DNA of 64,000 bases from Streptomyces sp. NBC_01283 (GTDB lineage Bacteria > Actinomycetota > Actinomycetes > Streptomycetales > Streptomycetaceae). The position numbers and the translations under genes were made by a program. Each line of letters opens with the position of its first letter. Position 1 is the first letter of the stretch. The notes below the pieces were generated by a model that worked only from the letters and a program-made list of their open reading frames with translations, searched no databases and was not told the origin of the DNA. Location: NCBI RefSeq assembly GCF_041435335.1, contig NZ_CP108430.1, positions 2,294,001 through 2,358,000 on the forward strand, in the 5' to 3' direction. Below, piece after piece: positions 1 through 64,000 of this stretch.

Positions 1-808
1 CGTCGCGGAACGTACGCAGTTGGGGCCGCAGCCGCTCGAAGGCCTCCCGCAGCCGCGTGAGCCCCGCCCAGGTCTGCATGTCCTTGACGGATGCGGGCCC
101 GAAGGCGGCGAGGTAGCGCAGGACGGTGGCGTCGGGCGCGGGCACCGGCCCGCTCGGGCGGCCGAGCCAGTGCTCGGCGGTGGTGAGTGCGACCTGCCCG
201 CTGCGCCGCCACAGGCCGCGCGGGGTGACCTGGACGAGCGGCAGCGAACAGCGGGCGGCGACGGCAAGGGACTGCGGATCGGCGTCGGGCCAGCGGGGCA
301 GCAGGACCTCCCGCAACTGCTTCATCGTGCGGGGCTCCTCCTCGACGGCGGCGCGGGCGAGTGAGGCGAGCTCCTCCAGGTCGACGCCGGTCAGCCCCTT
401 GCGGAAGGCGTGCAGCTCACGGTCGCGGGCGCCTTGCACCAGCGGGCGCAGGGTGAGGGCGTCGTCGGCGGTGTGCAGGTGGATGGTCGAGCGCATCGTG
501 ACGATGCGTACGAGATCGCGCGAGGCGAGAAGCCCGGACAACACCTCCGGGTCGAACCCCTCAAGGCGGGCCGCGAGGGCGTAGTAGGGCGGCTTCACGT
601 TCTGCGCCTGGAGGCCGAGGAGGTGGGCGACGGCGCCCTCGACGGAGAGGCCGGCCGAGCGATCCAGGAGCAGCTGACGGCCGAGGGTGGCACGGTTGAG
701 GGCGCGCGTGCCGAGTACGGGGTCGGTGTGCTGGGCCCGCCCTGTCTTCGGAGAACGCGACGTACTCGACGTACTCGGTCTGCTGGGCGTACTCGGCGTG
801 TTCGTCAT
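1..808 (-). CDS. AlkZ-like winged-helix DNA glycosylase family protein, 3' end cut by window edge
   Basis: Reading leftwards from an ATG at 806-808, the frame stays open to base 1, giving about 269 residues without a stop, so the C-terminus lies outside the window. After a Ser/Thr/Pro-rich tail of about 30 residues comes a sequence typical of the HTH_42/AlkZ (winged helix DNA-binding) family: RALNRATLGRQLLLDR, then HLLGLQAQN, then VRIVTMRSTIHL. The QAQ in LLGLQAQN matches the Q-x-Q catalytic motif of AlkZ-type glycosylases (YcaQ-type enzymes have QxD). Members known experimentally remove alkylated or crosslinked bases; here a repair or self-protection role is inferred only. The tail is encoded by a run of short CGTACTCG-like repeats (about 757-800). 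Divergent from corA, with an inverted repeat at 828-852 just upstream. Confidence 0.8.
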   Translation of the reverse strand, partial: MTNTPSTPSRPSTSSTSRSPKTGRAQHTDPVLGTRALNRATLGRQLLLDRSAGLSVEGAVAHLLGLQAQNVKPPYYALAARLEGFDPEVLSGLLASRDLVRIVTMRSTIHLHTADDALTLRPLVQGARDRELHAFRKGLTGVDLEELASLARAAVEEEPRTMKQLREVLLPRWPDADPQSLAVAARCSLPLVQVTPRGLWRRSGQVALTTAEHWLGRPSGPVPAPDATVLRYLAAFGPASVKDMQTWAGLTRLREAFERLRPQLRTFRD

Positions 809-827
809 GCTCCGCACGCTAGCGGGA

Positions 828-852
828 CTTGCGGACATCTTCTGTCCGCAAG
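828..852. promoter_or_regulatory. Inverted repeat, likely operator in the AlkZ-like/corA divergent region
   Basis: Perfect 9-bp arms CTTGCGGAC and GTCCGCAAG separated by 7 bp, starting 20 bp upstream of the ATG of the AlkZ-like gene. The size and position fit a dimeric repressor site. The rest of the 225-bp intergenic region also holds short direct repeats: GCATCGGGAGT twice (about 888-910) and GTCGAGATG twice (about 922-939). No regulator is assigned. Confidence 0.45.
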
Positions 853-1033
853 CGCGCCGGGAGATGCGCGCGGCATGCGTAGAGGGCGCATCGGGAGTGC
901 ATCGGGAGTGCACCGGATGGCGTCGAGATGGTCGAGATGGCGCCACGCCCGCGACTTTTGGCACGTATATCCTGCTTCGAGCTGGCAAGACGCACGTTCG
1001 ACACCGACACACAGCCATTCGGAGGCAGTCAGC

Positions 1034-2206
1034 ATGGCGGAGCGCCGGGCCCGGCCCGTACCGAGCACGAAGAGGCACGGCTGGCGGCGCACCGCCCCGG
1101 CCAAGGCCTCCTCGGCCTCAGGGAACGGGGACTCCGGAAATCCCGAGGGCACGCCCGCGTCCCCCTCCCCCGGACCGCAGGACGCCGCGAGCGTCGTACA
1201 GGCCGCGCTCTACCGGGACGGGGTCCGCGTCGCGACGCCGGCCACGCTCGCCGACACCTTCCGGGAGCTGCGCGAGCAGCACGACGGCATGGCATGGATC
1301 GGCCTCGCCCGGCCGACGGAGACCGAACTCCTCTCCCTGGCCGCCGAGTTCGACCTGCACGAGCTCGCCGTCGAGGACGCGATGGAGGCGCACCAGCGCC
1401 CGAAGCTGGAGCGCTACGGCGAGACCCTCTTCGTCGTCCTGCGCGCGGCCCGCTATCTGGACGCTCCGGAGGAAGTCGACTTCGGCGAACTGCACGTGTT
1501 CGTGGGCCCCGACTTCGTCATCACGGTGCGCCACGGCGCCGCCCCGGACCTGACCGCCGTACGCCGCCGCATGGAGGAGAGCCCCGAACTCCTCAAGCTC
1601 GGCCCCGAGGCGGTCCTCTACGCGATCCTGGACGCGGTGGTCGACGGGTACGCCCCGGTCGTGGCCGGAGTCCAGAACGACATCGACGAGATCGAGACCG
1701 AGGTCTTCGGCGGCGACCCGGCGGTCTCCCGCCGCATCTACGAACTCTCCCGCGAAATGGTCGAGTTCCAGCGAGCGACCCGCCCTCTGGTCGCCATGCT
1801 GCACTCCTTGATGGCGGGCTTCGCGAAGTACCGCACCGACGAGGAACTCCAGCGCTACCTGCGCGACGTCGCCGACCACGTCACGCACACCAGCGAACGC
1901 GTCGACGGCTTCCGCCAGGCCCTCACCGACATCCTCACGGTCAACTCCACCCTCGTCACCCAGCAACAGAACGCGGAGATGCGAGCGCTCGCGGAGGCGG
2001 GCTTCGAACAGAACGAGGAGATCAAGAAGATCTCGTCGTGGGCGGCCATTCTGTTTGCACCCACGTTGGTGGGAACGATCTACGGGATGAACTTCGACGA
2101 GATGCCGGAGCTGCACTGGACGTTCGGCTATCCGTTCGCGATCGGGCTGATGGCAGTGGTGTGCGTGAGCCTGTACTTCATCTTCAAGCGGCGGGACTGG
2201 CTGTAG
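1034..2206 (+). CDS. corA: CorA-family magnesium/cobalt transporter
   Basis: 390-residue CorA-type divalent cation channel (Mg2+/Co2+), acting as a membrane pentamer. The start is the ATG at 1034 because GGAGG at 1021-1025 sits just upstream; the frame is open further upstream but lacks coding character. The N-terminal cytoplasmic alpha/beta domain and long stalk helices are followed by two C-terminal membrane helices, with the family signature YGMNF at residues 350-354 and the usual positively charged C-terminus (KRRDWL). The last 60 codons (from about 2022) use less GC-rich third positions than the rest of the gene, and a diverged copy of this 3' end lies at 6548-6732. This suggests that the present 3' end was supplied by an integrated element. 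Confidence 0.93.
   Translation: MAERRARPVPSTKRHGWRRTAPAKASSASGNGDSGNPEGTPASPSPGPQDAASVVQAALYRDGVRVATPATLADTFRELREQHDGMAWIGLARPTETELLSLAAEFDLHELAVEDAMEAHQRPKLERYGETLFVVLRAARYLDAPEEVDFGELHVFVGPDFVITVRHGAAPDLTAVRRRMEESPELLKLGPEAVLYAILDAVVDGYAPVVAGVQNDIDEIETEVFGGDPAVSRRIYELSREMVEFQRATRPLVAMLHSLMAGFAKYRTDEELQRYLRDVADHVTHTSERVDGFRQALTDILTVNSTLVTQQQNAEMRALAEAGFEQNEEIKKISSWAAILFAPTLVGTIYGMNFDEMPELHWTFGYPFAIGLMAVVCVSLYFIFKRRDWL
2162..2206 (+). repeat. 45-bp direct repeat (copy 1), candidate att core in corA 3' end
   Basis: The last 45 bp of corA, ending exactly at the stop codon, are identical to 6688-6732. Upstream of the 45 bp the two copies of the corA 3' end remain homologous but diverged (back to 2022 and 6548), and they share another identical 13-bp stretch at 2022-2034/6548-6560. 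Either stretch could be the crossover site of a site-specific integration. Confidence 0.6.
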
Positions 2207-2229
2207 CGGGGAGCCAGTAGGCTTGATCG

Positions 2230-2247
2230 ACTTCGCGTACGCGAAGT
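2230..2247. terminator. 18-bp perfect palindrome downstream of corA
   Basis: ACTTCGCGTACGCGAAGT is perfectly self-complementary and is followed by TTT, 23 bp after the corA stop. It could be the corA terminator. Because the downstream DNA appears to belong to the inserted island, it could also be part of the element's attachment region. The displaced corA end at 6732 has no such palindrome after it. Confidence 0.45.
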
Positions 2248-2271
2248 TTTCAGAAGGGCTCTCCCGGCCTC

Positions 2272-2310
2272 CTGGGGAGAATCTGGGGAGAATGCGCGGC
2301 GCTGGGGAGC
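2272..2310 (+). repeat. CTGGGGAG repeats at island left end
   Basis: CTGGGGAGAAT occurs twice in exact tandem (2272-2282, 2283-2293), then CTGGGGAGC (2302-2310). Closely related units recur near the opposite end of the island (6386-6439). Short repeats at both ends of an integrated element resemble arm-type integrase binding sites, but this is a guess from layout alone. Confidence 0.45.
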
Positions 2311-2333
2311 GGGCCATCACCCGCCGCACGTCA

Positions 2334-2342
2334 TTCGCCGTT
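2334..2342 (+). repeat. Target site duplication, left copy
   Basis: TTCGCCGTT immediately left of the IS end, identical to 4345-4353 immediately right of it. Nine base pairs is the duplication length known for the ISKra4 family. Confidence 0.85.
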
Positions 2343-2374
2343 GGGTGTAGCTCTCCCCGGGAGACGCCTGCGGT

Positions 2375-3060
2375 TCAGACCGTGAGGTCGTAGTCGTGCT
2401 GGTCAGAGGTGGAATAGAGCCGTTCGTGCTCGCGGGCGAGATGGAAGGCGAAGTAGGCGTCGAGGTCACCGTTGTCCTTCACCGCCCGGAGTTTGAGGAC
2501 GGCCTCGGCGCCGCTCAGCCCCCACCTTGCCCCGGTGATCTCCAGACGGTCGCCGATGAGATGCCTGCATGCGCCCTCGATCGGGCCGGTGGCGATCGGC
2601 CAGCCCTCGGCCAACGCGGTCTCGTAGCAGAGTTGGTCAAGGTGGCCGCCCAGGTAGCGGACGCAGGTGGCTGCGGCTTCGCGTTTCGCTCCGCGCAGGC
2701 CGGCCCGCTCCGCCTGCGCGGTGATCTCCGCGGCTGGCCGGCCGTGGAGGATCGTGGTCAGATGCCCGGCGACCCAGGCTTCGGCTGCCGGGGTGCCGGG
2801 CCGGTGGAAGCTGTGCGCGGCAGCCCAGACGTACTCGCTGACGTGCACGATGTCGAGCAGGACCTACACGGTGATCCCGCGCCGGTCGGCTTCGGCGCGG
2901 ATCGGGTCGAGTTGGTGGCGGGCGCCGTCGACCAGGACGACCCAGGTCCGCACGTGGTCGCGGTCGCGGTCGCGGGCCTGGGCCGCCGCCTCCCGCGCCT
3001 CCAACTCCCCGATCAACGACCCCATCAGCGTCGCCTCCTCCACCCACACGGTAGAGACCC
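2375..3060 (-). pseudogene. ISKra4-family transposase remnant
   Basis: Two collinear minus-strand pieces in the same frame. The first reads EEATLMGSLIGELEAR...VVLVDGARHQLDPIRAEADRRGITV, then a TAG stop near 2873, and the reading continues with VLLDIVHVSEYVWAAAHSF and the family C-terminus (GPIEGACRHLIGDRLEITGARWGL) to the stop at 2375. The catalytic-region Asp (LVDG) is present, but roughly the N-terminal 300 residues of a normal ISKra4 transposase are missing, and the nonsense codon replaces what is usually a His/Gln position. Not functional as encoded. Confidence 0.8.
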
Positions 3061-3072
3061 GACCACGCCGCC
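2981..3072 (-). repeat. 92-bp direct repeat inside the IS, copy 1
   Basis: Matches 4188-4279 with a single mismatch. It encodes the EEATLMGSLIGELEAR segment of the transposase and lies immediately left of the passenger lipoprotein gene. Confidence 0.85.
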
Positions 3073-3094
3073 GCCCCTCATGCGCAGTCGTACG

Positions 3095-4027
3095 TCAGCC
3101 CGCCCGCTCATAGGTAAGGACGGTCTTCGGGTGGTTGCCGATCTTGCGTAGGCGCAGCGGGCCGTCCGAGGACTTCACGTCGAAGGAGTACTCGGTCTCC
3201 TCCGGCGGGCAGTTGACGGTCCTGGTGCCCTGATCGAGCTTGAAGTTGCTCATGGACAGATCGTGCTGGTCGATGCCGGAGACAGTGGCGCTGCCCTTGC
3301 ATCGCGGGCCGGTGCGGGACTCGATGACCACGCGTGCGCGTCTGCCCGGCTCGACCTGGTGGAGGGTCAGCTGCTGGCTGCCGTCCCTGGCTCGCCACCG
3401 GCCCACGAACCAGGGGTGGATGGGCTTGTACTTCGTGGCCACCCCGGCGAATCCGGAGCCTTTGCGCCAGGTCAGCGTGGTGGTTTCCAGCATGCTGGGA
3501 TCGACGAAGTCCACTCGGGCGCCACCGTCGCGGATGCGGGCCTTCGGCCAGGCGATGGTGTTTTTGGTCGGGTCGGTGGTCCAGGAGGAGAGGTCCCCGG
3601 TGGCGACGGCCGCGATCACCTCTTGCGGTTCTTCGCCGTCCCTGCAGTACGCGCCGAAGCCGGCCGCGAGCCACACGGTGTCCCGGTACGCCTTTGCCCT
3701 GATGCCGTGGCACGGTTTGGTGCCGGTCTCATAGACCGTCTTCCGGGCGGACCAGGCGTCGTCAGAGGCGTGGCGATGCTGTGCCTCCAGGCCGCGGCGA
3801 GTGAAGCGGAGGGACACCTGCCTGCCGTCGGACAGTTCGAGGACGGTGTGGTCGTCGTCGTCCTCGACGACCCGTGAATCAGGCTTGTCCTCCGGTTCGC
3901 GGTGGGACTTCGTGTGCTTCGCGCTGCTGCCGGACGGTCCCCTGACCGATTGCTCGGCGCAGCCGCTGAAGGCTGCGCCGAGCATCAGCACCGCTACCGC
4001 CCACGCCGCTGCGCTCTTCGTTCTCAT
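3095..4027 (-). CDS. Predicted lipoprotein of unknown function (IS passenger gene)
   Basis: 310 residues from an ATG at 4025-4027, with GGGGAG about 11 bases upstream. The N-terminus is a lipoprotein signal peptide: MRTKSAAAWAVAVLML followed by GAAFSGC, lipobox Cys at residue 23. A charged Ser/Asp/Glu-rich linker follows, then about 250 residues predicted to be mostly beta, with four or more Cys in the mature part that could pair outside the cell. I recognise no family. It is not a transposase or typical transposition accessory protein, yet it lies entirely within the IS ends and between the two 92-bp repeats, so it is a passenger gene. Role unknown; membrane-anchored and surface-exposed by inference. 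Confidence 0.7.
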   Translation of the reverse strand: MRTKSAAAWAVAVLMLGAAFSGCAEQSVRGPSGSSAKHTKSHREPEDKPDSRVVEDDDDHTVLELSDGRQVSLRFTRRGLEAQHRHASDDAWSARKTVYETGTKPCHGIRAKAYRDTVWLAAGFGAYCRDGEEPQEVIAAVATGDLSSWTTDPTKNTIAWPKARIRDGGARVDFVDPSMLETTTLTWRKGSGFAGVATKYKPIHPWFVGRWRARDGSQQLTLHQVEPGRRARVVIESRTGPRCKGSATVSGIDQHDLSMSNFKLDQGTRTVNCPPEETEYSFDVKSSDGPLRLRKIGNHPKTVLTYERAG

Positions 4028-4187
4028 GCCGTGTCAGCTCCCCTGTACGCCGTGCCGCGATGCCCGGGCCGGTGGGTGGCACGAACTCGGCGATGCTAGT
4101 CGGTGGGCGGCCCGCCCCGCTCGACCCCCGGCACGGTGCGGCCCCGGTGGTTCCGTCACTCGTCGACGACGGCGGCGACCGCACCCG

Positions 4188-4279
4188 GGCCGCCGCCTCC
4201 CGCGCCTCCAACTCCCCGATCAACGACCCCATCAGCGTCGCCTCCTCCACCCACCCGGTAGAGACCCGACCACGCCGCC
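4188..4279 (-). repeat. 92-bp direct repeat inside the IS, copy 2
   Basis: Second copy of 2981-3072 (one A/C difference). Its reading frame continues into unrelated sequence, so it is only a scar of the transposase gene. Confidence 0.85.
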
Positions 4280-4344
4280 ATCACCCACAACCACGATCTC
4301 CCAGCTCAAACCATCGGGGCCGTCCCCGGAAGAGAGCTACACCC

Positions 4345-4353
4345 TTCGCCGTT
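4345..4353 (+). repeat. Target site duplication, right copy
   Basis: TTCGCCGTT directly after the right end of the IS, matching 2334-2342. Confidence 0.85.
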
Positions 4354-4588
4354 TCCAACCGCTGCTGGCCTGCTGCCCGCTCTGCGTCGGTCGGGCTACG
4401 CGAACGCGGCCCGCTCCCCCCTGTCCGCAACCGCCCAAGCCCTGGCCGAACTCGGAGGACAGCTCACATGAACATGGCAGGCCGAGAACTCGCTGGTCCC
4501 ACAACAACTGTCAGTGCCGTGGTCTACCTTGCGGTCCAGTCAGGATCAGGTGCCGTACAGGCCATGCACGTAGAACGAGGTACGCCCC

Positions 4589-6004
4589 GTGAGGAGATGC
4601 GCTGTATGTATGGCGGACATCAGTCACCGGCATGGACTTGCGAAGTACTGCTCCGACACATGTGCCCTGGAAGCACGCCGCCCCACCATGCTCATCTGCG
4701 AGGAGTGCGCGGCCTCGTTCGTTCGGCCGAACCGTATTGGTGCGCCTCCCCGCTACTGCTCCGACGAGCACCGGGCCACCGCGGCGGCCCGCAAGGCCCG
4801 GGCCCATCACGAGGCCCGCATGGAACTGATTCGCTTACTGCGGGGGAACAGAACGTGCATGGTCTGCGGGGCTGACATCGATAGCCGCCATCCCCGCGCG
4901 AGGTACTGCGGCTGGCAGTGCCGCTATGACGACCAGGGGCATGTTCCGCATCAACCGGCCGTGTCACGCGAGGAGCTACTTCTCAGGCGCCGCAGGCGGA
5001 GGGCCTCCGCGCGGCCGGTATCGATCACTCTCCAGTGTGAGAGCTGTGGGATCCCCTTCGAAGTACCCGGCGACAAGCCGGGGCGCAAGCCTCGGCGCTG
5101 CCAGCCATGCCGGGATCTCGACAAGCCGCAGGTGCGCCCAGGACCCCATGCCTGCAAAGGCTGTGGTCTGGCCGTTCCGGCCGAGCGAGGCGTTCTCGCT
5201 CTCTACTGCTCCGTCGACTGCCAGGTCACCATGAACAACCGGGCACAGGCGAAGCGGCGCAAGGTCGAGCGTGCGGAAGCGAAGCGAGAGCGGGAGTGCG
5301 CGGTCTGCGGTCAGCCGATCGAGATGCGGGAGCACGGGCTTCGCAAGTATTGCGGTCATGGCTGCTGGTATCGCGCCAACTACGTGCCCAGATCGAAAGC
5401 TGATGCCTGCGCGTGGTGCGGTGGCTCCATGGCCCACCGCCGGGGTGACGCCAAGTTCTGCGGGCAGTCATGCCATTCGAAGGCCCAGTACAAACGCCAG
5501 GTCGGTACCGCTCTTCGTTCACGTCCCTGCAGCTACTGCGGGCAATGGATGCCCCTCAGCACCGCGCACCGTGTCTTCTGCTCGGGCCGGTGCTCCCGCC
5601 GCGCCTACTTCGAGGCAAACCAGGAAAGAGTGCGAGCCGCAAAGCGTCGCGGGAACCACCAGCGCCGGGCGATGCTCGCCCGTGTCAAAAGGTACAGCGT
5701 GACCGAACGAGATCTCTCACGGCTGTGGAATCAGTACGAGGAAAGTTGCGCCTATTGCGGCGAGAGAACCCCCTCCCTGCATCAGGAGCACATCGTCCCG
5801 ATCTCCCGGGGCGGAGTCGACGGCATCGGAAACCTGGTCCCGGCCTGCCCCGACTGCAACCTGTCGAAAGGCGACCGGACCGTCATGGAGTGGCGCCTCA
5901 GAAAGAAGTCCCCTCGCTACGTCACACGGCCCGACCGCCAAGGCGCGGCTCGCCTTCCGACCAGCACGCAACAGACCATCGAGACCGGCCTCGCTGCGCG
6001 GTGA
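4589..6004 (+). CDS. HNH endonuclease with eight tandem zinc-ribbon-like modules
   Basis: 471 residues; ATG at 4589 preceded by GTGAGGAG. Eight CxxC...CxxxC-type modules follow one another: C4/C7-C21/C25, C37/C40-C57/H61, C90/C93-C107/C111, C150/C153-C171/C174, C189/C192-C207/C211, C237/C240-C255/C259, C274/C277-C291/C295, C314/C317-C331/C335. Basic linkers separate some of them. The C-terminus (about 385-435) is an HNH nuclease: C387/C390, QEHIVPISRGG with H401, N415, C420/C423 and CNLSKGDR. The array probably binds nucleic acid or protein and the HNH domain cuts DNA; both are inferences from motifs. Codon 83 is TTA (4835-4837), so translation should need the bldA tRNA. It is the only intact non-IS gene of the island. 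Confidence 0.85.
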   Translation: MRRCAVCMADISHRHGLAKYCSDTCALEARRPTMLICEECAASFVRPNRIGAPPRYCSDEHRATAAARKARAHHEARMELIRLLRGNRTCMVCGADIDSRHPRARYCGWQCRYDDQGHVPHQPAVSREELLLRRRRRRASARPVSITLQCESCGIPFEVPGDKPGRKPRRCQPCRDLDKPQVRPGPHACKGCGLAVPAERGVLALYCSVDCQVTMNNRAQAKRRKVERAEAKRERECAVCGQPIEMREHGLRKYCGHGCWYRANYVPRSKADACAWCGGSMAHRRGDAKFCGQSCHSKAQYKRQVGTALRSRPCSYCGQWMPLSTAHRVFCSGRCSRRAYFEANQERVRAAKRRGNHQRRAMLARVKRYSVTERDLSRLWNQYEESCAYCGERTPSLHQEHIVPISRGGVDGIGNLVPACPDCNLSKGDRTVMEWRLRKKSPRYVTRPDRQGAARLPTSTQQTIETGLAAR

Positions 6005-6547
6005 CGCACTCCTTCCGCGCACTGAGCAGCACACCCTCCTACGGGAATCGCTCCGACTCGACAGCCGACGCTCAGTACGTAGCGCTGCGGGGGGAGCGGT
6101 GCAGCGCTAGCCAGCCAGTTCCTGGTCCGGCTGAGGTTCCGGCGTACGCCAGAGAGCGCATACACAGACGGACAAGGCGATGCAGACAGGCAAGCAGGAG
6201 CGAATCGAGAAGGCCGAAGCGTACGCGCCAGGACTATCTCCGCTGGGAACCCAACTCGCTTGAGCCAAGCGTTCAACCCCTATCCCCAGCGACTGCGACG
6301 GCCTGCCCAGTACTCTGGGTAACGGCCAAGCCATGTCCGAACAACCCCTCAGATTTAGTCCTCCCTCGTGACCTCCTGGCCCTCGCTGGGGAGGATCCGG
6401 GGAATACCAAGCCCAGTTGGGGAGCGCCCGGGGAGAATCGACCGCGCAAGCGGGCAGCACGGCGAAAGAGCTGGAAATACCCATCGCCCCAGGCCAGAGC
6501 AGGGGTTCGGCCAATCTTCGCAGGTCAGCGCCCTGCGGACGACGTCT
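6005..6547. other. Intergenic region at island right end, no gene seen
   Basis: Open frames here lack recognisable products and convincing start sites. The region contains CTGGGGAGGAT (6386-6396), CCGGGGAAT (6397-6405), TTGGGGAGC (6417-6425) and CCGGGGAGAAT (6429-6439), relatives of the repeats at the left end of the island. The homology to corA begins abruptly at 6548. Confidence 0.5.
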
Positions 6548-6732
6548 TCAAGAAGATCTCCTCGTGGGCAGCCATCCTCTTCGCCCCCACCCTCGTCGGC
6601 ACGATCTACGGCATGAACTTCGAGACGATGCCCGAGCTGAAGTGGGCGGCGGGGTATCCCTTCGCGATCCTGCTGATGGCCGTGGTCTGCGTGAGCCTGT
6701 ACTTCATCTTCAAGCGGCGGGACTGGCTGTAG
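6548..6732 (+). pseudogene. corA: Displaced 3' end of corA
   Basis: In frame this encodes [14 protein letters not shown], then [20 protein letters not shown] and the final membrane helix to KRRDWL and a stop: the last 61 residues of CorA with six or so substitutions relative to 2022-2206. There is no start or upstream CorA domain. Its codon use is more typical of the surrounding chromosome than the 3' end now attached to corA, so this is probably the original chromosomal end, pushed away by the island. Confidence 0.75.
6688..6732 (+). repeat. 45-bp direct repeat (copy 2), candidate att core
   Basis: Identical to 2162-2206, ending at the stop codon of the displaced corA end. Confidence 0.6.
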
Positions 6733-6830
6733 GCGGGAGATCTCGATCCGGGGCCATTGCCGCCCTCGCGTCCGCGCTGCTATCGCTGGGACATAGCGAG
6801 GTGCCGCAGGGAGCCGCAGGGAGCCGCGTC

Positions 6831-7673
6831 ATGCGCGATGAGGGAACTCGGTTAGGGGCGCGGCGGCTTGAGGGCAAAGTCGCCTTCGTCACCGGGGCCG
6901 CCGGAGGGCTCGGGCGGAGTCATGTGCGGCGGATGGCCGAGGAAGGCGCCGACCTGGTCGTCGTGGACATCTGCCGGTCGGTCGACACCGTGCCTTATCC
7001 CCTGTCGACTCCGGAGGAGTTGGACGACGCCGTCGAGGAAGTGCGGGCCCTGGGGCGCCGTGTCGTGGCGCGGCAGACGGATGTGCGCGACCGGGCCGCG
7101 CTCCAGGCGGCGTACGACGCCGGGCTCGATGAGTTCGGGCAGATCGACATCGTTGTTGCCAATGCCGGGATTGCACCGCTGCTCGTGGAGGACAGGGTGC
7201 AGGCGTGGCATGACGCCCTTGATGTCAACCTCACCGGAACCTTCCACACCGTCGAGGTGGCCATCCCGTCGATGGTCGCCGCCGAGCGGGGCGGCTCGAT
7301 CGTGATCGTCAGTTCCACCGCCGGGCTCGTCGGCATCGGTGGGGCGAGCAACGGCGGGCTCGGTTACGCCGCCTCCAAGCACGGCGCCGTCGGGCTGATG
7401 CGCACCTACGCCAACAATCTCGCCCCGCACAGCATCAGGGTGAACTCCGTGCACCCCACCGGCGTGGCGACCCCCATGGTCACCGACCCCGCCATCGTCG
7501 AGTTCGTCGCCCAGGACCCGATTCTCTCCGAGACGGCGCCAAATGCCTTGCCCGTAGCGGTGGTTGAGGCGGTCGATGTATCGAATGCCGTCTTGTGGCT
7601 GGCCTCGGACGAGGCCCGCTACGTCACCGGTGTCACGTTGCCCGTCGACGCCGGATTCATCAACCGCCGCTGA
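6831..7673 (+). CDS. SDR-family oxidoreductase, mycofactocin-coupled type
   Basis: 280-residue NAD(P)-dependent short-chain dehydrogenase. The Rossmann motif TGAAGGLG is at residues 21-28; the catalytic triad is Ser about 161-162, Tyr179 and Lys183 (YAASK). The insertion [14 protein letters not shown] segment (residues about 45-60) and [12 protein letters not shown] are hallmarks of the mycofactocin-coupled SDR subgroup, whose NADH is non-exchangeable and reoxidised through mycofactocin. No mycofactocin biosynthesis gene is in the window. The ATG at 6831 is preceded by GGGAG; codon 8 is TTA (6852-6854), predicting bldA dependence if this start is right. It is followed after 25 bases by the amidohydrolase gene, probably in one transcript. 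Substrate unknown. Confidence 0.85.
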
Positions 7674-7698
7674 CTCACCGAGCCGGGGATGGAGCGCC

Positions 7699-9375
7699 AT
7701 GACCGATCATCAGTACGCGGACACGATATTGGTGGGTGGACAGGTCAGGACCTCGTCGGGCTGGGCCAAGGGGCTCAGCGTGCGCGCCGGTGTCATCGAG
7801 GTGGTCGGCGACCGTGAGGACGTGCTGCGGCGGCGCGGGCCGGGCACGCGGGTGCTGGATCTCGGTGGCGGGACCGTTCTGCCGGGGCTGCACGACCTGC
7901 ATGTGCATCCGATCTACGCCGGGATCCGCGAACGCCGCTGCAAGGTCCCGCAGGGTTCGACACTGGCAGCCACCCTCCGCATCGTGGCCGAGCACGTGTC
8001 CCGGGCCGCCCCGGGCGCGTGGGTCCTCGGCGGGCAGTGGGACACGTCCGCGCTCGGTGTCACCCCGGATCGGACCATGCTGGACGCCGTCGCCCCCCAT
8101 AACCCCGTCCTCCTCGAGGACACCAGCGGGCACAGCTCATGGGTGAACAGCGCGGCCCTCGCGGCCACCGGAATCGGCCCCGGCACACCCGACCCGCCCG
8201 GTGGCATCTTCGAGCGGGACACCGCGGGACATCCGAGCGGCATCCAGCGCGAGACCGCCGCCGATCTCCTCGCCGCATCCGCCCCCAAGCCGTCCGATGT
8301 AGAGGTCGAGGCGGCTCTGGAGTGGGCCCTCGGAGAAATGCTCTCCTACGGGATCACGTCGTTCACCGAGGCCGCGGTCGGATTCACCGCCGGGCCGCGG
8401 GCCGAGCTGCGCGCCTACACCCGCCTCGCCGCTGCCGGAGCCGTCCGGCAGCGCGTACGCCTCTGTCTGGTGTGGTCCCCCGTAGATCCCGTCTGCGAAG
8501 ACGTGATCGCGGCCCGCAACCTGCACGCGAGCGGCCATATCGCGCCCGACTGCGTGAAGATCTTCCTCGACGGGGTACCGACCGACAGCCATACGGCGGC
8601 GATGATCGAGCCGTACCAGGACACGGTGGAGGGGCGGGACGACGAGGCCCGGCGGCACGGGCTGCTCGCGATCGCACCCGCGGTCCTGGAGCAGGCGGTC
8701 ACCCGGTTCGACCGGATGGGCATCACCGTCAAGTTCCACGCGGCCGGCGACGCGGCGGTCAGGGCCGCACTGGACGCCATCGAGGCCGCCCGCGCGGCCA
8801 ACGGGCCCGGCCCGTGCATGCACAACGTAGGACACTGCACGTTCGTGGCGAAGGCCGACATCGAGCGTGCGTCACGGATCGGCGCGACGTTCGAGGTCTC
8901 TCCCTACCTGTGGCAGCCCTCTCCCATCTGCTCCGACATAGCGACCGCCGTCGGCCCGGCAGCGATCGAACGCGTCTGGCCGGTGCGAGAGATGCTGGAC
9001 GGCGGCGCACTGGTCGTGGCGGGGTCGGACTGGTGCGTCGTGCCGTCGGTCAACCCGTGGTCCGCCATCGAAACGCTCGTCACGCGGCAGCAGCCAGGGG
9101 GCAGCGCCGAACGCTTCGGGGCGCCCCAGGCCATCACGCTGGATCAGGCCTTCGACCTGTTCACGGTCAACTCCGCGCGCCAGGCACGTATGGCGCACCG
9201 CGTCGGACGCATCGAGCCCGGCATGCTCGCCGACGTCATCGTCGTCGACCAGAACCCCTTCGAGGTGCCGATCACCCAAGTCCACGCCACCGAGGTCCAG
9301 ATGACGTTCGTCGAAGGTGAACTGGTCTTCGACGCGGGGGCGCGGCGGCCACGGTCGGAGGCAGTGGAGGACTGA
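7699..9375 (+). CDS. Amidohydrolase family protein (amidohydrolase_3 / AepA-like)
   Basis: 558-residue metal-dependent hydrolase of the amidohydrolase superfamily. The beta-sandwich part at the N-terminus (NTIL-type start, here DTILVGGQVRT) is followed by the metal-binding HDLHVHP (H68, H70), a long TIM barrel with HSSWVNS and FLDGVPTDSHTAAM typical of the YtcJ/AepA subgroup, FHAAGDAAV with a metal-ligand His, and a C-terminal SDWCVVPSVNPW containing the conserved Asp. This subgroup hydrolyses amides or formamides of largely unknown identity. Start at 7699 is chosen for GGGGA just upstream; an overlapping ATG lies at 7689 in another frame. Likely cotranscribed with the upstream SDR. Confidence 0.85.
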   Translation: MTDHQYADTILVGGQVRTSSGWAKGLSVRAGVIEVVGDREDVLRRRGPGTRVLDLGGGTVLPGLHDLHVHPIYAGIRERRCKVPQGSTLAATLRIVAEHVSRAAPGAWVLGGQWDTSALGVTPDRTMLDAVAPHNPVLLEDTSGHSSWVNSAALAATGIGPGTPDPPGGIFERDTAGHPSGIQRETAADLLAASAPKPSDVEVEAALEWALGEMLSYGITSFTEAAVGFTAGPRAELRAYTRLAAAGAVRQRVRLCLVWSPVDPVCEDVIAARNLHASGHIAPDCVKIFLDGVPTDSHTAAMIEPYQDTVEGRDDEARRHGLLAIAPAVLEQAVTRFDRMGITVKFHAAGDAAVRAALDAIEAARAANGPGPCMHNVGHCTFVAKADIERASRIGATFEVSPYLWQPSPICSDIATAVGPAAIERVWPVREMLDGGALVVAGSDWCVVPSVNPWSAIETLVTRQQPGGSAERFGAPQAITLDQAFDLFTVNSARQARMAHRVGRIEPGMLADVIVVDQNPFEVPITQVHATEVQMTFVEGELVFDAGARRPRSEAVED

Positions 9376-9395
9376 GCCCGGAAACCCTCGCTATT

Positions 9396-9452
9396 CAGTG
9401 TTGCCAAGTACCGGTAGTCAGCGTTACCGTGTACCGGTAGTCAATGACACTG
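9396..9452. promoter_or_regulatory. Repeated operator upstream of padR
   Basis: GTACCGGTAGTCA occurs at 9408-9420 and again at 9431-9443, a spacing of 23 bp (about two helical turns). Each contains the palindrome TACCGGTA. The pair is enclosed by CAGTGT (about 9396) and ACACTG (about 9447). This fits autoregulation by the adjacent PadR protein. Confidence 0.6.
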
Positions 9453-9469
9453 AGTAGGTGAGGGTGCCC

Positions 9470-9799
9470 ATGGGCAAGCAGGCAACGGAGATGCTCAAGG
9501 GCATCCTGGAAGGCATCGTCCTGGAGGTCCTGTCCGCACGGTCGGCCTACGGCTACGAGATCACCTCGTGGCTTCGGGAGCAGGGCTTCTCCGACATCTC
9601 CGAGGGCACCGTGTACGCGCTGCTGGTCAGGGTGGAGAAGAACGGCCTGGTCGACGTGGAGAAGGTCCCGTCGGAGAAGGGACCGCCGCGCAAGGTGTAT
9701 TCCCTGAACGCGACGGGCCGGGAGTACCTCGACGAGTTCTGGAGGACATGGAGCTTCCTCGCAGAACGACTGGAACAGCTTCATGAAGGAGGCAGATGA
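9470..9799 (+). CDS. PadR-family transcriptional regulator
   Basis: 109-residue PadR-type repressor: an N-terminal winged helix (LKGILEGIVLEVLSARSAYGYEI..., ISEGTVYALLVRVEKNGLV) and a C-terminal dimerisation helix. ATG at 9470 with GGTGAGG upstream; a GTG at 9458 is an alternative. PadR proteins usually repress a neighbouring exporter and are released by phenolics or drugs. The gene overlaps the next one by 4 bp (ATGA) and heads an operon with DUF1048 and, after 221 bp, a DrrAB-like ABC exporter. The 23-bp-spaced repeats upstream are the likely binding site. Confidence 0.9.
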   Translation: MGKQATEMLKGILEGIVLEVLSARSAYGYEITSWLREQGFSDISEGTVYALLVRVEKNGLVDVEKVPSEKGPPRKVYSLNATGREYLDEFWRTWSFLAERLEQLHEGGR

Positions 9800-10191
9800 C
9801 CATGTCCGAGACAGAAGAGAACGGTTTCCTCTCGAAGGTGATCGGACCGAAGAAGCGCTGGTGGGCGTATCGGGCACGTGTCAAGAAGCTTCCCGAGGGC
9901 CACCGCACGGCTGCCGAGGCGATCGAGCGGTATCTGATGCTGTTCGTACCGGCGGACGGCGACAGCGCGTCGGCGGCGTTCGAGGACCTTGCGGATCTGT
10001 TCGAGCAGGCCGCGGCGGACGGAACGCCCATCCGCGACGTCGTCGGGGATGACCCCGTGGAGTTCGTCTCGGCGTTCGCCGAGAACTACACGAGGGGCGG
10101 ATACGTCCCCGACCGGGAGCGGGAGCGGCTGGTCAAGAGCCTCGAGCGTGCCGCGGGAGAAGACGACGGCACGGGCGGCAAGGCCTCCTAG
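9796..10191 (+). CDS. DUF1048 domain protein
   Basis: 131 residues with the pattern of DUF1048: KRWWAYRARVKKLPEGHRTAAEAIERYLM, then DLADLFEQAA and DPVEFVSAFAENY. Small helical cytoplasmic protein; DUF1048 genes are typically found directly beside PadR regulators and multidrug ABC transporters, as here, and their molecular role is not established. GGAGG precedes the ATG at 9796, which overlaps the padR stop. Confidence 0.85.
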   Translation: MTMSETEENGFLSKVIGPKKRWWAYRARVKKLPEGHRTAAEAIERYLMLFVPADGDSASAAFEDLADLFEQAAADGTPIRDVVGDDPVEFVSAFAENYTRGGYVPDRERERLVKSLERAAGEDDGTGGKAS

Positions 10192-10296
10192 CCAGACAAT
10201 CCCGCACCCCAACCCGCACATCCCTATCCCCCGTATCCCTCCCCTCCTGCACCCCCGCGCCCCCGCATCCCCGCGCCCCCGCAGCCACACAGCGGA

Positions 10297-10337
10297 CCCG
10301 CGGGTGCCGAGAGCCCGCGGGTGCCGAGAGCCCGCGG
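10297..10337. repeat. 17-bp tandem repeat with hairpin potential
   Basis: CCCGCGGGTGCCGAGAG is present twice in exact tandem (10297-10313, 10314-10330) followed by a third partial CCCGCGG. The CCCGCGG/CCGCGGG elements can pair with each other. Lies between DUF1048 and the ABC ATPase gene; could attenuate read-through or contain a promoter element. Confidence 0.5.
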
Positions 10338-10412
10338 ACATCTCAGACGCCGTCCCCCGGCTCCCCCACTTCCCTTCCCTCACCACTTCGCCTTCCGAAA
10401 CGGGATACCCCC

Positions 10413-11411
10413 ATGCCTTCATCTGTCATGTCCACATCCAGTCAGGGTGACCGCGACGCGTCGCAGACCGCGATCTCCGCCATCGGTCTGCGCAAGGCCT
10501 ACGGCGACAGGACCGTGCTCGACGGCGTCGACATCCGCATCCCCACCGGTTCCGTGTACGCGCTGCTCGGCCCGAACGGCGCCGGCAAGACCACCGCCGT
10601 CAAGATCCTCTCGACGCTCATCGACGCCGACGCCGGCGAGCTGCACGTCAACGGCCACGATCTCGCCAAGGACCCGCAGGCCGTGCGCGCCGCGATCGGC
10701 GTCACCGGGCAGTTCTCCGCCGTCGACGGTCTGATCACCGGCGAGGAGAACATGCTCCTCATGGCCGACCTGCACCACCTGCCCAAGAGCGAGGGGCAGC
10801 GCGTCACCGCCGAACTCCTCCAGCGGTTCGACCTGGTGGTAGCCGCGAAGAAGCCTGCCGTCACCTACTCCGGCGGCATGAAGCGCCGCCTCGACATCGC
10901 CATGACCCTGGTCGGCAGCCCGCGCATCATCTTCCTCGACGAGCCCACCACCGGCCTGGACCCCCGCTCCCGGCACAACATGTGGACCATCATCCGCGAG
11001 CTCGTCACGGACGGCGTCACCGTCTTCCTCACCACCCAGTACCTCGAAGAGGCCGACGAACTCGCCGACCACATCGCCGTACTCAACGACGGAAAGATCG
11101 CCGCCGAAGGCACCGCCGAAGAACTCAAACGGCTCATCCCCGGCGGACACGTACGCCTCCGCTTCACCGACCCGGACGCCTACCAGTCCGCCGCCCTGTC
11201 GCTGACCGAGGTCACCACGGACGACGAGGCGCTGGTGCTGACCATCCCCAGCAACGGCAGCCAGGGCGAGCTGCGCTCCCTCCTCGACTGGCTGGACTCC
11301 ACCGGCATCGAGGCCGACGAACTCAGCATGCACACCCCCGACCTCGACGACGTGTTCTTCGCCCTGACCGGCCCCGACGTCCCCAACCAGTCCAAGGAGA
11401 ACGTCCGATGA
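10413..11411 (+). CDS. ABC transporter ATP-binding protein, DrrA type
   Basis: 332-residue ATPase of the daunorubicin-resistance (DrrA) class. Walker A GPNGAGKT at residues 53-60, signature YSGGMKRRLDIA, Walker B IIFLDEPTTGLDP, and the DrrA-type C-terminal extension ending LDDVFFALTG. It energises export through the permease encoded next, with a 4-bp overlap (ATGA at 11408). ATG at 10413 is used; ATG 10428 is possible, and no strong ribosome site favours either. The PadR context suggests induction by the exported compound. Confidence 0.9.
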   Translation: MPSSVMSTSSQGDRDASQTAISAIGLRKAYGDRTVLDGVDIRIPTGSVYALLGPNGAGKTTAVKILSTLIDADAGELHVNGHDLAKDPQAVRAAIGVTGQFSAVDGLITGEENMLLMADLHHLPKSEGQRVTAELLQRFDLVVAAKKPAVTYSGGMKRRLDIAMTLVGSPRIIFLDEPTTGLDPRSRHNMWTIIRELVTDGVTVFLTTQYLEEADELADHIAVLNDGKIAAEGTAEELKRLIPGGHVRLRFTDPDAYQSAALSLTEVTTDDEALVLTIPSNGSQGELRSLLDWLDSTGIEADELSMHTPDLDDVFFALTGPDVPNQSKENVR

Positions 11412-12196
11412 GTTCCCTCTCCCCCGCGCTGCGTGACTCGAACACGATGCTGCGCCGCAACCTCCTGCACGCCTGGCGCTACCCGTCCGGGACGCTGAAC
11501 CTGCTGCTCACGCCGATCATGCTGCTGCTGCTCTTCGTCTACATCTTCGGCGACGTGATGAGCTCGGGCATCGGCGGCGGCGCGGACCGCTCCGACTACA
11601 TCGCCTATGTCGTCCCGGGCCTGCTCCTGATGACCATCGGCAGCACCGTGATCGGGGCCGCGGTGTACATGTCCATGGACATGGCCGAGGGCCTCATCGC
11701 CCGCTTCCGCACGATGGCGATCTACCGGGGCTCCCTGCTCGTCGGGCACGTCATCGGCAGCGTGCTGCAGTCGGTCCTGAGCGTGATCCTCGTCGGCGCC
11801 GTCGGCGTGGCCATCGGTTTCCGCTCCACCGACGCCAGCGCCCTGGAGTGGCTCGCGGCGTTCGGTCTGATCGTGCTCTTCTCCCTCGCCCTCACCTGGA
11901 TCGCGATCGGCATGGGCCTGGCAAGCCCGAGCCCCGGGGCGGCCAGCAACAGCGCGATGCCGCTGATCCTTCTGCCCCTCATCTCCAGCGCCTTCATCCC
12001 GGCGGACACGATGCCGGGCTGGTTCCAGCCCATCGCCGAGTACCAGCCGTTCACCCCCGCCATCGAGACCCTGCGCGGGCTGCTCCTCGGTACCGAGATC
12101 GGCAACAACGGATGGATCGCGATCGCCTGGTGCGTCGGCCTGATCGCGCTCGGCTACCGCTGGTCCATCTCCCAGTTCAACCGCGCCCTGAAGTAA
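11408..12196 (+). CDS. ABC-2 type permease, DrrB type
   Basis: 262-residue integral membrane protein with six predicted hydrophobic helices (first near residues 30-50, LLLTPIMLLLLFVYIFG). The ABC-2 signature region near the end reads FIPADTMPGWFQPIAEYQPFTPAIETLRGLL, as in DrrB-type daunorubicin/multidrug exporters. Forms the channel partner of the preceding ATPase. The start overlaps that gene's stop. Confidence 0.9.
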   Translation: MSSLSPALRDSNTMLRRNLLHAWRYPSGTLNLLLTPIMLLLLFVYIFGDVMSSGIGGGADRSDYIAYVVPGLLLMTIGSTVIGAAVYMSMDMAEGLIARFRTMAIYRGSLLVGHVIGSVLQSVLSVILVGAVGVAIGFRSTDASALEWLAAFGLIVLFSLALTWIAIGMGLASPSPGAASNSAMPLILLPLISSAFIPADTMPGWFQPIAEYQPFTPAIETLRGLLLGTEIGNNGWIAIAWCVGLIALGYRWSISQFNRALK

Positions 12197-12227
12197 CCGG
12201 GGCGACCGCTCGCACGCCGGAAAACCG

Positions 12228-12256
12228 GCCCGGCGCGGCGCGTGGCTGCGCCGGGC
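12228..12256. terminator. Hairpin between converging genes
   Basis: GCCCGGCGC (12228-12236) and GCGCCGGGC (12248-12256) form a perfect 9-bp stem with an 11-base loop, between the 3' ends of the permease gene and the convergent regulator gene. Probable bidirectional terminator. Confidence 0.6.
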
Positions 12257-12288
12257 GACGCATCACCGCGCAGTGCGCCGGCCCGCCG

Positions 12289-13242
12289 TCACGCTTCGCC
12301 GAACGTCCGCCGGTACGCGCCGGGTGTGGTGCCCAGCTGCGCGCGGAAACGGCGGCGCAGGTTGACCGCCGATGCCAGGCCGACCCGGGTCGCGATGGCC
12401 TCGACCGGCAGGTCGGTCTGTTCGAGGAGTACGCGTGCCGCGTCGATGCGGCGGGCGAGCAGCCACTGTCCCGGGCTGGTGCCCAGTTGGTCGCCGAACC
12501 GCCGGGCGAGGGTGCGGCCGGACAGGCCGGCTTGTTCGGCGAGGCTGCCTAGGGTCAGCCGGGTGTGGAGCCGGGAGGTGGCCCAGTCCAGGAGCGGCGC
12601 CAGCGAATCGTCCGCCGCCCTGACCGGTACGGGCCGTACGGCGTACTGGAGTTGGCTGCCCTCGCGGCGCGGCGGCAGGACCATGTTCCGGGCGATCTGG
12701 GCGGCGTACGCCGCGCCGTGGTCCGAGCGCACCAGGTGCAGGCACAGGTCGATGCCGGCGCCGGTACCGGCGCTGGTCGCCACGTCGCCGTGGTCGACGA
12801 AGAGCACGTCCGGGTCCACCCGCACCTCGGGGAAGGCGGCGGCGAGCCGGGCGGTGTCGCGCCAGTGGGTGGTGGCGCTGCGGCCGTCGAGCAGCCCTGC
12901 CTGGGCGAGGACGAACGCCCCGGTGCAGATGGCGACGATCCGCGCCCCGCGCCGGTGGGCGGCCCGTAGCGCCTCGATGACGGCGGGCGGCGCCGGTGCG
13001 CCGGGCGGCTGCCAGCCGGGGACGACCACGGTGTCCGCCTCCCGCAGGGCCGCAAGACCCGCGTCGATGAGCATCGCGAAGCCGATCGTGGTCGGCAGGG
13101 GGCCGGGGTGCTCGGTGCAGGTCCGGAAGCTGTAGCGGACCGGTACTCCCTGCGGGACGGTGCCGAAGACCTCGGCCGCGCAGGCGAGCTCGAAGGGCGA
13201 CTGGGGCGGATTGAGCAGCGCCACCACCCGATGGAGGTTCAT
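12289..13242 (-). CDS. GlxA-family transcriptional regulator (DJ-1/PfpI + AraC HTH)
   Basis: 317 residues. The N-terminal DJ-1/PfpI-like domain (about 1-185) includes the elbow segment IVAICTGAFVLAQAGLLDGR with its Cys; the C-terminal AraC-type DNA-binding domain (about 220-317) has two helix-turn-helix units (LTLGSLAEQAGLSGRTLARRF and VEAIATRVGLASAVNLRRRF). GlxA proteins are activators sensing unknown metabolites. Start is the ATG at 13240-13242, giving the usual family length. Divergent from the alpha/beta hydrolase gene, 71 bp away, which is its likely target. Confidence 0.88.
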   Translation of the reverse strand: MNLHRVVALLNPPQSPFELACAAEVFGTVPQGVPVRYSFRTCTEHPGPLPTTIGFAMLIDAGLAALREADTVVVPGWQPPGAPAPPAVIEALRAAHRRGARIVAICTGAFVLAQAGLLDGRSATTHWRDTARLAAAFPEVRVDPDVLFVDHGDVATSAGTGAGIDLCLHLVRSDHGAAYAAQIARNMVLPPRREGSQLQYAVRPVPVRAADDSLAPLLDWATSRLHTRLTLGSLAEQAGLSGRTLARRFGDQLGTSPGQWLLARRIDAARVLLEQTDLPVEAIATRVGLASAVNLRRRFRAQLGTTPGAYRRTFGEA

Positions 13243-13313
13243 GGCAGGAATGTACCCATGGGTGTCTTTCCGGACTCTCGGCCCGGGTGGCGGGCCCGGG
13301 GCACGGTGGACCC

Positions 13314-14153
13314 ATGAGTGGGATCACCGATGCGGGAGTGCTGCGAACCTCGGTCCGGGTCGACGGCGAAACGGCGAGCTATCTGACCGTGGAGCGGGAC
13401 GGCCCGGCCGTGTTGCTGCTGCACGGAACGTACTGGAGCCGGGTCTGGCTCCCGGTCCTCGGCGGTCTCGCCGACGCGGGGCTGCGGCCTCTAGCGGTCG
13501 ATCTGCCCGGACTCGGGCGCTCGGGAGGCGAGCTCACCCCGGAGACGGCCACGGTCCCTGCCCTCGCGGACTGGGTGGCGCGCTTCGCGTCCGCCCTGGG
13601 CATCTCCGGGCCGGTCGCCGTGGCGGGTCACGACATCGGCGGAGCCGTCGCCCAGCACCTCCTCGTCCACGGCCGCCTTGAGGTGTCCCGGCTCGCCTTG
13701 GTCAACTCCGTCACGTACGACTCCTGGCCCGCGCCCCACGTGGCTCGCTTCCGGGACCCGGGGGACGTCGCGGGGAGCACCGCCGACGACGTCCTCGCCG
13801 CCCGCCGTCGAGCGGTGACGGCGGCGCTGGGCGATGCCGCCACCGAGGAGCGGATCGCTGACTACCTGGATCCGTGGACCATGGCGCGGGTCCGCCGCTC
13901 CTGGCTGGCCATGGCGGGCGCGGCCGACAGCCGCTACACCCTCGGTCTCGTTCCCGCGCTGCGGCGGTCCATGACGCCGAAGCTGCTGATCTGGGGCGAG
14001 GACGACGGCTTCGAGAAGGTGGAGTACGCCGAGCGGTTCGCCTCCGAGATCCCGCGGACGACGCTCATCCGCGTCCCCGACGCGGATCACATCCCCACGG
14101 AGAACGCCCCGGGCCGGATCGCCCGCGCGCTGGGCGACTTCCTCACGGCGTAG
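13314..14153 (+). CDS. Alpha/beta hydrolase with Asp nucleophile motif
   Basis: 279-residue alpha/beta hydrolase. Oxyanion region LLLHGTYW (residues 34-41), nucleophile elbow GHDIGG with Asp107 where esterases have Ser, and a C-terminal DADHIP supplying the His. The Asp nucleophile is characteristic of epoxide hydrolases and haloalkane dehalogenases rather than esterases; substrate unknown. ATG at 13314 with GGTGGA upstream; an earlier in-frame start at 13287 lacks support. Shares a 71-bp divergent promoter region with the GlxA-type regulator. Confidence 0.85.
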   Translation: MSGITDAGVLRTSVRVDGETASYLTVERDGPAVLLLHGTYWSRVWLPVLGGLADAGLRPLAVDLPGLGRSGGELTPETATVPALADWVARFASALGISGPVAVAGHDIGGAVAQHLLVHGRLEVSRLALVNSVTYDSWPAPHVARFRDPGDVAGSTADDVLAARRRAVTAALGDAATEERIADYLDPWTMARVRRSWLAMAGAADSRYTLGLVPALRRSMTPKLLIWGEDDGFEKVEYAERFASEIPRTTLIRVPDADHIPTENAPGRIARALGDFLTA

Positions 14154-14276
14154 CATGATCGGCCTCTCGACGAATGCCCCATCACCCTCCTTCGCCGGAA
14201 ACGACGCAGTGTCATCTGAAGGGTGATGTGCTCCAACAGCACCTACCAAATCGGCCAAACAATTGATACCTATATT

Positions 14277-14296
14277 TTCGCGGATAATTCCGCGAA
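14277..14296. promoter_or_regulatory. Perfect inverted repeat in AT-rich patch upstream of PAP2 gene
   Basis: TTCGCGGA and TCCGCGAA separated by TAAT, within the most AT-rich stretch of the neighbourhood (about 14255-14300). Looks like an operator/promoter, which argues that the PAP2 protein starts downstream of it. Confidence 0.5.
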
Positions 14297-14373
14297 TAAG
14301 CCGCAGAGTTGACAAAGCAGACAGTGCGGATAGCTCGGGCAGCATCCAGGCCGCCGCGTGGAGTCGGCAGCGC

Positions 14374-15672
14374 GTGATCCTCTGGGCCACGGCAGGTCTG
14401 GTGGCCCTCGGGTTCCTCGTCGCCCTGGAGATCGCCGCGCGTCACTACGGCGGTGTGCCCGGACCGATCACCAACCAGGCGCGGGAAGTGCTCTTCCCGC
14501 CCAAACCGGGCCCGCTGTACGGCGGTCTGGCCTTGATGATGGTGGTGCTGACCTGGCGGCAGCGGTTCATCGCCGCCGGTTTCGCGGTCGGCGTCGACGC
14601 GGTCTTCGTGCTGGTGCGGTGGTTGGTCGATGCCGATGTGCCCGAGGGGCAGTTCTTCGGCAACGGCGCGTTGTGGGCGATGCTGGGCTGCGCGGTCTTC
14701 GCGATCACGCGTCGCACCGGCGAGCAACGTGTTCTGCTCCTCAAGGGCGTCGGCCTCGGCCTGCTGCTGGTGGCCGGCCGCAAGACCGGTGACACCTGGC
14801 TGCTCATCACGGCGAAGACCCGGCCGACCGTACTCGACCCCTACGTGGCGATGGCCGATCACGCGCTCGGCAACCCCTCGTGGCTGGCGGGCCGGCTCCT
14901 TGAGGCCTCCGGCCCGGTCAGCCCCGTACTCGACCTGGTCTACGCCCAGCTCGCGGTGGCCGCCGTCGCCGTCGCCCTCTACCAGCTGCGCAACGTGGCG
15001 ACCGAGCGCCGTTTCCCGCGCCACCATCTGGTGCGGACCTTCCTGCTGATCGGGCTCGTCGGGCCGGCCTTCTACATGATCTTCCCGGTGGTGGGCCCGA
15101 TCTTCGCCTACGGTCCCGGCACCTCCGGCACCGGCGGCGTCCAGTGGGCGGTGGCAAATCTGTGGCCGCACACGCCGCCGCCCATCACCGTGCCGCACCC
15201 GGTTCCGTACGACGGGATCACCCCGCGCAACTGCATGCCCAGCCTGCACACGGCGTGGGCCACCACGATCTTCATCCACTCCCGCAAGGGACCGCGCCTG
15301 CTGCGGTACGCGGGGACGTTCTGGCTGACCGCCACGCTCGGCGCGACGCTGGGCTTCGGCTACCACTACGGCGTGGATCTCCTTGCCGGTGTGGTGTTCG
15401 CGCTCACCATCGAGGCGGCCCTGCGCACGTACGACCACGGCTGGCACCGGTCGGGCGTCCAACTGGTCGGCTACGGCACGGCGGTCTTCGGCGCGCTCCT
15501 GCTGTCGTACCGCTACCTGCCCATGGAGATGGCCGCACACCCGTGGGTGTACGGCCCTCTCGTCATGCTGTCGACGGCCTCGGTGATCTACGGCTACGTA
15601 CGGACCACCGGATCGTGGGAGCCGAAGCCCCCACCGGCGCTCCGGCCGGAACCACAGCCCGAAATGGTGTGA
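14374..15672 (+). CDS. PAP2-family membrane phosphatase
   Basis: About 432 residues from a GTG at 14374 (GGAG at 14360-14363); an upstream TTG at 14263 would add 37 residues but has no ribosome site and would include the inverted repeat at 14277-14296. A multi-spanning membrane protein whose C-terminal half carries the PAP2 phosphatase motifs: NCMPSLHTAW (PSxH) and GYHYGVDLLAG with catalytic His and Asp. The layout resembles AUR1/inositol-phosphorylceramide-synthase-like PAP2 proteins of actinobacteria. Likely dephosphorylates or transfers head groups of lipid phosphates on the outer membrane face; the substrate cannot be told. Confidence 0.8.
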   Translation: MILWATAGLVALGFLVALEIAARHYGGVPGPITNQAREVLFPPKPGPLYGGLALMMVVLTWRQRFIAAGFAVGVDAVFVLVRWLVDADVPEGQFFGNGALWAMLGCAVFAITRRTGEQRVLLLKGVGLGLLLVAGRKTGDTWLLITAKTRPTVLDPYVAMADHALGNPSWLAGRLLEASGPVSPVLDLVYAQLAVAAVAVALYQLRNVATERRFPRHHLVRTFLLIGLVGPAFYMIFPVVGPIFAYGPGTSGTGGVQWAVANLWPHTPPPITVPHPVPYDGITPRNCMPSLHTAWATTIFIHSRKGPRLLRYAGTFWLTATLGATLGFGYHYGVDLLAGVVFALTIEAALRTYDHGWHRSGVQLVGYGTAVFGALLLSYRYLPMEMAAHPWVYGPLVMLSTASVIYGYVRTTGSWEPKPPPALRPEPQPEMV

Positions 15673-15702
15673 GCCTCAAAGGGCTCACGGATCCCAAGAA
15701 CC

Positions 15703-16890
15703 TCAACGGCGTGTCCGGCTCCTTGTCTCCGTCACGGGCCTGTCCTGCCGCAGCTCGGAGAAGAGCCGGGCCGACGCCTCGGCGTCCCACTTCAGGACGT
15801 TGCCCTTGGAGGTGGGGACGCCGAAGCCGGACACGGGCACGTTGATCCGCTTGCCCTTTCCGCCCGAGACGCTCTGCACGGCGCGGAACATCTTGCTGAG
15901 GTCGCGCAGGCTCATGTCCTCGTCGACGATGAGGGTGTCCAGGCCCGCCTGCATGGCCGGGCCCATCTCCGTCGGGTCGAAGAGGGTGTCGGGGCGGGCC
16001 GCCTGGTGGGCCAGGGTCGACAGGAACTTCTGCTGGTTCTTCGAACGGCCCAGATCGCCCTCCCTCTCCTGGTGCCGCTGGCGGACGAAGGCGAGCGCCT
16101 GCTTGCCGTCCAGGACGTGACAGCCCTTGTGCAGGTCGGCGCCCGACTTCTTGTCCTTGATGTCGCGGTCCAGGCACATCCGGACACCGCCGATGGCGTC
16201 GACGATGTTCACGAATCCGGCGAAGCCGATCTCCGCGTAGTGGTCGATGCGCAGCCCGGTGTTCCGCTCGACGGTGTGCACGAGCAGTTCGGGGCCGCCG
16301 TAGGCGAAGGCGGCGTTCAGTTTGTCCCCCTCGGGCCGCTTGGTCTTGCCCGTCGTCGTGTCCAGGCGGCCTGGCACGGTGACCCAGGAGTCACGCGGCA
16401 GGCTGACCATGCTGGTTCCGTTGGCCCCGGTGTGCAGCAGCATCATCGAGTCGGTGCGCCGCCCGCCGCCCCCGCCCGCGCGCAGGTCCTTCACGGCGTC
16501 CTCCGAGAGCCCGTCGCGGCTGTCGGAGCCCACGATGAGGTAGTTGGTGCCCTCGCCGGGTGCCGGGCGGTCCCCGTACGCGCCGAGGTCGACGTCACGC
16601 TGGAGCCGCGTCTCCGCCCAGCCGTACGTGCCGCCCGCCGCGACGATCACGCCGGTCAGCAGGACGAGCACCGCCCGCCGCAGCTTCCTGCGCTTCTTCG
16701 ACTGCCGGGCGTGGGCCCGCCGGGGTCCGTAGCGGGAGCTGGGGCGTTCGGCGAAACGCTCACGCGTGGCGGAGTCGTCCTCCGGTGCCACGGCCGCACC
16801 GCTGTCGCCGCTGTCGCCGCTGTCGCCGTCCCAGCCGTGCTCCCCCAGGGGCATGGTGTGTCCGGCCCGCTGGTCAAGCGGGTCTGTCAT
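15703..16890 (-). CDS. LytR-CpsA-Psr (LCP) family cell-envelope ligase
   Basis: 395 residues from the ATG at 16888-16890 (GGGAG upstream; a TTG two codons earlier is less likely). Acidic N-terminal tail with GDSGDSGDSG, basic stretch, single membrane helix (about 70-92), then the extracellular LCP domain: LIVGSDSRDGLS, RTDSMMLLH, SLPRDSWVTVPG and later NRFAYGGPELL-like and FVRQRHQ segments. LCP enzymes transfer lipid-linked glycopolymers to peptidoglycan or other acceptors. Third gene of the operon with the MatB-like synthase and the small membrane protein, so it may attach the polymer made by MatB. Confidence 0.88.
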   Translation of the reverse strand: MTDPLDQRAGHTMPLGEHGWDGDSGDSGDSGAAVAPEDDSATRERFAERPSSRYGPRRAHARQSKKRRKLRRAVLVLLTGVIVAAGGTYGWAETRLQRDVDLGAYGDRPAPGEGTNYLIVGSDSRDGLSEDAVKDLRAGGGGGRRTDSMMLLHTGANGTSMVSLPRDSWVTVPGRLDTTTGKTKRPEGDKLNAAFAYGGPELLVHTVERNTGLRIDHYAEIGFAGFVNIVDAIGGVRMCLDRDIKDKKSGADLHKGCHVLDGKQALAFVRQRHQEREGDLGRSKNQQKFLSTLAHQAARPDTLFDPTEMGPAMQAGLDTLIVDEDMSLRDLSKMFRAVQSVSGGKGKRINVPVSGFGVPTSKGNVLKWDAEASARLFSELRQDRPVTETRSRTRR

Positions 16891-16910
16891 GGTCAACTCC
16901 CTTGGTCACG

Positions 16911-19052
16911 TCATGGCGACGACAGGCTCCGCCGCGAGGGCGGGCCGTCGAGGGGATCTCCGGGTGCGGATGTCCCGGCGGACATCTCTCCGGTCGGCGC
17001 CTGCAGCAGGTACGGGTCGGCGGTGCCGGTCCGTTTCATGCTGTGCCACTTCAGACGGGTGCCGAGCAGCGCCGTGATCACGGAGTGGATGACCACCAGA
17101 TACATCAACTGCCGGTACACGAACTGCTGGAGCGGCAGCACCCACAGCACGCTCAGCCGTTCGCGGTCGAGCCGCAGCGCGTAGGCGGCGGTCACCAACT
17201 GGACGGAGAGGAAACCGAACCAGACGAGCGCCGCCTCCAGCGGGTCGCGGAAGAACGCCCCGAACAGGGCGAACATGTCCACGACCGGTGCGCACAGCGG
17301 AAGCACGATCTGGAACAGCGTGACGTAGAGCAGCACGCGACGGCCGAAGCGTCCGGCGGGGCCGACCTCCGTCACCGCGTGCCGGTGCTTCCACATCGAC
17401 TGGAGCGTGCCATAGCACCAGCGGTAGCGCTGGCGCCACAACTGCCGCACGCTGACCGGCACTTCGGTCCAGGCGACCGCCGACTCCTCGTAGACGACAC
17501 GCCAGCCGGCCCGCCAGAGCGCCATCGTGAGGTCGGTGTCCTCGGCCAGGGTCTCGTCGCTGACACCGCCGACACCCATCAGCGCGTCCCTGCGGAACGC
17601 CCCGATCGCCCCCGGCACCGTCGGCATGCACTCCAGGACCTCGAACATCCGCCGGTCGAGGTTGAATCCGAGCACGTACTCCAGGTGCTGCCACTTGCCC
17701 ATCAGGGTGCGCCTGTTGCCGACCTTGGTGTTGCCGCTGACCGCGCCGACCGCCGGGTGGGCGAGCGGCTGGATCAGGCGGGCCAGCGCCTCGGGCTCGA
17801 AGATGGTGTCCGCGTCGACCATCACCACGATGTCGTGCCTGGCGTGCGCCAGACCGGTGTTGAGGGCGCTCGGCTTGCCGCCGTTGGGCTGCCGGATCAC
17901 CGTCACCCGGGGGTCGTCGATGTCCTCGGCGATGTCGGCGGTGGCATCGGTCGAGCCGTCGTCGATCACGATGATCTGGAAGTCCGGGTGGGTGGAGGCG
18001 AGCAGCGAGTACACCGTGGAGGCGATGCCGGCCTCCTCGTTGTACGCGGGCACCAGCACCGTCACCGGGTCCCGCACCTCGCGCAGCCGTGGCGCGCCCG
18101 GCCGGAACCGGTGCAGCCTGCGCACGTGCAGCCGGGCGAAGAGCGCGAACAGGAGCATCCGCAGGACGCCGAGCACACCCGCGAGGGTCAGGGTCCACAC
18201 CATCACGGTGAGGAAGGCGCGCCCGAGCCGCTGCGACCAGATCAGGCCCTCGCCCTCGACCTCCTGGGCGACGGGGACCCCGTCGTTGAGCGAGGGGCGG
18301 CCGAGGCCGCCGCTGACGGTGGTGAACGACTTGACCCTGCGGTCCTCCAGCAGCGCCTCGGCCTCGCGGTAGCCGAGGTCGGTCTGGCTGTGCTGCGACA
18401 CCAGACCGCGCCACGGCTTGCGGGACTTGTAGTCCGACGCGACCACCAGATACCCCTGCTCCGCCGCGCGCTTCGCGGCCGGCCACTGCGGGCCGCAGAG
18501 CGTGTCCGCGGCCGTGGTGTGCGGCAGCCGCAGCAGAGAGGTGTTGATGCCGGCCGCACCCGCGAAAGCGGTCTGCGTGAGGGACAGTTCGAGACGCGCG
18601 CGCAGCGGCGACGCGACCCCGAGGTCACCGCCGCTGTACGTGTACGAGCCGATCTCGTGGCCCTCGCGCAGGATCCGTCGCATCAGCGCCGGATGCCGGG
18701 CCGCGTCCTTCCCGTAGACGAAGAAGGTCGCCGGCGCGTGGTGTCTGCGCAGCAGGTCGAGCAGGCGCGGCGTCCACTCCGGGTCGGGCCCGCCGTCGAA
18801 GGTGAGCGCGACGGTGCCCGGCGGCATGGACGCGGTGGTCACCCCCTTCGGGCCGAACCGCAGCAGCGGCTTCCCGTCGTCCGCCGCGCGCGGTATCGGC
18901 CGCGTGCAGAGCGGCTTGGTGCGCGCGGCGTCGACCTGGTGGGTCGTCCAGCCCTCGAAGAGGAGGGCGACGGCGACCACCAGGAGGACCAGCAGGAGCA
19001 CGAGCCAGTGACCGCGCGGCGGGCGGCGGACAGCGGCGGTGCGCCGGCTCAC
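16911..19052 (-). CDS. matB: MatB-like bifunctional protein: NodB-type domain + family 2 glycosyltransferase
   Basis: 713 residues, GTG start at 19050-19052 overlapping the stop of the upstream gene (GTGA). One N-terminal membrane helix (14-36), an extracellular NodB-like domain (about 75-235), a membrane segment near 285-310, a processive GT2 domain (about 335-560) with DDGSTD, DAD, EDTD and RQRYRW, and C-terminal helices. The arrangement matches MatB of Streptomyces, needed for the beta-1,6-GlcNAc-type polymer that glues hyphae into pellets (established for S. coelicolor/S. lividans MatAB). The deacetylase metal site is destroyed: TFDGGPD replaces TFDDGPD and GSYTYSGGDL replaces the HxxxH segment. 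The polymer may therefore remain acetylated, or the domain may be structural. Confidence 0.85.
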   Translation of the reverse strand: MSRRTAAVRRPPRGHWLVLLLVLLVVAVALLFEGWTTHQVDAARTKPLCTRPIPRAADDGKPLLRFGPKGVTTASMPPGTVALTFDGGPDPEWTPRLLDLLRRHHAPATFFVYGKDAARHPALMRRILREGHEIGSYTYSGGDLGVASPLRARLELSLTQTAFAGAAGINTSLLRLPHTTAADTLCGPQWPAAKRAAEQGYLVVASDYKSRKPWRGLVSQHSQTDLGYREAEALLEDRRVKSFTTVSGGLGRPSLNDGVPVAQEVEGEGLIWSQRLGRAFLTVMVWTLTLAGVLGVLRMLLFALFARLHVRRLHRFRPGAPRLREVRDPVTVLVPAYNEEAGIASTVYSLLASTHPDFQIIVIDDGSTDATADIAEDIDDPRVTVIRQPNGGKPSALNTGLAHARHDIVVMVDADTIFEPEALARLIQPLAHPAVGAVSGNTKVGNRRTLMGKWQHLEYVLGFNLDRRMFEVLECMPTVPGAIGAFRRDALMGVGGVSDETLAEDTDLTMALWRAGWRVVYEESAVAWTEVPVSVRQLWRQRYRWCYGTLQSMWKHRHAVTEVGPAGRFGRRVLLYVTLFQIVLPLCAPVVDMFALFGAFFRDPLEAALVWFGFLSVQLVTAAYALRLDRERLSVLWVLPLQQFVYRQLMYLVVIHSVITALLGTRLKWHSMKRTGTADPYLLQAPTGEMSAGTSAPGDPLDGPPSRRSLSSP

Positions 19053-19567
19053 TGCTTCGGGTCTCCGGTCGGCGGCGGGGCTGATCTGGCGGCCGGCGGG
19101 CGGTGGCGGTCGTGGCGGTCCGCGTGGGCCGTGGCGGGCGACGGGTGGGCCTCGGCGCGGGCCGGTGCGCCGGTGCCGCGGGCCGCCTCTCCGGTGTCCG
19201 GGACGGAGGACGTCGGCGCGTTCGTGGTCGGCGGCTGCGTGCTGACGGGCCGCAGGAGTCCGCTGAGCAGCGTGCCGACGAACAGCAGATACCCGAGGCA
19301 GGCGCAGCCCACGACCAGGGCCATGCCTTGCAGCGTCCGCCTGCGCCAGCCCGACTGGTCGATGAAGACGGGGAGTTGGGGGGCGGCGGCCGGGGGACGC
19401 CGGGCTGCCGGGGGCACGTGCGGCGCCGTGGCCCGGCGCGGCACGTGCTGCGCCACGTCCCGTCCCGGCTGCCTCGATCTGTGCGCAGGGGGGATCGGCG
19501 CAGGGGGTGGTGCGGGCGACGATCGCCCGTCGTGCGGTGTGCTGGCTATGTGGGGGATGCCCTGCAC
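19049..19567 (-). CDS. matA: MatA-like single-span membrane protein
   Basis: 172 residues from a GTG at 19565-19567, chosen because AGGAG lies 5 bases upstream; an in-frame GTG at 19594 is possible. Cytoplasmic Pro/Arg/Ala-rich N-terminus, one membrane helix (LQGMALVVGCACLGYLLFVG, near residues 80-100), and a Pro/Thr/Ala/His-rich outer tail. Composition is low-complexity, so family assignment rests mainly on position: it precedes and overlaps the MatB-like gene as matA does. Likely helps assemble or anchor the polysaccharide synthase. Confidence 0.6.
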   Translation of the reverse strand: MQGIPHIASTPHDGRSSPAPPPAPIPPAHRSRQPGRDVAQHVPRRATAPHVPPAARRPPAAAPQLPVFIDQSGWRRRTLQGMALVVGCACLGYLLFVGTLLSGLLRPVSTQPPTTNAPTSSVPDTGEAARGTGAPARAEAHPSPATAHADRHDRHRPPAARSAPPPTGDPKQ

Positions 19568-19936
19568 TGGTGCTCCTGATCTGCGGCCGCGCACGCGCGG
19601 CTCTTTATGTGGGGGGTAACGGACCCGGAGGCCCGCCGTACTGCCCGTGAGACGTCAGGAGTCGCATCCCGGTGCCCGGCGCGCACCGGGGATTCCCCGT
19701 ACGCACACATGCCGCGCGCTCTGCCGGGTGGGGCCGGGCAGACCACGTACGCATGGCCCTGACAAGGACCGGAAGGCCGGAATGCGGCCGTCAGCCGTCA
19801 CGCAGCCCCTGACCCTACTCGGGCACCCGGGTGCCACGGCAACAGGCGGCCCTGGTCCGGAAGCCGGGAAAAGGCCTGACTGGGCGGGTCTCCCACCGGG
19901 ACGTGAGATATGCCATGCCCGGCGGTCAGGCCCTCG
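19568..19936. other. Upstream region of the matAB-like operon
   Basis: 369 bp without a gene. It must contain the promoter of the minus-strand matAB operon and the end of the STAS operon. A perfect 14-bp palindrome GGCACCCGGGTGCC lies at 19822-19835 and could be an operator. No other clear signal seen. Confidence 0.45.
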
Positions 19937-20305
19937 TCACTCCCCCTGCATCTCCCTGGTCGCGGTGGAGGCCGTGAGGTGGTCGAAGGTGCAGGTGAGG
20001 CGCAGCAGTCGGTCCAGGCATTCGGGGCGGCGGCTGAGCACGAGGGCGACCCCGCGGGCGTCCGTGACGCGGCGGGCCATCAGCAGGGCGGCCAGGCCCA
20101 TGGAGTCCACGAACGTCAACTCGGCACAATTGACCTGAAGTTGCCGTACGGGACGGCTGCCCGCCAGGGCTCGGTCGAGTTGTTCGGTGACGGTGGCGAC
20201 GAAGCTCTCCGTCACCCCGAACTCCAGGCTTCCACCGACGTGGACGGTCACGACGCCCTGCTGGAACTCGGTGCGCAGGCTGAGGCGGGAGACGGGGCGG
20301 GTCAT
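19937..20305 (-). CDS. STAS-domain anti-anti-sigma factor
   Basis: 122 residues from the ATG at 20303-20305, overlapping the stop of the B12-binding gene by 4 bp. Single STAS domain: VVTVHVGGSLEF, then LQVNCAELTFVDSMGLAALLMARR, where the Ser of VDSMG is the expected phosphorylation site. Such proteins bind and neutralise an anti-sigma kinase when unphosphorylated; the SpoIIE-type phosphatase at the head of the same operon is the obvious enzyme to reactivate it. The kinase is not in this operon (a separate RsbW-like gene lies at 57088-57570). Confidence 0.88.
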   Translation of the reverse strand: MTRPVSRLSLRTEFQQGVVTVHVGGSLEFGVTESFVATVTEQLDRALAGSRPVRQLQVNCAELTFVDSMGLAALLMARRVTDARGVALVLSRRPECLDRLLRLTCTFDHLTASTATREMQGE

Positions 20306-21459
20306 ACGGATTCTCCGGTCCTGTTGCTCTCCGGCCGCGCGGCCAGGGCTTCGCGGGCCGTGTTCAGCACGCGCGTGGCGCGCGGGAAGTCGGACAGCCT
20401 GCGGCCCAGGACGTCCAGGGCGAGGAGAAGGCTGTGGGCGGGGACGTGCCGCGCGGAGAGTATGTCCGCGGTCCAGTCGAGGAAGCGGGTGAAGAGCCCG
20501 GCGTCGTCGAGATAGAGCGCCGTGGCCAGGTAGTCCACGATGTGCGCGATGTCCTCCGCGGTGTGCCGGCGCTGCTGCACCGTGTAGCGGGCCATCGGCG
20601 GGAAGAGCTGCTCCAGTTCGCCGAGCACCTCCTTGACCAGCTCGCCCCGCGTGCGGGCGACCATCGAGTACTCCTGGTCGATGAGGTGGGGCAGGTCGTC
20701 CACCGCCTGGTGGAGCATCACGTCCGGGCGGGCGAGGCCCTGGTCCAGCAGATCGGCCGCGTCCCGCGCGTCGGCCGCCCAGGCGTCGGCGCCGAGGACC
20801 TTGGCGTACCGCCCGCCCGGACCGAAGGCCGCGCCACCGACGAGGACCGGTGTCCCGACGGCCTGGCAGGCGGTGAGCGCGGCATGGGCGACCGGGAGGT
20901 GCGTGGGGATCGACGAGGAGAGTGCCACCACGTCGGGCACCTGCTGATGCAGATGCCGTACGAGGTGCGGGGTGGGGGTGTGGGCGCCGAGGAAGTCGAC
21001 CTGCCAGCCGCGCAGCCGCAGCACCTCGGCGAGCAGCCGCGCGGGCAGGGCGTGCCACTCGCCGTCCACACAGGCGACGGTGATCCGTCCGCGCCGCTGT
21101 GCCGGGTCCGGGTCAGGCACGCCGACGTCCGCCGTGAGGGTGATGACCCGGTCGTTGATGGCCGTCGCCGCGTGTTCCTGGGCCACGCTGATGCGGTTCG
21201 CCGCCCATTCGACGCCGACCCGCGCCTGCACGGGGGCGATGAGGTCCAACAGGACGCTCTCGAACGCGTTGCCCGCCTCGACCGCGGCCCGCACCGTGCG
21301 GATGGCGCCGATCTCGTCGCCGTCGCGCACGTCGTTCCACAGCTGTGCACGAGCGGATCCGAGCGGATCAGAGGCTCCGGGCGCCCCAGGGGTCTCGGTC
21401 AGGTCATTGCTGCCGGTCTGGTCACGGCTCCCGGTCAGATCGCGAAGGGGAGCGGTCAT
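20302..21459 (-). CDS. Cobalamin-binding sensor protein with Wx9EH cap motif
   Basis: 385 residues, ATG at 21457-21459 overlapping the phosphatase stop (ATGA). After a 40-residue flexible tail comes an all-helical B12-binding cap with W85 followed by nine residues and E95-H96, exactly the Wx9EH pattern of CarH/LitR/AerR photoreceptors. Then a B12-binding Rossmann domain with DGEWHALPAR (H136 as candidate cobalt ligand), VALSSSIPTHL and VLVGGAAFG. The last 140 residues are predicted helical, with no DNA-binding domain visible. Known relatives sense light by photolysis of adenosylcobalamin. Between a SpoIIE-type phosphatase and a STAS protein, it probably feeds light or B12 status into a sigma-factor partner switch (inference). 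Confidence 0.85.
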   Translation of the reverse strand: MTAPLRDLTGSRDQTGSNDLTETPGAPGASDPLGSARAQLWNDVRDGDEIGAIRTVRAAVEAGNAFESVLLDLIAPVQARVGVEWAANRISVAQEHAATAINDRVITLTADVGVPDPDPAQRRGRITVACVDGEWHALPARLLAEVLRLRGWQVDFLGAHTPTPHLVRHLHQQVPDVVALSSSIPTHLPVAHAALTACQAVGTPVLVGGAAFGPGGRYAKVLGADAWAADARDAADLLDQGLARPDVMLHQAVDDLPHLIDQEYSMVARTRGELVKEVLGELEQLFPPMARYTVQQRRHTAEDIAHIVDYLATALYLDDAGLFTRFLDWTADILSARHVPAHSLLLALDVLGRRLSDFPRATRVLNTAREALAARPESNRTGESV

Positions 21460-23189
21460 CCGGTGTACCTGCCTCGGGTGTGCCCGTCCACGGCGCTGAG
21501 GTGCTGATGGCGCGGTGCGGCTATGGCGACCACGGCCATGTCGTCGTGGGGGCCGCGGCCCACCCACTGCGTGGCCAGCATCTGCACCCGCTCGACGACG
21601 GCTTCGGCCACCATGCCGAAGCACTCGGAGAGCGCCCACGAAAGCCGCTCCTCGCCGAACAACTCCGTTCCCAGCGGCCCTCCCTTGGCCTCGACGATGC
21701 CGTCACTGAACATGAGGCACACCTCCCCGGGCTTGAGGCGGACATGTGCGGTATTCGACGTGACCTGCGGCAGGGCGCCGATCAGGGTGCCCCTCGTCTC
21801 GGCCTCGTCGACGGTGCCGTCCGCGCGGGCGATCAGCGGCGGCGGGTGTCCCGCACTGGTGAGCCGCAGGTCCACGGAGTTGCCGCGGCGGGTCACGGAG
21901 GCGAGGGCCAGCGTGGCGAACCGGGTGTGCTCGGCCTGCAGCAGCGATTCGTTGAGCAGGGTCAGCAGCTGCTGGTGGTCGTGGCCCATCGGCCGCAGCG
22001 CCTGCACCGTATTGCGGATCTTGCCGGTGAGTGCCGCCGCCTCCAGGCCCTTGCCGCAGACGTCTCCGAGGACGGCGAGTGTCTCGTCCTCCGGGGTCCG
22101 GCCCTCGTGTACGTCGTAGAAGTCACCGCCGACGTACTCCCCCGCGCCCGCGGCGATATAGCCTCCCGCGAACTCCACGCCGTTCACCGGCCGCAGCTCG
22201 GGCGGCAGCAGGTCACGCATGAGCGTGCGGGAGATGGCGCTCTGTTCGGCGTAGAGCTGCGCCGCCGAGACCGCCGCTCCGGCGCGGGCGGCGAAGATCC
22301 GGGCGAAGACCTCCTCGGCCTCGCTGAACGCACTGCGCTCGGTGGACCTCAGCAGTATCAGGACACCCGCGGGCACACCATGGCCGGGCAGCGGGGTGAT
22401 CACCACCGAGCACACCGGGCCGGCGAAGTGCGCGGGCACGGCCCAGTCGGGCAGCGTGGCGGGGTCGATCCAGCGCGAGGGCACCGGCGGGAAGCCCTGC
22501 ATCGCCTCGCCGAGGCCGGGCACCTCCGTCAGGTCCACCTCCAGGGTGGCGTGCGTGACCTCCCCCGCCGGTCCGGTGTGGGTCACGGGGTACACGTTTC
22601 CGCGGCCCGGCGCGATCACTATGGCCGCGTCGCAGAGGTGCCCTGCCGCCATGGCGGCCGTCACCTCCATGCAGCGTTCGACGTTGAGGGAGGCCAGCAA
22701 CTGCTGGGAGGCGTCGGCGAGCAGGGCCGTACGTCTTCGTTCGGCGCGGAGGTCGTCCTCCGCCCTGCGCCGGTACGTGTCCTCGGCCAGCCACCATGCC
22801 CAGTGACCGTCGTCGAGGCGGGCCGGGCGGGCCTCGAAGCTCGACTCACCGATCTCGCCGCGCACGACGTCCGGCTCCCGCCGCGCCTGGGCATCGGCAG
22901 GTGGAATGTCCGCGCCGGCAGGTGGGGTGTCCGCATCGGCAGGTGGATTGTCCGCGGCGGCAAGCCGGGCGTGCGCGTCGGCCAGCCATTCCGGGACGGC
23001 CTCGCGCAGGTCCGTGCCGCCCAGCGCAGCCGGCAGAAGAAGCCTTCCGGCCTCGTTCGCGGCCGCCACCCGGCCCGCGCGGTCGGCGACGACCACGGGG
23101 TGCGGCGCGGTGACCCAGGCGTCGGCCAGCACCGGTGGTGCGAGGCGCGTCTTCGTTTCCGACTGTTCCAACTGTCTCGGTGCGCTCAT
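21456..23189 (-). CDS. SpoIIE-type PP2C phosphatase with PAS and GAF-like sensor regions
   Basis: 577 residues from the ATG at 23187-23189 (a GTG at 23199-23201 would add 4). PAS-like N-terminus (HPVVVADRAGRVAAANEAG), a linker with three (N/T/I)PPA(D/G)AD repeats encoded by 21-bp tandem repeats near 22897-22959, a helical region, a GAF-like domain (about 165-320), and a C-terminal SpoIIE phosphatase: GEYVGGDFYDV, VLGDVCGKGLEAA, AGHPPPLIA, LMFSDGIVEA, GPHDDMAVVAI with the metal-binding Asp residues. Dephosphorylates STAS anti-anti-sigma factors in this family. First gene of the three-gene operon, all joined by 4-bp overlaps. Confidence 0.88.
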   Translation of the reverse strand: MSAPRQLEQSETKTRLAPPVLADAWVTAPHPVVVADRAGRVAAANEAGRLLLPAALGGTDLREAVPEWLADAHARLAAADNPPADADTPPAGADIPPADAQARREPDVVRGEIGESSFEARPARLDDGHWAWWLAEDTYRRRAEDDLRAERRRTALLADASQQLLASLNVERCMEVTAAMAAGHLCDAAIVIAPGRGNVYPVTHTGPAGEVTHATLEVDLTEVPGLGEAMQGFPPVPSRWIDPATLPDWAVPAHFAGPVCSVVITPLPGHGVPAGVLILLRSTERSAFSEAEEVFARIFAARAGAAVSAAQLYAEQSAISRTLMRDLLPPELRPVNGVEFAGGYIAAGAGEYVGGDFYDVHEGRTPEDETLAVLGDVCGKGLEAAALTGKIRNTVQALRPMGHDHQQLLTLLNESLLQAEHTRFATLALASVTRRGNSVDLRLTSAGHPPPLIARADGTVDEAETRGTLIGALPQVTSNTAHVRLKPGEVCLMFSDGIVEAKGGPLGTELFGEERLSWALSECFGMVAEAVVERVQMLATQWVGRGPHDDMAVVAIAAPRHQHLSAVDGHTRGRYTG

Positions 23190-23504
23190 GGCGTTGGGCA
23201 CGCGATGCGAACCCCCACCTCCCTTCCGAAGCGTGTCAGTGGACGTATGCCGACCGTCTCCCTTGAGCACGACGGAAGCAAACCATTTGCGGGGATTCCA
23301 CCTCATTGACGTGGATTTATGGCACTGGGCCCGCCAGACGCACGAGTACCACGCGCGCGTTCGGCCAAACTCACCACATCGGCACGGACATCCTCCGTTC
23401 ACCGCACGGACCGCCCCCCGTCGCACCACTTGACGGAAAGTCTTCACGGCAAGATCACAGAGTGGATTCGTCATGCAGTACCCATGACAGAAAGGGATCC
23501 CTTC
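23190..23504. other. Divergent intergenic region, phosphatase/phytase
   Basis: 315 bp holding the promoters for the minus-strand sensor operon and the plus-strand phytase gene. GTTCGGCCAAA (23359-23369) and CTCACCACATC (23370-23380) are two imperfect 11-bp units that loosely resemble a PHO box, and GTTCACC recurs at 23397-23403. The match is too weak to claim PhoP control. Confidence 0.35.
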
Positions 23505-24818
23505 ATGGCCAAGCCCCGCAGACCCCGTTCCGGCGTTACCCGCGTCGCCCTCGTCGCGGCCCTCGCGGCGGTCGCCGCGACCGCGCCCCTGGGCTCCGGC
23601 GCCGTAGCGGCCTCGCCGCTGCCCGCCGTCGAACCGCGCTCCGAGACCCCCGCCGTGCACGACGACGACGCGGGCGGCAACGCCGACGCCGACGACCCGG
23701 CGATCTGGCGCAACTCCGCCGACCCGGGCCGCAGTCTGGTCGTCGCCACCGCCAAGCAGGGCGGGCTGCGCGTGTACGACCTGTCGGCGCGCGAGGTGCA
23801 GTCCGTTCCGGCACCCGCGGCGCCCGGACCGGACGACGCGCCCGGCCGCTTCAACAACGTCGACCTGGTGCACGGCCTGCGCCTGCCGTCCGGCCGCGCC
23901 GACCTCGCGGTCACCAGCGACCGCGGCAACGACCGGCTGCGCGTCTACCGCATCGACCGCGACCGCTCCGGCGGCCCGCTCACCGACGTGACCGACCCGT
24001 CGGCGCCGCCCGTCTTCTCGACCTCGCAGGAGGAGATCAACGAGCAGCGCACCGCCTACGGCCTCGCGACGTGGACGGACCCGTCGACGGGCCGGTCGTA
24101 CGCACTGGTCAGCCAGCGGGAGCGGACCCGCATCGCGCTCCTCGAACTGACCCCGAAGAGCGACGGAACGGTCGGCTACCGCAAGGTCCGCACACTCGAC
24201 CTGCCCGCCGACTTCCGCCTGCCGGACGGTACTTCGTGGTCGCCGTGCGGCGAACCGGGCGAACGGCCGCAGGTGGAGGGCATGGTCGTGGATCCGGCCA
24301 ACGGCACGCTCTACGCGGGCCAGGAGGACGTCGGCATCTGGCGGCTGCGCGCCGACCTGACGGGCAAGCCCCAACTGGTCGACAAGGTGCGCGAGTACGG
24401 AATACCCGGGACGTACGACCCCTCGACCGAGGAGTGCACCGCGGGCACCGACCCGGGCTACGGCGGCAAGCGCCTCAAGGCCGACGTCGAGGGCCTGACG
24501 CTGCTTGAGGAGGGCAACGGCGACGGCTATCTGCTGGCCTCCAGCCAGGGCGACAACACCTTCGCCGCCTACGACCGCGAGGTGTCCGACCGCAACGAGT
24601 ACGAGGGCGGCTTCCGCGTCACGGCCGCCTCCGCCACGCTCGACGGCTCCGAGGAATGCGACGGTGCCGCGGTCCTCAACAAGCCGCTGGGCGCGAAGTA
24701 TCCGCACGGGCTGCTCGTGGTGCAGGACGGTCACGACGCGCCCGGCGACCCCGAACGCCCCTCCACCGACTTCAAGTTCGTGGATCTGGGCGACGTGCTC
24801 GACGCCGTCGACGACTGA
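23505..24818 (+). CDS. Secreted beta-propeller phytase
   Basis: 437 residues. ATG 23505 is chosen because AAAGGGA (23491-23497) is 8 bases upstream; ATG 23484 is in frame. Signal peptide: basic RRPRSG, hydrophobic VALVAALAAVAATAPLGSGAVA, cleavage around ASPLPA. The mature part matches BPP-type 3-phytases: DDAGGNADADDPAIWRN, ATAKQGGLRVYDL, NNVDLVHGLRLPSG, VTSDRGNDRLRVYRI, VEGMVVDPANGTLYAGQEDVGIWR, DVEGLTLL and SSQGDNTFAAYDR, supplying the acidic calcium/substrate site. Releases phosphate from phytate outside the cell. Expression is probably phosphate-controlled, though a clear PHO box is not seen. Confidence 0.88.
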   Translation: MAKPRRPRSGVTRVALVAALAAVAATAPLGSGAVAASPLPAVEPRSETPAVHDDDAGGNADADDPAIWRNSADPGRSLVVATAKQGGLRVYDLSAREVQSVPAPAAPGPDDAPGRFNNVDLVHGLRLPSGRADLAVTSDRGNDRLRVYRIDRDRSGGPLTDVTDPSAPPVFSTSQEEINEQRTAYGLATWTDPSTGRSYALVSQRERTRIALLELTPKSDGTVGYRKVRTLDLPADFRLPDGTSWSPCGEPGERPQVEGMVVDPANGTLYAGQEDVGIWRLRADLTGKPQLVDKVREYGIPGTYDPSTEECTAGTDPGYGGKRLKADVEGLTLLEEGNGDGYLLASSQGDNTFAAYDREVSDRNEYEGGFRVTAASATLDGSEECDGAAVLNKPLGAKYPHGLLVVQDGHDAPGDPERPSTDFKFVDLGDVLDAVDD

Positions 24819-24833
24819 CGCGGCAGCAGGTCA

Positions 24834-24865
24834 GGGTGGCGGCCCCTCGGGCTGCCACCCTTTTC
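24834..24865 (+). terminator. Rho-independent terminator after phytase gene
   Basis: GGGTGGC...GCCACCC stem extended by GCC/GGC, loop about 5 bases, followed by TTTTCTTTT. A textbook terminator, unusual in having a clear T tract in this GC-rich DNA. Confidence 0.8.
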
Positions 24866-25566
24866 TTTTCCCGCTCAAGTAAATGGCGACCAAGGCGATT
24901 AATTGGCCTGGGGTGAGCGGGCGCGACCATGGCCAGAATTTCACCCGCCAGGAATAAGACCCTCCTCCCGCCAGGAACGCGACGTACTCGTCGGTCACAT
25001 GACGCTGGCAAGAAGACTTCGCCGGTGACGGGATCCCGTCGGCGAATTCCTCTTTCACCCCTTGCGCGGCCTGGAACCGGAACACCGGGCCCCTGTCCGA
25101 AAGTTGAGGGCACCGTCCGACATCTGAGGTGCGTGTGAATACAGATGTGGCCAAGAGTCATTGACGGCTCATCAGGTCGTGCGCACATTTTTTGGACAGA
25201 CCATTGAAAGGGATCACCTCTTGGAAACATTTGGCTCTACGGTGCTCCATGTGGGGGGAAACACGAGGGGCACCAGGGGGGAGACGCCGGTCGTGTGGGT
25301 GTGGCGCGAGAACCGGGGGGTCCGTGCCGCCTGTAACACCAAAGGCTGCTTTTTCCAGGGGGATCCGTGCGGCAGGCCACTGACCGGGCGCCGCCGGAAC
25401 AGATGAAGGAGCCCGGCTCGACCAGCCGGACCGCCTCGTCGCTATCGAATCTGCATTCGAATTCCAACTGCCCATCGGCATGCTCAAAAAACAGAAGTCT
25501 GCGCAGGTCGCGTCCGCCCCACACCTACATGTCGGGCAACACAGGGACTTTCCGAAGGAGACCCCC
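24866..25566. other. Long leader region of the decarboxylase-paralog cluster
   Basis: About 700 bp with lower GC than the neighbouring genes. A hairpin with a perfect 14-bp core GACGGGATCCCGTC (25027-25040) extended by TTCGCCG/GGCGAA is present. A TTGACG at 25161-25166 is a possible -35 box without a convincing -10. Short open frames (for example 25192-25383) look like chance. The length suggests complex control of the cluster that follows. Confidence 0.4.
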
Positions 25567-27093
25567 GTGACGGAATCTCGACCGCACCACCCCGCTTCCG
25601 ACGGGAGCGGACTACTTCTTGAGGCCTTCGACGCCCAGCTGTTCCGGGCGACTTCCGAAACCGCTCTCGCGAAGCTGGAGAAGCACCTTTCCGATCTCTC
25701 CATCAGGGGGCTCGAACTGACCGATCCCGCGACGTTGTCGGATGCGGCGAAAGCCCTGATGACGACGGAGCGCGAGCAGGTGGCGGCGTTCGACGAGGAG
25801 AAGCTGGCAGGGATCATCGACCTGTACATCAGGACCGGCATCCAGGTGCACTCACCTGGCTACATGGGCCGCCAGTTCTCGGGCGTCGTACCGCTCGCCG
25901 GCGTCATCGACTTCGTCAGCTCGGTGGTCAACCAGCCGGCCTCGTTCTACGAGGCGGCCCAGTTGCCCAACGCGGTGGAACGGATCATGGCCGATGAACT
26001 GAACCGCTTCATCGGCTGGGATCCGGCGCGGTTCACCATGGTGACCACCTCAGGAGGGTCCCTGGCCAATCTCACCGCACTCCTGGCCGCCCGTAACCAG
26101 AAGCTGCCCGGCTACTGGTCGGAGGGCGGCTCCTCCTTGCGCGGCCAGCCACGGCCCGCCATCGCGGTGGGCGCGGACGTGCACTACAGCGTCGCGCGGG
26201 CGGCCGGTGTGATGGGCATCGGCGAGGCCCAGCTCGTACGGCTGCCGCTGAACAGCCGGGGGCAGATCTCCGTGGCGGACGCGCGGCCCGCCCTGGAGGC
26301 GGCTGAGCGGCAGAACCTCAAGGTGTTCTGCCTCGTCGCGTCGGCCGGCAGCACGTCGGTGGGCGCCTTCGACCCGCTCGACGAACTCGCCGCCCTGGCC
26401 GGGGAGAGGGATCTCTGGCTGCACGTCGACGGTGCCCACGGAGCGAGCCTCCTGGTGTCGGACACGCTCCGCGAGAAACTGCGCGGCATCGACAAGGCGG
26501 ATTCCCTGACCTGGGACGCGCACAAATTGATGTTCGTGCCCGCGCCCTGCACGATGCTCTTCTACCGGGACAAGGAGGCGAGCCGCACCGCCTTCCGGCA
26601 GAAGGCCAGTTATGTGTTCGACGAGGAGCCGGACATATACACCGCGTACGACAGCGGTGGCAAGAACTTCGAATGTACGAAACGGCCGATGATCATGACC
26701 CTGTGGTCGCTCTGGGCCATGTTCGGAAGGGCCTTGTTCGCGGAGAAGATCGAATATCTCTGCCGGTTGACGGAGGAGGCCCACGGAATCGTCAGGACCG
26801 ATCCCGACTTCGAGACACTGCACCGTCCGGAAGCGAACATCCTGTGCTTCCGATATCACCCGGCCGGGATCAGGAAAGCGGACGTCCACCGCCTCCAGAT
26901 CGCCATCCGCAACAGCGTGAAGCTCCGGGGAAACTTCTTCATCTCCAAGGTGAACGTCAATGGGGTGGCCGCACTGCGCGTGGTCATGATGAACCATCAG
27001 ATAACCGCCGAGCACTTCCGGATGCTGATCTCCGAAATCAGAAGGACCGGCCAGGACCTGCTCAGCAGCGAAGCGGGAACAGAAACAGCTTAG
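25567..27093 (+). CDS. PLP-dependent decarboxylase (group II, glutamate/aromatic/diaminobutyrate type)
   Basis: 508 residues from a GTG at 25567 with GAAGGAG ending 6 bases upstream; the frame is open earlier (ATG 25480) but the ribosome site decides. Fold-type I group II decarboxylase: TTSGGSLANLTALLAAR, LHVDGAHGAS with the Asp that contacts the pyridine nitrogen, and TWDAHKLMFVP with Lys320 as the Schiff-base lysine. It should decarboxylate an amino acid to an amine; the substrate is not evident. First gene of a run with a PaaK-like ligase (10 bp downstream) and four paralogous small proteins, so its product may feed or modify something made by that cluster. Confidence 0.85.
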   Translation: MTESRPHHPASDGSGLLLEAFDAQLFRATSETALAKLEKHLSDLSIRGLELTDPATLSDAAKALMTTEREQVAAFDEEKLAGIIDLYIRTGIQVHSPGYMGRQFSGVVPLAGVIDFVSSVVNQPASFYEAAQLPNAVERIMADELNRFIGWDPARFTMVTTSGGSLANLTALLAARNQKLPGYWSEGGSSLRGQPRPAIAVGADVHYSVARAAGVMGIGEAQLVRLPLNSRGQISVADARPALEAAERQNLKVFCLVASAGSTSVGAFDPLDELAALAGERDLWLHVDGAHGASLLVSDTLREKLRGIDKADSLTWDAHKLMFVPAPCTMLFYRDKEASRTAFRQKASYVFDEEPDIYTAYDSGGKNFECTKRPMIMTLWSLWAMFGRALFAEKIEYLCRLTEEAHGIVRTDPDFETLHRPEANILCFRYHPAGIRKADVHRLQIAIRNSVKLRGNFFISKVNVNGVAALRVVMMNHQITAEHFRMLISEIRRTGQDLLSSEAGTETA

Positions 27094-27102
27094 AGGGGAC
27101 GG

Positions 27103-28680
27103 ATGTTGAGTACATCGCAAGTTCCACAGGCCGCACACGTTCCGCCGATCGCACCGGTGCCCAGTGGCACCCGTGAACTGGCCAACTGGCTCATCCCCGA
27201 TCGGGAGTTACACCCGGAATCAGTTGACGCCGTAACCGCACTCCCCTCGTTCGCGAGCAAGTTACGTGAATGCGAACGGGTCTGTCAGACGCCGTACAGC
27301 GAGGTGTCGCACGAGGTTCAGGAAGCCGTCGTACTGCGTCGCCTGCAGCAAATGGTGAACACGGCGATGCTCAATCCCCTGTGGCGCGACCGGCTGCGCA
27401 ACGCGGGCACCGTGCGCGCCCCCGAGACGTACGAGGCGTGGCAGCAGATCCCGCTCTCGGACAAGGACATCCAGCGCGACTTCTTCATGGAGTCACGGCC
27501 CGGCATGGTGGTACCCCTCACCCGCGGCGAGTTCGAGATCGTGGCCAGCGGCGGCACCAGCGGTGGCCGGCCGCTCGAAGTCGTTTACTCCCTGCGGGAG
27601 TTGAAGGACACGTACGAGATCGCGGGCCGCTTCATGGGCGCCTATCAGCTCGCCGCATACCTCGCGGGCACCGACCCCAAGTGGCTGTTCACCACGCTGG
27701 CCGACTACCAGATGTGGAGCAGCGGCACGATGGTGGGCGGTGTGCTGCAGCACGTGCCCGGCGTCAACTACGTCGGCGCGGGCCCCGTCACCGCCCCGGT
27801 CCTGGAGCACATGTTCTCCTACCGGGGCCCCAAGGCCCTGATGGGGATCTCGGCGGGCATCGGGATCCTGAGCGAGCTCGGCGTGGGCATGCGCCAGGAG
27901 TCCAGGGAGAGCTTCCGTGTCGCCCTGTACGGCAGCGGGGTGCTCTCGCAGCGCAAGCGGGTGGAGCTAAAGGCGCTGTACCCGAACCTGTCGATCCTCA
28001 GCTACTTCGCCGCCACCCAGGCCGAGACCATCGGCCTGCAGCTGGACCCCGACTCACCCCACCTCTCGGCGGTGCCCGGCCTGCACTTCATCGAGATCGT
28101 CGACGAGAACGGGCGCTGGGTCCCCGAGGGCGAGGAGGGCGAACTCGTCGTCACCCGCCTGCACGCCCACGAGGCACCGCTCCTGCGGCTCAAGCTGGGC
28201 GACCGGATGATCCGGCGGCCGAGGACCGAGGGCCCCGGCCCGAAGACCCAGCAGTTCGAGTTCGCGGGCCGCACCGGCGACGTGCTCCACATCAACGACA
28301 GCCAGTACTCGGCGGCTCGCGCCTACGACGCGGTGCGGGACGAGCTGAAGGCCGCCGAGGCGGTGGACCTGGACGAGGTGGCGCACGAGGTCCAGTTCGT
28401 GAACTACCGCGAGGGCAAGGTCATCACGCTCGTCGTCTCGGTCGACGACGTGCTCGGCCTGACCTACCGGGCGGACACGGCTCTTGGGCCCTACGGGGTG
28501 CAGCAGGTGTTCGTGAACGCCCTGCCGCGTTCCCTGTCGCTCTTCAACCACGGAGAAGCGAACCCCGCGTCGATCGAGAAGACCGGTTACACCTTCCAGC
28601 TCAAGTTCGTGCCCCGCCTCTCGGCCGAGATCGAGCGGACGGCCGTCGGCAAGGTCCCGCTGGTGCGGGACCGGGGCTAG
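27103..28680 (+). CDS. PaaK-like adenylate-forming enzyme
   Basis: 525 residues, ATG 27103 with GAGGGGA upstream. Resembles phenylacetate-CoA-ligase-type ANL enzymes: phosphate-binding loop IVASGGTSGGRPLEV, a middle region with GISAGIGILSELG and ALYGSGVLSQRKR, the adenylate motif region YFAATQAETIGLQL, and a hinge/C-terminal part EGELVVTRL...LRLKLGDRM...FAGRTGDVLHIND. Likely activates a carboxylic acid as acyl-AMP and passes it to CoA, an amine or a protein. Codons 36 and 54 are TTA (27208-27210, 27262-27264), so production should depend on bldA and thus on development. Located between the decarboxylase and the first paralog. Confidence 0.75.
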   Translation: MLSTSQVPQAAHVPPIAPVPSGTRELANWLIPDRELHPESVDAVTALPSFASKLRECERVCQTPYSEVSHEVQEAVVLRRLQQMVNTAMLNPLWRDRLRNAGTVRAPETYEAWQQIPLSDKDIQRDFFMESRPGMVVPLTRGEFEIVASGGTSGGRPLEVVYSLRELKDTYEIAGRFMGAYQLAAYLAGTDPKWLFTTLADYQMWSSGTMVGGVLQHVPGVNYVGAGPVTAPVLEHMFSYRGPKALMGISAGIGILSELGVGMRQESRESFRVALYGSGVLSQRKRVELKALYPNLSILSYFAATQAETIGLQLDPDSPHLSAVPGLHFIEIVDENGRWVPEGEEGELVVTRLHAHEAPLLRLKLGDRMIRRPRTEGPGPKTQQFEFAGRTGDVLHINDSQYSAARAYDAVRDELKAAEAVDLDEVAHEVQFVNYREGKVITLVVSVDDVLGLTYRADTALGPYGVQQVFVNALPRSLSLFNHGEANPASIEKTGYTFQLKFVPRLSAEIERTAVGKVPLVRDRG

Positions 28681-28700
28681 CGCCTACAGGAGGAGTGAGG

Positions 28701-29153
28701 ATGAAGCCGCAAGTGAACATCGTCGCGGTCGTCGACGTCATCGGAGCGCTCTCGGGCAGCACGCTGCTCAACGGCAACCTCTGCATGATGGACGACGGCG
28801 GGGAGAACAGCGCCCACCAGGGGACGCCGGACCTGTGCACCGTGGTCAGGCCGGGGCAGGTCGTCTCGTGGTCCGCCCTCGCCGTGGACCTGCAGACCCC
28901 CGTCGAGATCAAGAACATCTCGTTCGTGCCCGAGAACGGGAGCCACAGCTCAGGCCAGACTCAGGGCCAGGCGCAGGGCGTCCAGAACGGCAACCACACC
29001 GAGGGCGACAAGCTCGACCTCGACGTCTGGACGGGCATCGTGCCCAACTGGCTGACGCCCGGAGTGGCCTACCGCTACCGCCTGGAACTCCAGATGTACG
29101 AGGGCGAGAACAGCGTCATGCACATCGACACCCCCGCGTTGATGTGCCAGTAG
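28701..29153 (+). CDS. AidA/PixA-like small protein, paralog 1
   Basis: 150 residues, ATG 28701 after AGGAGGAGTGAGG. The N-terminus NIVAVVDVIGAL, then GNLCMMDDG, HQGTPDL, VRPGQVVSW, and late WTGIVPNWLTPGVAYRYRLELQM recur in the three following genes. The pattern (hydrophobic strand + VDxxxAL, YMMD, QGTxxL, GQxLxW, YRxxL) resembles the inclusion-body family AidA/PixA, small beta-sandwich proteins; this is a remote, motif-level resemblance. No signal peptide or membrane helix. A Gln/Gly-rich insertion lies at about residues 78-95. Function unknown. Confidence 0.65.
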   Translation: MKPQVNIVAVVDVIGALSGSTLLNGNLCMMDDGGENSAHQGTPDLCTVVRPGQVVSWSALAVDLQTPVEIKNISFVPENGSHSSGQTQGQAQGVQNGNHTEGDKLDLDVWTGIVPNWLTPGVAYRYRLELQMYEGENSVMHIDTPALMCQ

Positions 29154-29219
29154 CACCAGTGCCGGCCGGAGCGCGACGGCAAGGGACGGGAATCCAGTAA
29201 CGGCGACAAAGGCGGAATC

Positions 29220-30023
29220 ATGCCCCAACAATTGGCGATCATCGTGCTCGTGGACGTCGGCAGTGCGCTGGAGTCCGAGTCACTCGAAGGCAACACCTAC
29301 CTGTTCGACAACATGAAGCTGCAGGGCTCGACGAACCAGGGAACCGGCGAGCTCGTGACCGCGATCAACGGTTCCTACTGGAGGGATGGATCGCAGGCCA
29401 GTGAGCAGGTGCTCAACTGGCTGCCGTACAGCCTCGGTTCCATCCCGCCGACCGTGCCCCGCGGCTACGAGTTCGACCGCGCCCGGCAGACCGACGAGCA
29501 GGCCCTGGCCGACCTGCAGGATCTCGCGAGCAAGTCCTCGGTCGCCGGCACGGACCAGACCGAGCAGCTCAGCCAGGTCCGCAAGACCGTCGGTGCCCGC
29601 GTCAAGACCACGCGGCGCACGCGCGGGCGGCTGTCCGGGCAGAAGATCCTGGACGTCACCGGCAAGGTCGTCACCGAGGACAACACGGCCGCGTACACCT
29701 ACCCCGCCCCGGTGATCACCGACATCTACGGCGAGGCCGTGGACTCGAAGATCATGTATCCGGCGGAGTACGGCTCCCCGGACCTGGTCACCGACGGCTG
29801 GTACTGGTCGGCGTCCGTCGACACCTCGCGGCCCGGAACCTACTCGTACGTGATGCGGATCCAGCTGCACAAGCTGGTGGGTCTCAACGGCGAACTGCGC
29901 TGGGAGGCGGTCGACCTGACCTGTCCCTCGACCCTCAAGATCACCTCGGAGCCACGGCGGAACGCCTTCACCAAGGCGGGCGTGGGCATGCTGCCCATCC
30001 CTCCGGACGCCGGCACCCGCTGA
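29220..30023 (+). CDS. AidA/PixA-like protein with long insertion, paralog 2
   Basis: 267 residues, ATG 29220. Begins LAIIVLVDVGSALESESLEGNTYLFDN and has NQGTGEL and QVLNWLPY like its neighbours, then an extra charged, helical segment of about 100 residues (DEQALADLQDL..., RVKTTRRTRGRLSGQ) before the shared C-terminal half: PVITDIYGEAVD, YWSASVDTSRPGTYSYVMRIQL and DLTCPSTLKI. The insertion is absent from paralogs 1, 3 and 4 and could be an interaction arm. No export signal. Confidence 0.65.
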   Translation: MPQQLAIIVLVDVGSALESESLEGNTYLFDNMKLQGSTNQGTGELVTAINGSYWRDGSQASEQVLNWLPYSLGSIPPTVPRGYEFDRARQTDEQALADLQDLASKSSVAGTDQTEQLSQVRKTVGARVKTTRRTRGRLSGQKILDVTGKVVTEDNTAAYTYPAPVITDIYGEAVDSKIMYPAEYGSPDLVTDGWYWSASVDTSRPGTYSYVMRIQLHKLVGLNGELRWEAVDLTCPSTLKITSEPRRNAFTKAGVGMLPIPPDAGTR

Positions 30024-30056
30024 TCCCGCACGGACTTCAGCCAGAAGGAGGAGCAG

Positions 30057-30491
30057 ATGACGACCACCACGCCCAGGCGGCGTGAGACCGGTGCCGCGAA
30101 GCGGCCCGTCTCGATCACCGCCGTAGTGGACTGTGTGGGCGCCCTGGCAGCCGGCAACATGCAGGGCCACCTGTACATGTACGACACGAACAAGTCAGCG
30201 GGTTCCACCGGCTTCGGCACCGAGGAACTGCAGACGCGCGCCCGCAAGGGCGACCAACTCCTGTGGAACGCGCTCGCGTTGGAGTGCGAGGCCTTCGTGG
30301 CCATCGACAGCATCGTGATCGACAGCTCCATCTGCGTGCCGGAGCGGAAGGTCTATCCGGGCACCGACGTCGCCTACTGGATCGGGACCGTGAAGCGGGA
30401 CGTCACGAACGTCACGTACCAGATCAACTTCAAGCTGGGCACGAGGGACGAGCCGATCGCCACCACCCTGTCGTCGTCCCTCGTCGGCTAG
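30057..30491 (+). CDS. AidA/PixA-like small protein, paralog 3
   Basis: 144 residues, ATG 30057 after AAGGAGGAGCAG. Shared motifs: SITAVVDCVGAL, GHLYMYDTN, GFGTEELQT, KGDQLLWNALAL, then a compact VYPGTDVAYWIGTVKRDVTN and YQINFKL. The shortest of the four, so it may define the minimal domain. Confidence 0.65.
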   Translation: MTTTTPRRRETGAAKRPVSITAVVDCVGALAAGNMQGHLYMYDTNKSAGSTGFGTEELQTRARKGDQLLWNALALECEAFVAIDSIVIDSSICVPERKVYPGTDVAYWIGTVKRDVTNVTYQINFKLGTRDEPIATTLSSSLVG

Positions 30492-30525
30492 GGCCCGGCA
30501 TGACGGCGTACGAGAAGGAGGAGCG

Positions 30526-31089
30526 TTGACCAGCACCGCGCAGAAGTCGACCAGCACCGAGCACCAGAAGCAGAATCCCGGCCAGCTCAACTCGGTCCAG
30601 CTGAACATCGTGACGCTCATCAACATGGAGCGGGCCGTGGAGACGGGCTCGCTGAGCGACTCGATGTACATGATGGACAACAGCATCGGCGGCAAGGGAC
30701 AGGGGACGTCGTCCCTGGAGACGGTCTGCAAGCAGGGCCAGGTCCTGAACTGGATCGTGCGCCCGCTCGACATGGAGAAGCGCCCGGACGGCACCTGGCC
30801 TCCCATGCCGAAGATCAACAACATCACGTTCCTCGACACCGAGCTGGGTGACGAGGAGGACGTGGCCGAGCGGAAGATCTTCACCGAGCTGAAGATCTAC
30901 GGGATGCCGGACCGCATGCGGGACAAGTTCACGCCGGTCTACTACTACTGGGCGGGCACGGTCCTGAGCAACGCCAAGCCGGGCGTGCACCGGTACCGGC
31001 TCGTGATGGAGCTGGAGCAGGACCGCAAGAAGGAGAAGCTGTACCTGAACACGGCCATCCACCCGTCGATCAGGATCCTCGGGGTCTGA
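30526..31089 (+). CDS. AidA/PixA-like small protein, paralog 4
   Basis: 187 residues from a TTG at 30526 with GAAGGAGGAGCG directly upstream. Ser/Thr/Gln-rich leader of about 25 residues, then LNIVTLINMERAV, DSMYMMDNS, GQGTSSLET, QGQVLNWIVRPLDM, INNITFLD, and VYYYWAGTVLSNAKPGVHRYRLVMEL. Last of the four paralogs; a strong hairpin follows (31108-31140). Confidence 0.65.
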   Translation: MTSTAQKSTSTEHQKQNPGQLNSVQLNIVTLINMERAVETGSLSDSMYMMDNSIGGKGQGTSSLETVCKQGQVLNWIVRPLDMEKRPDGTWPPMPKINNITFLDTELGDEEDVAERKIFTELKIYGMPDRMRDKFTPVYYYWAGTVLSNAKPGVHRYRLVMELEQDRKKEKLYLNTAIHPSIRILGV

Positions 31090-31107
31090 CGCAGAGCCCG
31101 CGACGCG

Positions 31108-31140
31108 TGACCGCCAGGCCGGATATCGGCCTGGCGGTCA
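31108..31140. terminator. 14-bp-stem hairpin ending the paralog run
   Basis: TGACCGCCAGGCCG and CGGCCTGGCGGTCA form a perfect 14-bp stem with a 5-base loop (GATAT), 19 bp after paralog 4 and 56 bp before the CotH gene. No T run. Probably a terminator or attenuator separating two transcription levels. Confidence 0.65.
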
Positions 31141-31195
31141 TGTGGCACCGGGCGTAGAGAGGAAAGTTCACGCCAGGGATCCCAGGGAGGCCACC

Positions 31196-32947
31196 GTGGA
31201 CAGGACCATCGGCAAGGGCACGTTCCGGGACGCGTTCAAGAACCAGGTCATCGCGGTCTCCGCGCTGCCGCCGGGCATCGGGCGGCGGCTCGCCGAGCGG
31301 GCCAACGCGGCGTCGGGTCCGACGGATGCCGCGCTGCGGACGAAGGCCGAGTTCAGCACGTTGTACGACCTGTTGCTCGCCGAGCAGGGGGACCTGTCGG
31401 GCGCTTCGGCCGACGGCAGCCTGGTGCTCCTGGACGCGGACGGGCAGCTCACCGAGATCGGGCGGATCGTCGACGAGCTCCTCAACTCGGCCCAGAGCAA
31501 AACGGAGTTCTTCGCTCAGGACATGTATCAGGTCAAGGTCACCGGCTGGCCGCCCGGCGTCCTGACGGCCGACGAGGTGATGGAGGCGCCGCAGGGTGCC
31601 CGGCTGACCCTGGCGAGGAACGACACCCCGGACGACACGCTGCTGGCGACGCCGTCGTTCTCGATGGTCAACAGCGGCAACATGACCGCGCACGCCCCCA
31701 AGCGCTCCTGGAAGATCAACTTCGAGGTCGGCGAGAGCGAGGACCGGCTCTACGGCATGGAGCGGATCAACCTCAAGGCGATGTACAACGACCCGTCGCA
31801 GATGCGCGAGGCCGTCGCCTGGCGGCTCCTGGAACGCGCGGGCATCCCGGCGGCACAGCACACGTACGCGACGTTCTCGATCAACGACCGCTACATGGGC
31901 CTCTACTCGGTCATCGAGCAGGTCGACAAGAAGTTCCTGAAGGACCACTTCGGCAAGAACTCCGAGGGCAACCTCTACAAGGCGTACTGCGGCGACGTCG
32001 GCTGCGCGACCCTGGAGCACCGCTCCGGCACGGACGGCAGCGACGGCGGACGGCACTACTTCACCGCGGGCAGCCGGGAGGACGACCGTACCTACCGCCT
32101 GAAGACGAACGAGGACAATCCGTCCGCCAACACCTATGACGACCTCGCCACGCTCGTCCGGGCCATCAACGGCGTCGAACTGGCGGGACGCGGCGACCGG
32201 TTCACGTCCGACGCCTTCCGTGACGCGGTCGAGCGGGTGCTGAACGTGGCCGCTTTCCTGCGCTGGGCGGGCGCCAACGTCCTCCTGGGCAGCTGGGACA
32301 ACTACTTCGCGACGCCGTCGAACTACTACCTCTACAACTCGGGCCGGCTCGGCGACCCGACGGGCTTCATGGCACGCCCGTACTTCACGTTCGTCCCGTG
32401 GGACTACGACAACAGCTCGGGCATCGACTTCTTCTCGACGCCGTGGCAGTACACGGATCTGCTCGACTGGCCCGCGATGAGCCGCGACTACTGCCGGATC
32501 ACGCACGCGCCGCACGAGGTGTCCCAACTGCCGCTGTTCACCAACCTGCTGCGGAACCACGACTTCTGCCAGTACTACCTCGACCACCTCGAGTACCTCC
32601 TGGACACGGAGTTCGGCCCCGAGCGGGTCGCCGAGCTCCTCGGCGCGGAGGGCTCCGGGCGGACCGACGGCCTGTGGCAGCTCGTCGCGTCCGCCGCGTA
32701 CGGCGAGTCCACGAGTCCGCACGGACAGGCCTTCACCGGGCGGCAGTTCACGAACGACGAGGTGTACCGCGCCGGGTACCGGCAGTGGGAGCTGAGCCGG
32801 GGCTCGCAGTTCACGTACGGGATCTTCCACTACACGCGCATGCGCTACGACCACGCACGACAGCAGCTTGCCGAGCTGCGCAAGACCTATCCGAACGGCG
32901 CCAGCGGGGCGTCGTTCCCCGGCGCGATGGAGGTACTGCCCTCATGA
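31196..32947 (+). CDS. CotH-kinase family protein
   Basis: 583 residues from a GTG at 31196 (GGGAGG upstream). The central region has the CotH pattern: APKRSWKINFEV, GMERINLKAMYNDPSQMREAVAWRLLERAGIP, YMGLYSVIEQVDKKFLKDHFG, then LNVAAFLRWAGANVLLGSWDNY and FVPWDYDNSSGIDFF, where the Asp residues of WDN and WDYDNS correspond to the catalytic/metal-binding acids. CotH enzymes are atypical kinases that phosphorylate secreted or spore-coat proteins. No signal peptide is visible, so it likely acts inside the cell. Overlaps the next gene by 4 bp. The preceding paralogs are possible substrates (inference). Confidence 0.85.
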   Translation: MDRTIGKGTFRDAFKNQVIAVSALPPGIGRRLAERANAASGPTDAALRTKAEFSTLYDLLLAEQGDLSGASADGSLVLLDADGQLTEIGRIVDELLNSAQSKTEFFAQDMYQVKVTGWPPGVLTADEVMEAPQGARLTLARNDTPDDTLLATPSFSMVNSGNMTAHAPKRSWKINFEVGESEDRLYGMERINLKAMYNDPSQMREAVAWRLLERAGIPAAQHTYATFSINDRYMGLYSVIEQVDKKFLKDHFGKNSEGNLYKAYCGDVGCATLEHRSGTDGSDGGRHYFTAGSREDDRTYRLKTNEDNPSANTYDDLATLVRAINGVELAGRGDRFTSDAFRDAVERVLNVAAFLRWAGANVLLGSWDNYFATPSNYYLYNSGRLGDPTGFMARPYFTFVPWDYDNSSGIDFFSTPWQYTDLLDWPAMSRDYCRITHAPHEVSQLPLFTNLLRNHDFCQYYLDHLEYLLDTEFGPERVAELLGAEGSGRTDGLWQLVASAAYGESTSPHGQAFTGRQFTNDEVYRAGYRQWELSRGSQFTYGIFHYTRMRYDHARQQLAELRKTYPNGASGASFPGAMEVLPS

Positions 32948-33873
32948 CCGCAACGAAGAAGTCCGCCAAGGCCGATGCCGCGCACGAGCTCCGCCTCGTC
33001 AAGGAAGCCAAGATCCGGGACCTGATCGGTGACGGCGCGGGCACCCGCCTGGAGGCGAGCGGTGTCGTCTACCGCGACGGCGCCTTCCTGATCGTCTGCG
33101 ACAACCTGCCCTCCCTCATCCGGGTCAGCAGCGAGCTGTCGCCCAAGGCGCCGGAGAACGGCGTTCTCAAGCGCACCAAGGGAAAGAAGAAGGGCAAGTC
33201 CGGGGCGAACGAGGGGTTCGAGGACCTCGCCCACGACGAGCGGCGCGACCACTACTTCGCGCTGAGCGAGGCCGAACCGATCAAGCCCAAGGGCTTCCGC
33301 GCCCGCATTCACGAGTTCGACGAGAAGCTGCGCCCGGTCGGCTCGACCCTGCTCGACTTCGATCTGCCGGACGCCAACAAGGGCATGGAAGGCCTGGAGT
33401 GGGTCGAGCGCTCGGGCGCGAGCCATCTCCTCGCCCTGTGCGAGGGCAACCGGTGCGCGGGCGGCAAGAAGGGCAGGACGCCGGGCGGTGGCCGCATCCA
33501 GGTTCTCCGGCAGGGCGGCAAGCGCTGGATCCACACGGCCACGATCCGGCTGCCCGAGTCGCTGCCCTTCGAGGACTTCAGCAGCGTGTCCGTGCGCGAC
33601 GGGCGGATCGCCGTCCTGTCGCAGGCGTCGTCGGCGCTGTGGGTGGGCCGCATCTCCACCAAGAAGTGGGAGGTCGACGAGGGCACGGTCCACCGCCTGC
33701 CCACCGACGGCAAGGGCCGTGCGGTCTACGGCAATCCGGAGGGCGTCTCCTGGATCTCGTCCGACCATGTGGTGATCGTGTCCGACCGGGCGAAGAAGGG
33801 CGCGGGGAGCGAGCGCTTCCGTGCGAAGGACCAGTCGATCCACCTGTTCCTGATCCCGGGCAACAACGGCTGA
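32944..33873 (+). CDS. Beta-propeller-like protein (phytase-like/SdiA-regulated-like fold)
   Basis: 309 residues, ATG overlapping the CotH stop (ATGA). Repeated beta segments such as LEASGVVYRDGAFLIVCDN, GFEDLAHDERRDHYFALSEAE, KGMEGLEWVERSGASHLLALCEGN, SVSVRDGRIAVLSQAS, and GNPEGVSWISSDHVVIVSDRA, with NEGFED and GMEGLEW acidic patches, resemble esterase-like phytase or SdiA-regulated beta-propellers. A Lys-rich KGKKKGKSG lies near residue 80. No signal peptide. Translationally coupled to the CotH protein, so the two likely act together; activity unknown. Confidence 0.6.
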   Translation: MTATKKSAKADAAHELRLVKEAKIRDLIGDGAGTRLEASGVVYRDGAFLIVCDNLPSLIRVSSELSPKAPENGVLKRTKGKKKGKSGANEGFEDLAHDERRDHYFALSEAEPIKPKGFRARIHEFDEKLRPVGSTLLDFDLPDANKGMEGLEWVERSGASHLLALCEGNRCAGGKKGRTPGGGRIQVLRQGGKRWIHTATIRLPESLPFEDFSSVSVRDGRIAVLSQASSALWVGRISTKKWEVDEGTVHRLPTDGKGRAVYGNPEGVSWISSDHVVIVSDRAKKGAGSERFRAKDQSIHLFLIPGNNG

Positions 33874-33898
33874 CCCGCTCACCGAGCTGCTCGCCGGC

Positions 33899-34597
33899 CT
33901 ATTCGGCCTCGGCCGCCCACAGGCCGCGTACGTGACCGAGGTGACGGGTCATGACCGCGCGTACGGCGTCCTCGTCGCGGGCGAGCAGCGCGTCCAGGAT
34001 CTCCAGGTGCTCCTCGGCCGACGCCTCCAGGCGCCCCGCGTCGACGAGCGCCTGGAGTCCGTACAGGCGTGAGCGCTTGCGCAGGTCGCCGACCACCTCG
34101 ACCAGGTGGTCGTTGCCGCCGAGCGCGAGCAGCCCGAGGTGGAAGCGGATGTCGGCCTCGACGTACGCGATGAGGTCGCCGTCCGCCGCCGCCGTGACGA
34201 TCGCCTGCGCCGCCGGGCGCAGCGCTTCGAGCGCGGCGGGGTCCGCCGACGTGGCGAGCTCCGCGGTGGTGGGGATCTCGATCAGCGCGCGGATGTGCTT
34301 GTACTCGTCGAGCTGCTTCTCGGAGACGGCAGTGACCCGGAAGCCCTTGTTCGGCACCGTGTCGACGAGCCCCTCCTTGGCGAGGTCGAGCATGGCCTCG
34401 CGGACCGGGGTGGCGGAGACGCCGAAGCGCACGGCGAGGGTGGGCGCGGAGTAGATCTCACCCGCGCGGAGTTCACCGGCGATGAGCGCGGCCCGCAGCG
34501 CGTCCGCCACCCGCTCGCGGTAGCTGCTGCGCGTACCGCCCAGGCTCGGCAGGGCCGCGGGGGCGGCGGACGGGGCGGGGTTGCGACGGGCGGCCAT
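33899..34597 (-). CDS. GntR/FCD-family transcriptional regulator of the hydroxyproline operon
   Basis: 232 residues, ATG at 34595-34597 with GGAGGAG upstream. N-terminal winged helix (RERVADALRAALIAGELRAGEIYSAPTLAVRFGVSATPVREAMLDLAKEGLV) and C-terminal FCD ligand-binding helices (HIRALIEIPTT..., RFHLGLLALGGNDHLVEVV). Last gene of the minus-strand hydroxyproline cluster and presumably its repressor. The motif ATGTCAC(G/A)T occurs upstream of this gene (34620-34628) and upstream of the first gene of the cluster (39716-39724). A paralog is encoded at 53958-54764. Confidence 0.88.
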   Translation of the reverse strand: MAARRNPAPSAAPAALPSLGGTRSSYRERVADALRAALIAGELRAGEIYSAPTLAVRFGVSATPVREAMLDLAKEGLVDTVPNKGFRVTAVSEKQLDEYKHIRALIEIPTTAELATSADPAALEALRPAAQAIVTAAADGDLIAYVEADIRFHLGLLALGGNDHLVEVVGDLRKRSRLYGLQALVDAGRLEASAEEHLEILDALLARDEDAVRAVMTRHLGHVRGLWAAEAE

Positions 34598-34619
34598 GGG
34601 GTCGCTCCTCCTTGGTGCA

Positions 34620-34628
34620 ATGTCACGT
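34620..34628. promoter_or_regulatory. Candidate GntR operator, copy 1
   Basis: ATGTCACGT, 22 bp upstream of the regulator's start; one base different from the palindromic ATGTCACAT at 39716-39724. Candidate autoregulatory site. Confidence 0.4.
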
Positions 34629-34669
34629 GCCACGAGTATCCCAGGCCGCGGAGATCCGTCAGAAGGGCC

Positions 34670-35671
34670 CTAGAGAACGAACCCCGCCGGGAAGGGGTCG
34701 TCCGGGTCGAGGAGGTACTGCGCGGTGCCCGTCACCCAGGCACGCCCGGTGAAGCTGGGCAGCACCGCCGGGATGCCCGCGACGTCCGTGGTCCCGAGCA
34801 GCCGCCCGCTGAAGCGCGTGCCGATGAAGGATTCGTTGACGAACTCGGTGTCCAGGGGCAGTTCGCCGCGCGCGTGGAGCTGGGCCATGCGCGCGCTCGT
34901 CCCGGTGCCGCACGGCGAGCGGTCGAACCAGCCGGGGTGGATGGCCATCGCGTGCCGGGAGTACCGGGCGGTGGCGCCGGGTGCGTGGAGGTGGACGTGG
35001 TGGCAGCCGCGGATGGACGGGTCCTCGGGGTGCACCGGTTCGTCGGCGGTGTTGATGGCCTCCATGAGGGAGAGGCCCGCCGCGAGGATGTCGTCCTTGC
35101 GTCCGCGCTCGAAGGGCAGGCCGAACTGGTCCAGGGGCAGGATGGCGTAGAAGTTGCCGCCGTAGGCCAGGTCGTAGGTGACCGTACGGCCGTCGGGCAG
35201 GGTGATCTTGCGGTCGAGGCCGACGGCGAAGGACGGCACGTTCTTGAGGGTGACGGCCTTCGCCGCGCCGTTCTCGACGGCCACCTCGGCGACGACGAGG
35301 CCCGCCGGGGTGTCGAGACGGATCGTGGTGACCGGCTCGACGACCTCGACCATGCCGGTCTCGACGAGGACGGTGGCGACGCCGATGGTGCCGTGCCCGC
35401 ACATCGGCAGATAGCCCGAGACCTCGATGTAGATCACGCCGTAGTCGCAGTCGGGCCGGGTGGGCGGCTGGAGGATCGCGCCGCTCATCGCCGCGTGGCC
35501 GCGCGGCTCGTTCATCAGGAGCTGTTTGATGTCGTCGCGGTGCTCGCGGAAGTGGAGCCTGCGCTCGTTCATCGTCGCGCCGGGGACGGTGCCGATGCCG
35601 CCGGTGATCACTCGCGTCGGCATGCCTTCGGTGTGCGAGTCGACCGCGTGCAGGACGAGTTTGCTGCGCAT
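34670..35671 (-). CDS. lhpA: 4-hydroxyproline 2-epimerase (proline racemase family)
   Basis: 333 residues. Both catalytic cysteines of the family are present, MCGHGTIG (C91) and SPCGTGTSA (C254); dehydratase relatives have Ser or Thr at the first position, so this should be an epimerase/racemase. With the DHDPS-like and dehydrogenase genes next to it, the likely reaction is trans-4-hydroxy-L-proline to cis-4-hydroxy-D-proline, the first step of bacterial hydroxyproline breakdown (lhp pathway). The upstream gap to the deaminase gene is 52 bp and contains a 17-bp direct repeat (35690-35706, 35714-35730). Confidence 0.87.
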   Translation of the reverse strand: MRSKLVLHAVDSHTEGMPTRVITGGIGTVPGATMNERRLHFREHRDDIKQLLMNEPRGHAAMSGAILQPPTRPDCDYGVIYIEVSGYLPMCGHGTIGVATVLVETGMVEVVEPVTTIRLDTPAGLVVAEVAVENGAAKAVTLKNVPSFAVGLDRKITLPDGRTVTYDLAYGGNFYAILPLDQFGLPFERGRKDDILAAGLSLMEAINTADEPVHPEDPSIRGCHHVHLHAPGATARYSRHAMAIHPGWFDRSPCGTGTSARMAQLHARGELPLDTEFVNESFIGTRFSGRLLGTTDVAGIPAVLPSFTGRAWVTGTAQYLLDPDDPFPAGFVL

Positions 35672-35689
35672 GTGCGGTGCCTTTCGCTG

Positions 35690-35730
35690 GGTACGGCTGT
35701 CAGGTCGTCGCCGGGTACGGCTGTCAGGTG
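35690..35730. repeat. 17-bp direct repeat between lhp genes
   Basis: GGGTACGGCTGTCAGGT at 35690-35706 and again at 35714-35730, period 24 bp, in the short gap between the deaminase stop and the epimerase start. Confidence 0.7.
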
Positions 35731-36629
35731 AGCCCGGCGGCGATGGCCCGCTCCGTGGCGGTGCGCACGGCCTGCTCCTGCTCGGGCAGCAGCGGCACGC
35801 GCGGGGGGCGGCAGGGGCCGCCGTGGCGCCCCGCGAGGTCCATGGACAGCTTGATGGCCTGCACGAACTCGGGCCTGGAGTCCCAGCGGAGCAGCGGGTG
35901 CAGCTGCCGGTAGAGCTTGCCCGCCGTGCCCAGGTCGCCGGCCACGGCGGCGCGGTACAGCTCGACGGACGCGGCGGGCAGCATGTTCGGGTAGCCCGCG
36001 ACCCAGCCCTTGGCGCCCGCGAGGGCGAGTTCGAGCAGGACGTCGTCGGCGCCGATCAACAGGTCGAGTTCGGGGGCGAGTTCGGCGATGCGGTAGGCGC
36101 GGCGTACGTCGCCGGAGAACTCCTTGACGGCGTGTATGTACCCCTCGGCGTGCAGCTTCGCGAGGAGCTCGGGCACGAGGTCGACCTTGGTGTCGATGGG
36201 GTTGTTGTACGCGACGACGGGGAGGCCCGCCTTGGCGACCTCCTCGTAGTGGGCGAGGACGGAGCGCTCGTCGGCGCGGTAGGCGTTGGGCGGGAGCAGC
36301 ATCACGGAGGCGCAGCCCGCGTCCTTGGCCTGCTCGGCCCAGCGGCGGGCCTCGGCGGAGCCGTAGGCGGCGACGCCGGGCATCACACGCTGCCCGCCGA
36401 CCGCCGCGACGGCGGTCTCCACGACCTTGGCGCGCTCCTCGGGGGTGAGGACCTGGTACTCGCCGAGGGATCCGTTGGGCGCGACGCCGTCGCAGCCGTT
36501 CTCGACCAGCCAGGCGCAGTGCTCGGCGAACTTGCCGTAGTCGACGGACAGGTCGTCGTTCATCGGGAGTGCGGTGGCGACGAGGACTCCGTGCCAGGGG
36601 CGGGGACGGTCTGCTGCGGGCGGGTTCAT
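35724..36629 (-). CDS. lhpC: DHDPS-family lyase, probable pyrroline-4-hydroxy-2-carboxylate deaminase
   Basis: 301 residues, ATG at 36627-36629 with AAGGGA upstream. A (beta/alpha)8 DapA-superfamily enzyme: GSLGEYQVLTPEERAKVV (ligand loop), VVAYNNPIDT with the catalytic Tyr, and YIHAVKEFSGD with the Schiff-base Lys. In the hydroxyproline pathway this family converts the pyrroline product of the D-hydroxyproline dehydrogenase to alpha-ketoglutaric semialdehyde with loss of ammonia. The dehydrogenase that finishes the pathway is not in the window. The 73-bp gap upstream contains GGTGCGGGGA repeats. Confidence 0.82.
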   Translation of the reverse strand: MNPPAADRPRPWHGVLVATALPMNDDLSVDYGKFAEHCAWLVENGCDGVAPNGSLGEYQVLTPEERAKVVETAVAAVGGQRVMPGVAAYGSAEARRWAEQAKDAGCASVMLLPPNAYRADERSVLAHYEEVAKAGLPVVAYNNPIDTKVDLVPELLAKLHAEGYIHAVKEFSGDVRRAYRIAELAPELDLLIGADDVLLELALAGAKGWVAGYPNMLPAASVELYRAAVAGDLGTAGKLYRQLHPLLRWDSRPEFVQAIKLSMDLAGRHGGPCRPPRVPLLPEQEQAVRTATERAIAAGLT

Positions 36630-36702
36630 GGGAGTGGTCCCTTCGTTGCGGTGCGGGGCGGCGCGGGGCGGAGGTGCGGGGAGGTGCGGGGAGGTGCGGT
36701 GG

Positions 36703-38172
36703 CTAGAAGGGGCCCGGTTCGTCGTCGGCGGTCCGTGCGAGCACTCCGAGCGGTACCGGCCGGGCGAACGGCCGACGCGCGGAACCCTCGGCGCAGCCCG
36801 CGAGTCCGGCGACGGCCGCCGCGCACATGCGGCCCTGGCACCAGCCCATGCCGGCCCGGGTCAGGAGTTTCACGGTCCGCACGTCGGTGGCCCCGAGTTC
36901 GTCGACGGCCTCGCGGACCGCTGACGCCGGGACCTCCTCGCAGCGGCAGACGAGGGTGTCGTCGCGGAGCTGCTCGGTCCAGTGCGCGGACGGCACGTAC
37001 ACGGCGCCGAGCACGTCGGCGAACTCCCGCGCCTTCGTACGTGCCGTGGCCGCGGCGGCCCATGCGGTCGGGTCGGGCGTACTCCCGCGCAGCCGGGCGG
37101 CGGCCGAGCGTCCGGCGATGTGTCCCTCGGCGAGCGAGAGGGCGGCGCCGCCGATGCCGGTGGTCTCGCCTGCGGCCCAGACGCCGGGGACGTCGGTGCG
37201 CTGCTCGGCGTCGACGGCGACGTTCGGGCCGTCGACCCGGCAGCCGAGACCCTCGGCGAGATCGGTGTGCGGGAGCATGCCGTGGCCGACGGCGAGGGTG
37301 TCGCAGGGGATGCGCCGCTCGGTGCCGGGCCTGACCCGGCCCGCCGCGTCGAGCGCGGCGATGGTCACCGCGTCCAGCGCATCCTTGCCGTGTGCTTCGA
37401 CGACGGTGTGACGTGACACCAACGGGACGCGATGGCGCAGCAGTTGAGCGGCGTACCCGGCACCTTCGGCGAGCTTGTCCGGATGGGCGGCGAGGGTGGC
37501 CGCGTGCCGCGCGAAGGCCTTGGGGTCGGCGGACTCGACCAGGGCGGCGACCTCGGCCCCGGCCGCCGCGAGCCCTGCGGCGACGGGCATGAGCAGCGGG
37601 CCCGTCCCGGCCACGACCGCGGTGCGTCCCGGCAGGACGAGGCCTCCCTTGAGCATGGCCTGGGCACCACCGGCGGTCAGCACGCCGGGCAGGGTCCAGC
37701 CGGGGAACGGCAGGACTTTCTCGTATCCCCCGGTGGCAAGGAGCACGGCGTCGGCGTGCACCGTCGCGGGCCGCTCCTGCTCGGGGCCGAGGAGCGCATG
37801 CACGGTAAAGCGACGCCCGGCCCACGGAGCTTCTCCGCCCGATCCCTCAACCGAACCATCAATCGCTGCCGTATCCCCGAAGTGGCTTTCCACGAACCAG
37901 ACATGATGCTCAGTCAGGTGCGTGATGCGTCCTGCGGCGATCTGTTCGGCGACTCCGTCCCGCAGCCGTTCCCACGTCCGCCACCGATGATGCAAGGCCT
38001 GTGGCCGACGCGCGCCGAGCGCTCCGGCGGGCTGCCGGTAGAACTGTCCGCCCGCCTGCCCCGCGGAGTCCACCACGGTCACCCGCACCCCGCACCGGGC
38101 CGCACTCACCGCCGCCGCAAGCCCCGCGGGCCCCGCGCCGATCACGGCAAGCGTGCCGCGCCTGGCCGTCAC
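36703..38172 (-). CDS. D-hydroxyproline dehydrogenase, FAD/NAD(P)-binding alpha-type subunit
   Basis: 489 residues from a GTG at 38170-38172 that overlaps the stop of the 2Fe-2S gene. FAD-binding VIGAGPAGLAAAVSAARCG at the N-terminus, second dinucleotide fold AVVAGTGPLLMPVAAGLAAAGAEV, GVWAAGETTGIGGAALSLAEGHIAG, and a C-terminal BFD-like [2Fe-2S] region CRCEEV...C (CRCEEVP and WCQGRMC). This is the large cyanide-insensitive-type subunit of multi-subunit D-hydroxyproline/amine dehydrogenases (SoxA/LhpF-like). It works with the small 2Fe-2S protein and the DadA-like subunit encoded immediately upstream. Confidence 0.82.
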   Translation of the reverse strand: MTARRGTLAVIGAGPAGLAAAVSAARCGVRVTVVDSAGQAGGQFYRQPAGALGARRPQALHHRWRTWERLRDGVAEQIAAGRITHLTEHHVWFVESHFGDTAAIDGSVEGSGGEAPWAGRRFTVHALLGPEQERPATVHADAVLLATGGYEKVLPFPGWTLPGVLTAGGAQAMLKGGLVLPGRTAVVAGTGPLLMPVAAGLAAAGAEVAALVESADPKAFARHAATLAAHPDKLAEGAGYAAQLLRHRVPLVSRHTVVEAHGKDALDAVTIAALDAAGRVRPGTERRIPCDTLAVGHGMLPHTDLAEGLGCRVDGPNVAVDAEQRTDVPGVWAAGETTGIGGAALSLAEGHIAGRSAAARLRGSTPDPTAWAAAATARTKAREFADVLGAVYVPSAHWTEQLRDDTLVCRCEEVPASAVREAVDELGATDVRTVKLLTRAGMGWCQGRMCAAAVAGLAGCAEGSARRPFARPVPLGVLARTADDEPGPF

Positions 38173-38531
38173 CGGCCGTCTCCCACGCCATGACCGCTGC
38201 CGTGCTGCGTCCGGATCTCGGCGTAAGGTTCGGCCGGTGCCAGACAAGCCCGTTGGTTCGGGCGGCCGTTGATCTCCACCAGGCAGTCGAAGCAGACGCC
38301 GATCCCGCAGAAGATGCCCCTCGGTTCGCCGTTGCCCCTCGTGGTGCGCCAGGCGGTGACGCCCGCCGACCAGAGCGCGGCGGCCACCGTCTGGCCCGGC
38401 AGGGCCTGGATCTCGCGGCCGTCGAACGTGATGGTGTGCGGTGGGCCCGGCCGGGCGTGGGCCAGGGCCAGGGGGGTGCGTTTGTTCATGGCGCCTCCTC
38501 GGGTGTTGATGGCACCTCCTCGGGTGTTCAT
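38169..38531 (-). CDS. 2Fe-2S subunit of D-hydroxyproline dehydrogenase
   Basis: Up to 120 residues. The [2Fe-2S] motif is FCGIGVCFDC followed by LVEINGRPNQRAC (C-x4-C-x2-C...C). Two starts are equally good: ATG 38529-38531, overlapping the upstream stop, and ATG 38487-38489, because a 21-bp unit containing GAGGAGG and an ATG (or ATC) is present three times in tandem. Homologs would be nearer 100 residues, favouring the inner start. The protein is the electron-transfer subunit linking the flavin subunits, and its gene overlaps both neighbours. Confidence 0.8.
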   Translation of the reverse strand: MNTRGGAINTRGGAMNKRTPLALAHARPGPPHTITFDGREIQALPGQTVAAALWSAGVTAWRTTRGNGEPRGIFCGIGVCFDCLVEINGRPNQRACLAPAEPYAEIRTQHGSGHGVGDGR

Positions 38532-38547
38532 GGCGCCTCCTCGGGCG
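38485..38547 (-). repeat. 21-bp tandem repeat duplicating ribosome site and start codon
   Basis: Three units with period 21 bp (equivalent positions 38488, 38509, 38530). On the minus strand each reads GAGGAGG-(C/T)GCC-AT(G/C)-AAC. Two units give a complete Shine-Dalgarno plus ATG; the middle one has ATC. Confidence 0.8.
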
Positions 38548-39706
38548 GGCGGTCGGCGAAACGGTGCGGGCGGAACGGGTGGAGATCCTGCTCCGGAGTC
38601 GCTCCGCTCAGGACCTGGGCGATCAAGTGCCCCGTCCCCGCGGCCAGTCCGATCCCCGCCCCCTCGTGCCCGCAGGCGTGGAAGAGTCCCGGCACCCGGG
38701 TGTCGGGGCCGATCGCGGGGAGGTGGTCCGGCAGGTAGGGGCGGAAGCCGACGTACGCGCGCATCGCGCGGACCTCTTCCAGGAACGGGAAGAGCCGGGT
38801 CGCCCCCGCCGCCAGCGCCCGCATGACCGGCAGCGAGAAGCTCCGGTCGAAGCCGACCCGCTCGCGGCTGGCGCCGATCAGGACCGGCCCCGCCGCCGTG
38901 CCCTCGACCACGGGTGACGTCTGGAGCGCGGCGGACCCGCTGGCCACGTCGGCCACGTAGTCGGCGGCGTACACCTTGTGCCGGACCATGCGCGGCAGCG
39001 GCTCGGTGACCAGGACGAAGCCGCGCCGCGGCAGCACGGGCAGGGCCACTCCGGCGAGGGCGGCGAGCTCGCCTCCCCAGGTACCGGCCGCGTTCACGAC
39101 GTACGGGGCGTGGATCTCGCCCCGGTCGGTGCGGACCCCGCGTAGCCCGCCGTCCGCGGTCCGCAGCATGGCCGTGACGGTCCAGCCCGTACGGAGATCC
39201 GCCCCCAAGGACCGCGCCAGGCGCACCAGTTGGGCTGCGGCGAGTGACGGCATCACCTGGGCGTCCTGCGGGTAGTACACGCCGCCCGCCGCGCCGGGAG
39301 CGAGGTGCGGTTCGAGTTCGTGGAGATCGGACGGCGTGACCGCTTGCGCGTCGACCCCGGCCTCGCGCTGCCCGGCCGCGAACTCCGCCAGCGCCGCGAG
39401 TCCTTCGCCGGACGAAGCGACGACCACGCCGCCCTTGGCCTCGAACTCGATGCTCGCGCCCACGCCCCGCTCGGCAGCGAGCTCCGTCCACAACCGCCCC
39501 GACAGCAGGGCGAGTTCGAGCTCGGGTCCGGGTTCCTTGTCGGAGACGAGGACGTTGCCCTCGCCGGATCCGGTCGTGCCGCCGGCCACCGGGCCGCGGT
39601 CCACGAGGACGACGGAAAGACCGGCCCGCGCCGCGTACAGGGCACAGGCGGCGCCCACCATCCCGGCGCCGACTACCACAACATCGCAGGTCAGCCGCTT
39701 TGTCAC
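38528..39706 (-). CDS. FAD-dependent D-hydroxyproline dehydrogenase, DadA-like subunit
   Basis: 392 residues from a GTG at 39704-39706. N-terminal FAD-binding CDVVVVGAGMVGAACALYAARAG, then DAO-superfamily features: GGTTGSGEGNVLVSDKEPG, VVNAAGTWGGELAALAG, GFRPYLPDHLPAIGP and the C-terminal HACGHEGAGIGLAAGTG. As the catalytic subunit it would oxidise cis-4-hydroxy-D-proline to the pyrroline. First gene of the minus-strand operon, divergent from pepP; ATGTCACAT (39716-39724) is in its promoter region. Confidence 0.84.
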   Translation of the reverse strand: MTKRLTCDVVVVGAGMVGAACALYAARAGLSVVLVDRGPVAGGTTGSGEGNVLVSDKEPGPELELALLSGRLWTELAAERGVGASIEFEAKGGVVVASSGEGLAALAEFAAGQREAGVDAQAVTPSDLHELEPHLAPGAAGGVYYPQDAQVMPSLAAAQLVRLARSLGADLRTGWTVTAMLRTADGGLRGVRTDRGEIHAPYVVNAAGTWGGELAALAGVALPVLPRRGFVLVTEPLPRMVRHKVYAADYVADVASGSAALQTSPVVEGTAAGPVLIGASRERVGFDRSFSLPVMRALAAGATRLFPFLEEVRAMRAYVGFRPYLPDHLPAIGPDTRVPGLFHACGHEGAGIGLAAGTGHLIAQVLSGATPEQDLHPFRPHRFADRPPEEAP

Positions 39707-39715
39707 GCCAGTACT

Positions 39716-39724
39716 ATGTCACAT
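39716..39724. promoter_or_regulatory. Candidate GntR operator, copy 2
   Basis: ATGTCACAT, a 9-bp palindrome 9 bp upstream of the first gene of the hydroxyproline operon. Near-identical to the site at 34620-34628 in front of the GntR gene. Confidence 0.45.
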
Positions 39725-39807
39725 GTTCCCTTGCGGGCCAAGGGTCTCTACGCTGGCGGTACCGACGTCGAGCACTCCACCACGAGCCCCGGAACGGGGA
39801 GGAAAAG

Positions 39808-41247
39808 GTGAACCCCATGGCCCAGTCGAAGGCGCGCAAGAACGGCCTGTACCCCGAGATCTCCGAAGAGCTCTCCGCCCTGATGAGGACCGGCTGGGCC
39901 GATACGGAACAGCGCGACCTGCGCCCCGCCGAACAGGCCCCGTACGCCGCCCGCCGCCGCGCCGCCCTGTCCGCGCTGTTTCCGGGCGAGCGCCTGGTGA
40001 TCCCCTCGGGGAAGCTCAAGACCCGCTCGAACGACAGCCATTACCCCTTCCGCCCGTACTCCGCGTACGTCCACATGACCGGCGACCAGGCACGGGACTG
40101 CGCCCTCGTGCTCGAACCGCGCACCGGGGGCGACGGTCACGACGCGCACCTCTACCAACTGCCCCGCGACAGCCGGGACAGTGACGAGTTCTGGACCGGC
40201 ATGACGGCCGAGCTATGGATGGGCCGCAGGCGCAGCCTCGCCGAGTCCGAGCTCCTCCTCGGCCTGCCCTGCCGTGACGTGCGCGACGCCCCGGCCGAGC
40301 TGGCCGCATCGCCCGGCGTGCCGACCCGCATCGTGCGCGGCCACGACACGGAGCTCGACGAGGCCGTGACGACCGACGAGGAGCGCGACGCCGAGCTGGA
40401 GGAAGCACTTTCGGGGCTGCGCCTGGTCAAGGACGACTGGGAGATCGGCGAGCTGCGCAAGGCGGTCGACTCGACGGTCCGTGGATTCACCGACGTCGTA
40501 AGCGAGTTGGCGACCGCCGTCGCCACCTCGGAGCGCTGGATCGAGGGCACCTTCTTCCGCCGCGCCCGCCTGGAGGGCAACCACATCGGCTACGGCTCGA
40601 TCTGCGCCGCCGGCGAGCACGCCACGATCATGCACTGGGAGCAGAACGACGGCCCCGTGCGCCCCGGCGAACTCCTGCTCCTGGACGCGGGCGTGGAGAC
40701 GCACACCCTCTACACCGCCGACGTCACGCGCACGCTCCCCATCGACGGCACCTTCACCCCACTCCAACGCAAGGTCTACGACGCGGTGTTCGAGGCGCAG
40801 GAGGCGGGCATCGCCGCGGTGAAGCCGGGCGCCGCGTACCGCGACTTCCACGACGCGGCACAGCGGTACCTCGCGTACAAGCTCGTCGAGTGGGGTCTCC
40901 TCGACGGCGACCCCGAGCGGGTCTTCGAGCTCGCCCTGCAGCGCCGCTTCACCATGGCGGGCACGGGCCACATGCTCGGCCTCGACGTCCACGACTGCGC
41001 CCAGGCCCGCACCGAGGAGTACGTCGGCGGCGTACTGGAAGAGGGCATGGTGCTCACCGTGGAACCCGGCCTGTACTTCCAGCCGGACGACCTCACCGTG
41101 CCCGAGGAGTACCGGGGCATCGGGGTGCGCATCGAGGACGACATCCTCGTCACGGCCGACGGCAACGAGAACCTGTCCGCCGGGCTCCCCCGACGCCCCG
41201 AAGCCGTGGAGGCCTGGATGAGCGGCCTGGCGGGCGACCGCCGCTAA
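39808..41247 (+). CDS. pepP: Xaa-Pro aminopeptidase (aminopeptidase P)
   Basis: 479 residues from a GTG at 39808, with GGGGAGG at 39796-39802; the in-frame ATG at 39817 is too far from it. Creatinase-type N-terminal domain and pita-bread catalytic domain with the five metal ligands: LLLDAGVE (Asp), TADVTRTLP (Asp), GTGHMLGLDVHD (His), LTVEPGLYF (Glu) and VRIEDDI (Glu). Removes the N-terminal residue from peptides with proline in position 2. Divergent from the hydroxyproline operon, 101 bp between starts; peptides rich in Pro/Hyp could feed that pathway, though pepP is also a common housekeeping gene. Confidence 0.92.
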   Translation: MNPMAQSKARKNGLYPEISEELSALMRTGWADTEQRDLRPAEQAPYAARRRAALSALFPGERLVIPSGKLKTRSNDSHYPFRPYSAYVHMTGDQARDCALVLEPRTGGDGHDAHLYQLPRDSRDSDEFWTGMTAELWMGRRRSLAESELLLGLPCRDVRDAPAELAASPGVPTRIVRGHDTELDEAVTTDEERDAELEEALSGLRLVKDDWEIGELRKAVDSTVRGFTDVVSELATAVATSERWIEGTFFRRARLEGNHIGYGSICAAGEHATIMHWEQNDGPVRPGELLLLDAGVETHTLYTADVTRTLPIDGTFTPLQRKVYDAVFEAQEAGIAAVKPGAAYRDFHDAAQRYLAYKLVEWGLLDGDPERVFELALQRRFTMAGTGHMLGLDVHDCAQARTEEYVGGVLEEGMVLTVEPGLYFQPDDLTVPEEYRGIGVRIEDDILVTADGNENLSAGLPRRPEAVEAWMSGLAGDRR

Positions 41248-41327
41248 GGCCCCGCCAAGGCCCCTCCAAGGCTGCCACCAGGGCGGACACACCTTGCGCG
41301 CATGATCCGGCAGACCTGGCACCCCCT

Positions 41328-41360
41328 CTATACACTCCGTATATACACGCTATGTATAGT
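41328..41360 (+). promoter_or_regulatory. AT-rich promoter/operator of the deacetylase gene
   Basis: CTATACA (41328-41334) and TGTATAG (41353-41359) form an inverted repeat around GTATATAC. TATAGT (41355-41360) is a good -10 hexamer placed 7 bp before the ATG at 41367, so the mRNA may be leaderless. Confidence 0.5.
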
Positions 41361-41366
41361 GCTGGC

Positions 41367-42170
41367 ATGCCCGCTGCGAAAAGCAAGATGAACAGATCCG
41401 CCAAAGGGTTCCGTCGAGCCGCGTCCATGACGGCCATGACCTCCGTGGTCATGGCCGTCGCCCTGACGGGGTGCACCAAGGTGGACACCACCTCCCCCAG
41501 CTCCGCGCGCAAGGACGCGGCGTCGGTGAGCGTCAAGAGCCAGGGGAAGCTCGGGACCGTCGACTGCCGCAAGGCGAAGTGCGTGGCCCTGACGTTCGAC
41601 GCGGGACCCAGCGAGAACTCGCCGCGGCTGCTCGACATCCTCAAGGAGGAGAAGGTGCCCGCCACCTTCTTCCTGCTCGGCAAGAACCACATAGCCAAGC
41701 ACCCCGAGCTCGTGAAGCGGATGGAAGCCGAAGGGCACGAGGTCGCGAGCCACACCTGGTCGCACAAGATCCTCACCGACATCACCCCGGACGAGGCACG
41801 CGAGGAACTGCGCAGGCCGAACGAGGCGATAGAGAAGCTGATCGGTCACAAGCCGACGCTGATGCGTCCCCCGCAGGGCCGCACCAACCCCGACGTCAAC
41901 AAGATCTCGCGCGAGGAAGGCCTCTCGGAGGTCCTGTGGAGCGTGACCGCCAAGGACTACACGACCAACGACTCCGCCCTGATCCAGAAGCGCGTCATCG
42001 ATCAGACCAAGCGGGACGGCATCATCCTGCTGCACGACATCTACAAGGGGACGGTGCCCGCGGTGCCGGGCATCATCGACGAGCTGAAGAAGCGCGGCTA
42101 CGTCTTCGTGACGGTTCCGCAGCTGCTCGCCCCGGGGAAGGCCGAGCCCGGGAAGGTCTACCGGCCCTAG
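41367..42170 (+). CDS. Lipoprotein polysaccharide deacetylase (NodB family)
   Basis: 267 residues from ATG 41367 (ATG 41352 lies inside the promoter palindrome; ATG 41388 would also retain the signal). Lipoprotein signal ending VVMAVALTGC, then a NodB domain: LTFDAGPSE (first Asp present, second Asp replaced by Ala, as in many actinobacterial members), HTWSHKI with both metal-binding His, RPPQGRTNPDV, VTAKDY and LLHDIYKG. Deacetylates a cell-wall or extracellular sugar polymer from the membrane surface. No ribosome site is visible before any of the starts. Confidence 0.85.
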   Translation: MPAAKSKMNRSAKGFRRAASMTAMTSVVMAVALTGCTKVDTTSPSSARKDAASVSVKSQGKLGTVDCRKAKCVALTFDAGPSENSPRLLDILKEEKVPATFFLLGKNHIAKHPELVKRMEAEGHEVASHTWSHKILTDITPDEAREELRRPNEAIEKLIGHKPTLMRPPQGRTNPDVNKISREEGLSEVLWSVTAKDYTTNDSALIQKRVIDQTKRDGIILLHDIYKGTVPAVPGIIDELKKRGYVFVTVPQLLAPGKAEPGKVYRP

Positions 42171-42209
42171 CAGGCGGGTTTCACCGCCTGGGCCTGGCAG
42201 GATCGCCGT

Positions 42210-42668
42210 GTGGCTCTCTTCCGTATCGACCGGGAATCATCCCTGCCCGCCGACGAGGTCTGGCGCCGGCTCACCGCGTGGGAGCGGCACGCCGATGTCG
42301 TCCCACTGACGCGGATCGTCGTCCGCACGCCGCCGCCCAGTGGGGAGGGAACGGTGTTCGTCGCCCGCAGCGCCCTCGGCCCCGTCGGGTTCGACGACGT
42401 GATGGAGGTCGTGACCTGGCGCCCCGCCGCGGAGGGCGGGGGCCTGTGCCGGCTGGAGAAGCGGGGGTCGTTCGTGACCGGGTGGGCGGAGATCCGGGTG
42501 TCCCCCCGGCCCGGCGCGGAGGGTTCGGCTGTCGCCTGGCGGGAGGATCTGCGCGTGCGATGGCTGCCGAAGGCCTTCGACCGGGTGCTCGTGGCCGCGG
42601 CGCGACGGATGTTCGGCCGGGCGGTGGACGGGCTGCTCTCCTCTCCCCCGCCCCACCCCCACGCATGA
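42210..42668 (+). CDS. SRPBCC (START-like) family protein
   Basis: 152 residues, GTG 42210. Typical pattern of the SRPBCC/polyketide-cyclase-like fold: FRIDRESSLPADEVWRRLTAWERHADVVPLT, strands through VMEVVTWRP and CRLEKRGSFVTGWAEI, and a long C-terminal helix KAFDRVLVAAARRMFGRAVDGLL. Binds hydrophobic ligands in this fold class; ligand unknown. Follows the deacetylase by 39 bp. The 118 bp after it hold no convincing gene. Confidence 0.72.
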   Translation: MALFRIDRESSLPADEVWRRLTAWERHADVVPLTRIVVRTPPPSGEGTVFVARSALGPVGFDDVMEVVTWRPAAEGGGLCRLEKRGSFVTGWAEIRVSPRPGAEGSAVAWREDLRVRWLPKAFDRVLVAAARRMFGRAVDGLLSSPPPHPHA

Positions 42669-42786
42669 GCGGACTGCCCACCGCCCGCAGGGCGGGCGAA
42701 CCCGCCCGGCCTACCCGCACGAGCCGTGGGTGGAGCACTTCGACTGGCTGGAGCCCCTGTTCAACGAGCGCCCGGACCACGGAGAC

Positions 42787-44007
42787 CTACGAGGTCGGCA
42801 CGCCCCGCTGAGACCGTCCGTGCAGGGTCCGCGCCACCCGCGGGCCCAGCCACCGCTTCATCCTCCGCAGCGGCTCCAACTGTTCGGCGGCGCGGTCGAT
42901 CCGGTAGTACAGCTGCGGCGGGATGTGCGGCAGGAGCGGTGAGTGGCGCTGGCCGAGGAGCGCGAACATCTGGGCGGGTTCGAGGCCGATGTAGCGCGGC
43001 AGGTTCTCGTACCACTGGGCGCTGTAGCGGGCCGCGCTCTGCACGGAGAGGAGCGCGGCCCGCCGCTCGCGTTCGTAGCGCGCGAGGGCGGGAGTGAGTT
43101 CCGGGCTCCCGCGCAGCGCGTCCGCGAGGGCGATCGCGTCTTCCAGGGCGAGCGTCGTGCCCGCGCCGATGGAGTAGTGCGTGGTGTGCGCGGCGTCGCC
43201 GAGCAGGACGACATTGCCCCGGTGCCAGGTCCGGTTGGTCAGCGTCCGGAAGTTGAGCCACTGCGCGCTGCCGTCGGACTGCGCGCGGCCGATCAGGCGG
43301 TGCCCGTCCAGCGGCCCGGCGAAGAGCCGCTCCAGGAGGGCGAGTCCTTCGGCCTCGCTCGCCTCGTGCAGGCCGAGGCCTCTCCAGGTCTCCGGGGAGC
43401 ACTCCATGACGCAGGTGCTCCGCTCGTCGCTGAAGCGGTAGCCGTAGCACCAGATCCAGCCGTGCGCGGTCTCCACGAAGGCGAAGGTGAAGGAGTCGAA
43501 GACCTTGGTGGTGCCGAGCCAGATGTACTTGTTGCGGCCGAGCGCGACCTCCGCGCCGAAGTGGTCGGTGTGACGCTCGCGCAGTGCGCTGCGGACGCCG
43601 TCACCCGCGACGATCAGATCGGCGTCGGGCAGCTGGGCCGCGTCCGTGATCTCCCGCTCGAACTCGACGCGTACGCCGAGGGACCGGGCCCGGCTCGCGA
43701 GGATGTCGAGGAGCCGGTGGCGCCCGATGCCGTGGCCCTCGTCGCCGTGGTGGACCGTCGTGCGGTCGCCGACGTGCGCGACCCCGTCGCTCCAGCGGAC
43801 CGAGTGCTCGCTGATGGCGCGCGCGGACTCCGGGTCACCGGCCCGGAGCTTCTCCAGGAGGCCGCCCCAGTAGGTGACCCCCCAGCCGTACGTCGACCCG
43901 GCCGGGTTGCGCTCGTGGACGGTGATGTCGTGGGACGGGTCCTGCCGCTTGAGCAGGATCGAGAGATACAGGGCGGCGGGCCCGCCACCGACGCAGGCGA
44001 CCTTCAC
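42787..44007 (-). CDS. FAD-dependent aromatic monooxygenase
   Basis: 406 residues, ATG at 44005-44007. PHBH-type flavoprotein hydroxylase: VACVGGGPAALYLSILLKRQDPSHDITVHERNP (FAD), GDGVRS (second signature) and VVLLGDAAHTTHYSIGAGTTLALEDAIALADAL. The N-terminus, including the GWGVTYW segment, resembles the FAD domain of salicylyl-/anthraniloyl-CoA hydroxylases, but the C-terminal oxidoreductase half of those fusions is missing. Likely hydroxylates an aromatic acid or thioester. TTGTGTCACAA (44019-44029) lies directly upstream. Confidence 0.85.
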   Translation of the reverse strand: MKVACVGGGPAALYLSILLKRQDPSHDITVHERNPAGSTYGWGVTYWGGLLEKLRAGDPESARAISEHSVRWSDGVAHVGDRTTVHHGDEGHGIGRHRLLDILASRARSLGVRVEFEREITDAAQLPDADLIVAGDGVRSALRERHTDHFGAEVALGRNKYIWLGTTKVFDSFTFAFVETAHGWIWCYGYRFSDERSTCVMECSPETWRGLGLHEASEAEGLALLERLFAGPLDGHRLIGRAQSDGSAQWLNFRTLTNRTWHRGNVVLLGDAAHTTHYSIGAGTTLALEDAIALADALRGSPELTPALARYERERRAALLSVQSAARYSAQWYENLPRYIGLEPAQMFALLGQRHSPLLPHIPPQLYYRIDRAAEQLEPLRRMKRWLGPRVARTLHGRSQRGVPTS

Positions 44008-44018
44008 GGATGCTCCTG

Positions 44019-44029
44019 TTGTGTCACAA
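44019..44029. promoter_or_regulatory. Palindromic operator upstream of the monooxygenase gene
   Basis: TTGTGTCACAA, a perfect 11-bp palindrome 12 bp before the start codon, followed by the similar but imperfect TTCGTGACGCAA (44039-44050). Fits a MarR- or GntR-type site; no regulator gene adjoins. Confidence 0.5.
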
Positions 44030-44100
44030 AGTGATCAATTCGTGACGCAAGGTAGCAGCAATGGAGGGCGGGCCCGTGGACCCCGGGCGGGGCCGGGGCG

Positions 44101-45258
44101 TCAGGCCACGGACCCTATGCGCCCGGCAGGTCGCCGTGAGGCGTCGTGGTGGATCGGCGTGTGCGCGCCGGTCAGGGAGACCCCGCTGCCGCCCCGCCGG
44201 TTGGCGACGATCTCCGCGGCGATCGAGAGGGCCGTCTCCTCCGGGGTGCGGGCACCCAGGTCGAGGCCGATGGGCGAGCGCAGCCGGGCCAGCTCCAGTT
44301 CGCCGACGCCGACTTCACGCAGCCGCTCGTTGCGCTCCTCGTGGGTGCGGCGCGAACCCATCGCGCCCACGTAGGCGACCGGGAGGCGCAGGGCCAGTTC
44401 GAGCAGCGGCACGTCGAACTTGGCGTCGTGCGTCAGGACGCACAGCACGGTGCGGCCGTCGACCTCCGTCCGCTCCAGGTACTTGTGGGGCCACTCGACG
44501 ACGACCTCGTCGGCGTCGGGGAACCGCGCCGCCGTGGCGAACACGGGCCGCGCGTCGCAGACGGTTACGCGGTAGCCGAGGAACGTGCCGATCCTGACGA
44601 GCGCGGAGGCGAAGTCGATCGCGCCGAACACGATCATGCGGGGTGGCGGGACGCTCGACTCGACGAGGAGTGTGAGCGGCTGCCCGCAGCGCGAGCCGTC
44701 CTCGCCGATCTCCACCGTGCCGGTGCGCCCCGCGTCCAGCATCGCGCGGGCCTCGCCCGCCGCGGTGCGGTCCAGCTCGGGGTGCCCGCCGAGCCCGCCC
44801 TCGTGAGGGGCGTCGGCGTCGGAACGTACGAGAAGGGCCCGGCCCACGAGTTCCGCGGGTCCGGAGGTGATGCGGGCGACGGCCGAGGCCTCGCCCGATG
44901 CCGCCGCCGCGAGCGCGGCGGCTACGACCGGCCGCACGGAGGAGTCCGCGCGGACCGGGGTGACGAGGATGTCGATGATGCCGCCGCAGGTCAGGCCCAC
45001 GGCGAAGGCGTCCTCGTCGCTGTATCCAAAGCGTTCGAGGACGCTCTCGCCGTCTTCGAGGGCCTGTTGGCAGAGTTCGTAGACGGCGCCTTCCACACAC
45101 CCGCCGGAGACGGAGCCGATCGCCGTGCCGTCGGAGTCGACGGCCAGGGCCGCACCGGGCTGCCGGGGCGCGCTGCCGCCGACCGCCACCACGGTGGCGA
45201 CGGCGAAGTCGCGTCCCTGCTCGACCCACCGGTCCAGCTCTTCGGCGATGTCCAGCAT
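44101..45258 (-). CDS. xdhC: XdhC-family molybdenum-cofactor chaperone
   Basis: 385 residues. N-terminal XdhC domain: WVEQGRDFAVATVVAVGGSAPRQPGAALAV, GSVSGGCVEGAVY and GLTCGGIIDILV with its Cys; C-terminal NAD-binding-like domain MIVFGAIDFASALVRIGTFLGYRVTVCD and GAMGSRRTHEERNERL. XdhC binds and sulfurates the molybdenum cofactor and hands it to xanthine dehydrogenase, whose three subunit genes lie just upstream. Same strand as the permease and xdh genes. Confidence 0.88.
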   Translation of the reverse strand: MLDIAEELDRWVEQGRDFAVATVVAVGGSAPRQPGAALAVDSDGTAIGSVSGGCVEGAVYELCQQALEDGESVLERFGYSDEDAFAVGLTCGGIIDILVTPVRADSSVRPVVAAALAAAASGEASAVARITSGPAELVGRALLVRSDADAPHEGGLGGHPELDRTAAGEARAMLDAGRTGTVEIGEDGSRCGQPLTLLVESSVPPPRMIVFGAIDFASALVRIGTFLGYRVTVCDARPVFATAARFPDADEVVVEWPHKYLERTEVDGRTVLCVLTHDAKFDVPLLELALRLPVAYVGAMGSRRTHEERNERLREVGVGELELARLRSPIGLDLGARTPEETALSIAAEIVANRRGGSGVSLTGAHTPIHHDASRRPAGRIGSVA

Positions 45259-45298
45259 GTCCGTCTCCTAACGGGTGTGTGTTCAACAGGATGAGCGG

Positions 45299-46777
45299 CT
45301 ACTTGACGCCCATCCAGTTCTCGATCGGATGGAGCGCGAAGAAGGCGAGGAACACGAGCGCGAGCACCCACATCAGCCAGCCGATCTCACGGACCTTGCC
45401 CTGCGCGGCCTTGATCAGGACGTGGGCGATGACACCGGCCGCGATACCGACCGTGATGGAGTACGTGAACGGCATCAGGACGGTGGTCAGGAACACCGGG
45501 ATGGCGGTGGCCTGGTCGGTCCAGTCGATGTGCCGGGCGTTGGTCAGCATCATCGCGCCGATGACCACGAGCGCGGCGGCCGCGACCTGCGTCGGGATGA
45601 GCTGGGCCAGCGGGGTGAAGAAGAGGCACAGGGCGAAGCCGAGACCGGTGATCACGCTCGCGAAGCCGGTGCGCGCGCCGTCGCCGACGCCCGCGGTGGA
45701 CTCGACGAACACGGTCTGTCCTGAGGCACCGGCGAGACCGCCGACGACACCGCCGGCACCGTCGATGGCCAGGGCCTTGTTCAGGCCCGGCATCTTGCCG
45801 TCCTTGTCGGCGAGGTTGGCCTGCTGGCCGATGCCGATGATGGTGCCCATGGCGTCGAAGAAGCCGGCCAGGACCAGGGTGAAGACGATGACGCCCACGG
45901 TGATGGCGCCGATGTCACCGATGCCGCTGAAGGACACCTCGCCGAAGAGGCCGAAGTCCGGCGACGAGACGACGGAGCCCTTGAGCTCCGGGGCGTTCAG
46001 GCCCCAGTCCCGCTGGCCCATGCCCGCGACCTGGTTGACGATCGCGGCGAACACGGTGCCGCCGACGATGCCGATGAGGATCGCGCCCGGGACCTTGCGG
46101 ACCTGGAGCACGAAGATCAGCAGGACGGTGACGGCGAAGCACAGGACGGGCCAGCCGATGAGCTTGTCGTCGATGCCCATCTGGATCGGCTTGGCGCCCA
46201 TGTCGCCGTGCTTGGACGGCATGGAGGTGACGAAGCCCGCCTGGACCAGGCCGATCAGCGTGACGAACATGCCGATGCCCATGGTGATGGCGTGCTTCAG
46301 CGCCAGCGGGATCGCGTCCATGATCAGGGTCCGCAGACCGGTCAGGACCAGCAGGATGATGATGACGCCGTAGATGACGCACATCGCCATCGCGTTGCCC
46401 CAGGTCATCTCCGGGGCGACCTGGAAGGCCATCACCGCGGAGACACCGAGTCCCGCCGCCAGGGCCAGCGGCACATTGCCGAGGATGCCCATGACGATGG
46501 TGGTGGCGGCCGCCGCGAAGACCGTGGCGGTGGTGAGCTGATCACCGTCGAGGCGGTGGCCCGTGGCATCGGGTACCGAGAGGATCACCGGGTTCAGGAG
46601 GATGATGTAGGCCATCGCCATGAAGGTGGTGATGCCGCCACGCACCTCCCGGCCGACGGTCGACCCTCTCTGCGTTATGTGGAAATACCGGTCCAGCCAA
46701 GACCTGCCGGCGGGGACGCGCGAGCCGTTGCCCGCGTCCTCCGCAGTGGTCTTCGGCTCCGTTGACTGCTGGGTCAT
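45299..46777 (-). CDS. NCS2-family purine permease
   Basis: 492 residues, ATG at 46775-46777 with GGGAG upstream. AzgA-like (hypoxanthine/guanine/adenine) subgroup: conserved start LDRYFHITQRGSTVGREVRGGITTFMAMAYIILLNP, about 12-14 membrane helices, FFDAMGTIIGIGQQA with the substrate-contacting Asp, and ESTAGVGDGARTG. Imports purine bases for the xanthine dehydrogenase pathway encoded on both sides. Confidence 0.9.
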   Translation of the reverse strand: MTQQSTEPKTTAEDAGNGSRVPAGRSWLDRYFHITQRGSTVGREVRGGITTFMAMAYIILLNPVILSVPDATGHRLDGDQLTTATVFAAAATTIVMGILGNVPLALAAGLGVSAVMAFQVAPEMTWGNAMAMCVIYGVIIILLVLTGLRTLIMDAIPLALKHAITMGIGMFVTLIGLVQAGFVTSMPSKHGDMGAKPIQMGIDDKLIGWPVLCFAVTVLLIFVLQVRKVPGAILIGIVGGTVFAAIVNQVAGMGQRDWGLNAPELKGSVVSSPDFGLFGEVSFSGIGDIGAITVGVIVFTLVLAGFFDAMGTIIGIGQQANLADKDGKMPGLNKALAIDGAGGVVGGLAGASGQTVFVESTAGVGDGARTGFASVITGLGFALCLFFTPLAQLIPTQVAAAALVVIGAMMLTNARHIDWTDQATAIPVFLTTVLMPFTYSITVGIAAGVIAHVLIKAAQGKVREIGWLMWVLALVFLAFFALHPIENWMGVK

Positions 46778-47044
46778 GGTGCCTAACTCCCAAGGTTCAA
46801 AGGGGCACCCGCAACAGGCTGGTCGAGCAAGGGTTGGGCCTGTGGAGACTGCGGGATTTGGGATGGTGCGTTGGGCGCACGACCCGGGGGACGGCCCGAG
46901 ACGAACTGGGGCTCCGAAGAGCGTGGGTGCTGCGTGGTACTGCCATGACCGCGAGCGGTGCGGTACTGGGTTTCTCCGGGCGGCACGGGCGGCGGAAGTG
47001 TGACGTTCCATGGGAGGCACGCGCCGCCCGGAGGGATCGGGGGA

Positions 47045-49435
47045 TCAGGTGCCGGTGAGGTGCTCCGGACGTACCGGCGTCCTGTTCAGCTCCAGACCCG
47101 TCGCGTTCCGGATGGCCGCGAGGACCGCCGGAGTCGAGGAGAGGGTCGGGGCCTCGCCCATGCCACGAAGGCCGTAGGGCGCGTTCGGGTCGGCCAGTTC
47201 GAGTACGTCGACGGGGATGGTCGGCGTGTCGAGGATGGTCGGGATCAGGTAGTCCGTGAAGGAGGGGTTGCGCACCTTCGCGGTCTTCGGGTCGACGATG
47301 ATCTCCTCCATCACCGCGACGCCCAGGCCCTGGGTGGTACCACCCTGGATCTGACCGACCACGGAGAGCGGGTTGAGCGCCTTGCCGACGTCCTGGGCGG
47401 TGGCCAGCTCGATCACCTTGACCAGGCCGAGCTCGGTGTCCACCTCGACGACCGCGCGGTGCGCGGCGAACGAGTACTGGACGTGGCCGTTGCCCTGACC
47501 GGTCTTCAGGTCGAAGGGCACGGTCGGACGGTGGCGCCACTCGGCCTCGACCTCGACGGTCTCGCCTTCGAGCAGCTCGGCCAGGTCCGCGAGGGCCTCG
47601 CCGCCGTCGGTGAGGACCTTGCCGCCTTCGAGGACCAGTTCGGCGGTGGCCCACGCGGGGTGGTACGAGCCGTACTTGCGGCGGCCGATCTCCAGGACCT
47701 TCTCGCGGACGAGCTCGCAGGAGTTCTTGACCGCGCCACCGGTGACGTACGTCTGACGGGACGCGGACGTCGAACCGGCGCTGCCCACCTGGGTGTCGGC
47801 GGGGTGGATGGTCACCTGCTGGACGCCGAGCTCGGTGCGGGCGATCTGCGCGTGGACGGTGATGCCGCCCTGGCCGACCTCCGCCATCGCGGTGTGCACG
47901 GTCGCGACCGGCTCACCGTTGATGACCTCCATGCGCACCTTGGCGGTGGAGTAGTCGTCGAAGCCCTCGGAGAAGCCGACGTTCTTGATGCCGACCGCGT
48001 AGCCGACACCTCGTACGACACCTTCGCCGTGCGTGGTGTTGGAGAGGCCGCCGGGCAGCGCGCGGACGTCGGCGCCCTCGCTGGACTCCCACTGGCGCTC
48101 GGGCGGCATCGGACGGGCCTTGACGCGGCGCAGGATCTCGGCGACCGGGGCCGGCGAGTCGACCGACTGACCCGTCGGCAGGAGCGTGCCCTGCGACATG
48201 GCGTTGAGCTGGCGGAACTCGACCCGGTCCATGCCCACCTTGTCGGCGAGCTTGTCCATCTGGGCCTCGTAGGCGAAGCAGGCCTGGACGGCGCCGAAGC
48301 CGCGCATCGCGCCGCAGGGCGGGTTGTTCGAGTAGAGGGCGATCGCCTCGATGTCGACGTCCTCGATCACGTACGGACCGACCGAGAGGGACGAGGCGTT
48401 GCCCACGACCGCCGGGGAGGCCGACGCGTAGGCGCCGCCGTCCAGGACGATCTTGCACTTCATGTGCGTGAGCTTGCCGTCCTTGGTGGCGCCGTGCTCG
48501 TAGTAGAGCTTCGCCGGGTGGCGGTGGACGTGGCCGAAGAAGGACTCGAAGCGGTTGTAGACGATCTTGACCGGCTTGCCGGTGCGCAGCGCGAGGAGGC
48601 AGGCGTGGATCTGCATCGAGATGTCTTCACGGCCGCCGAACGCGCCGCCGACGCCGGAGAGCGTCATGCGCACCTTGTCCTCGGGCAGGCCGAGTACGGG
48701 GGCGATCTGGCCGAGGTCCGAGTGCAGCCACTGGGTGGCGACGTACAGCTCGACGCCGCCGTCCTCGGACGGCACGGCGAGGCCGGACTCCGGGCCGAGG
48801 AAGGCCTGGTCCTGCATGCCGAAGGTGTACTCGCCCTTGACGATGAAGTCGGCCTTCTTGGCGGCCTCGTCGGCGTTGCCGCGGACGATCGGCTGGCGGT
48901 GCACGATGTTGGGGTGCGGGACGTGACCGATGTGGTGGTCGTCGCGGCCCTCGTGCACGAGCACGGCATCGGGAGCGGTGGCCGACGCCTCATCGGTGAT
49001 GAGGGGCAGTTCCTTGTACTCGACCACGATCTTCGCGGCGGCACGGCGGGCGGTCTCCGGGTGGTCGGCGGCCACGAGGGCGACCGGCTCACCGTGGTGA
49101 CGGACCTTGCCGTGGGCGAGGACCGGGGTGTCCTGGATCTCCAGGCCGTAGTTCTTCATCTCGGCCGGCAGGTCGTCGTACGTCAGGACGGCGTAGACGC
49201 CGGGCGTCTTGAGCGCCTCGACGGTGTCGATCGAGACGATCTCGGCGTGCGCCACCGGGCTGCGGAGCGTCTGGCCCCAGAGCATGTCCTCGTGCCACAT
49301 GTCCGAGGAGTAGGCGAACTCACCGGTGACCTTCAGGGTGCCGTCCGGGCGCAGCGTGGACTCGCCGATGCCGCCCTTGTTGTGCTTCTGGGTGACTTCG
49401 GTGGGCGCGCCCGTGGTGGTCTTGGTTCCAGCCAT
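47045..49435 (-). CDS. Xanthine dehydrogenase, molybdopterin-binding subunit
   Basis: 796 residues, ATG at 49433-49435, two bases after the stop of the 2Fe-2S gene. Aldehyde-oxidase/xanthine-dehydrogenase a/b hammerhead (GESTLRPDGTLKVTGEFAYSSD) followed by molybdopterin-binding parts: GVGGAFGGRED, NPPCGAMRGFGAVQ with the substrate-site Arg, TAMAEVGQGG, GSAGSTSASRQTYVTGGAV and the catalytic Glu in RGMGEAPTLSSTPAVLAA. Oxidises hypoxanthine/xanthine to urate. Operon order on the minus strand is FAD subunit, 2Fe-2S subunit, Mo subunit, then permease and XdhC. A 267-bp gap separates it from the permease gene. Confidence 0.92.
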   Translation of the reverse strand: MAGTKTTTGAPTEVTQKHNKGGIGESTLRPDGTLKVTGEFAYSSDMWHEDMLWGQTLRSPVAHAEIVSIDTVEALKTPGVYAVLTYDDLPAEMKNYGLEIQDTPVLAHGKVRHHGEPVALVAADHPETARRAAAKIVVEYKELPLITDEASATAPDAVLVHEGRDDHHIGHVPHPNIVHRQPIVRGNADEAAKKADFIVKGEYTFGMQDQAFLGPESGLAVPSEDGGVELYVATQWLHSDLGQIAPVLGLPEDKVRMTLSGVGGAFGGREDISMQIHACLLALRTGKPVKIVYNRFESFFGHVHRHPAKLYYEHGATKDGKLTHMKCKIVLDGGAYASASPAVVGNASSLSVGPYVIEDVDIEAIALYSNNPPCGAMRGFGAVQACFAYEAQMDKLADKVGMDRVEFRQLNAMSQGTLLPTGQSVDSPAPVAEILRRVKARPMPPERQWESSEGADVRALPGGLSNTTHGEGVVRGVGYAVGIKNVGFSEGFDDYSTAKVRMEVINGEPVATVHTAMAEVGQGGITVHAQIARTELGVQQVTIHPADTQVGSAGSTSASRQTYVTGGAVKNSCELVREKVLEIGRRKYGSYHPAWATAELVLEGGKVLTDGGEALADLAELLEGETVEVEAEWRHRPTVPFDLKTGQGNGHVQYSFAAHRAVVEVDTELGLVKVIELATAQDVGKALNPLSVVGQIQGGTTQGLGVAVMEEIIVDPKTAKVRNPSFTDYLIPTILDTPTIPVDVLELADPNAPYGLRGMGEAPTLSSTPAVLAAIRNATGLELNRTPVRPEHLTGT

Positions 49436-49437
49436 GA

Positions 49438-50031
49438 TCAGACCGTCTCTTCCTGACGGGCGGCCGCCAGGCGGACCGCGTCCAGGATCTTCTCGTAACC
49501 GGTGCAGCGGCAGAGGTTGCCGGAGAGCGCCTCGCGGATGTCGGCGTCGGACGGCGAGGCGTTGCGCTCCAGGAGCTCGTCGGCCGCGACGAGGAGACCG
49601 GGGGTGCAGAAGCCGCACTGGACCGCGCCGGCGTCGATGAACGCCTGCTGGATCGCGGAGAGTCCGCCGCCCTCACCCGTCTGACCGTCGGTTCCCTTGG
49701 CCTGCCACTGGCGGGCCTCCTGGAGGCTGGTGCCGCCGCAGACGGAGCCGCAGGCACCGCCCGGATGGGCGTCCTCGCGGTGCTTGGCGTAGTCCGCCAG
49801 GCCCTCGACGGTGACGACCTCGCGGCCCTGGACCTGACCGGCGGCGACCAGACACGAGCACACCGGTACGCCGTCGAGGCGGACGGTGCAGGATCCGCAC
49901 TCGCCCTGCTCACAGGCGTTCTTCGAACCCGGGAGCCCCATGCGCTCGCGCAGGACGTAGAGGAGGGACTCGCCCTCCCAGACGTCGTCGGCTTCCTGCT
50001 GACGGCCGTTGACCGTGAAGTTCACGCGCAT
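49438..50031 (-). CDS. Xanthine dehydrogenase, 2Fe-2S subunit
   Basis: 197 residues; the ATG (50029-50031) overlaps the stop of the FAD subunit (TAATG). Plant-ferredoxin-type cluster CEQGECGSCTVRLDGVPVCSC and a second helical cluster domain QCGFCTPG...GNLCRCTGY, the standard XdhA/CoxS arrangement. A Gly/Gln-rich insertion (GGACGSVCGGTSLQEARQWQ...) of about 45 residues separates the two domains and is longer than in classical members. Confidence 0.92.
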   Translation of the reverse strand: MRVNFTVNGRQQEADDVWEGESLLYVLRERMGLPGSKNACEQGECGSCTVRLDGVPVCSCLVAAGQVQGREVVTVEGLADYAKHREDAHPGGACGSVCGGTSLQEARQWQAKGTDGQTGEGGGLSAIQQAFIDAGAVQCGFCTPGLLVAADELLERNASPSDADIREALSGNLCRCTGYEKILDAVRLAAARQEETV

Positions 50032-50921
50032 TATGCGACTCCCTCAGTGCTGCGGCCCTCGCCGCGGTACGACTCCCAGGTCCAGCCGAGCGTGCGGCGG
50101 GCCATGATGCCGACGGCGTGGCGGCGGTAGTTCGCCGTGCCGCGGACGTCGTCGATCGGGTTGGCGGCACCGGAGGCGAGCTCCGCGAACTGCTTGGCGA
50201 TCGAGGGGGTGATGATCTTCTTGCTGTCCCAGAAGCCGCCCTCTTCGAGCGCCGCGTTCAGGAACTCCTCGGCGGCCTTGGCCCGGATCGGGGTCGGGGC
50301 CGCGGAGCCGATCCCGGTCCGTACGGTCCGGGTCTCGGGGTGCAGGGCGATGCCGAAGGCGCACACGGCGATGACCATCGCGTTGCGGGTGCCGACCTTC
50401 GAGTACTGCTGCGGGCCGTCCGCCTTCTTGATGTGGACGGACTTGATCAGCTCGTCGGCGGCGAGCGCGTTGCGCTTGACACCAGTGTAGAAGTCGTCGA
50501 TCGGGATGAGGCGCGAGCCGCGTACGGACTCCACCTCGACCTCGCAGTCGGCGGCGAGCAGCGCGGGGTGGGCGTCACCGGCCGGGGACGCCGTGCCGAG
50601 GTTGCCGCCGACGCCGCCGCGGTTACGGATCTGCGGCGAGGCGACCGTGTGCGAGGCGAGGGCGAGACCGGGGAGCTCCGTGCGCAGCTCCTCCATGATC
50701 CGCGTGTAGGGAACCGAGGCGCCCAGCTGGACCGTCTCCTCGCCCACCGACCACTCGCTCAGCTCGGCGACGCGGTTGAGGTCAAGCAGGTACTCGGGAC
50801 GGCGGTGGTCGAAGTTGATCTCGACCATCACGTCGGTGCCACCCGCAATCGGCACAGCTGTCGGGTGCTCGGCCTTGGCGGCGAGCGCCTCCTCCCAGCT
50901 GGCGGGGCGAAGGAAGTCCAT
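50031..50921 (-). CDS. Xanthine dehydrogenase, FAD-binding subunit
   Basis: 296 residues, ATG at 50919-50921 (the frame is open upstream but MDFLRPASWEEALA is the usual family start). CoxM-like FAD-binding domain: PIAGGTDVMVEINF, GASVPYTRIMEEL, ASPQIRNRGGVGGNLGTASPAGDAHPALLAADCEV. First gene of the xdh operon; 371 bp of divergent intergenic DNA separates it from the PucR-type regulator. Confidence 0.9.
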   Translation of the reverse strand: MDFLRPASWEEALAAKAEHPTAVPIAGGTDVMVEINFDHRRPEYLLDLNRVAELSEWSVGEETVQLGASVPYTRIMEELRTELPGLALASHTVASPQIRNRGGVGGNLGTASPAGDAHPALLAADCEVEVESVRGSRLIPIDDFYTGVKRNALAADELIKSVHIKKADGPQQYSKVGTRNAMVIAVCAFGIALHPETRTVRTGIGSAAPTPIRAKAAEEFLNAALEEGGFWDSKKIITPSIAKQFAELASGAANPIDDVRGTANYRRHAVGIMARRTLGWTWESYRGEGRSTEGVA

Positions 50922-51292
50922 GAGGCTCTCTTCTTCGTATCGTGGGTCGTTCGCTTCAAGGGACTTCATTCCGGCCACTCGGGCCATTCGTCCCTCGACT
51001 GCTCGTTCATGTGCTGTTAACGCGGAGTGGGCCAAGTACACCGCTCCTGCGTCCGATGGGGTCAGTCACCGAAACCATGAAGGAGTTGGCTGGCCAAGCC
51101 GCGCGTCTTGTAGATTCGTATGAAGAACGGGCCTCAGTAACCTCGCGGATTCCCCCTGGAAACCGGAGGTCCCCCAGGACACGAGGGGGCCACGAGGGGA
51201 CACGCAGGCCCGGGTCGACCGCTGGCAACACAGAGTCGACAGATCTGAACTGTCTGTACATCCCATTCGAGACAAGATCGGCGGCGACCACC
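50922..51292. promoter_or_regulatory. Divergent control region, xdh operon / pucR-like regulator
   Basis: 371 bp without a convincing gene. An inverted repeat GACAG-N7-CTGTC lies at 51238-51254, 39 bp before the regulator's ATG, with GTCGAC and GTCTGTACA around it. The regulator's frame is open far upstream, but no better start is seen. Probable site of PucR control of purine use. Confidence 0.4.
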
Positions 51293-52993
51293 ATGCGGCT
51301 GCGCGCACTCCTTGACACCGACGCGCTGGGCCTGCGACTGCTCGGCGGCGAGGACGAGCTCGACCGCACCGTGCGCGGTGTGATGACCACGGACCTGCGC
51401 GACCCCAGCCGGTACCTCGCGGGCGGTGAGCTGGTCCTGACCGGCCTCGCCTGGCGCCACGACGCCTCGGACACCGAACCCTTCGTACGGATCCTGGCGA
51501 GCGCCGGGGTGGCGGCGCTGGCCGCGGGCGAGGCCGAGCTGGGCGACATCCCGGACGACATCGTCGATGCCTGCGCGCGGCACCGCCTGCCGCTGTTCGC
51601 CGTGAACGAGTCGGTCGCCTTCGCGACGATCACCGAACACGTCGTCCGGCAGGTCTCCGGTGAGCGCGCCGGTGACCTGGCGGCCGTCGTGGACCGGCAC
51701 CGCCGCCTGATGACGTCGGGCCCCACCGGCGGCGGCCCCGACGTCGTCCTCGACCTGCTCGGCTCCGACCTGGACCTGCGGGCCTGGGTCCTGTCCCCCG
51801 CGGGCCGCGCCATCGCGGGGTCGAGCGCGGCGGGCCCCGCCCTGCCCGCGGCCGTGTGCGCGCGTCTGGCGGGCGAACACCTGGCCGCGGCCCGCACGGG
51901 TCGCCGGGGCCCGCACCGGGTCCAGGTGGACGGCACGACGTACTCCCTGTTCCCCATCCGGAGCAGTGGGCGCGGTCCGGCTTCCGCCGCGGCGGCGGCG
52001 AGCACGGCGGCGCTGCGTGACGTACGCGAGACGGTCCTGTCGGACTGGCTCCTGGCGGTCGAGGCGGACGCGGGCGACTGGCCCGAGGAGCGCCTGGACC
52101 TGCTGCAGGGCGTCACCCAGCTGATCGCGGTCGAGCGTGACCGGCGCGACGCCGCACGCACCGTACGGCGCAGGCTGGCCCAGGAGGTCCTGGAGCTGGT
52201 CCAGACGGGCGCGGCCCCGGCGGAGATCGCGGCGCGCCTGCGGGTCGCGGCCCCCGTGCTGCTGCCCGGCCTGGGCGCCGCGCCGCACTGGCAGGTCGTG
52301 GTGGCCCGCGTGGAGTGGGACGGCGGCGAGATCGAGGGCGGTCCGGTGGCCCAGTCCCTCTTGGAGGAGATCCTCGTGGACCCGCTGTCGGCGGGGCCCG
52401 AGCCGTCCGACCGCATCGCGGTGGCCCATACGGGTGACGAGGCGATCGCGCTCGTGCCGCTGCCCGCGGTCCCCTCGGAGCACGACGGCCCGGAGACGGG
52501 CCTGCTGGCCGATTCCCTTCTGGAGTCCGTCCGCGACCCCCTGTCTGCGGGCCTGGACGGCGACGGCCGCCTCACGCTCGGCGTCAGCGCCTCCGTGCAC
52601 TCGGCGGAGGGCCTGCGCGGCGCCCTGGAGGAGGCGCGGCACGCCCGCCGGGTCGCCGCGGCGCGTCCGGGGCGGGTCTGCGCGGCCGGGCATCAGGAGC
52701 TCGCCTCGCACGTCCTGCTGCTGCCGTTCGTCCCGGACGACGTGCGCCGGGCGTTCACGGCACGCCTCCTGGACCCGCTGCGGGACTACGACCGGCGTCA
52801 CCGGGCGGAGCTCATTCCGACCCTGGAGGCGTTCCTGGACTGCGACGGTTCGTGGACGCGGTGCGCCGCGCGGCTGCACCTGCACGTCAACACGTTGCGC
52901 TACCGAGTGGGCCGTATCGAGCAGTTGACGAGTCGTGACCTCTCGCGGCTCGAGGACAAGCTCGATTTCTTCCTGGCACTGCGGATGAGCTGA
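51293..52993 (+). CDS. PucR-family transcriptional regulator of purine catabolism
   Basis: 566 residues, ATG 51293. N-terminal PucR domain (MRLRALLDTDALGLRLLGGEDELDRTVRGVMTTDLRDPSRYLAGGELVLTG), a central GGDEF-like CdaR region (HWQVVVARVEW..., DGRLTLGVSASVHSAEGLRGALEEARHARR) and a C-terminal HTH_30: RAELIPTLEAFLDCDGSWTRCAARLHLHVNTLRYRVGRIEQLT. Such proteins activate or repress xanthine dehydrogenase and permease genes in response to purine breakdown products. Divergently placed from xdh here. Confidence 0.9.
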   Translation: MRLRALLDTDALGLRLLGGEDELDRTVRGVMTTDLRDPSRYLAGGELVLTGLAWRHDASDTEPFVRILASAGVAALAAGEAELGDIPDDIVDACARHRLPLFAVNESVAFATITEHVVRQVSGERAGDLAAVVDRHRRLMTSGPTGGGPDVVLDLLGSDLDLRAWVLSPAGRAIAGSSAAGPALPAAVCARLAGEHLAAARTGRRGPHRVQVDGTTYSLFPIRSSGRGPASAAAAASTAALRDVRETVLSDWLLAVEADAGDWPEERLDLLQGVTQLIAVERDRRDAARTVRRRLAQEVLELVQTGAAPAEIAARLRVAAPVLLPGLGAAPHWQVVVARVEWDGGEIEGGPVAQSLLEEILVDPLSAGPEPSDRIAVAHTGDEAIALVPLPAVPSEHDGPETGLLADSLLESVRDPLSAGLDGDGRLTLGVSASVHSAEGLRGALEEARHARRVAAARPGRVCAAGHQELASHVLLLPFVPDDVRRAFTARLLDPLRDYDRRHRAELIPTLEAFLDCDGSWTRCAARLHLHVNTLRYRVGRIEQLTSRDLSRLEDKLDFFLALRMS

Positions 52994-53132
52994 CGCGGGC
53001 GGCCCCGGTCGAACACCTTTCATGACACGCCCTTTGTGAATTCTTTCACCCAGCCCCTTGGCCGGGTGCGCCGATCCATGCTGAGATGCGCCCACGACTC
53101 AACAGCTCAATGGCGTGCTCGGGGAGGGCAAC

Positions 53133-53909
53133 GTGGCGCATACCGCCATGTCTGGTTCCGGAACGACTGCAGGGGACGATCCACTCCAGACCGCGGTATG
53201 GCGGCTGCGCTCGCGCGGCTGTTGGACCGACGCGGCAGCGCTGCTGGCCTCACGCGAGGGGCCTGGGCCGGCGCTTCAGAGGACCTCGCTCCTGGTGGAG
53301 CGGTGCCTGTTCACGGGTGAGGGCTGGGCCGAGGCGGAGGACGGACTGCGGACGGCGGAGGCGCTTGCCGTGGAGGACGACGACCGCGGGGCGGCGGCCT
53401 GCGAGCGCGGCCAGCTGGCGTACGCGTCCACGGTGCTCGCCGTGCGGGACCGGGCGGACGAGGCGCGTACGGCTCTGGGGCGGGCGGCGGCACTGCTGGC
53501 CCCGAACGCTGCGGGGCGCCCTCTCCTCGACTTCCGCCGGGGGCTCATCGCCGAGCACATCGCGGATTCGCCCCAGGCGGCGCGGGCGGCGTACCGCAGG
53601 GCCCATGCGGGCGCGACGGCACACTCGGACTCTCTCCTCCTCTCCTTCACCTGGCGGCACCTGGCCGGACTGGCCCTGCGCGAAGGGGAGTTGGCGGAGG
53701 CGCGGCACGGCTTCGGGGAGTCGCTGCGGATCCGGGAGGAGCTGGGCTATCTGGTGGGCACGGCGCCCGCGCTGGCCGCACTGGCCGACACGGAACCCGA
53801 ACCGGAGGCCGGCCGCCTGCGGGCCGAGGCCGCGCGCCTCTTCCGCCTGATGGGCGGGGTGCCGTCCTGGCTGGCACAACATCTGACACCACCGGCGCCG
53901 GCGGCGTAG
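53133..53909 (+). CDS. Helical (TPR-like) protein, hypothetical
   Basis: 258 residues from a GTG at 53133 with GGGGAGGG at 53121-53127. Alanine/glutamate/arginine-rich helices in pairs of about 35 residues (WTDAAALLASREG, EGWAEAEDGLRTAEALA, ACERGQLAYASTVLAVRDRADEARTALGRAAALL, AEHIADSPQAARAAYRRAHAGA, FTWRHLAGLALREGELAEARHGFGESLRIREELG) resemble tetratricopeptide repeats. No signal peptide or catalytic motif. Likely a scaffold or binding protein; partner unknown. Confidence 0.7.
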   Translation: MAHTAMSGSGTTAGDDPLQTAVWRLRSRGCWTDAAALLASREGPGPALQRTSLLVERCLFTGEGWAEAEDGLRTAEALAVEDDDRGAAACERGQLAYASTVLAVRDRADEARTALGRAAALLAPNAAGRPLLDFRRGLIAEHIADSPQAARAAYRRAHAGATAHSDSLLLSFTWRHLAGLALREGELAEARHGFGESLRIREELGYLVGTAPALAALADTEPEPEAGRLRAEAARLFRLMGGVPSWLAQHLTPPAPAA

Positions 53910-53957
53910 GCCTCCGGCCTCGGCGCACCGTCATCACCGGCTCCGCCGAGTTCGTCC

Positions 53958-54764
53958 TCAGACGCCGGACGGGCTGGATCCGGACCCGGCGAAATGCTCC
54001 CTCACCAAGGACTGGACGACCCCCAGGTCCTGCGCCACCAGCGCCTCAAGCAGAGCCATGTGCTCCGCCGCGTCGGCGACGAGGTCCGCGCGGCGGCCGT
54101 GGACGGGGCCGCTCACCAGGGGCCACTGCGAGCGCCGGTGCAGATCATCGGCCACCTGCACGAGCTGCTGATTACCCGAAAGGCCCAGTACCGCCCCGTG
54201 AAAAGCCCGGTCCGCCTCCGCGTACCGGGCAAGGTCGCCGCCCGCCGCCGCCACCGCGCTCGCCTCGGCAAGGGGCCGCAGCTCGCACCAGCGCGCGGCG
54301 GGCACCGTACGGGCCAGCCGCAGCATCACCGGCACCTCGATCAGTGCCCGCACCTCCGCAAGCTCCCCCAGCTCGCGCGCGCTCCGCTCGGTGACCCGGA
54401 AGCCGCGGTTCGGCACGACCTCCACCGCGCCCTCGGTCGCCAGCTGCTGCATCGCCTCGCGCACCGGCGTCGCCGAGACCCCGAAGCGCTCGCCCAGCAC
54501 GGGCGCCGAGTACACCTCGCCGGGTGCGAGGTCGCCCCCGACGAGCGCGGCCCGCAGGGCGTCCAGGATCTGCCCGCGGACCGAGTTCCGCTGGACCGTC
54601 CTGCGCGGGGCGGGCACCGGCGCGGGCAACGCCGCTTCCCCGTGCGTGTGCTCGCCGCGGGCCGGGGGCGGCGCGGGGACCGCGTCCCGGGCCGTCGAGG
54701 CCTGCACCTGCGCCGGCACCCGGGCGGCGAGGCGGTACGCGTCATGCGCTCTGGCCTGCTCCAC
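53958..54764 (-). CDS. GntR/FCD-family transcriptional regulator
   Basis: 268 residues from a GTG at 54762-54764 (GTG 54773 is possible). Pro/Ala-rich N-terminal extension of about 70 residues, then winged helix VRGQILDALRAALVGGDLAPGEVYSAPVLGERFGVSATPVREAMQQLATEGAVEV and FCD domain with RALIEVPVMLRLARTV and RAFHGAVLGLSGNQQLVQVADDL. Closely similar to the GntR protein at 33899-34597, so the two are paralogs. Divergent from the iron-box FhuF-like gene; its targets are not evident. Confidence 0.87.
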   Translation of the reverse strand: MEQARAHDAYRLAARVPAQVQASTARDAVPAPPPARGEHTHGEAALPAPVPAPRRTVQRNSVRGQILDALRAALVGGDLAPGEVYSAPVLGERFGVSATPVREAMQQLATEGAVEVVPNRGFRVTERSARELGELAEVRALIEVPVMLRLARTVPAARWCELRPLAEASAVAAAGGDLARYAEADRAFHGAVLGLSGNQQLVQVADDLHRRSQWPLVSGPVHGRRADLVADAAEHMALLEALVAQDLGVVQSLVREHFAGSGSSPSGV

Positions 54765-54853
54765 GAGGTCCACCCCAAAGTCCGCTCGGTCCGAAAGGTA
54801 CGAGAGGCACCATAGGCGGACAGCCCCGCAGTTGAAACCTCGATCATTCTGGG

Positions 54854-54872
54854 TAAGGTTAGGCTTACCTGC
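54854..54872. promoter_or_regulatory. Iron box (DmdR/IdeR-type operator)
   Basis: TAAGGTTAGGCTTACCTGC matches the 19-bp actinobacterial iron box consensus TTAGGTTAGGCTAACCTAA at 15 of 19 positions. It lies 28 bp upstream of the FhuF-like gene, in the right place to repress it in iron-replete cells. Confidence 0.85.
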
Positions 54873-54899
54873 AATCGATCGTGATTCGGTGGTTCTCGC

Positions 54900-55751
54900 A
54901 TGTCCGTTCCCACCTTGGCGAAGCGCGCCCCGAGCGCCCTCGCGGACGCCTACGCCCGCCTCACCGAAGTGTTCCCCGGACTGCGCGTGACCGAGCTCGG
55001 CGACGAGGAGCAGGCCCCACGGGGCGGCGGCTGGGTCACCGCCGCCCGGCTCGCGGAGGGCGGGGCCGACCTCGACGCTTTTCTGGCGTGGGACGAGGCG
55101 CAGGTACTGAAGGACTACGGGCAGGCGGGGCGTCCGGACGTCATCGCCGGCTTCGCCCTGCACCGCTATGCCTGGCCGGCCACCCTCCTCATCACCCTGC
55201 CGTGGTTCCTGCACCGCCGGGTGCCCCGCTACCCCGTAGAGAACGTCTCCTTCCAGCGCACCCTCGGCCGCCTCGCCGTCCGTGACGCAGGCTTCGCCTG
55301 CCTGCCCGGCGATCCGGCCGCCGCACTGTCGGGCGCCCGCGTCGTATCGGACGAGGAAGCCCTGCGCGCGGAGGTGCGGGCCGCCGTCGCCGAGCACCTG
55401 GGACCGCTCCTGGACGCCTTCGGGCCCCGCATGCGGCGCCGCTCGCGCGCCCTGTGGAGCGTCGCCACGGACGAGATCGTCGAGGGGCTCTGGTACATCG
55501 CCCATCTCCTGGGCGAGGAGCAGCGCGCCACGACGGAGCTGGAGCGGCTGCTGCCGGGCGCCACCAAGCCGTACGTGGGCACGGCGGGGTTCCGTGAGCT
55601 GACGGGACCGAACGGCGAGTCCCTGCCGACACGGGACCGCGCGAGCTGCTGCATGTTCTACACGCTGCGCCCCGAGGACACCTGTGTGACCTGCCCGCGC
55701 ACCTGTGACGCGGACCGCGTCGCACGGCTGAGCGCCGCCGCGGCGGCCTGA
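54900..55751 (+). CDS. FhuF-like (2Fe-2S) ferric-siderophore reductase
   Basis: 283 residues, ATG 54900. C-terminal FhuF-type cluster motif CCMFYTLRPEDTCVTC (C-C-x10-C-x2-C) followed by PRTC. The upstream part contains the family's helical region with WPATLLITLPWFLHRRVP and SFQRTLGRLAVR. In E. coli, FhuF reduces iron in imported hydroxamate siderophores, releasing Fe2+ in the cytoplasm. The iron box in front supports an iron-starvation role. No siderophore uptake genes adjoin. Confidence 0.87.
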   Translation: MSVPTLAKRAPSALADAYARLTEVFPGLRVTELGDEEQAPRGGGWVTAARLAEGGADLDAFLAWDEAQVLKDYGQAGRPDVIAGFALHRYAWPATLLITLPWFLHRRVPRYPVENVSFQRTLGRLAVRDAGFACLPGDPAAALSGARVVSDEEALRAEVRAAVAEHLGPLLDAFGPRMRRRSRALWSVATDEIVEGLWYIAHLLGEEQRATTELERLLPGATKPYVGTAGFRELTGPNGESLPTRDRASCCMFYTLRPEDTCVTCPRTCDADRVARLSAAAAA

Positions 55752-55818
55752 CCGGGGCCCCGCCCCGAGCCGAAATCGCAGCCCCTCCCCTTTGAACCAC
55801 CCTTTCGTGTTCGTTTAA

Positions 55819-55854
55819 TCGAACTCAACTCCCCTTACCAAGGCTTGAGTTCGA
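55819..55854. terminator. Inverted repeat after the FhuF-like gene
   Basis: TCGAACTCAA (55819-55828) and TTGAGTTCGA (55845-55854), 16-base loop, within a TTTAAT-containing patch; GTTCG...CGAAC overlaps it. Could be a terminator or an operator for the downstream DUF2637 gene. The 24-bp spacing of TCGAAC and GTTCGA is not that of a LexA box. Confidence 0.45.
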
Positions 55855-55983
55855 GCAAAACGGCGCGCGTCGCACCCCTTTGCACCCCCCTTGGCGTTCT
55901 CTTGCCCGGAAACCCCTCTGAGGGCCATCGGGATTGGGTCACTATGGCGCCCGAACGCCCTACCGCGACGCAAGGGACCCCAG

Positions 55984-57048
55984 ATGAGACTGACCGACAT
56001 ATCGCTGGACTGGCTGCTTCCGGGCTGCGTCCTGCTCCTGGGCATGCTGGTGGCGGTGGCGGTACTCGCACGCGGCAAACGCGCCGGGCAGAAATCGGCC
56101 GCCAATGCCTCCAGCGACGAATCCTGGGAACGCAGCGAGGAGCGCCGCAGGCGCAAGGAAGCCGTCTATGGAACGGCCTCGTACGTTCTGCTGTTCTGCT
56201 GTGCGGCGGTCGCCGCCGCACTCTCCTTCCACGGCCTGGTCGGCTTCGGCCGCCAGAATCTCAACCTCACCGATGGCTGGGAGTACCTGGTCCCGTTCGG
56301 CCTCGACGGCGCGGCGATGTTCTGCTCCGTGCTCGCCGTGCGCGAGGCGAGCCACGGTGACGCGGCGCTCGGCTCACGGCTCCTGGTGTGGACGTTCGCG
56401 GGCGCGGCCGCCTGGTTCAACTGGGTGCACGCGCCCAGGGGACTCGGCCACGCGGGCGCCCCGCAGTTCTTCTCCGGGATGTCGCTCTCGGCGGCGGTGC
56501 TCTTCGACCGCGCGCTGAAGCAGACACGCCGGGCGGCACTGCGCGAACAGGGCCTGGTGCCGAGGCCGTTGCCGCAGATCCGGATCGTTAGGTGGCTGCG
56601 CGCGCCCCGGGAGACCTTCGGTGCCTGGTCACTGATGCTCCTCGAAGGCGTACGCACCCTGGACGAGGCGGTCGAGGAGGTCCGCGAGGACCGGCGCGAG
56701 AAGCAGCGCACCCGGATCACCAGGCGAGGCAGGGAGAAGCTGGAACGTGCGCAGCTCAAGGCGATCAGCAGGGGCCATCGCGGCCTGCCGGGCCGAGGCG
56801 GCGCCCGGCAGGTCGACCTGCCGGCCGTCGCACCGGCCGCCGGGGCCGCGCAGGTCGGCACGGACCCTGCCATAGCCCCGCCGGAACAGGAACAGCTGCC
56901 GCTGCGTTCCCGCCCCTCCCTCCAGGCCGTGAAGAACGGCACTGAACCCGTCACCGTCGACCTCACCGCCGAGGACGACACCCAGGCGCTGCCGCGGCTC
57001 GACTCCCTTGAGCGCAAGCTCAAGGATCTGGAGCAGCAGTTCGGCTGA
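55984..57048 (+). CDS. DUF2637 membrane protein
   Basis: 354 residues, ATG 55984 (AAGGGACC upstream). Four to five hydrophobic helices: WLLPGCVLLLGMLVAVAVLA (about 10-30), then the DUF2637 core TASYVLLFCCAAVAAALSFHGLVGFG, LVPFGLDGAAMFCSVLAVREAS, LLVWTFAGAAAWFNWVHAP and FSGMSLSAAVLFDRALKQTRR. The C-terminal 150 residues are charged and Pro/Ala-rich, ending in a predicted coiled coil (LDSLERKLKDLEQQFG). DUF2637 proteins occur in Streptomyces chromosomes and as Spd (spread) proteins of conjugative plasmids; no transfer genes are nearby, so this looks like the chromosomal type. Function unknown. Confidence 0.82.
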   Translation: MRLTDISLDWLLPGCVLLLGMLVAVAVLARGKRAGQKSAANASSDESWERSEERRRRKEAVYGTASYVLLFCCAAVAAALSFHGLVGFGRQNLNLTDGWEYLVPFGLDGAAMFCSVLAVREASHGDAALGSRLLVWTFAGAAAWFNWVHAPRGLGHAGAPQFFSGMSLSAAVLFDRALKQTRRAALREQGLVPRPLPQIRIVRWLRAPRETFGAWSLMLLEGVRTLDEAVEEVREDRREKQRTRITRRGREKLERAQLKAISRGHRGLPGRGGARQVDLPAVAPAAGAAQVGTDPAIAPPEQEQLPLRSRPSLQAVKNGTEPVTVDLTAEDDTQALPRLDSLERKLKDLEQQFG

Positions 57049-57075
57049 TGTCAGCAGCGCAGGACGGGAGTTGGC

Positions 57076-57103
57076 CGGCGGCCCGGTTCATGCCGGGCCG
57101 CCG
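57076..57103. terminator. Bidirectional terminator hairpin
   Basis: CGGCGGCCCGG / CCGGGCCGCCG, 11-bp perfect stem with a 6-base loop, between the converging DUF2637 and ATPase genes and overlapping the ATPase stop. Confidence 0.75.
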
Positions 57104-57570
57104 TCCAGCTCGAACCACACCGCCTTCCCGACCCCGTGCGCCCGCACACCCCACGCGTCGGCGAGGGACTGCACGAGCATCAGGCCACGGCCGTGCGTGC
57201 TGTCGTCGGCGTCCGGCACGCAGAGCCTCGGGCGGCGTCCGACGAAGTCCCTGACCTCGACGCGCAGCCTGCCCGGCCGCACGGTCGCCGTCAGAACGGC
57301 GTCGCGGTCGGTGTGCACCAGTGCGTTGGTGACCAGTTCGCTGGTCAGCAGCTCGGCTATCTCGGATCGTCCGGGCCTCCCCCAGGTCCGGAGCAGTTCG
57401 CGCAGCGCGCCCCTGACCTCAGGGACCGCGCGTAGGTCGGATCTCCCCAATCTGCGCCGGAGTTGAGCCCTATGGAGCTCCACCGGCTTGCCGTCGATCG
57501 GCTCATCCCTTGCATTCGGCGAGGAAGCCCCGAAATGAAGGGGACCTCCGTCTCTTACCTGCCTTGTCAT
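57088..57570 (-). CDS. RsbW-like ATP-binding (anti-sigma/HATPase) protein
   Basis: 160 residues from the ATG at 57568-57570 (a more distant ATG at 57654 has no ribosome site). Single GHKL ATPase domain: AVPEVRGALRELLRTWG, LLTSELVTNALVHTD (N box), LRVEVRDFVGRRPRL (modified D-x-G region) and THGRGLMLVQSLADAWGV (G2 box). Streptomyces has many such stand-alone kinases acting as anti-sigma factors or on STAS partners. It is not next to a sigma factor, so its partner is unknown; the STAS protein at 19937-20305 is one candidate only. Confidence 0.82.
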   Translation of the reverse strand: MTRQVRDGGPLHFGASSPNARDEPIDGKPVELHRAQLRRRLGRSDLRAVPEVRGALRELLRTWGRPGRSEIAELLTSELVTNALVHTDRDAVLTATVRPGRLRVEVRDFVGRRPRLCVPDADDSTHGRGLMLVQSLADAWGVRAHGVGKAVWFELDGGPA

Positions 57571-57787
57571 GACCCCCGCCCACAAACCGAGTCCATTCCT
57601 CCCTGCTCGAACACGCTCACGGAATGCATGCCCCACTCGGATGGCGGCACTCATGTCTAATCGTCAATCATTGGAGTGGGTGCGCCCGAGCTCGGCGGGG
57701 AAGTGAAGCGATGGACCGTTTCTTCTTGATCCCGACCGGGCCCCGCAGCGCCGCGCCGGGCCCGCCCGAGCATTCCGAGGAGCCGCC

Positions 57788-60700
57788 GTGCACGACGACC
57801 GACTGCTGGTGGAGGGACGCCTGGAGCGCGCCCTGCGGCAGTTCATCCGCCCCGCCCAGTACGCGGACCGTGTGCCGCTCGCCCTCTCCGTCTGGCACGC
57901 GCCGGGCGAACCCGTCCCCGTCGCCGAAGCCCTCGACGCCTCGTACGAGCCCTTCGAGACGGGCACCGCCTGGGGAAAACCCTGGTCAACCAGTTGGTTC
58001 CGGCTGCGCGGTCAGGTGCCCGACGCCTGGCGCGGACGGCACGTCGAGGTGGTCGTCGACCCCGGCTTCACCGGCGACGGCCCCGGCTTCCAGGCGGAGG
58101 GTCTGGTGTACGACGCGGCGGGCGTCCCCCTCAAGGGGATTCACCCTCGCAACCGGCACATCCCCGTGGCAGCTTCCGCACGGGGTGGCGAGCCGGTGCA
58201 CCTCCTGCTGGAGGCGGCGGCCAATCCCCTCATCCTGCACGACTTCGAACCGACCCCCCTGGGCGACGTACTGACCGCGGGCGATGGCCTCATCTACCGA
58301 TTCGCGTCTGCCGATCTCGCCGTACTGGACGAGGACGTCTGGCGATTGACCCTGGACATCGAGGTCCTGTCCGAGCTGATGTACGAACTGGACGCCGCCC
58401 GTCCGCGGCGCCACGAGATCTTGCGCGCCCTGGAGCGCGCGCTCGACGCACTCGATCTGCACGACGTGTCGGGCACGGCGGCAGCGGCCCGAGCCGAGCT
58501 GGCGGAGGTCCTCGCACGTCCCGCCCACGCCAGCGCACACCGGGTCTCGGCCACCGGGCACGCCCACATCGACTCGGCCTGGCTGTGGCCCCTGCGCGAG
58601 ACGGTGCGCAAGGCGTCCCGCACCTTTGCCAATGTGACGGCTCTCGCCCAGGACTATCCCGAGCTGGTCTTCGCCTGTTCGCAGGCCCAGCAGTACGCCT
58701 GGGTCAAGGAGCACCAGCCGCACATCTGGGAGCGCATCAAGAAGGCAGTCGCGGACGGGAACTGGGCGCCGGTGGGCTCCATGTGGGTCGAGTCGGACGC
58801 CAACATGCCGGGCGGCGAGGCACTGGCCCGGCAGATCACGCACGGCATGCGGTTCTTCCGCGAGGAGCTCGGCGTGGAGACGGAGGAGATCTGGCTGCCG
58901 GACTCCTTCGGCTACACGGCGGCGTTCCCGCAGCTGGCGAAGCTCGCGGGCATCCGCTGGTTCCTCACCCAGAAGCTGAGCTGGAACCAGTCCAACAAGA
59001 TGCCTCACCACACCTTCTGGTGGGAGGGCATCGACGGCACCCGCGTCTTCACGCACTTCCCTCCGGTGGACACCTACAACTCCCAGATCCACGGCGCCGA
59101 ACTCGCCCACGCGGAGCGGAACTTCGCCGAGAAGGGCCGCGCGTCCCGCTCCCTGGTGCCGTTCGGCTGGGGCGACGGCGGCGGCGGTCCCACCCGCGAG
59201 ATGCTGGAGAAGGCGCGGCGCACGCGCTCCCTGGAGGGTTCACCGCGCGTCGAGATCGAGAAGCCGTCCGCGTTCTTCGCCGCCGCCGAGGAGGAGTACG
59301 GGCCCGAGGCGCCGGTCTGGTCGGGCGAGCTCTACCTGGAGCTGCACCGCGCGACGTACACGACGCAGGCGGCCACCAAGCGTGGCAATCGCCGCACCGA
59401 ACACGCCTTGCGCGAGGCCGAGTTGTGGTGCACGGCCGCCGCGGTGCGCGACCCCGCGTACGTCTATCCCTACGCGACCCTCGACCGGCTCTGGAAGACC
59501 GTGCTGCTGCACCAGTTCCACGACATCCTGCCGGGATCGTCGATCGCCTGGGTGCACCGCGAGGCCCGCGACACGTACGCGCGTGTGCTCGCCGAGCTCG
59601 ATGAGCTCACCGCGGCGGCGGTCCGTTCCCTCGGTCCGGGCGGCCCCACCGCGCTCAACGCGTCGCCGTACGCCCGCAGTGAGGTCGTCGCGGCCGAGGA
59701 CGGCACCCTGGTGCACGTCAACGTTCCGGCCTTGGGAAGCAAGGGACTTGAGGAGGCTGCCTCGTACACCCGCGAGACCGGGGCGACCGCTCTGCTCGCC
59801 GATGGCCACATCCAGTTGCTGAACGAGCACCTGCGGGTCGCCATCGACGCGGACGGACTGCTGACCTCCGTGCACGACATCGACGCGCACCGCGAGGTCC
59901 TCTCCCCCGGCTCGCGCGGCAACCTCCTCCAGCTGCATCCCGACCACCCCACGCACTACGACGCCTGGGACCTGGACAAGCACTACCGCAACACGCACAC
60001 CGACCTCACGGAGGCCGAGTCCGTGGAGCTAGTCGAGGACGGGCCGCTGCGGGTCGCCGTGCGCGTGGTGCGGTCCTTCGGGACGTCGCGGATCACCCAG
60101 GAGATCCGGCTCGCGGCGGGCAGCCGTCGCGTCGACGTCGTCACGGACGTCGACTGGCAGGAGTCGGAGAAGGTGCTCAAGGCCGCATTCCCCCTCGACG
60201 TGCACGCCGAACGGTCCGCGGCCGAGATCCAGTTCGGGCACGTGCACCGCTCCACGCACGCCAACACCGGCTGGGACGCGGCCCGTTTCGAGATCTGCGC
60301 GCACCGGTGGCTGCGGGTCGCCGAGGAGGCGTACGGCGTGGCGGTGCTCAACGACTCGACGTACGGCCACGACGTGACGCGCTCCCCGCACGGCGACGGG
60401 CTCGGCACCACCGTGCGGCTGACGCTGCTTCGCGCCCCGCACAGTCCGGACCCGGAGACGGACCTGGGCACGCACCGGTTCACGTACGCCCTGCTGCCCG
60501 GCGCGACGACGGGCGACGCGGTCGCGGAGGGGCTCGCGCTCAATCTGCCGCTGCGGGTGGCCGACGCGCCCGTGCTGCCCTCCCTGGTGAGCGTCGACAA
60601 TCCGGCGGTGACCGTGGAGTCGGTGAAGCTCGCGGACGACGGAAGCGGCGATGTCGTGGTGCGGCTCTACGAGTCGCGGGGCGGGCGCGCCGCGGCCACG

Positions 60701-60847
60701 CTCACCACGTCGTTCGCGGTGGGCGCGGCCGAGGTGACCGATCTCCTGGAGCGTCCGCTCGAACCGGCCCACACCGATGACGCGGGGCTCGTGCTGGCGC
60801 TGCGTCCGTTCCAGATCGTGACGCTGCGGCTGCGGCCGGTGCGCTGA
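57788..60847 (+). CDS. Alpha-mannosidase, glycoside hydrolase family 38
   Basis: 1019 residues, GTG 57788 with GAGGAG at 57778-57783. GH38 features in order: N-terminal beta domain, GHAHIDSAWLWPLRETVRK (zinc-binding His and Asp), MWVESDANMPGGEALARQ (nucleophile Asp in ESDAN), LPDSFGYTAAFPQLA, HTFWWEGIDGTRVFTHFPP, then the three-helix bundle around HQFHDILPGSSIAWVH, and C-terminal beta domains with NDSTYGHDV. No signal peptide, so it acts in the cytoplasm on imported or endogenous mannosides. Transcribed alone, convergent with poxB. Confidence 0.93.
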   Translation: MHDDRLLVEGRLERALRQFIRPAQYADRVPLALSVWHAPGEPVPVAEALDASYEPFETGTAWGKPWSTSWFRLRGQVPDAWRGRHVEVVVDPGFTGDGPGFQAEGLVYDAAGVPLKGIHPRNRHIPVAASARGGEPVHLLLEAAANPLILHDFEPTPLGDVLTAGDGLIYRFASADLAVLDEDVWRLTLDIEVLSELMYELDAARPRRHEILRALERALDALDLHDVSGTAAAARAELAEVLARPAHASAHRVSATGHAHIDSAWLWPLRETVRKASRTFANVTALAQDYPELVFACSQAQQYAWVKEHQPHIWERIKKAVADGNWAPVGSMWVESDANMPGGEALARQITHGMRFFREELGVETEEIWLPDSFGYTAAFPQLAKLAGIRWFLTQKLSWNQSNKMPHHTFWWEGIDGTRVFTHFPPVDTYNSQIHGAELAHAERNFAEKGRASRSLVPFGWGDGGGGPTREMLEKARRTRSLEGSPRVEIEKPSAFFAAAEEEYGPEAPVWSGELYLELHRATYTTQAATKRGNRRTEHALREAELWCTAAAVRDPAYVYPYATLDRLWKTVLLHQFHDILPGSSIAWVHREARDTYARVLAELDELTAAAVRSLGPGGPTALNASPYARSEVVAAEDGTLVHVNVPALGSKGLEEAASYTRETGATALLADGHIQLLNEHLRVAIDADGLLTSVHDIDAHREVLSPGSRGNLLQLHPDHPTHYDAWDLDKHYRNTHTDLTEAESVELVEDGPLRVAVRVVRSFGTSRITQEIRLAAGSRRVDVVTDVDWQESEKVLKAAFPLDVHAERSAAEIQFGHVHRSTHANTGWDAARFEICAHRWLRVAEEAYGVAVLNDSTYGHDVTRSPHGDGLGTTVRLTLLRAPHSPDPETDLGTHRFTYALLPGATTGDAVAEGLALNLPLRVADAPVLPSLVSVDNPAVTVESVKLADDGSGDVVVRLYESRGGRAAATLTTSFAVGAAEVTDLLERPLEPAHTDDAGLVLALRPFQIVTLRLRPVR

Positions 60848-60854
60848 CGCGACG

Positions 60855-62597
60855 TCAGGGGCGGGGCACGTTCCGCAGGTTGGAGCGCGCCATCTGCACC
60901 ATGCGGCCGACACCGCCGTCCAGGACGATCTTGCTGGCGGACAGCGCGAAGCCGGTCACCATCTCGGAGCTGATCTTGGGCGGGATGGAGAGGGCGTTCG
61001 GGTCGGTGACGATGTCGACGAGGGCGGGGCCCTTGTGCGCGAAGGCGTCCTTCAGGGCTCCGGCGAGCTGCTTGGGCTTCTCCACCCGCACGCCGTAGGC
61101 GCCCGCGGCGCGGGCGACGGCGGCGAAGTCGGGGTTGTGGTTGGCCGTGCCGAACGAAGGGAGCCCGGCCACCAGCATCTCCAGCTCGACCATGCCCAGG
61201 GACGAGTTGTTGAAGAGGACGACCTTCACCGGCAGGTCGTACTGGACGAGGGTGAGGAAGTCGCCCATCAGCATGGAGAATCCGCCGTCGCCCGACATAG
61301 AGACGACCTGGCGCTTGCGGTCGGTGAACTGGGCGCCGATCGCCTGCGGCAGGGCGTTGGCCATCGAGCCGTGACTGAAGGAGCCGATGATGCGGCGCTT
61401 GCCGTTCGGGGTGAGATAGCGGGCCGCCCAGACGTTGCACATACCTGTGTCGACGGTGAACACCGCGTCGTCCGATGCCAGTTCGTCCACGACGGACGCC
61501 ACGTACTCGGGGTGGATCGGGATGTGCTTCTCGACCTTGCGCGTGTAGGCCTTGATGACGCCTTCGAGGGCGTCGGCGTGCTTCTTGAGCATCTTGTCGA
61601 GGAACTTGCGGTTGGTCTTGGGCGTGACGCGCGGGGTGAGACAGCGCAGGGTCTCGCGGACGTCTCCCCAGACGGCGAGGTCCAGCTTCGAGCGGCGGCC
61701 GAGGCGTTCGGGGCGCACGTCGACCTGGGCGATCTTGACGTCGTCGGGCAGGAAGGCGTTGTACGGGAAGTCGGTGCCGAGCAGGATCAGCAGGTCGCAC
61801 TCGTGGGTGGCCTCGTACGCGGCGCCGTATCCGAGCAGACCGCTCATCCCCACGTCGTACGGGTTGTCGTACTGAATCCATTCCTTGCCGCGCAGGGCGT
61901 GACCCACCGGGGACTTGATCTTCTCGGCGAACTCCATGACCTCGGCGTGCGCGCCCGCCGTGCCGCTGCCGCAGAACAGGGTGACCTTGCCGGCCTTGTC
62001 GATCATCTCGGCGAGCTTGTCGATCTCCGTGTCGCCGGGGCGCACGGTGGGGCGCGAGGTGACGAGCGCGCTCTCCGGGGACTTGTCGGGGGCCTGCTGG
62101 TCGGCGATGTCTCCCGGCAGGGTGACGACGCTGACGCCGGACTGCCCGATCGCGTGCTGGATGGCGGTCTGGAGCAGCCGCGGCATCTGCTGCGGGTTGG
62201 AGATCATCTCGCTGTAGTGACTGCACTCGCGGAAGAGCTGATCGGGGTGGGTCTCCTGGAAGAAGCTCAGGCCGATCTCGCTGGAGGGGATGTGGGAGGC
62301 GAGGGCCAGGACGGGCGCCATGGAGCGGTGGGCGTCGTAGAGGCCGTTGATCAGGTGGAGGTTGCCCGGGCCGCAGGAACCGGCGCAGACAGCGAGGCTG
62401 CCGGTGATCTGGGCCTCGGCACCGGCCGCGAAGGCGGCGGTCTCCTCGTGCCTGACCTGCACCCAGTCGATGCCCTTGGTGCGCCTGATCGCGTCCACGA
62501 CCGGGTTGAGGCTGTCGCCCACGACTCCGTACATCCGGCGCACACCGGCGCGGTGGAGGATGTCGACGAACTGTTCGGCGACGTTCTGCTTGGCCAT
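60855..62597 (-). CDS. poxB: Thiamine-diphosphate-dependent pyruvate dehydrogenase/oxidase (PoxB type)
   Basis: 580 residues. N-terminal PYR domain with the catalytic Glu (VRHEETAAFAAGAEAQ), GSCGPGNLHLINGLYDAHRSMAPVLALA, central FAD/Rossmann-like domain, and C-terminal PP domain with the ThDP motif GDGGFSMLMGDFLTL...NNSS. The sequence SHIPSSEIGLSFFQETHPDQLFREC is typical of pyruvate:quinone dehydrogenase. Converts pyruvate to acetate and CO2 with electrons passed to quinone at the membrane; expected to be active in late growth. Convergent with the mannosidase gene, only 7 bp apart. Confidence 0.9.
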   Translation of the reverse strand: MAKQNVAEQFVDILHRAGVRRMYGVVGDSLNPVVDAIRRTKGIDWVQVRHEETAAFAAGAEAQITGSLAVCAGSCGPGNLHLINGLYDAHRSMAPVLALASHIPSSEIGLSFFQETHPDQLFRECSHYSEMISNPQQMPRLLQTAIQHAIGQSGVSVVTLPGDIADQQAPDKSPESALVTSRPTVRPGDTEIDKLAEMIDKAGKVTLFCGSGTAGAHAEVMEFAEKIKSPVGHALRGKEWIQYDNPYDVGMSGLLGYGAAYEATHECDLLILLGTDFPYNAFLPDDVKIAQVDVRPERLGRRSKLDLAVWGDVRETLRCLTPRVTPKTNRKFLDKMLKKHADALEGVIKAYTRKVEKHIPIHPEYVASVVDELASDDAVFTVDTGMCNVWAARYLTPNGKRRIIGSFSHGSMANALPQAIGAQFTDRKRQVVSMSGDGGFSMLMGDFLTLVQYDLPVKVVLFNNSSLGMVELEMLVAGLPSFGTANHNPDFAAVARAAGAYGVRVEKPKQLAGALKDAFAHKGPALVDIVTDPNALSIPPKISSEMVTGFALSASKIVLDGGVGRMVQMARSNLRNVPRP

Positions 62598-62660
62598 GGC
62601 TTCACGAACCCTTCAGTCCCCTTGACTCTCTTGGGTTCCATGAATTCACAGGGCGGGCGC

Positions 62661-63959
62661 TCACGCCTCCCAAACGGCGGCCGCCGTTCGGTCGTCCGCG
62701 TACCCCTTGACCCGGACCTGGACGTCCGCGAGGAAGGTCGCGAGGCCCGGTGGGCCGCTCTTCGCCCACCGCTGGGTGAGGTGGGCGGCGAGGTCGGGCT
62801 CGCCGCGCAGAGGCTCGGCGAGGCCGCCGCTGCAGAGCATCAGGGCATCACCCGGGCGGGCTACGGAGGCCCGGAAGCGGAACGGCTCGCGGGGCGGCGG
62901 CTCGGGGGCGGGCTCGTACGGACTCGGGGGCGTGATGATCCCCATGTCCATGGTGAGCCGGTCGCCCTCGGGGGTCTCCGGCGGCACGGAACCGAACCCG
63001 ACGACGGGCGGTCCGGCGTCACCGGCCGTGTCGCTGACGCGGGGCTCGATGTCCTGCCAGGTGCCGTCCCGCAGCCGGAAGAGCCCCCCGCCGCCGACAC
63101 CGAAGAAGACGCGCGTACGGCATTCGGGGTCGGCCGGCAGGAGGAGGCAGCGCAGGGACGCGGCGTACTCCTCGGGTTCGATGCCGAGGTCGACCGCATG
63201 GGCGCGGAGCTTGCCGAGGCTGCGGTCCGTGAGCCGGTGCAGACCGCTCTTGAGGTCGCCGCGCCGGGCGGCCCTGATGTCCTCGGAGAGCCGCTGGTGG
63301 CTGCGGCCCACGGCCCGCCCGATCCAGGCGCAGGCCTCGGCCGCGGCGCGATGGGCGCCGGGTGTGGCGCGCGCTCCGGTGGCCATCGCCACCAGGACGA
63401 GCGCGGCATCGCCGGTCCCGAAGCGCGCGGTGAGCAGCGAGTCGCGGCGCGGTTCGCCCCGGTAGCGCGCGGAGTCCCCGCGCACGGAGACGGCGCGCAG
63501 GGTGGAGGTGCCGTAGCGGGCGCCGTCGAGCACGGTGTCGGCGACGAGGTCGCCCAGGTCGTCGGGGTCGGCGGCGGGCAGGACGGTGGGCTCGGCGTCG
63601 TAGGTGGGCGGCCCGTCGCCCACGTAGGAGACGGCTTCGACGGCCGTTGCCGTCACGGTCGGCTCCCGTTCCACCGGATCGGGTGCCTGCGGCTCCGGGA
63701 CCGCGGATTCCTCGGGTGTGCGGGGAGCGGGGACGGCGGTGGTGCGGCTCGGGTCGCCGGGCGGCTTCGTCGGCCCCGCCGGGAAGGTGACCGGTCCCGT
63801 GGGCGCGGCGGGCGGCTCCCAGGGGGCGGCGCCCGGGCGGACGCGGGCGGCGGGTGGCGGCGAGGGTGGGGTCGGAGGCGGCGGCTCGTACGACGGCGGC
63901 GGGGGCGAGGGCTCGTGGGACGGCGCCGGTCCGGGCGGCGCCGATGGCTCGCGCGGCAT
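62661..63959 (-). CDS. PP2C-like phosphatase-domain protein (N-terminus possibly beyond window)
   Basis: 432 residues from the ATG at 63957-63959. The frame has no stop between there and base 64000 (reading RDTGAGAAQGEPF before the Met), so the true start may be outside the window. The first 140 residues are a Pro/Glu/Ala-rich linker (SYEPPPPTPPSPPP). The C-terminal 290 residues resemble PP2C-type domains: SVRGDSARYRGEPRRDSLLTARFG, LVLVAMATGARA, VFFGVGGGGLFRL, DALMLCSGGLAEPL and KGYADDRTAAAVWE. The classical DGxG is changed to MATG, and the metal-binding Asp residues are only partly conserved, so catalysis is doubtful. Possibly a regulatory pseudo-phosphatase. Confidence 0.72.
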   Translation of the reverse strand: MPREPSAPPGPAPSHEPSPPPPSYEPPPPTPPSPPPAARVRPGAAPWEPPAAPTGPVTFPAGPTKPPGDPSRTTAVPAPRTPEESAVPEPQAPDPVEREPTVTATAVEAVSYVGDGPPTYDAEPTVLPAADPDDLGDLVADTVLDGARYGTSTLRAVSVRGDSARYRGEPRRDSLLTARFGTGDAALVLVAMATGARATPGAHRAAAEACAWIGRAVGRSHQRLSEDIRAARRGDLKSGLHRLTDRSLGKLRAHAVDLGIEPEEYAASLRCLLLPADPECRTRVFFGVGGGGLFRLRDGTWQDIEPRVSDTAGDAGPPVVGFGSVPPETPEGDRLTMDMGIITPPSPYEPAPEPPPREPFRFRASVARPGDALMLCSGGLAEPLRGEPDLAAHLTQRWAKSGPPGLATFLADVQVRVKGYADDRTAAAVWEA

Positions 63960-64000
63960 GAACGGTTCGCCTTGCGCGGCTCCGGCCCCGGTGTCTCGCC

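Follow-up and report, generated by a model that had tools for sequence, protein, structure and literature searches.

The window, that is, the whole 64,000-nucleotide stretch of DNA analysed here, corresponds to C1:2294001-2358000 of a 9.59-Mb Streptomyces genome of 5 contigs. It contains eight closely spaced open reading frames on the plus strand, located where an earlier note on this DNA had placed them (Table 1). The first six encode a decarboxylase, a ligase and four paralogous proteins, and are referred to below as the cassette; the last two encode a CotH kinase-family protein and a presumed beta-propeller protein. The intergenic gaps were 9, 20, 66, 33, 34 and 106 bp in gene order, and the CotH and propeller genes overlapped by 4 bp. 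As the 106-bp gap ahead of CotH contains a perfect 14-bp hairpin, the eight genes, which the earlier note had described as one cluster, probably form two transcription units: the cassette and the CotH/propeller pair. Perfect hairpins of at least 13 bp were found downstream of pixA4 in 6/17 loci.

Table 1. Genes and features of the cassette and of the adjoining CotH/propeller module in the window.
Feature	Position	Strand	Basis
PLP-dependent decarboxylase, GAD/GADL1/CSAD-like, cassette gene 1	25567..27093	+	Pfam PF00282; nearest structures GAD1, GADL1
PaaK-like adenylate-forming ligase, cassette gene 2	27103..28680 (start 27103 or 27106)	+	Weak PaaK-family NCBIfam matches
pixA1, MakCD/PixA-like paralog 1	28701..29153	+	NCBIfam NF049870, E 3.1e-11, below cut-off; ortholog alignment A5
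pixA2, MakCD/PixA-like paralog 2	29220..30023	+	NF049870, E 2.3e-10; model and Foldseek
pixA3, MakCD/PixA-like paralog 3, of the four closest to MakC/MakD	30057..30491	+	NF049870, E 4.2e-21
pixA4, MakCD/PixA-like paralog 4, TTG start	30526..31089	+	NF049870, E 2.7e-12
Perfect 14-bp hairpin between pixA4 and CotH, terminator-like by the hairpin alone	31108..31140	+	
CotH kinase-family protein, separate module	31196..32947	+	PF08757; PDB 5jd9
SdiA-regulated/phytase-like protein, presumed beta-propeller, separate module	32944..33873	+	PF06977

Upstream of the cassette lies a gene for a secreted 3-phytase-like beta-propeller protein (23508-24818, plus strand), which was named by eye; a 3-phytase-like gene is likewise found upstream of the cassette in locus L022, and a 73% identical gene is located downstream of the CotH/propeller pair in L025. 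Beside the propeller gene, the minus strand (33899-38247) carries genes for a GntR regulator, a proline racemase, a dihydrodipicolinate synthase-like protein and an FAD oxidoreductase, by eye a hydroxyproline-type catabolic operon. The first three of these genes also follow the propeller gene in L022, L027 and L099.

The earlier note had proposed that the four paralogs resemble one another and are related to the AidA/PixA inclusion-body proteins. Pairwise phmmer comparisons of the four gave 12.2-29.1 bits in 6/6 pairs, against at most 3.0 bits for shuffled sequences (40 per pair), and hhalign of the ortholog alignments gave probabilities of 96.8-99.5% in 6/6 pairs, of which the three with paralog 2 cover only 46-61 columns. 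These results confirmed mutual similarity above chance. The shared motifs listed in the earlier note are present in the paralogs, but they are loose: in place of the C-terminal YR-x-L, the sequence is YQINFKL in paralog 3 and YVMRIQL in paralog 2. A YG-x-PD block preceding a W/Y-Y-W strand is common to paralogs 2 and 4 and is invariant in the 17-row alignments.

Against the NCBIfam MakCD model (NF049870), paralogs 1-4 scored 43.4, 40.6, 75.3 and 46.8 bits, respectively, and none reached the cut-off of 110. As a single sequence, pixA3 matched PDB entries 8rqy (5.7e-13) and 6tct (3.8e-8), and profile comparison showed homology to MakC/MakD for alignments A3 (3.9e-7), A2 (1.1e-5) and A4 (1.3e-31, with one lone MakCD-like row, L087, included). 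The Pfam PixA model (PF12306; cut-off 21 bits) gave 14.8 bits for one paralog (P0003) and no match for the other three. A PF12306 search of the own genome returned 0/1, as did the controls of that search (0/14), and 2/14 members of the pixA3 alignment matched Pfam PixA at E <=0.1 (best 0.017). Structure models were available for two of the four paralogs, 4 and 2; both matched MakC/MakD/PixA structures and are predicted to adopt the PixA beta-sandwich fold. The pixA2 model (pLDDT 63, pTM 0.55) matched MakC at 2.4e-6 in Foldseek, and a helical insert spans roughly residues 80-130 of this protein. The AidA/PixA relationship is thus borne out by sequence matches to MakC/MakD and by the models of paralogs 4 and 2.

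The closest known relatives are MakC and MakD of the Vibrio cholerae mak operon (8rqy, 6tct, NF049870), which have the same fold and clear sequence kinship. MakC and MakD are small cytosolic paralogs from neighbouring genes of one operon, are dimeric in crystals and have functions stated as unknown; MakC also forms strong crosslinks with other proteins (PMC11484084). The cassette differs in having four paralogs, not two, all below the NF049870 cut-off, and in its partners, which are a decarboxylase and a ligase, whereas those of the mak operon are pore-forming toxin subunits; families of such subunits were not found among the neighbours by family search or among recurrent flank open reading frames, with non-exhaustive flank coverage. 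The PixA/AidA proteins of Burkholderia (PF12306; PDB 4lzk, 4pib) are described as a poorly understood inclusion-body group in which losing one protein lowers all five PixA proteins (PMC9060813). The cassette paralogs miss the Pfam PixA cut-off.

A tree of 52 paralog proteins from 13 loci required 3 label changes for the 4 positions, which is the minimum, compared with a mean of 29.1 for shuffled labels. pixA2, pixA3 and pixA4 each formed one group, and pixA1 came together in 45% of the bootstrap replicates; the tree-building tool warned that the divergent L083 proteins sit on long branches. The four paralogs are distinct and old lineages that have been maintained together; most simply read, the divergence of the subunits predates that of the loci, and they have since been retained as a set. 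Paralogs 2 and 4 also have a number of invariant side chains.

The decarboxylase passed the cut-off of Pfam PF00282 (184.6 bits; cut-off 27) and contains the PLP lysine shared with the GAD/GADL1/CSAD acidic amino-acid decarboxylases; its nearest solved structures were GAD1 (8.4e-53) and GADL1 (4.9e-52), both at about 1e-52. The DAHK lysine motif, ASYVF and the C-terminal Arg were invariant in 17/17 loci. Because a near-invariant GYM(G/A)RQF segment replaces the RFFNQL of GAD1, the substrate of the decarboxylase may differ from that of GAD1. The ligase passed no family cut-off, scoring 26.6 bits against NCBIfam PaaK (cut-off 646.3) and 14 bits against PF00501 (cut-off 29.9). It matched PDB 4r1l at 9e-7, and its ASGGTS loop and C-terminal VGK lysine were invariant in 17/17 loci. 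Judged by sequence, the catalytic motifs of both enzymes appear intact.

The ligase of a rhizobial cassette matched the BagE/FevW model weakly (E 9.4e-4, well under every family cut-off), and adenylation motifs are present. FevW (FevW/BagE, PaaK-family) has been proposed to condense an acid with a phenol via adenylation (PMC6692506), and these enzymes provide a precedent for a PaaK-family enzyme with a proposed role in joining an acid to a small acceptor through adenylation. Compared with BagE/FevW, the cassette shows no aromatic natural-product genes, and its ligase lies under all family cut-offs.

Two TTA codons are present in the ligase gene of the window. Among Streptomyces loci, at least one of the two enzyme genes (decarboxylase or ligase) had a TTA codon in 9/11, compared with 7/143 non-cassette genes from 13 stretches; these counts come from related, hence non-independent, loci, and some TTA codons of the decarboxylase lie near uncertain starts. 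TTA codons are under bldA control, and their presence in the enzyme genes suggests that the enzymes may be made late in Streptomyces.

Gene order was compared across loci picked by a match to a paralog, the ligase or CotH. The order decarboxylase-ligase-pixA1-pixA2-pixA3-pixA4 was identical, on one strand, in 19/19 cassette loci examined, a count that includes the window and leaves out L026, which is the same record as L022. Sixteen of these loci are actinobacterial (family labels f1, f17 and f38, plus Nonomuraea) and three lie on rhizobial plasmids. In a plasmid collection, tblastn with pixA3, the ligase and pixA4 each matched the same seven records (7/7), namely five from Bradyrhizobium, one from Sinorhizobium and one from Nonomuraea (an 11.8-Mb record), four of which were read for gene order. 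Each of the three rhizobial plasmid loci has a gene for a cysteine hydrolase after the cassette, and transposase genes nearby. The cassette is conserved across phyla, and the data showed that it is inherited and transferred as a single unit. The constant order also backs the proposal that the two enzymes and the four paralogs work together, and a chance neighbourhood of six genes is ruled out by gene order kept across phyla. A gene for a CVNH (cyanovirin-like) domain protein was noted upstream of the Sinorhizobium cassette (L108:8823-9266).

The MakCD model matched 5/150 Streptomyces genomes, with four copies in each, and 6/394 genomes of the class, and the ligase was present in 8/392 Streptomyces genomes. 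A search of the phylum with the ligase at E 1e-3 yielded matches in 62/198 genomes; beyond the window's own, all were distant (best 5.8e-12, 29% identity). Sequence matches alone also name ligase relatives in Azospirillum, Insolitispirillum, Sphingobium, Andreprevotia and Nodularia. No cassette relatives were found in the viral contigs and phage records searched. Lone MakCD-family genes above the curated cut-off (161 bits) were observed in two actinobacteria, L087:2435-2827 (G348) and L086 (G218); no cassette gene was found within the stretches examined around them (3.3 kb in G218 and 20 kb in G348). The gene set was undescribed in the open-licence literature searched, where absence is weak evidence.

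A gene for an isochorismatase-family hydrolase adjoins the cassette in 6/17 loci, the other 11/17 being without it. In L024 and L101 it precedes the cassette and in L106-L108 it follows it, co-directional with the cassette in all five, whereas in L109 it lies downstream in the opposite orientation. Clustering of the flanks brought up no other family shared by unrelated loci. Three such arrangements beside the cassette are unlikely to have arisen by chance, because the own genome has only 12 isochorismatase-family hydrolase genes in 9.6 Mb; this was judged informally, and the hydrolase family is large. We infer that such an amidase-like hydrolase would fit an amide product.

CotH passed the cut-off of PF08757 (165.1 bits; cut-off 23.8) and aligned with PDB 5jd9 (9.2e-8) in the kinase-motif regions. 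The propeller gene scored 23.6 bits against PF06977 (cut-off 21). A genome-contig scan yielded 25 CotH loci, 6 in Streptomyces and 19 in other bacteria, and a propeller match adjoined CotH in 19/25; this pairing sets the protein apart from the CotH family, and no spore-coat context was seen. In other phyla the CotH/propeller pair was found without the cassette: the 19 non-Streptomyces CotH stretches contained no cassette genes, and the ligase was found in 0/5 non-Streptomyces CotH genomes tested. Outside Streptomyces, a third neighbour of about 350 amino acids accompanies the pair in 9/21 loci compared (e.g., L029:12658-13704).

The earlier note had placed CotH in the same unit as the cassette. 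Among eight cassette genomes tested, four had a CotH ortholog and four lacked it (G045, G109, G464 and G405); two further cassette genomes (G889 and G918) had none at E 1e-100, and a search of the plasmid collection gave no CotH match. With at least six cassette genomes lacking CotH, no match in the plasmid collection and a hairpin between the two modules, the single-unit claim did not hold. CotH as an integral cassette gene is ruled out by cassettes without CotH and CotH loci without the cassette.

A looser association was observed in Streptomyces. Of 392 genomes, 5 had CotH and 8 had the ligase, with 4 genomes having both (Fisher p 3.6e-7, uncorrected for phylogeny; the two counts apparently come from one draw), and all six Streptomyces CotH loci of the contig scan belong to ligase-bearing genomes. 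In the union of draw and scan, which have two genomes in common and from which genomes picked for the cassette were left out, 8/9 CotH genomes had the ligase; the exception, G906, has the CotH/propeller pair and no cassette. In four of these eight (the window, G123, L027 and G839) CotH lies directly downstream of the cassette, in L028 directly upstream, and in G081, L025 and L037 elsewhere in the genome. The four downstream cases probably represent one event, because the genes after them are common to all.

Nucleotide identities in 36 pairs of nine genomes (G410 having been chosen for its cassette, and CotH of L028 being partial) gave a rank correlation of 0.87 between ligase and rpoB, compared with 0.17 between CotH and rpoB and 0.03 between CotH and ligase. 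With the CotH data, the trees of ligase and rpoB were both rejected (AU 6.5e-6 and 0.005, respectively), but the ligase data rejected the rpoB tree as well. The earlier note was right about the paralogs and about a joint function of the first six genes, and made too much of CotH. The genome-level co-occurrence in Streptomyces weakens the view that CotH is wholly unrelated to the cassette, and a functional link in Streptomyces is plausible because CotH occurs there almost only in cassette genomes. In our reading, the CotH/propeller pair is a mobile and optional addition, retained mainly by genomes that have the cassette.

Our favoured interpretation, the most likely of those considered but still tentative, is that the two enzymes make a small amide-type conjugate that is bound, stored or scaffolded by a cytosolic four-protein assembly. 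The decarboxylase would convert an acidic or diamino amino acid to an amine, and the PaaK-like ligase would activate a carboxylic acid as its adenylate and couple it to this amine, or to CoA, which would yield the conjugate. The four paralogs may form a cytosolic hetero-oligomer of face-packed beta-sandwich dimers, which would bind, store or scaffold either the product or the two enzymes. At loci that have it, the isochorismatase-like hydrolase could cleave the conjugate and so set its level, and the separately transcribed CotH/propeller pair may add a further modification in some Streptomyces.

Several other explanations were weighed against this one. The paralogs may be accessory factors like MakC/MakD or AidA that help to produce or export an anti-predator or anti-invertebrate factor, in this case not a protein toxin but a small molecule made by the two enzymes. 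The mak study reports that double deletion of makC and makD reduces MakB and MakE and compromises the secretion of MakA (PMC11484084), and the Burkholderia study reports that AidA is needed for virulence in C. elegans and that a bnr1 mutant has less of all five PixA proteins (PMC9060813). However, flank clustering revealed no exporter or protein effector recurring beside the cassette, and the hosts of the cassette are soil and nodule bacteria, so that we consider this role unlikely. The model of the earlier note, in which the paralogs build a particle or inclusion inside the cell and CotH phosphorylates its subunits, draws on PixA as a known inclusion-body protein (PMC9060813) and on the Streptomyces co-occurrence of CotH with the ligase (4/5 in the draw and 8/9 in the union); the history of the CotH gene, which differs from that of the ligase, was also counted in its favour. 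The cassette genomes without CotH, the non-Streptomyces CotH genomes without the ligase, the pair without a cassette in G906 and the hairpin in the window all argue against it, and the CotH-bearing genomes may partly share ancestry; this model is rather doubtful.

It is also conceivable, and in our judgement improbable, that the ligase modifies at least one paralog subunit, attaching an acyl or amine-derived group to a residue that is conserved. The enzyme is invariably encoded alongside these substrate-like proteins, and the invariant side chains of paralogs 2 and 4 would offer targets, but inspection of the alignments by eye showed no conserved lipoyl- or carrier-type attachment motif. That the eight genes are adjacent by chance and have no joint function is extremely improbable: the CotH pair is indeed separable from the other six genes, but the order of those six is kept across phyla.

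A bolder form of the conjugate-and-assembly interpretation, which we think rather unlikely, is that the cassette is a mobile, self-contained compartment or condensate in which four PixA-type subunits of fixed role surround both enzymes, making and holding a new class of small-amide signal or store, and in which CotH, in Streptomyces, is an optional kinase that controls assembly. If this were true, PixA, AidA and MakC/MakD would be reduced versions of the same scaffold. The conserved gene order raises the question of why four distinct subunits are always needed. As it binds the PixA/MakCD relatives, across phyla, to two enzymes with intact motifs, the role of this family becomes testable, and the cassette offers a first biochemical handle on it.
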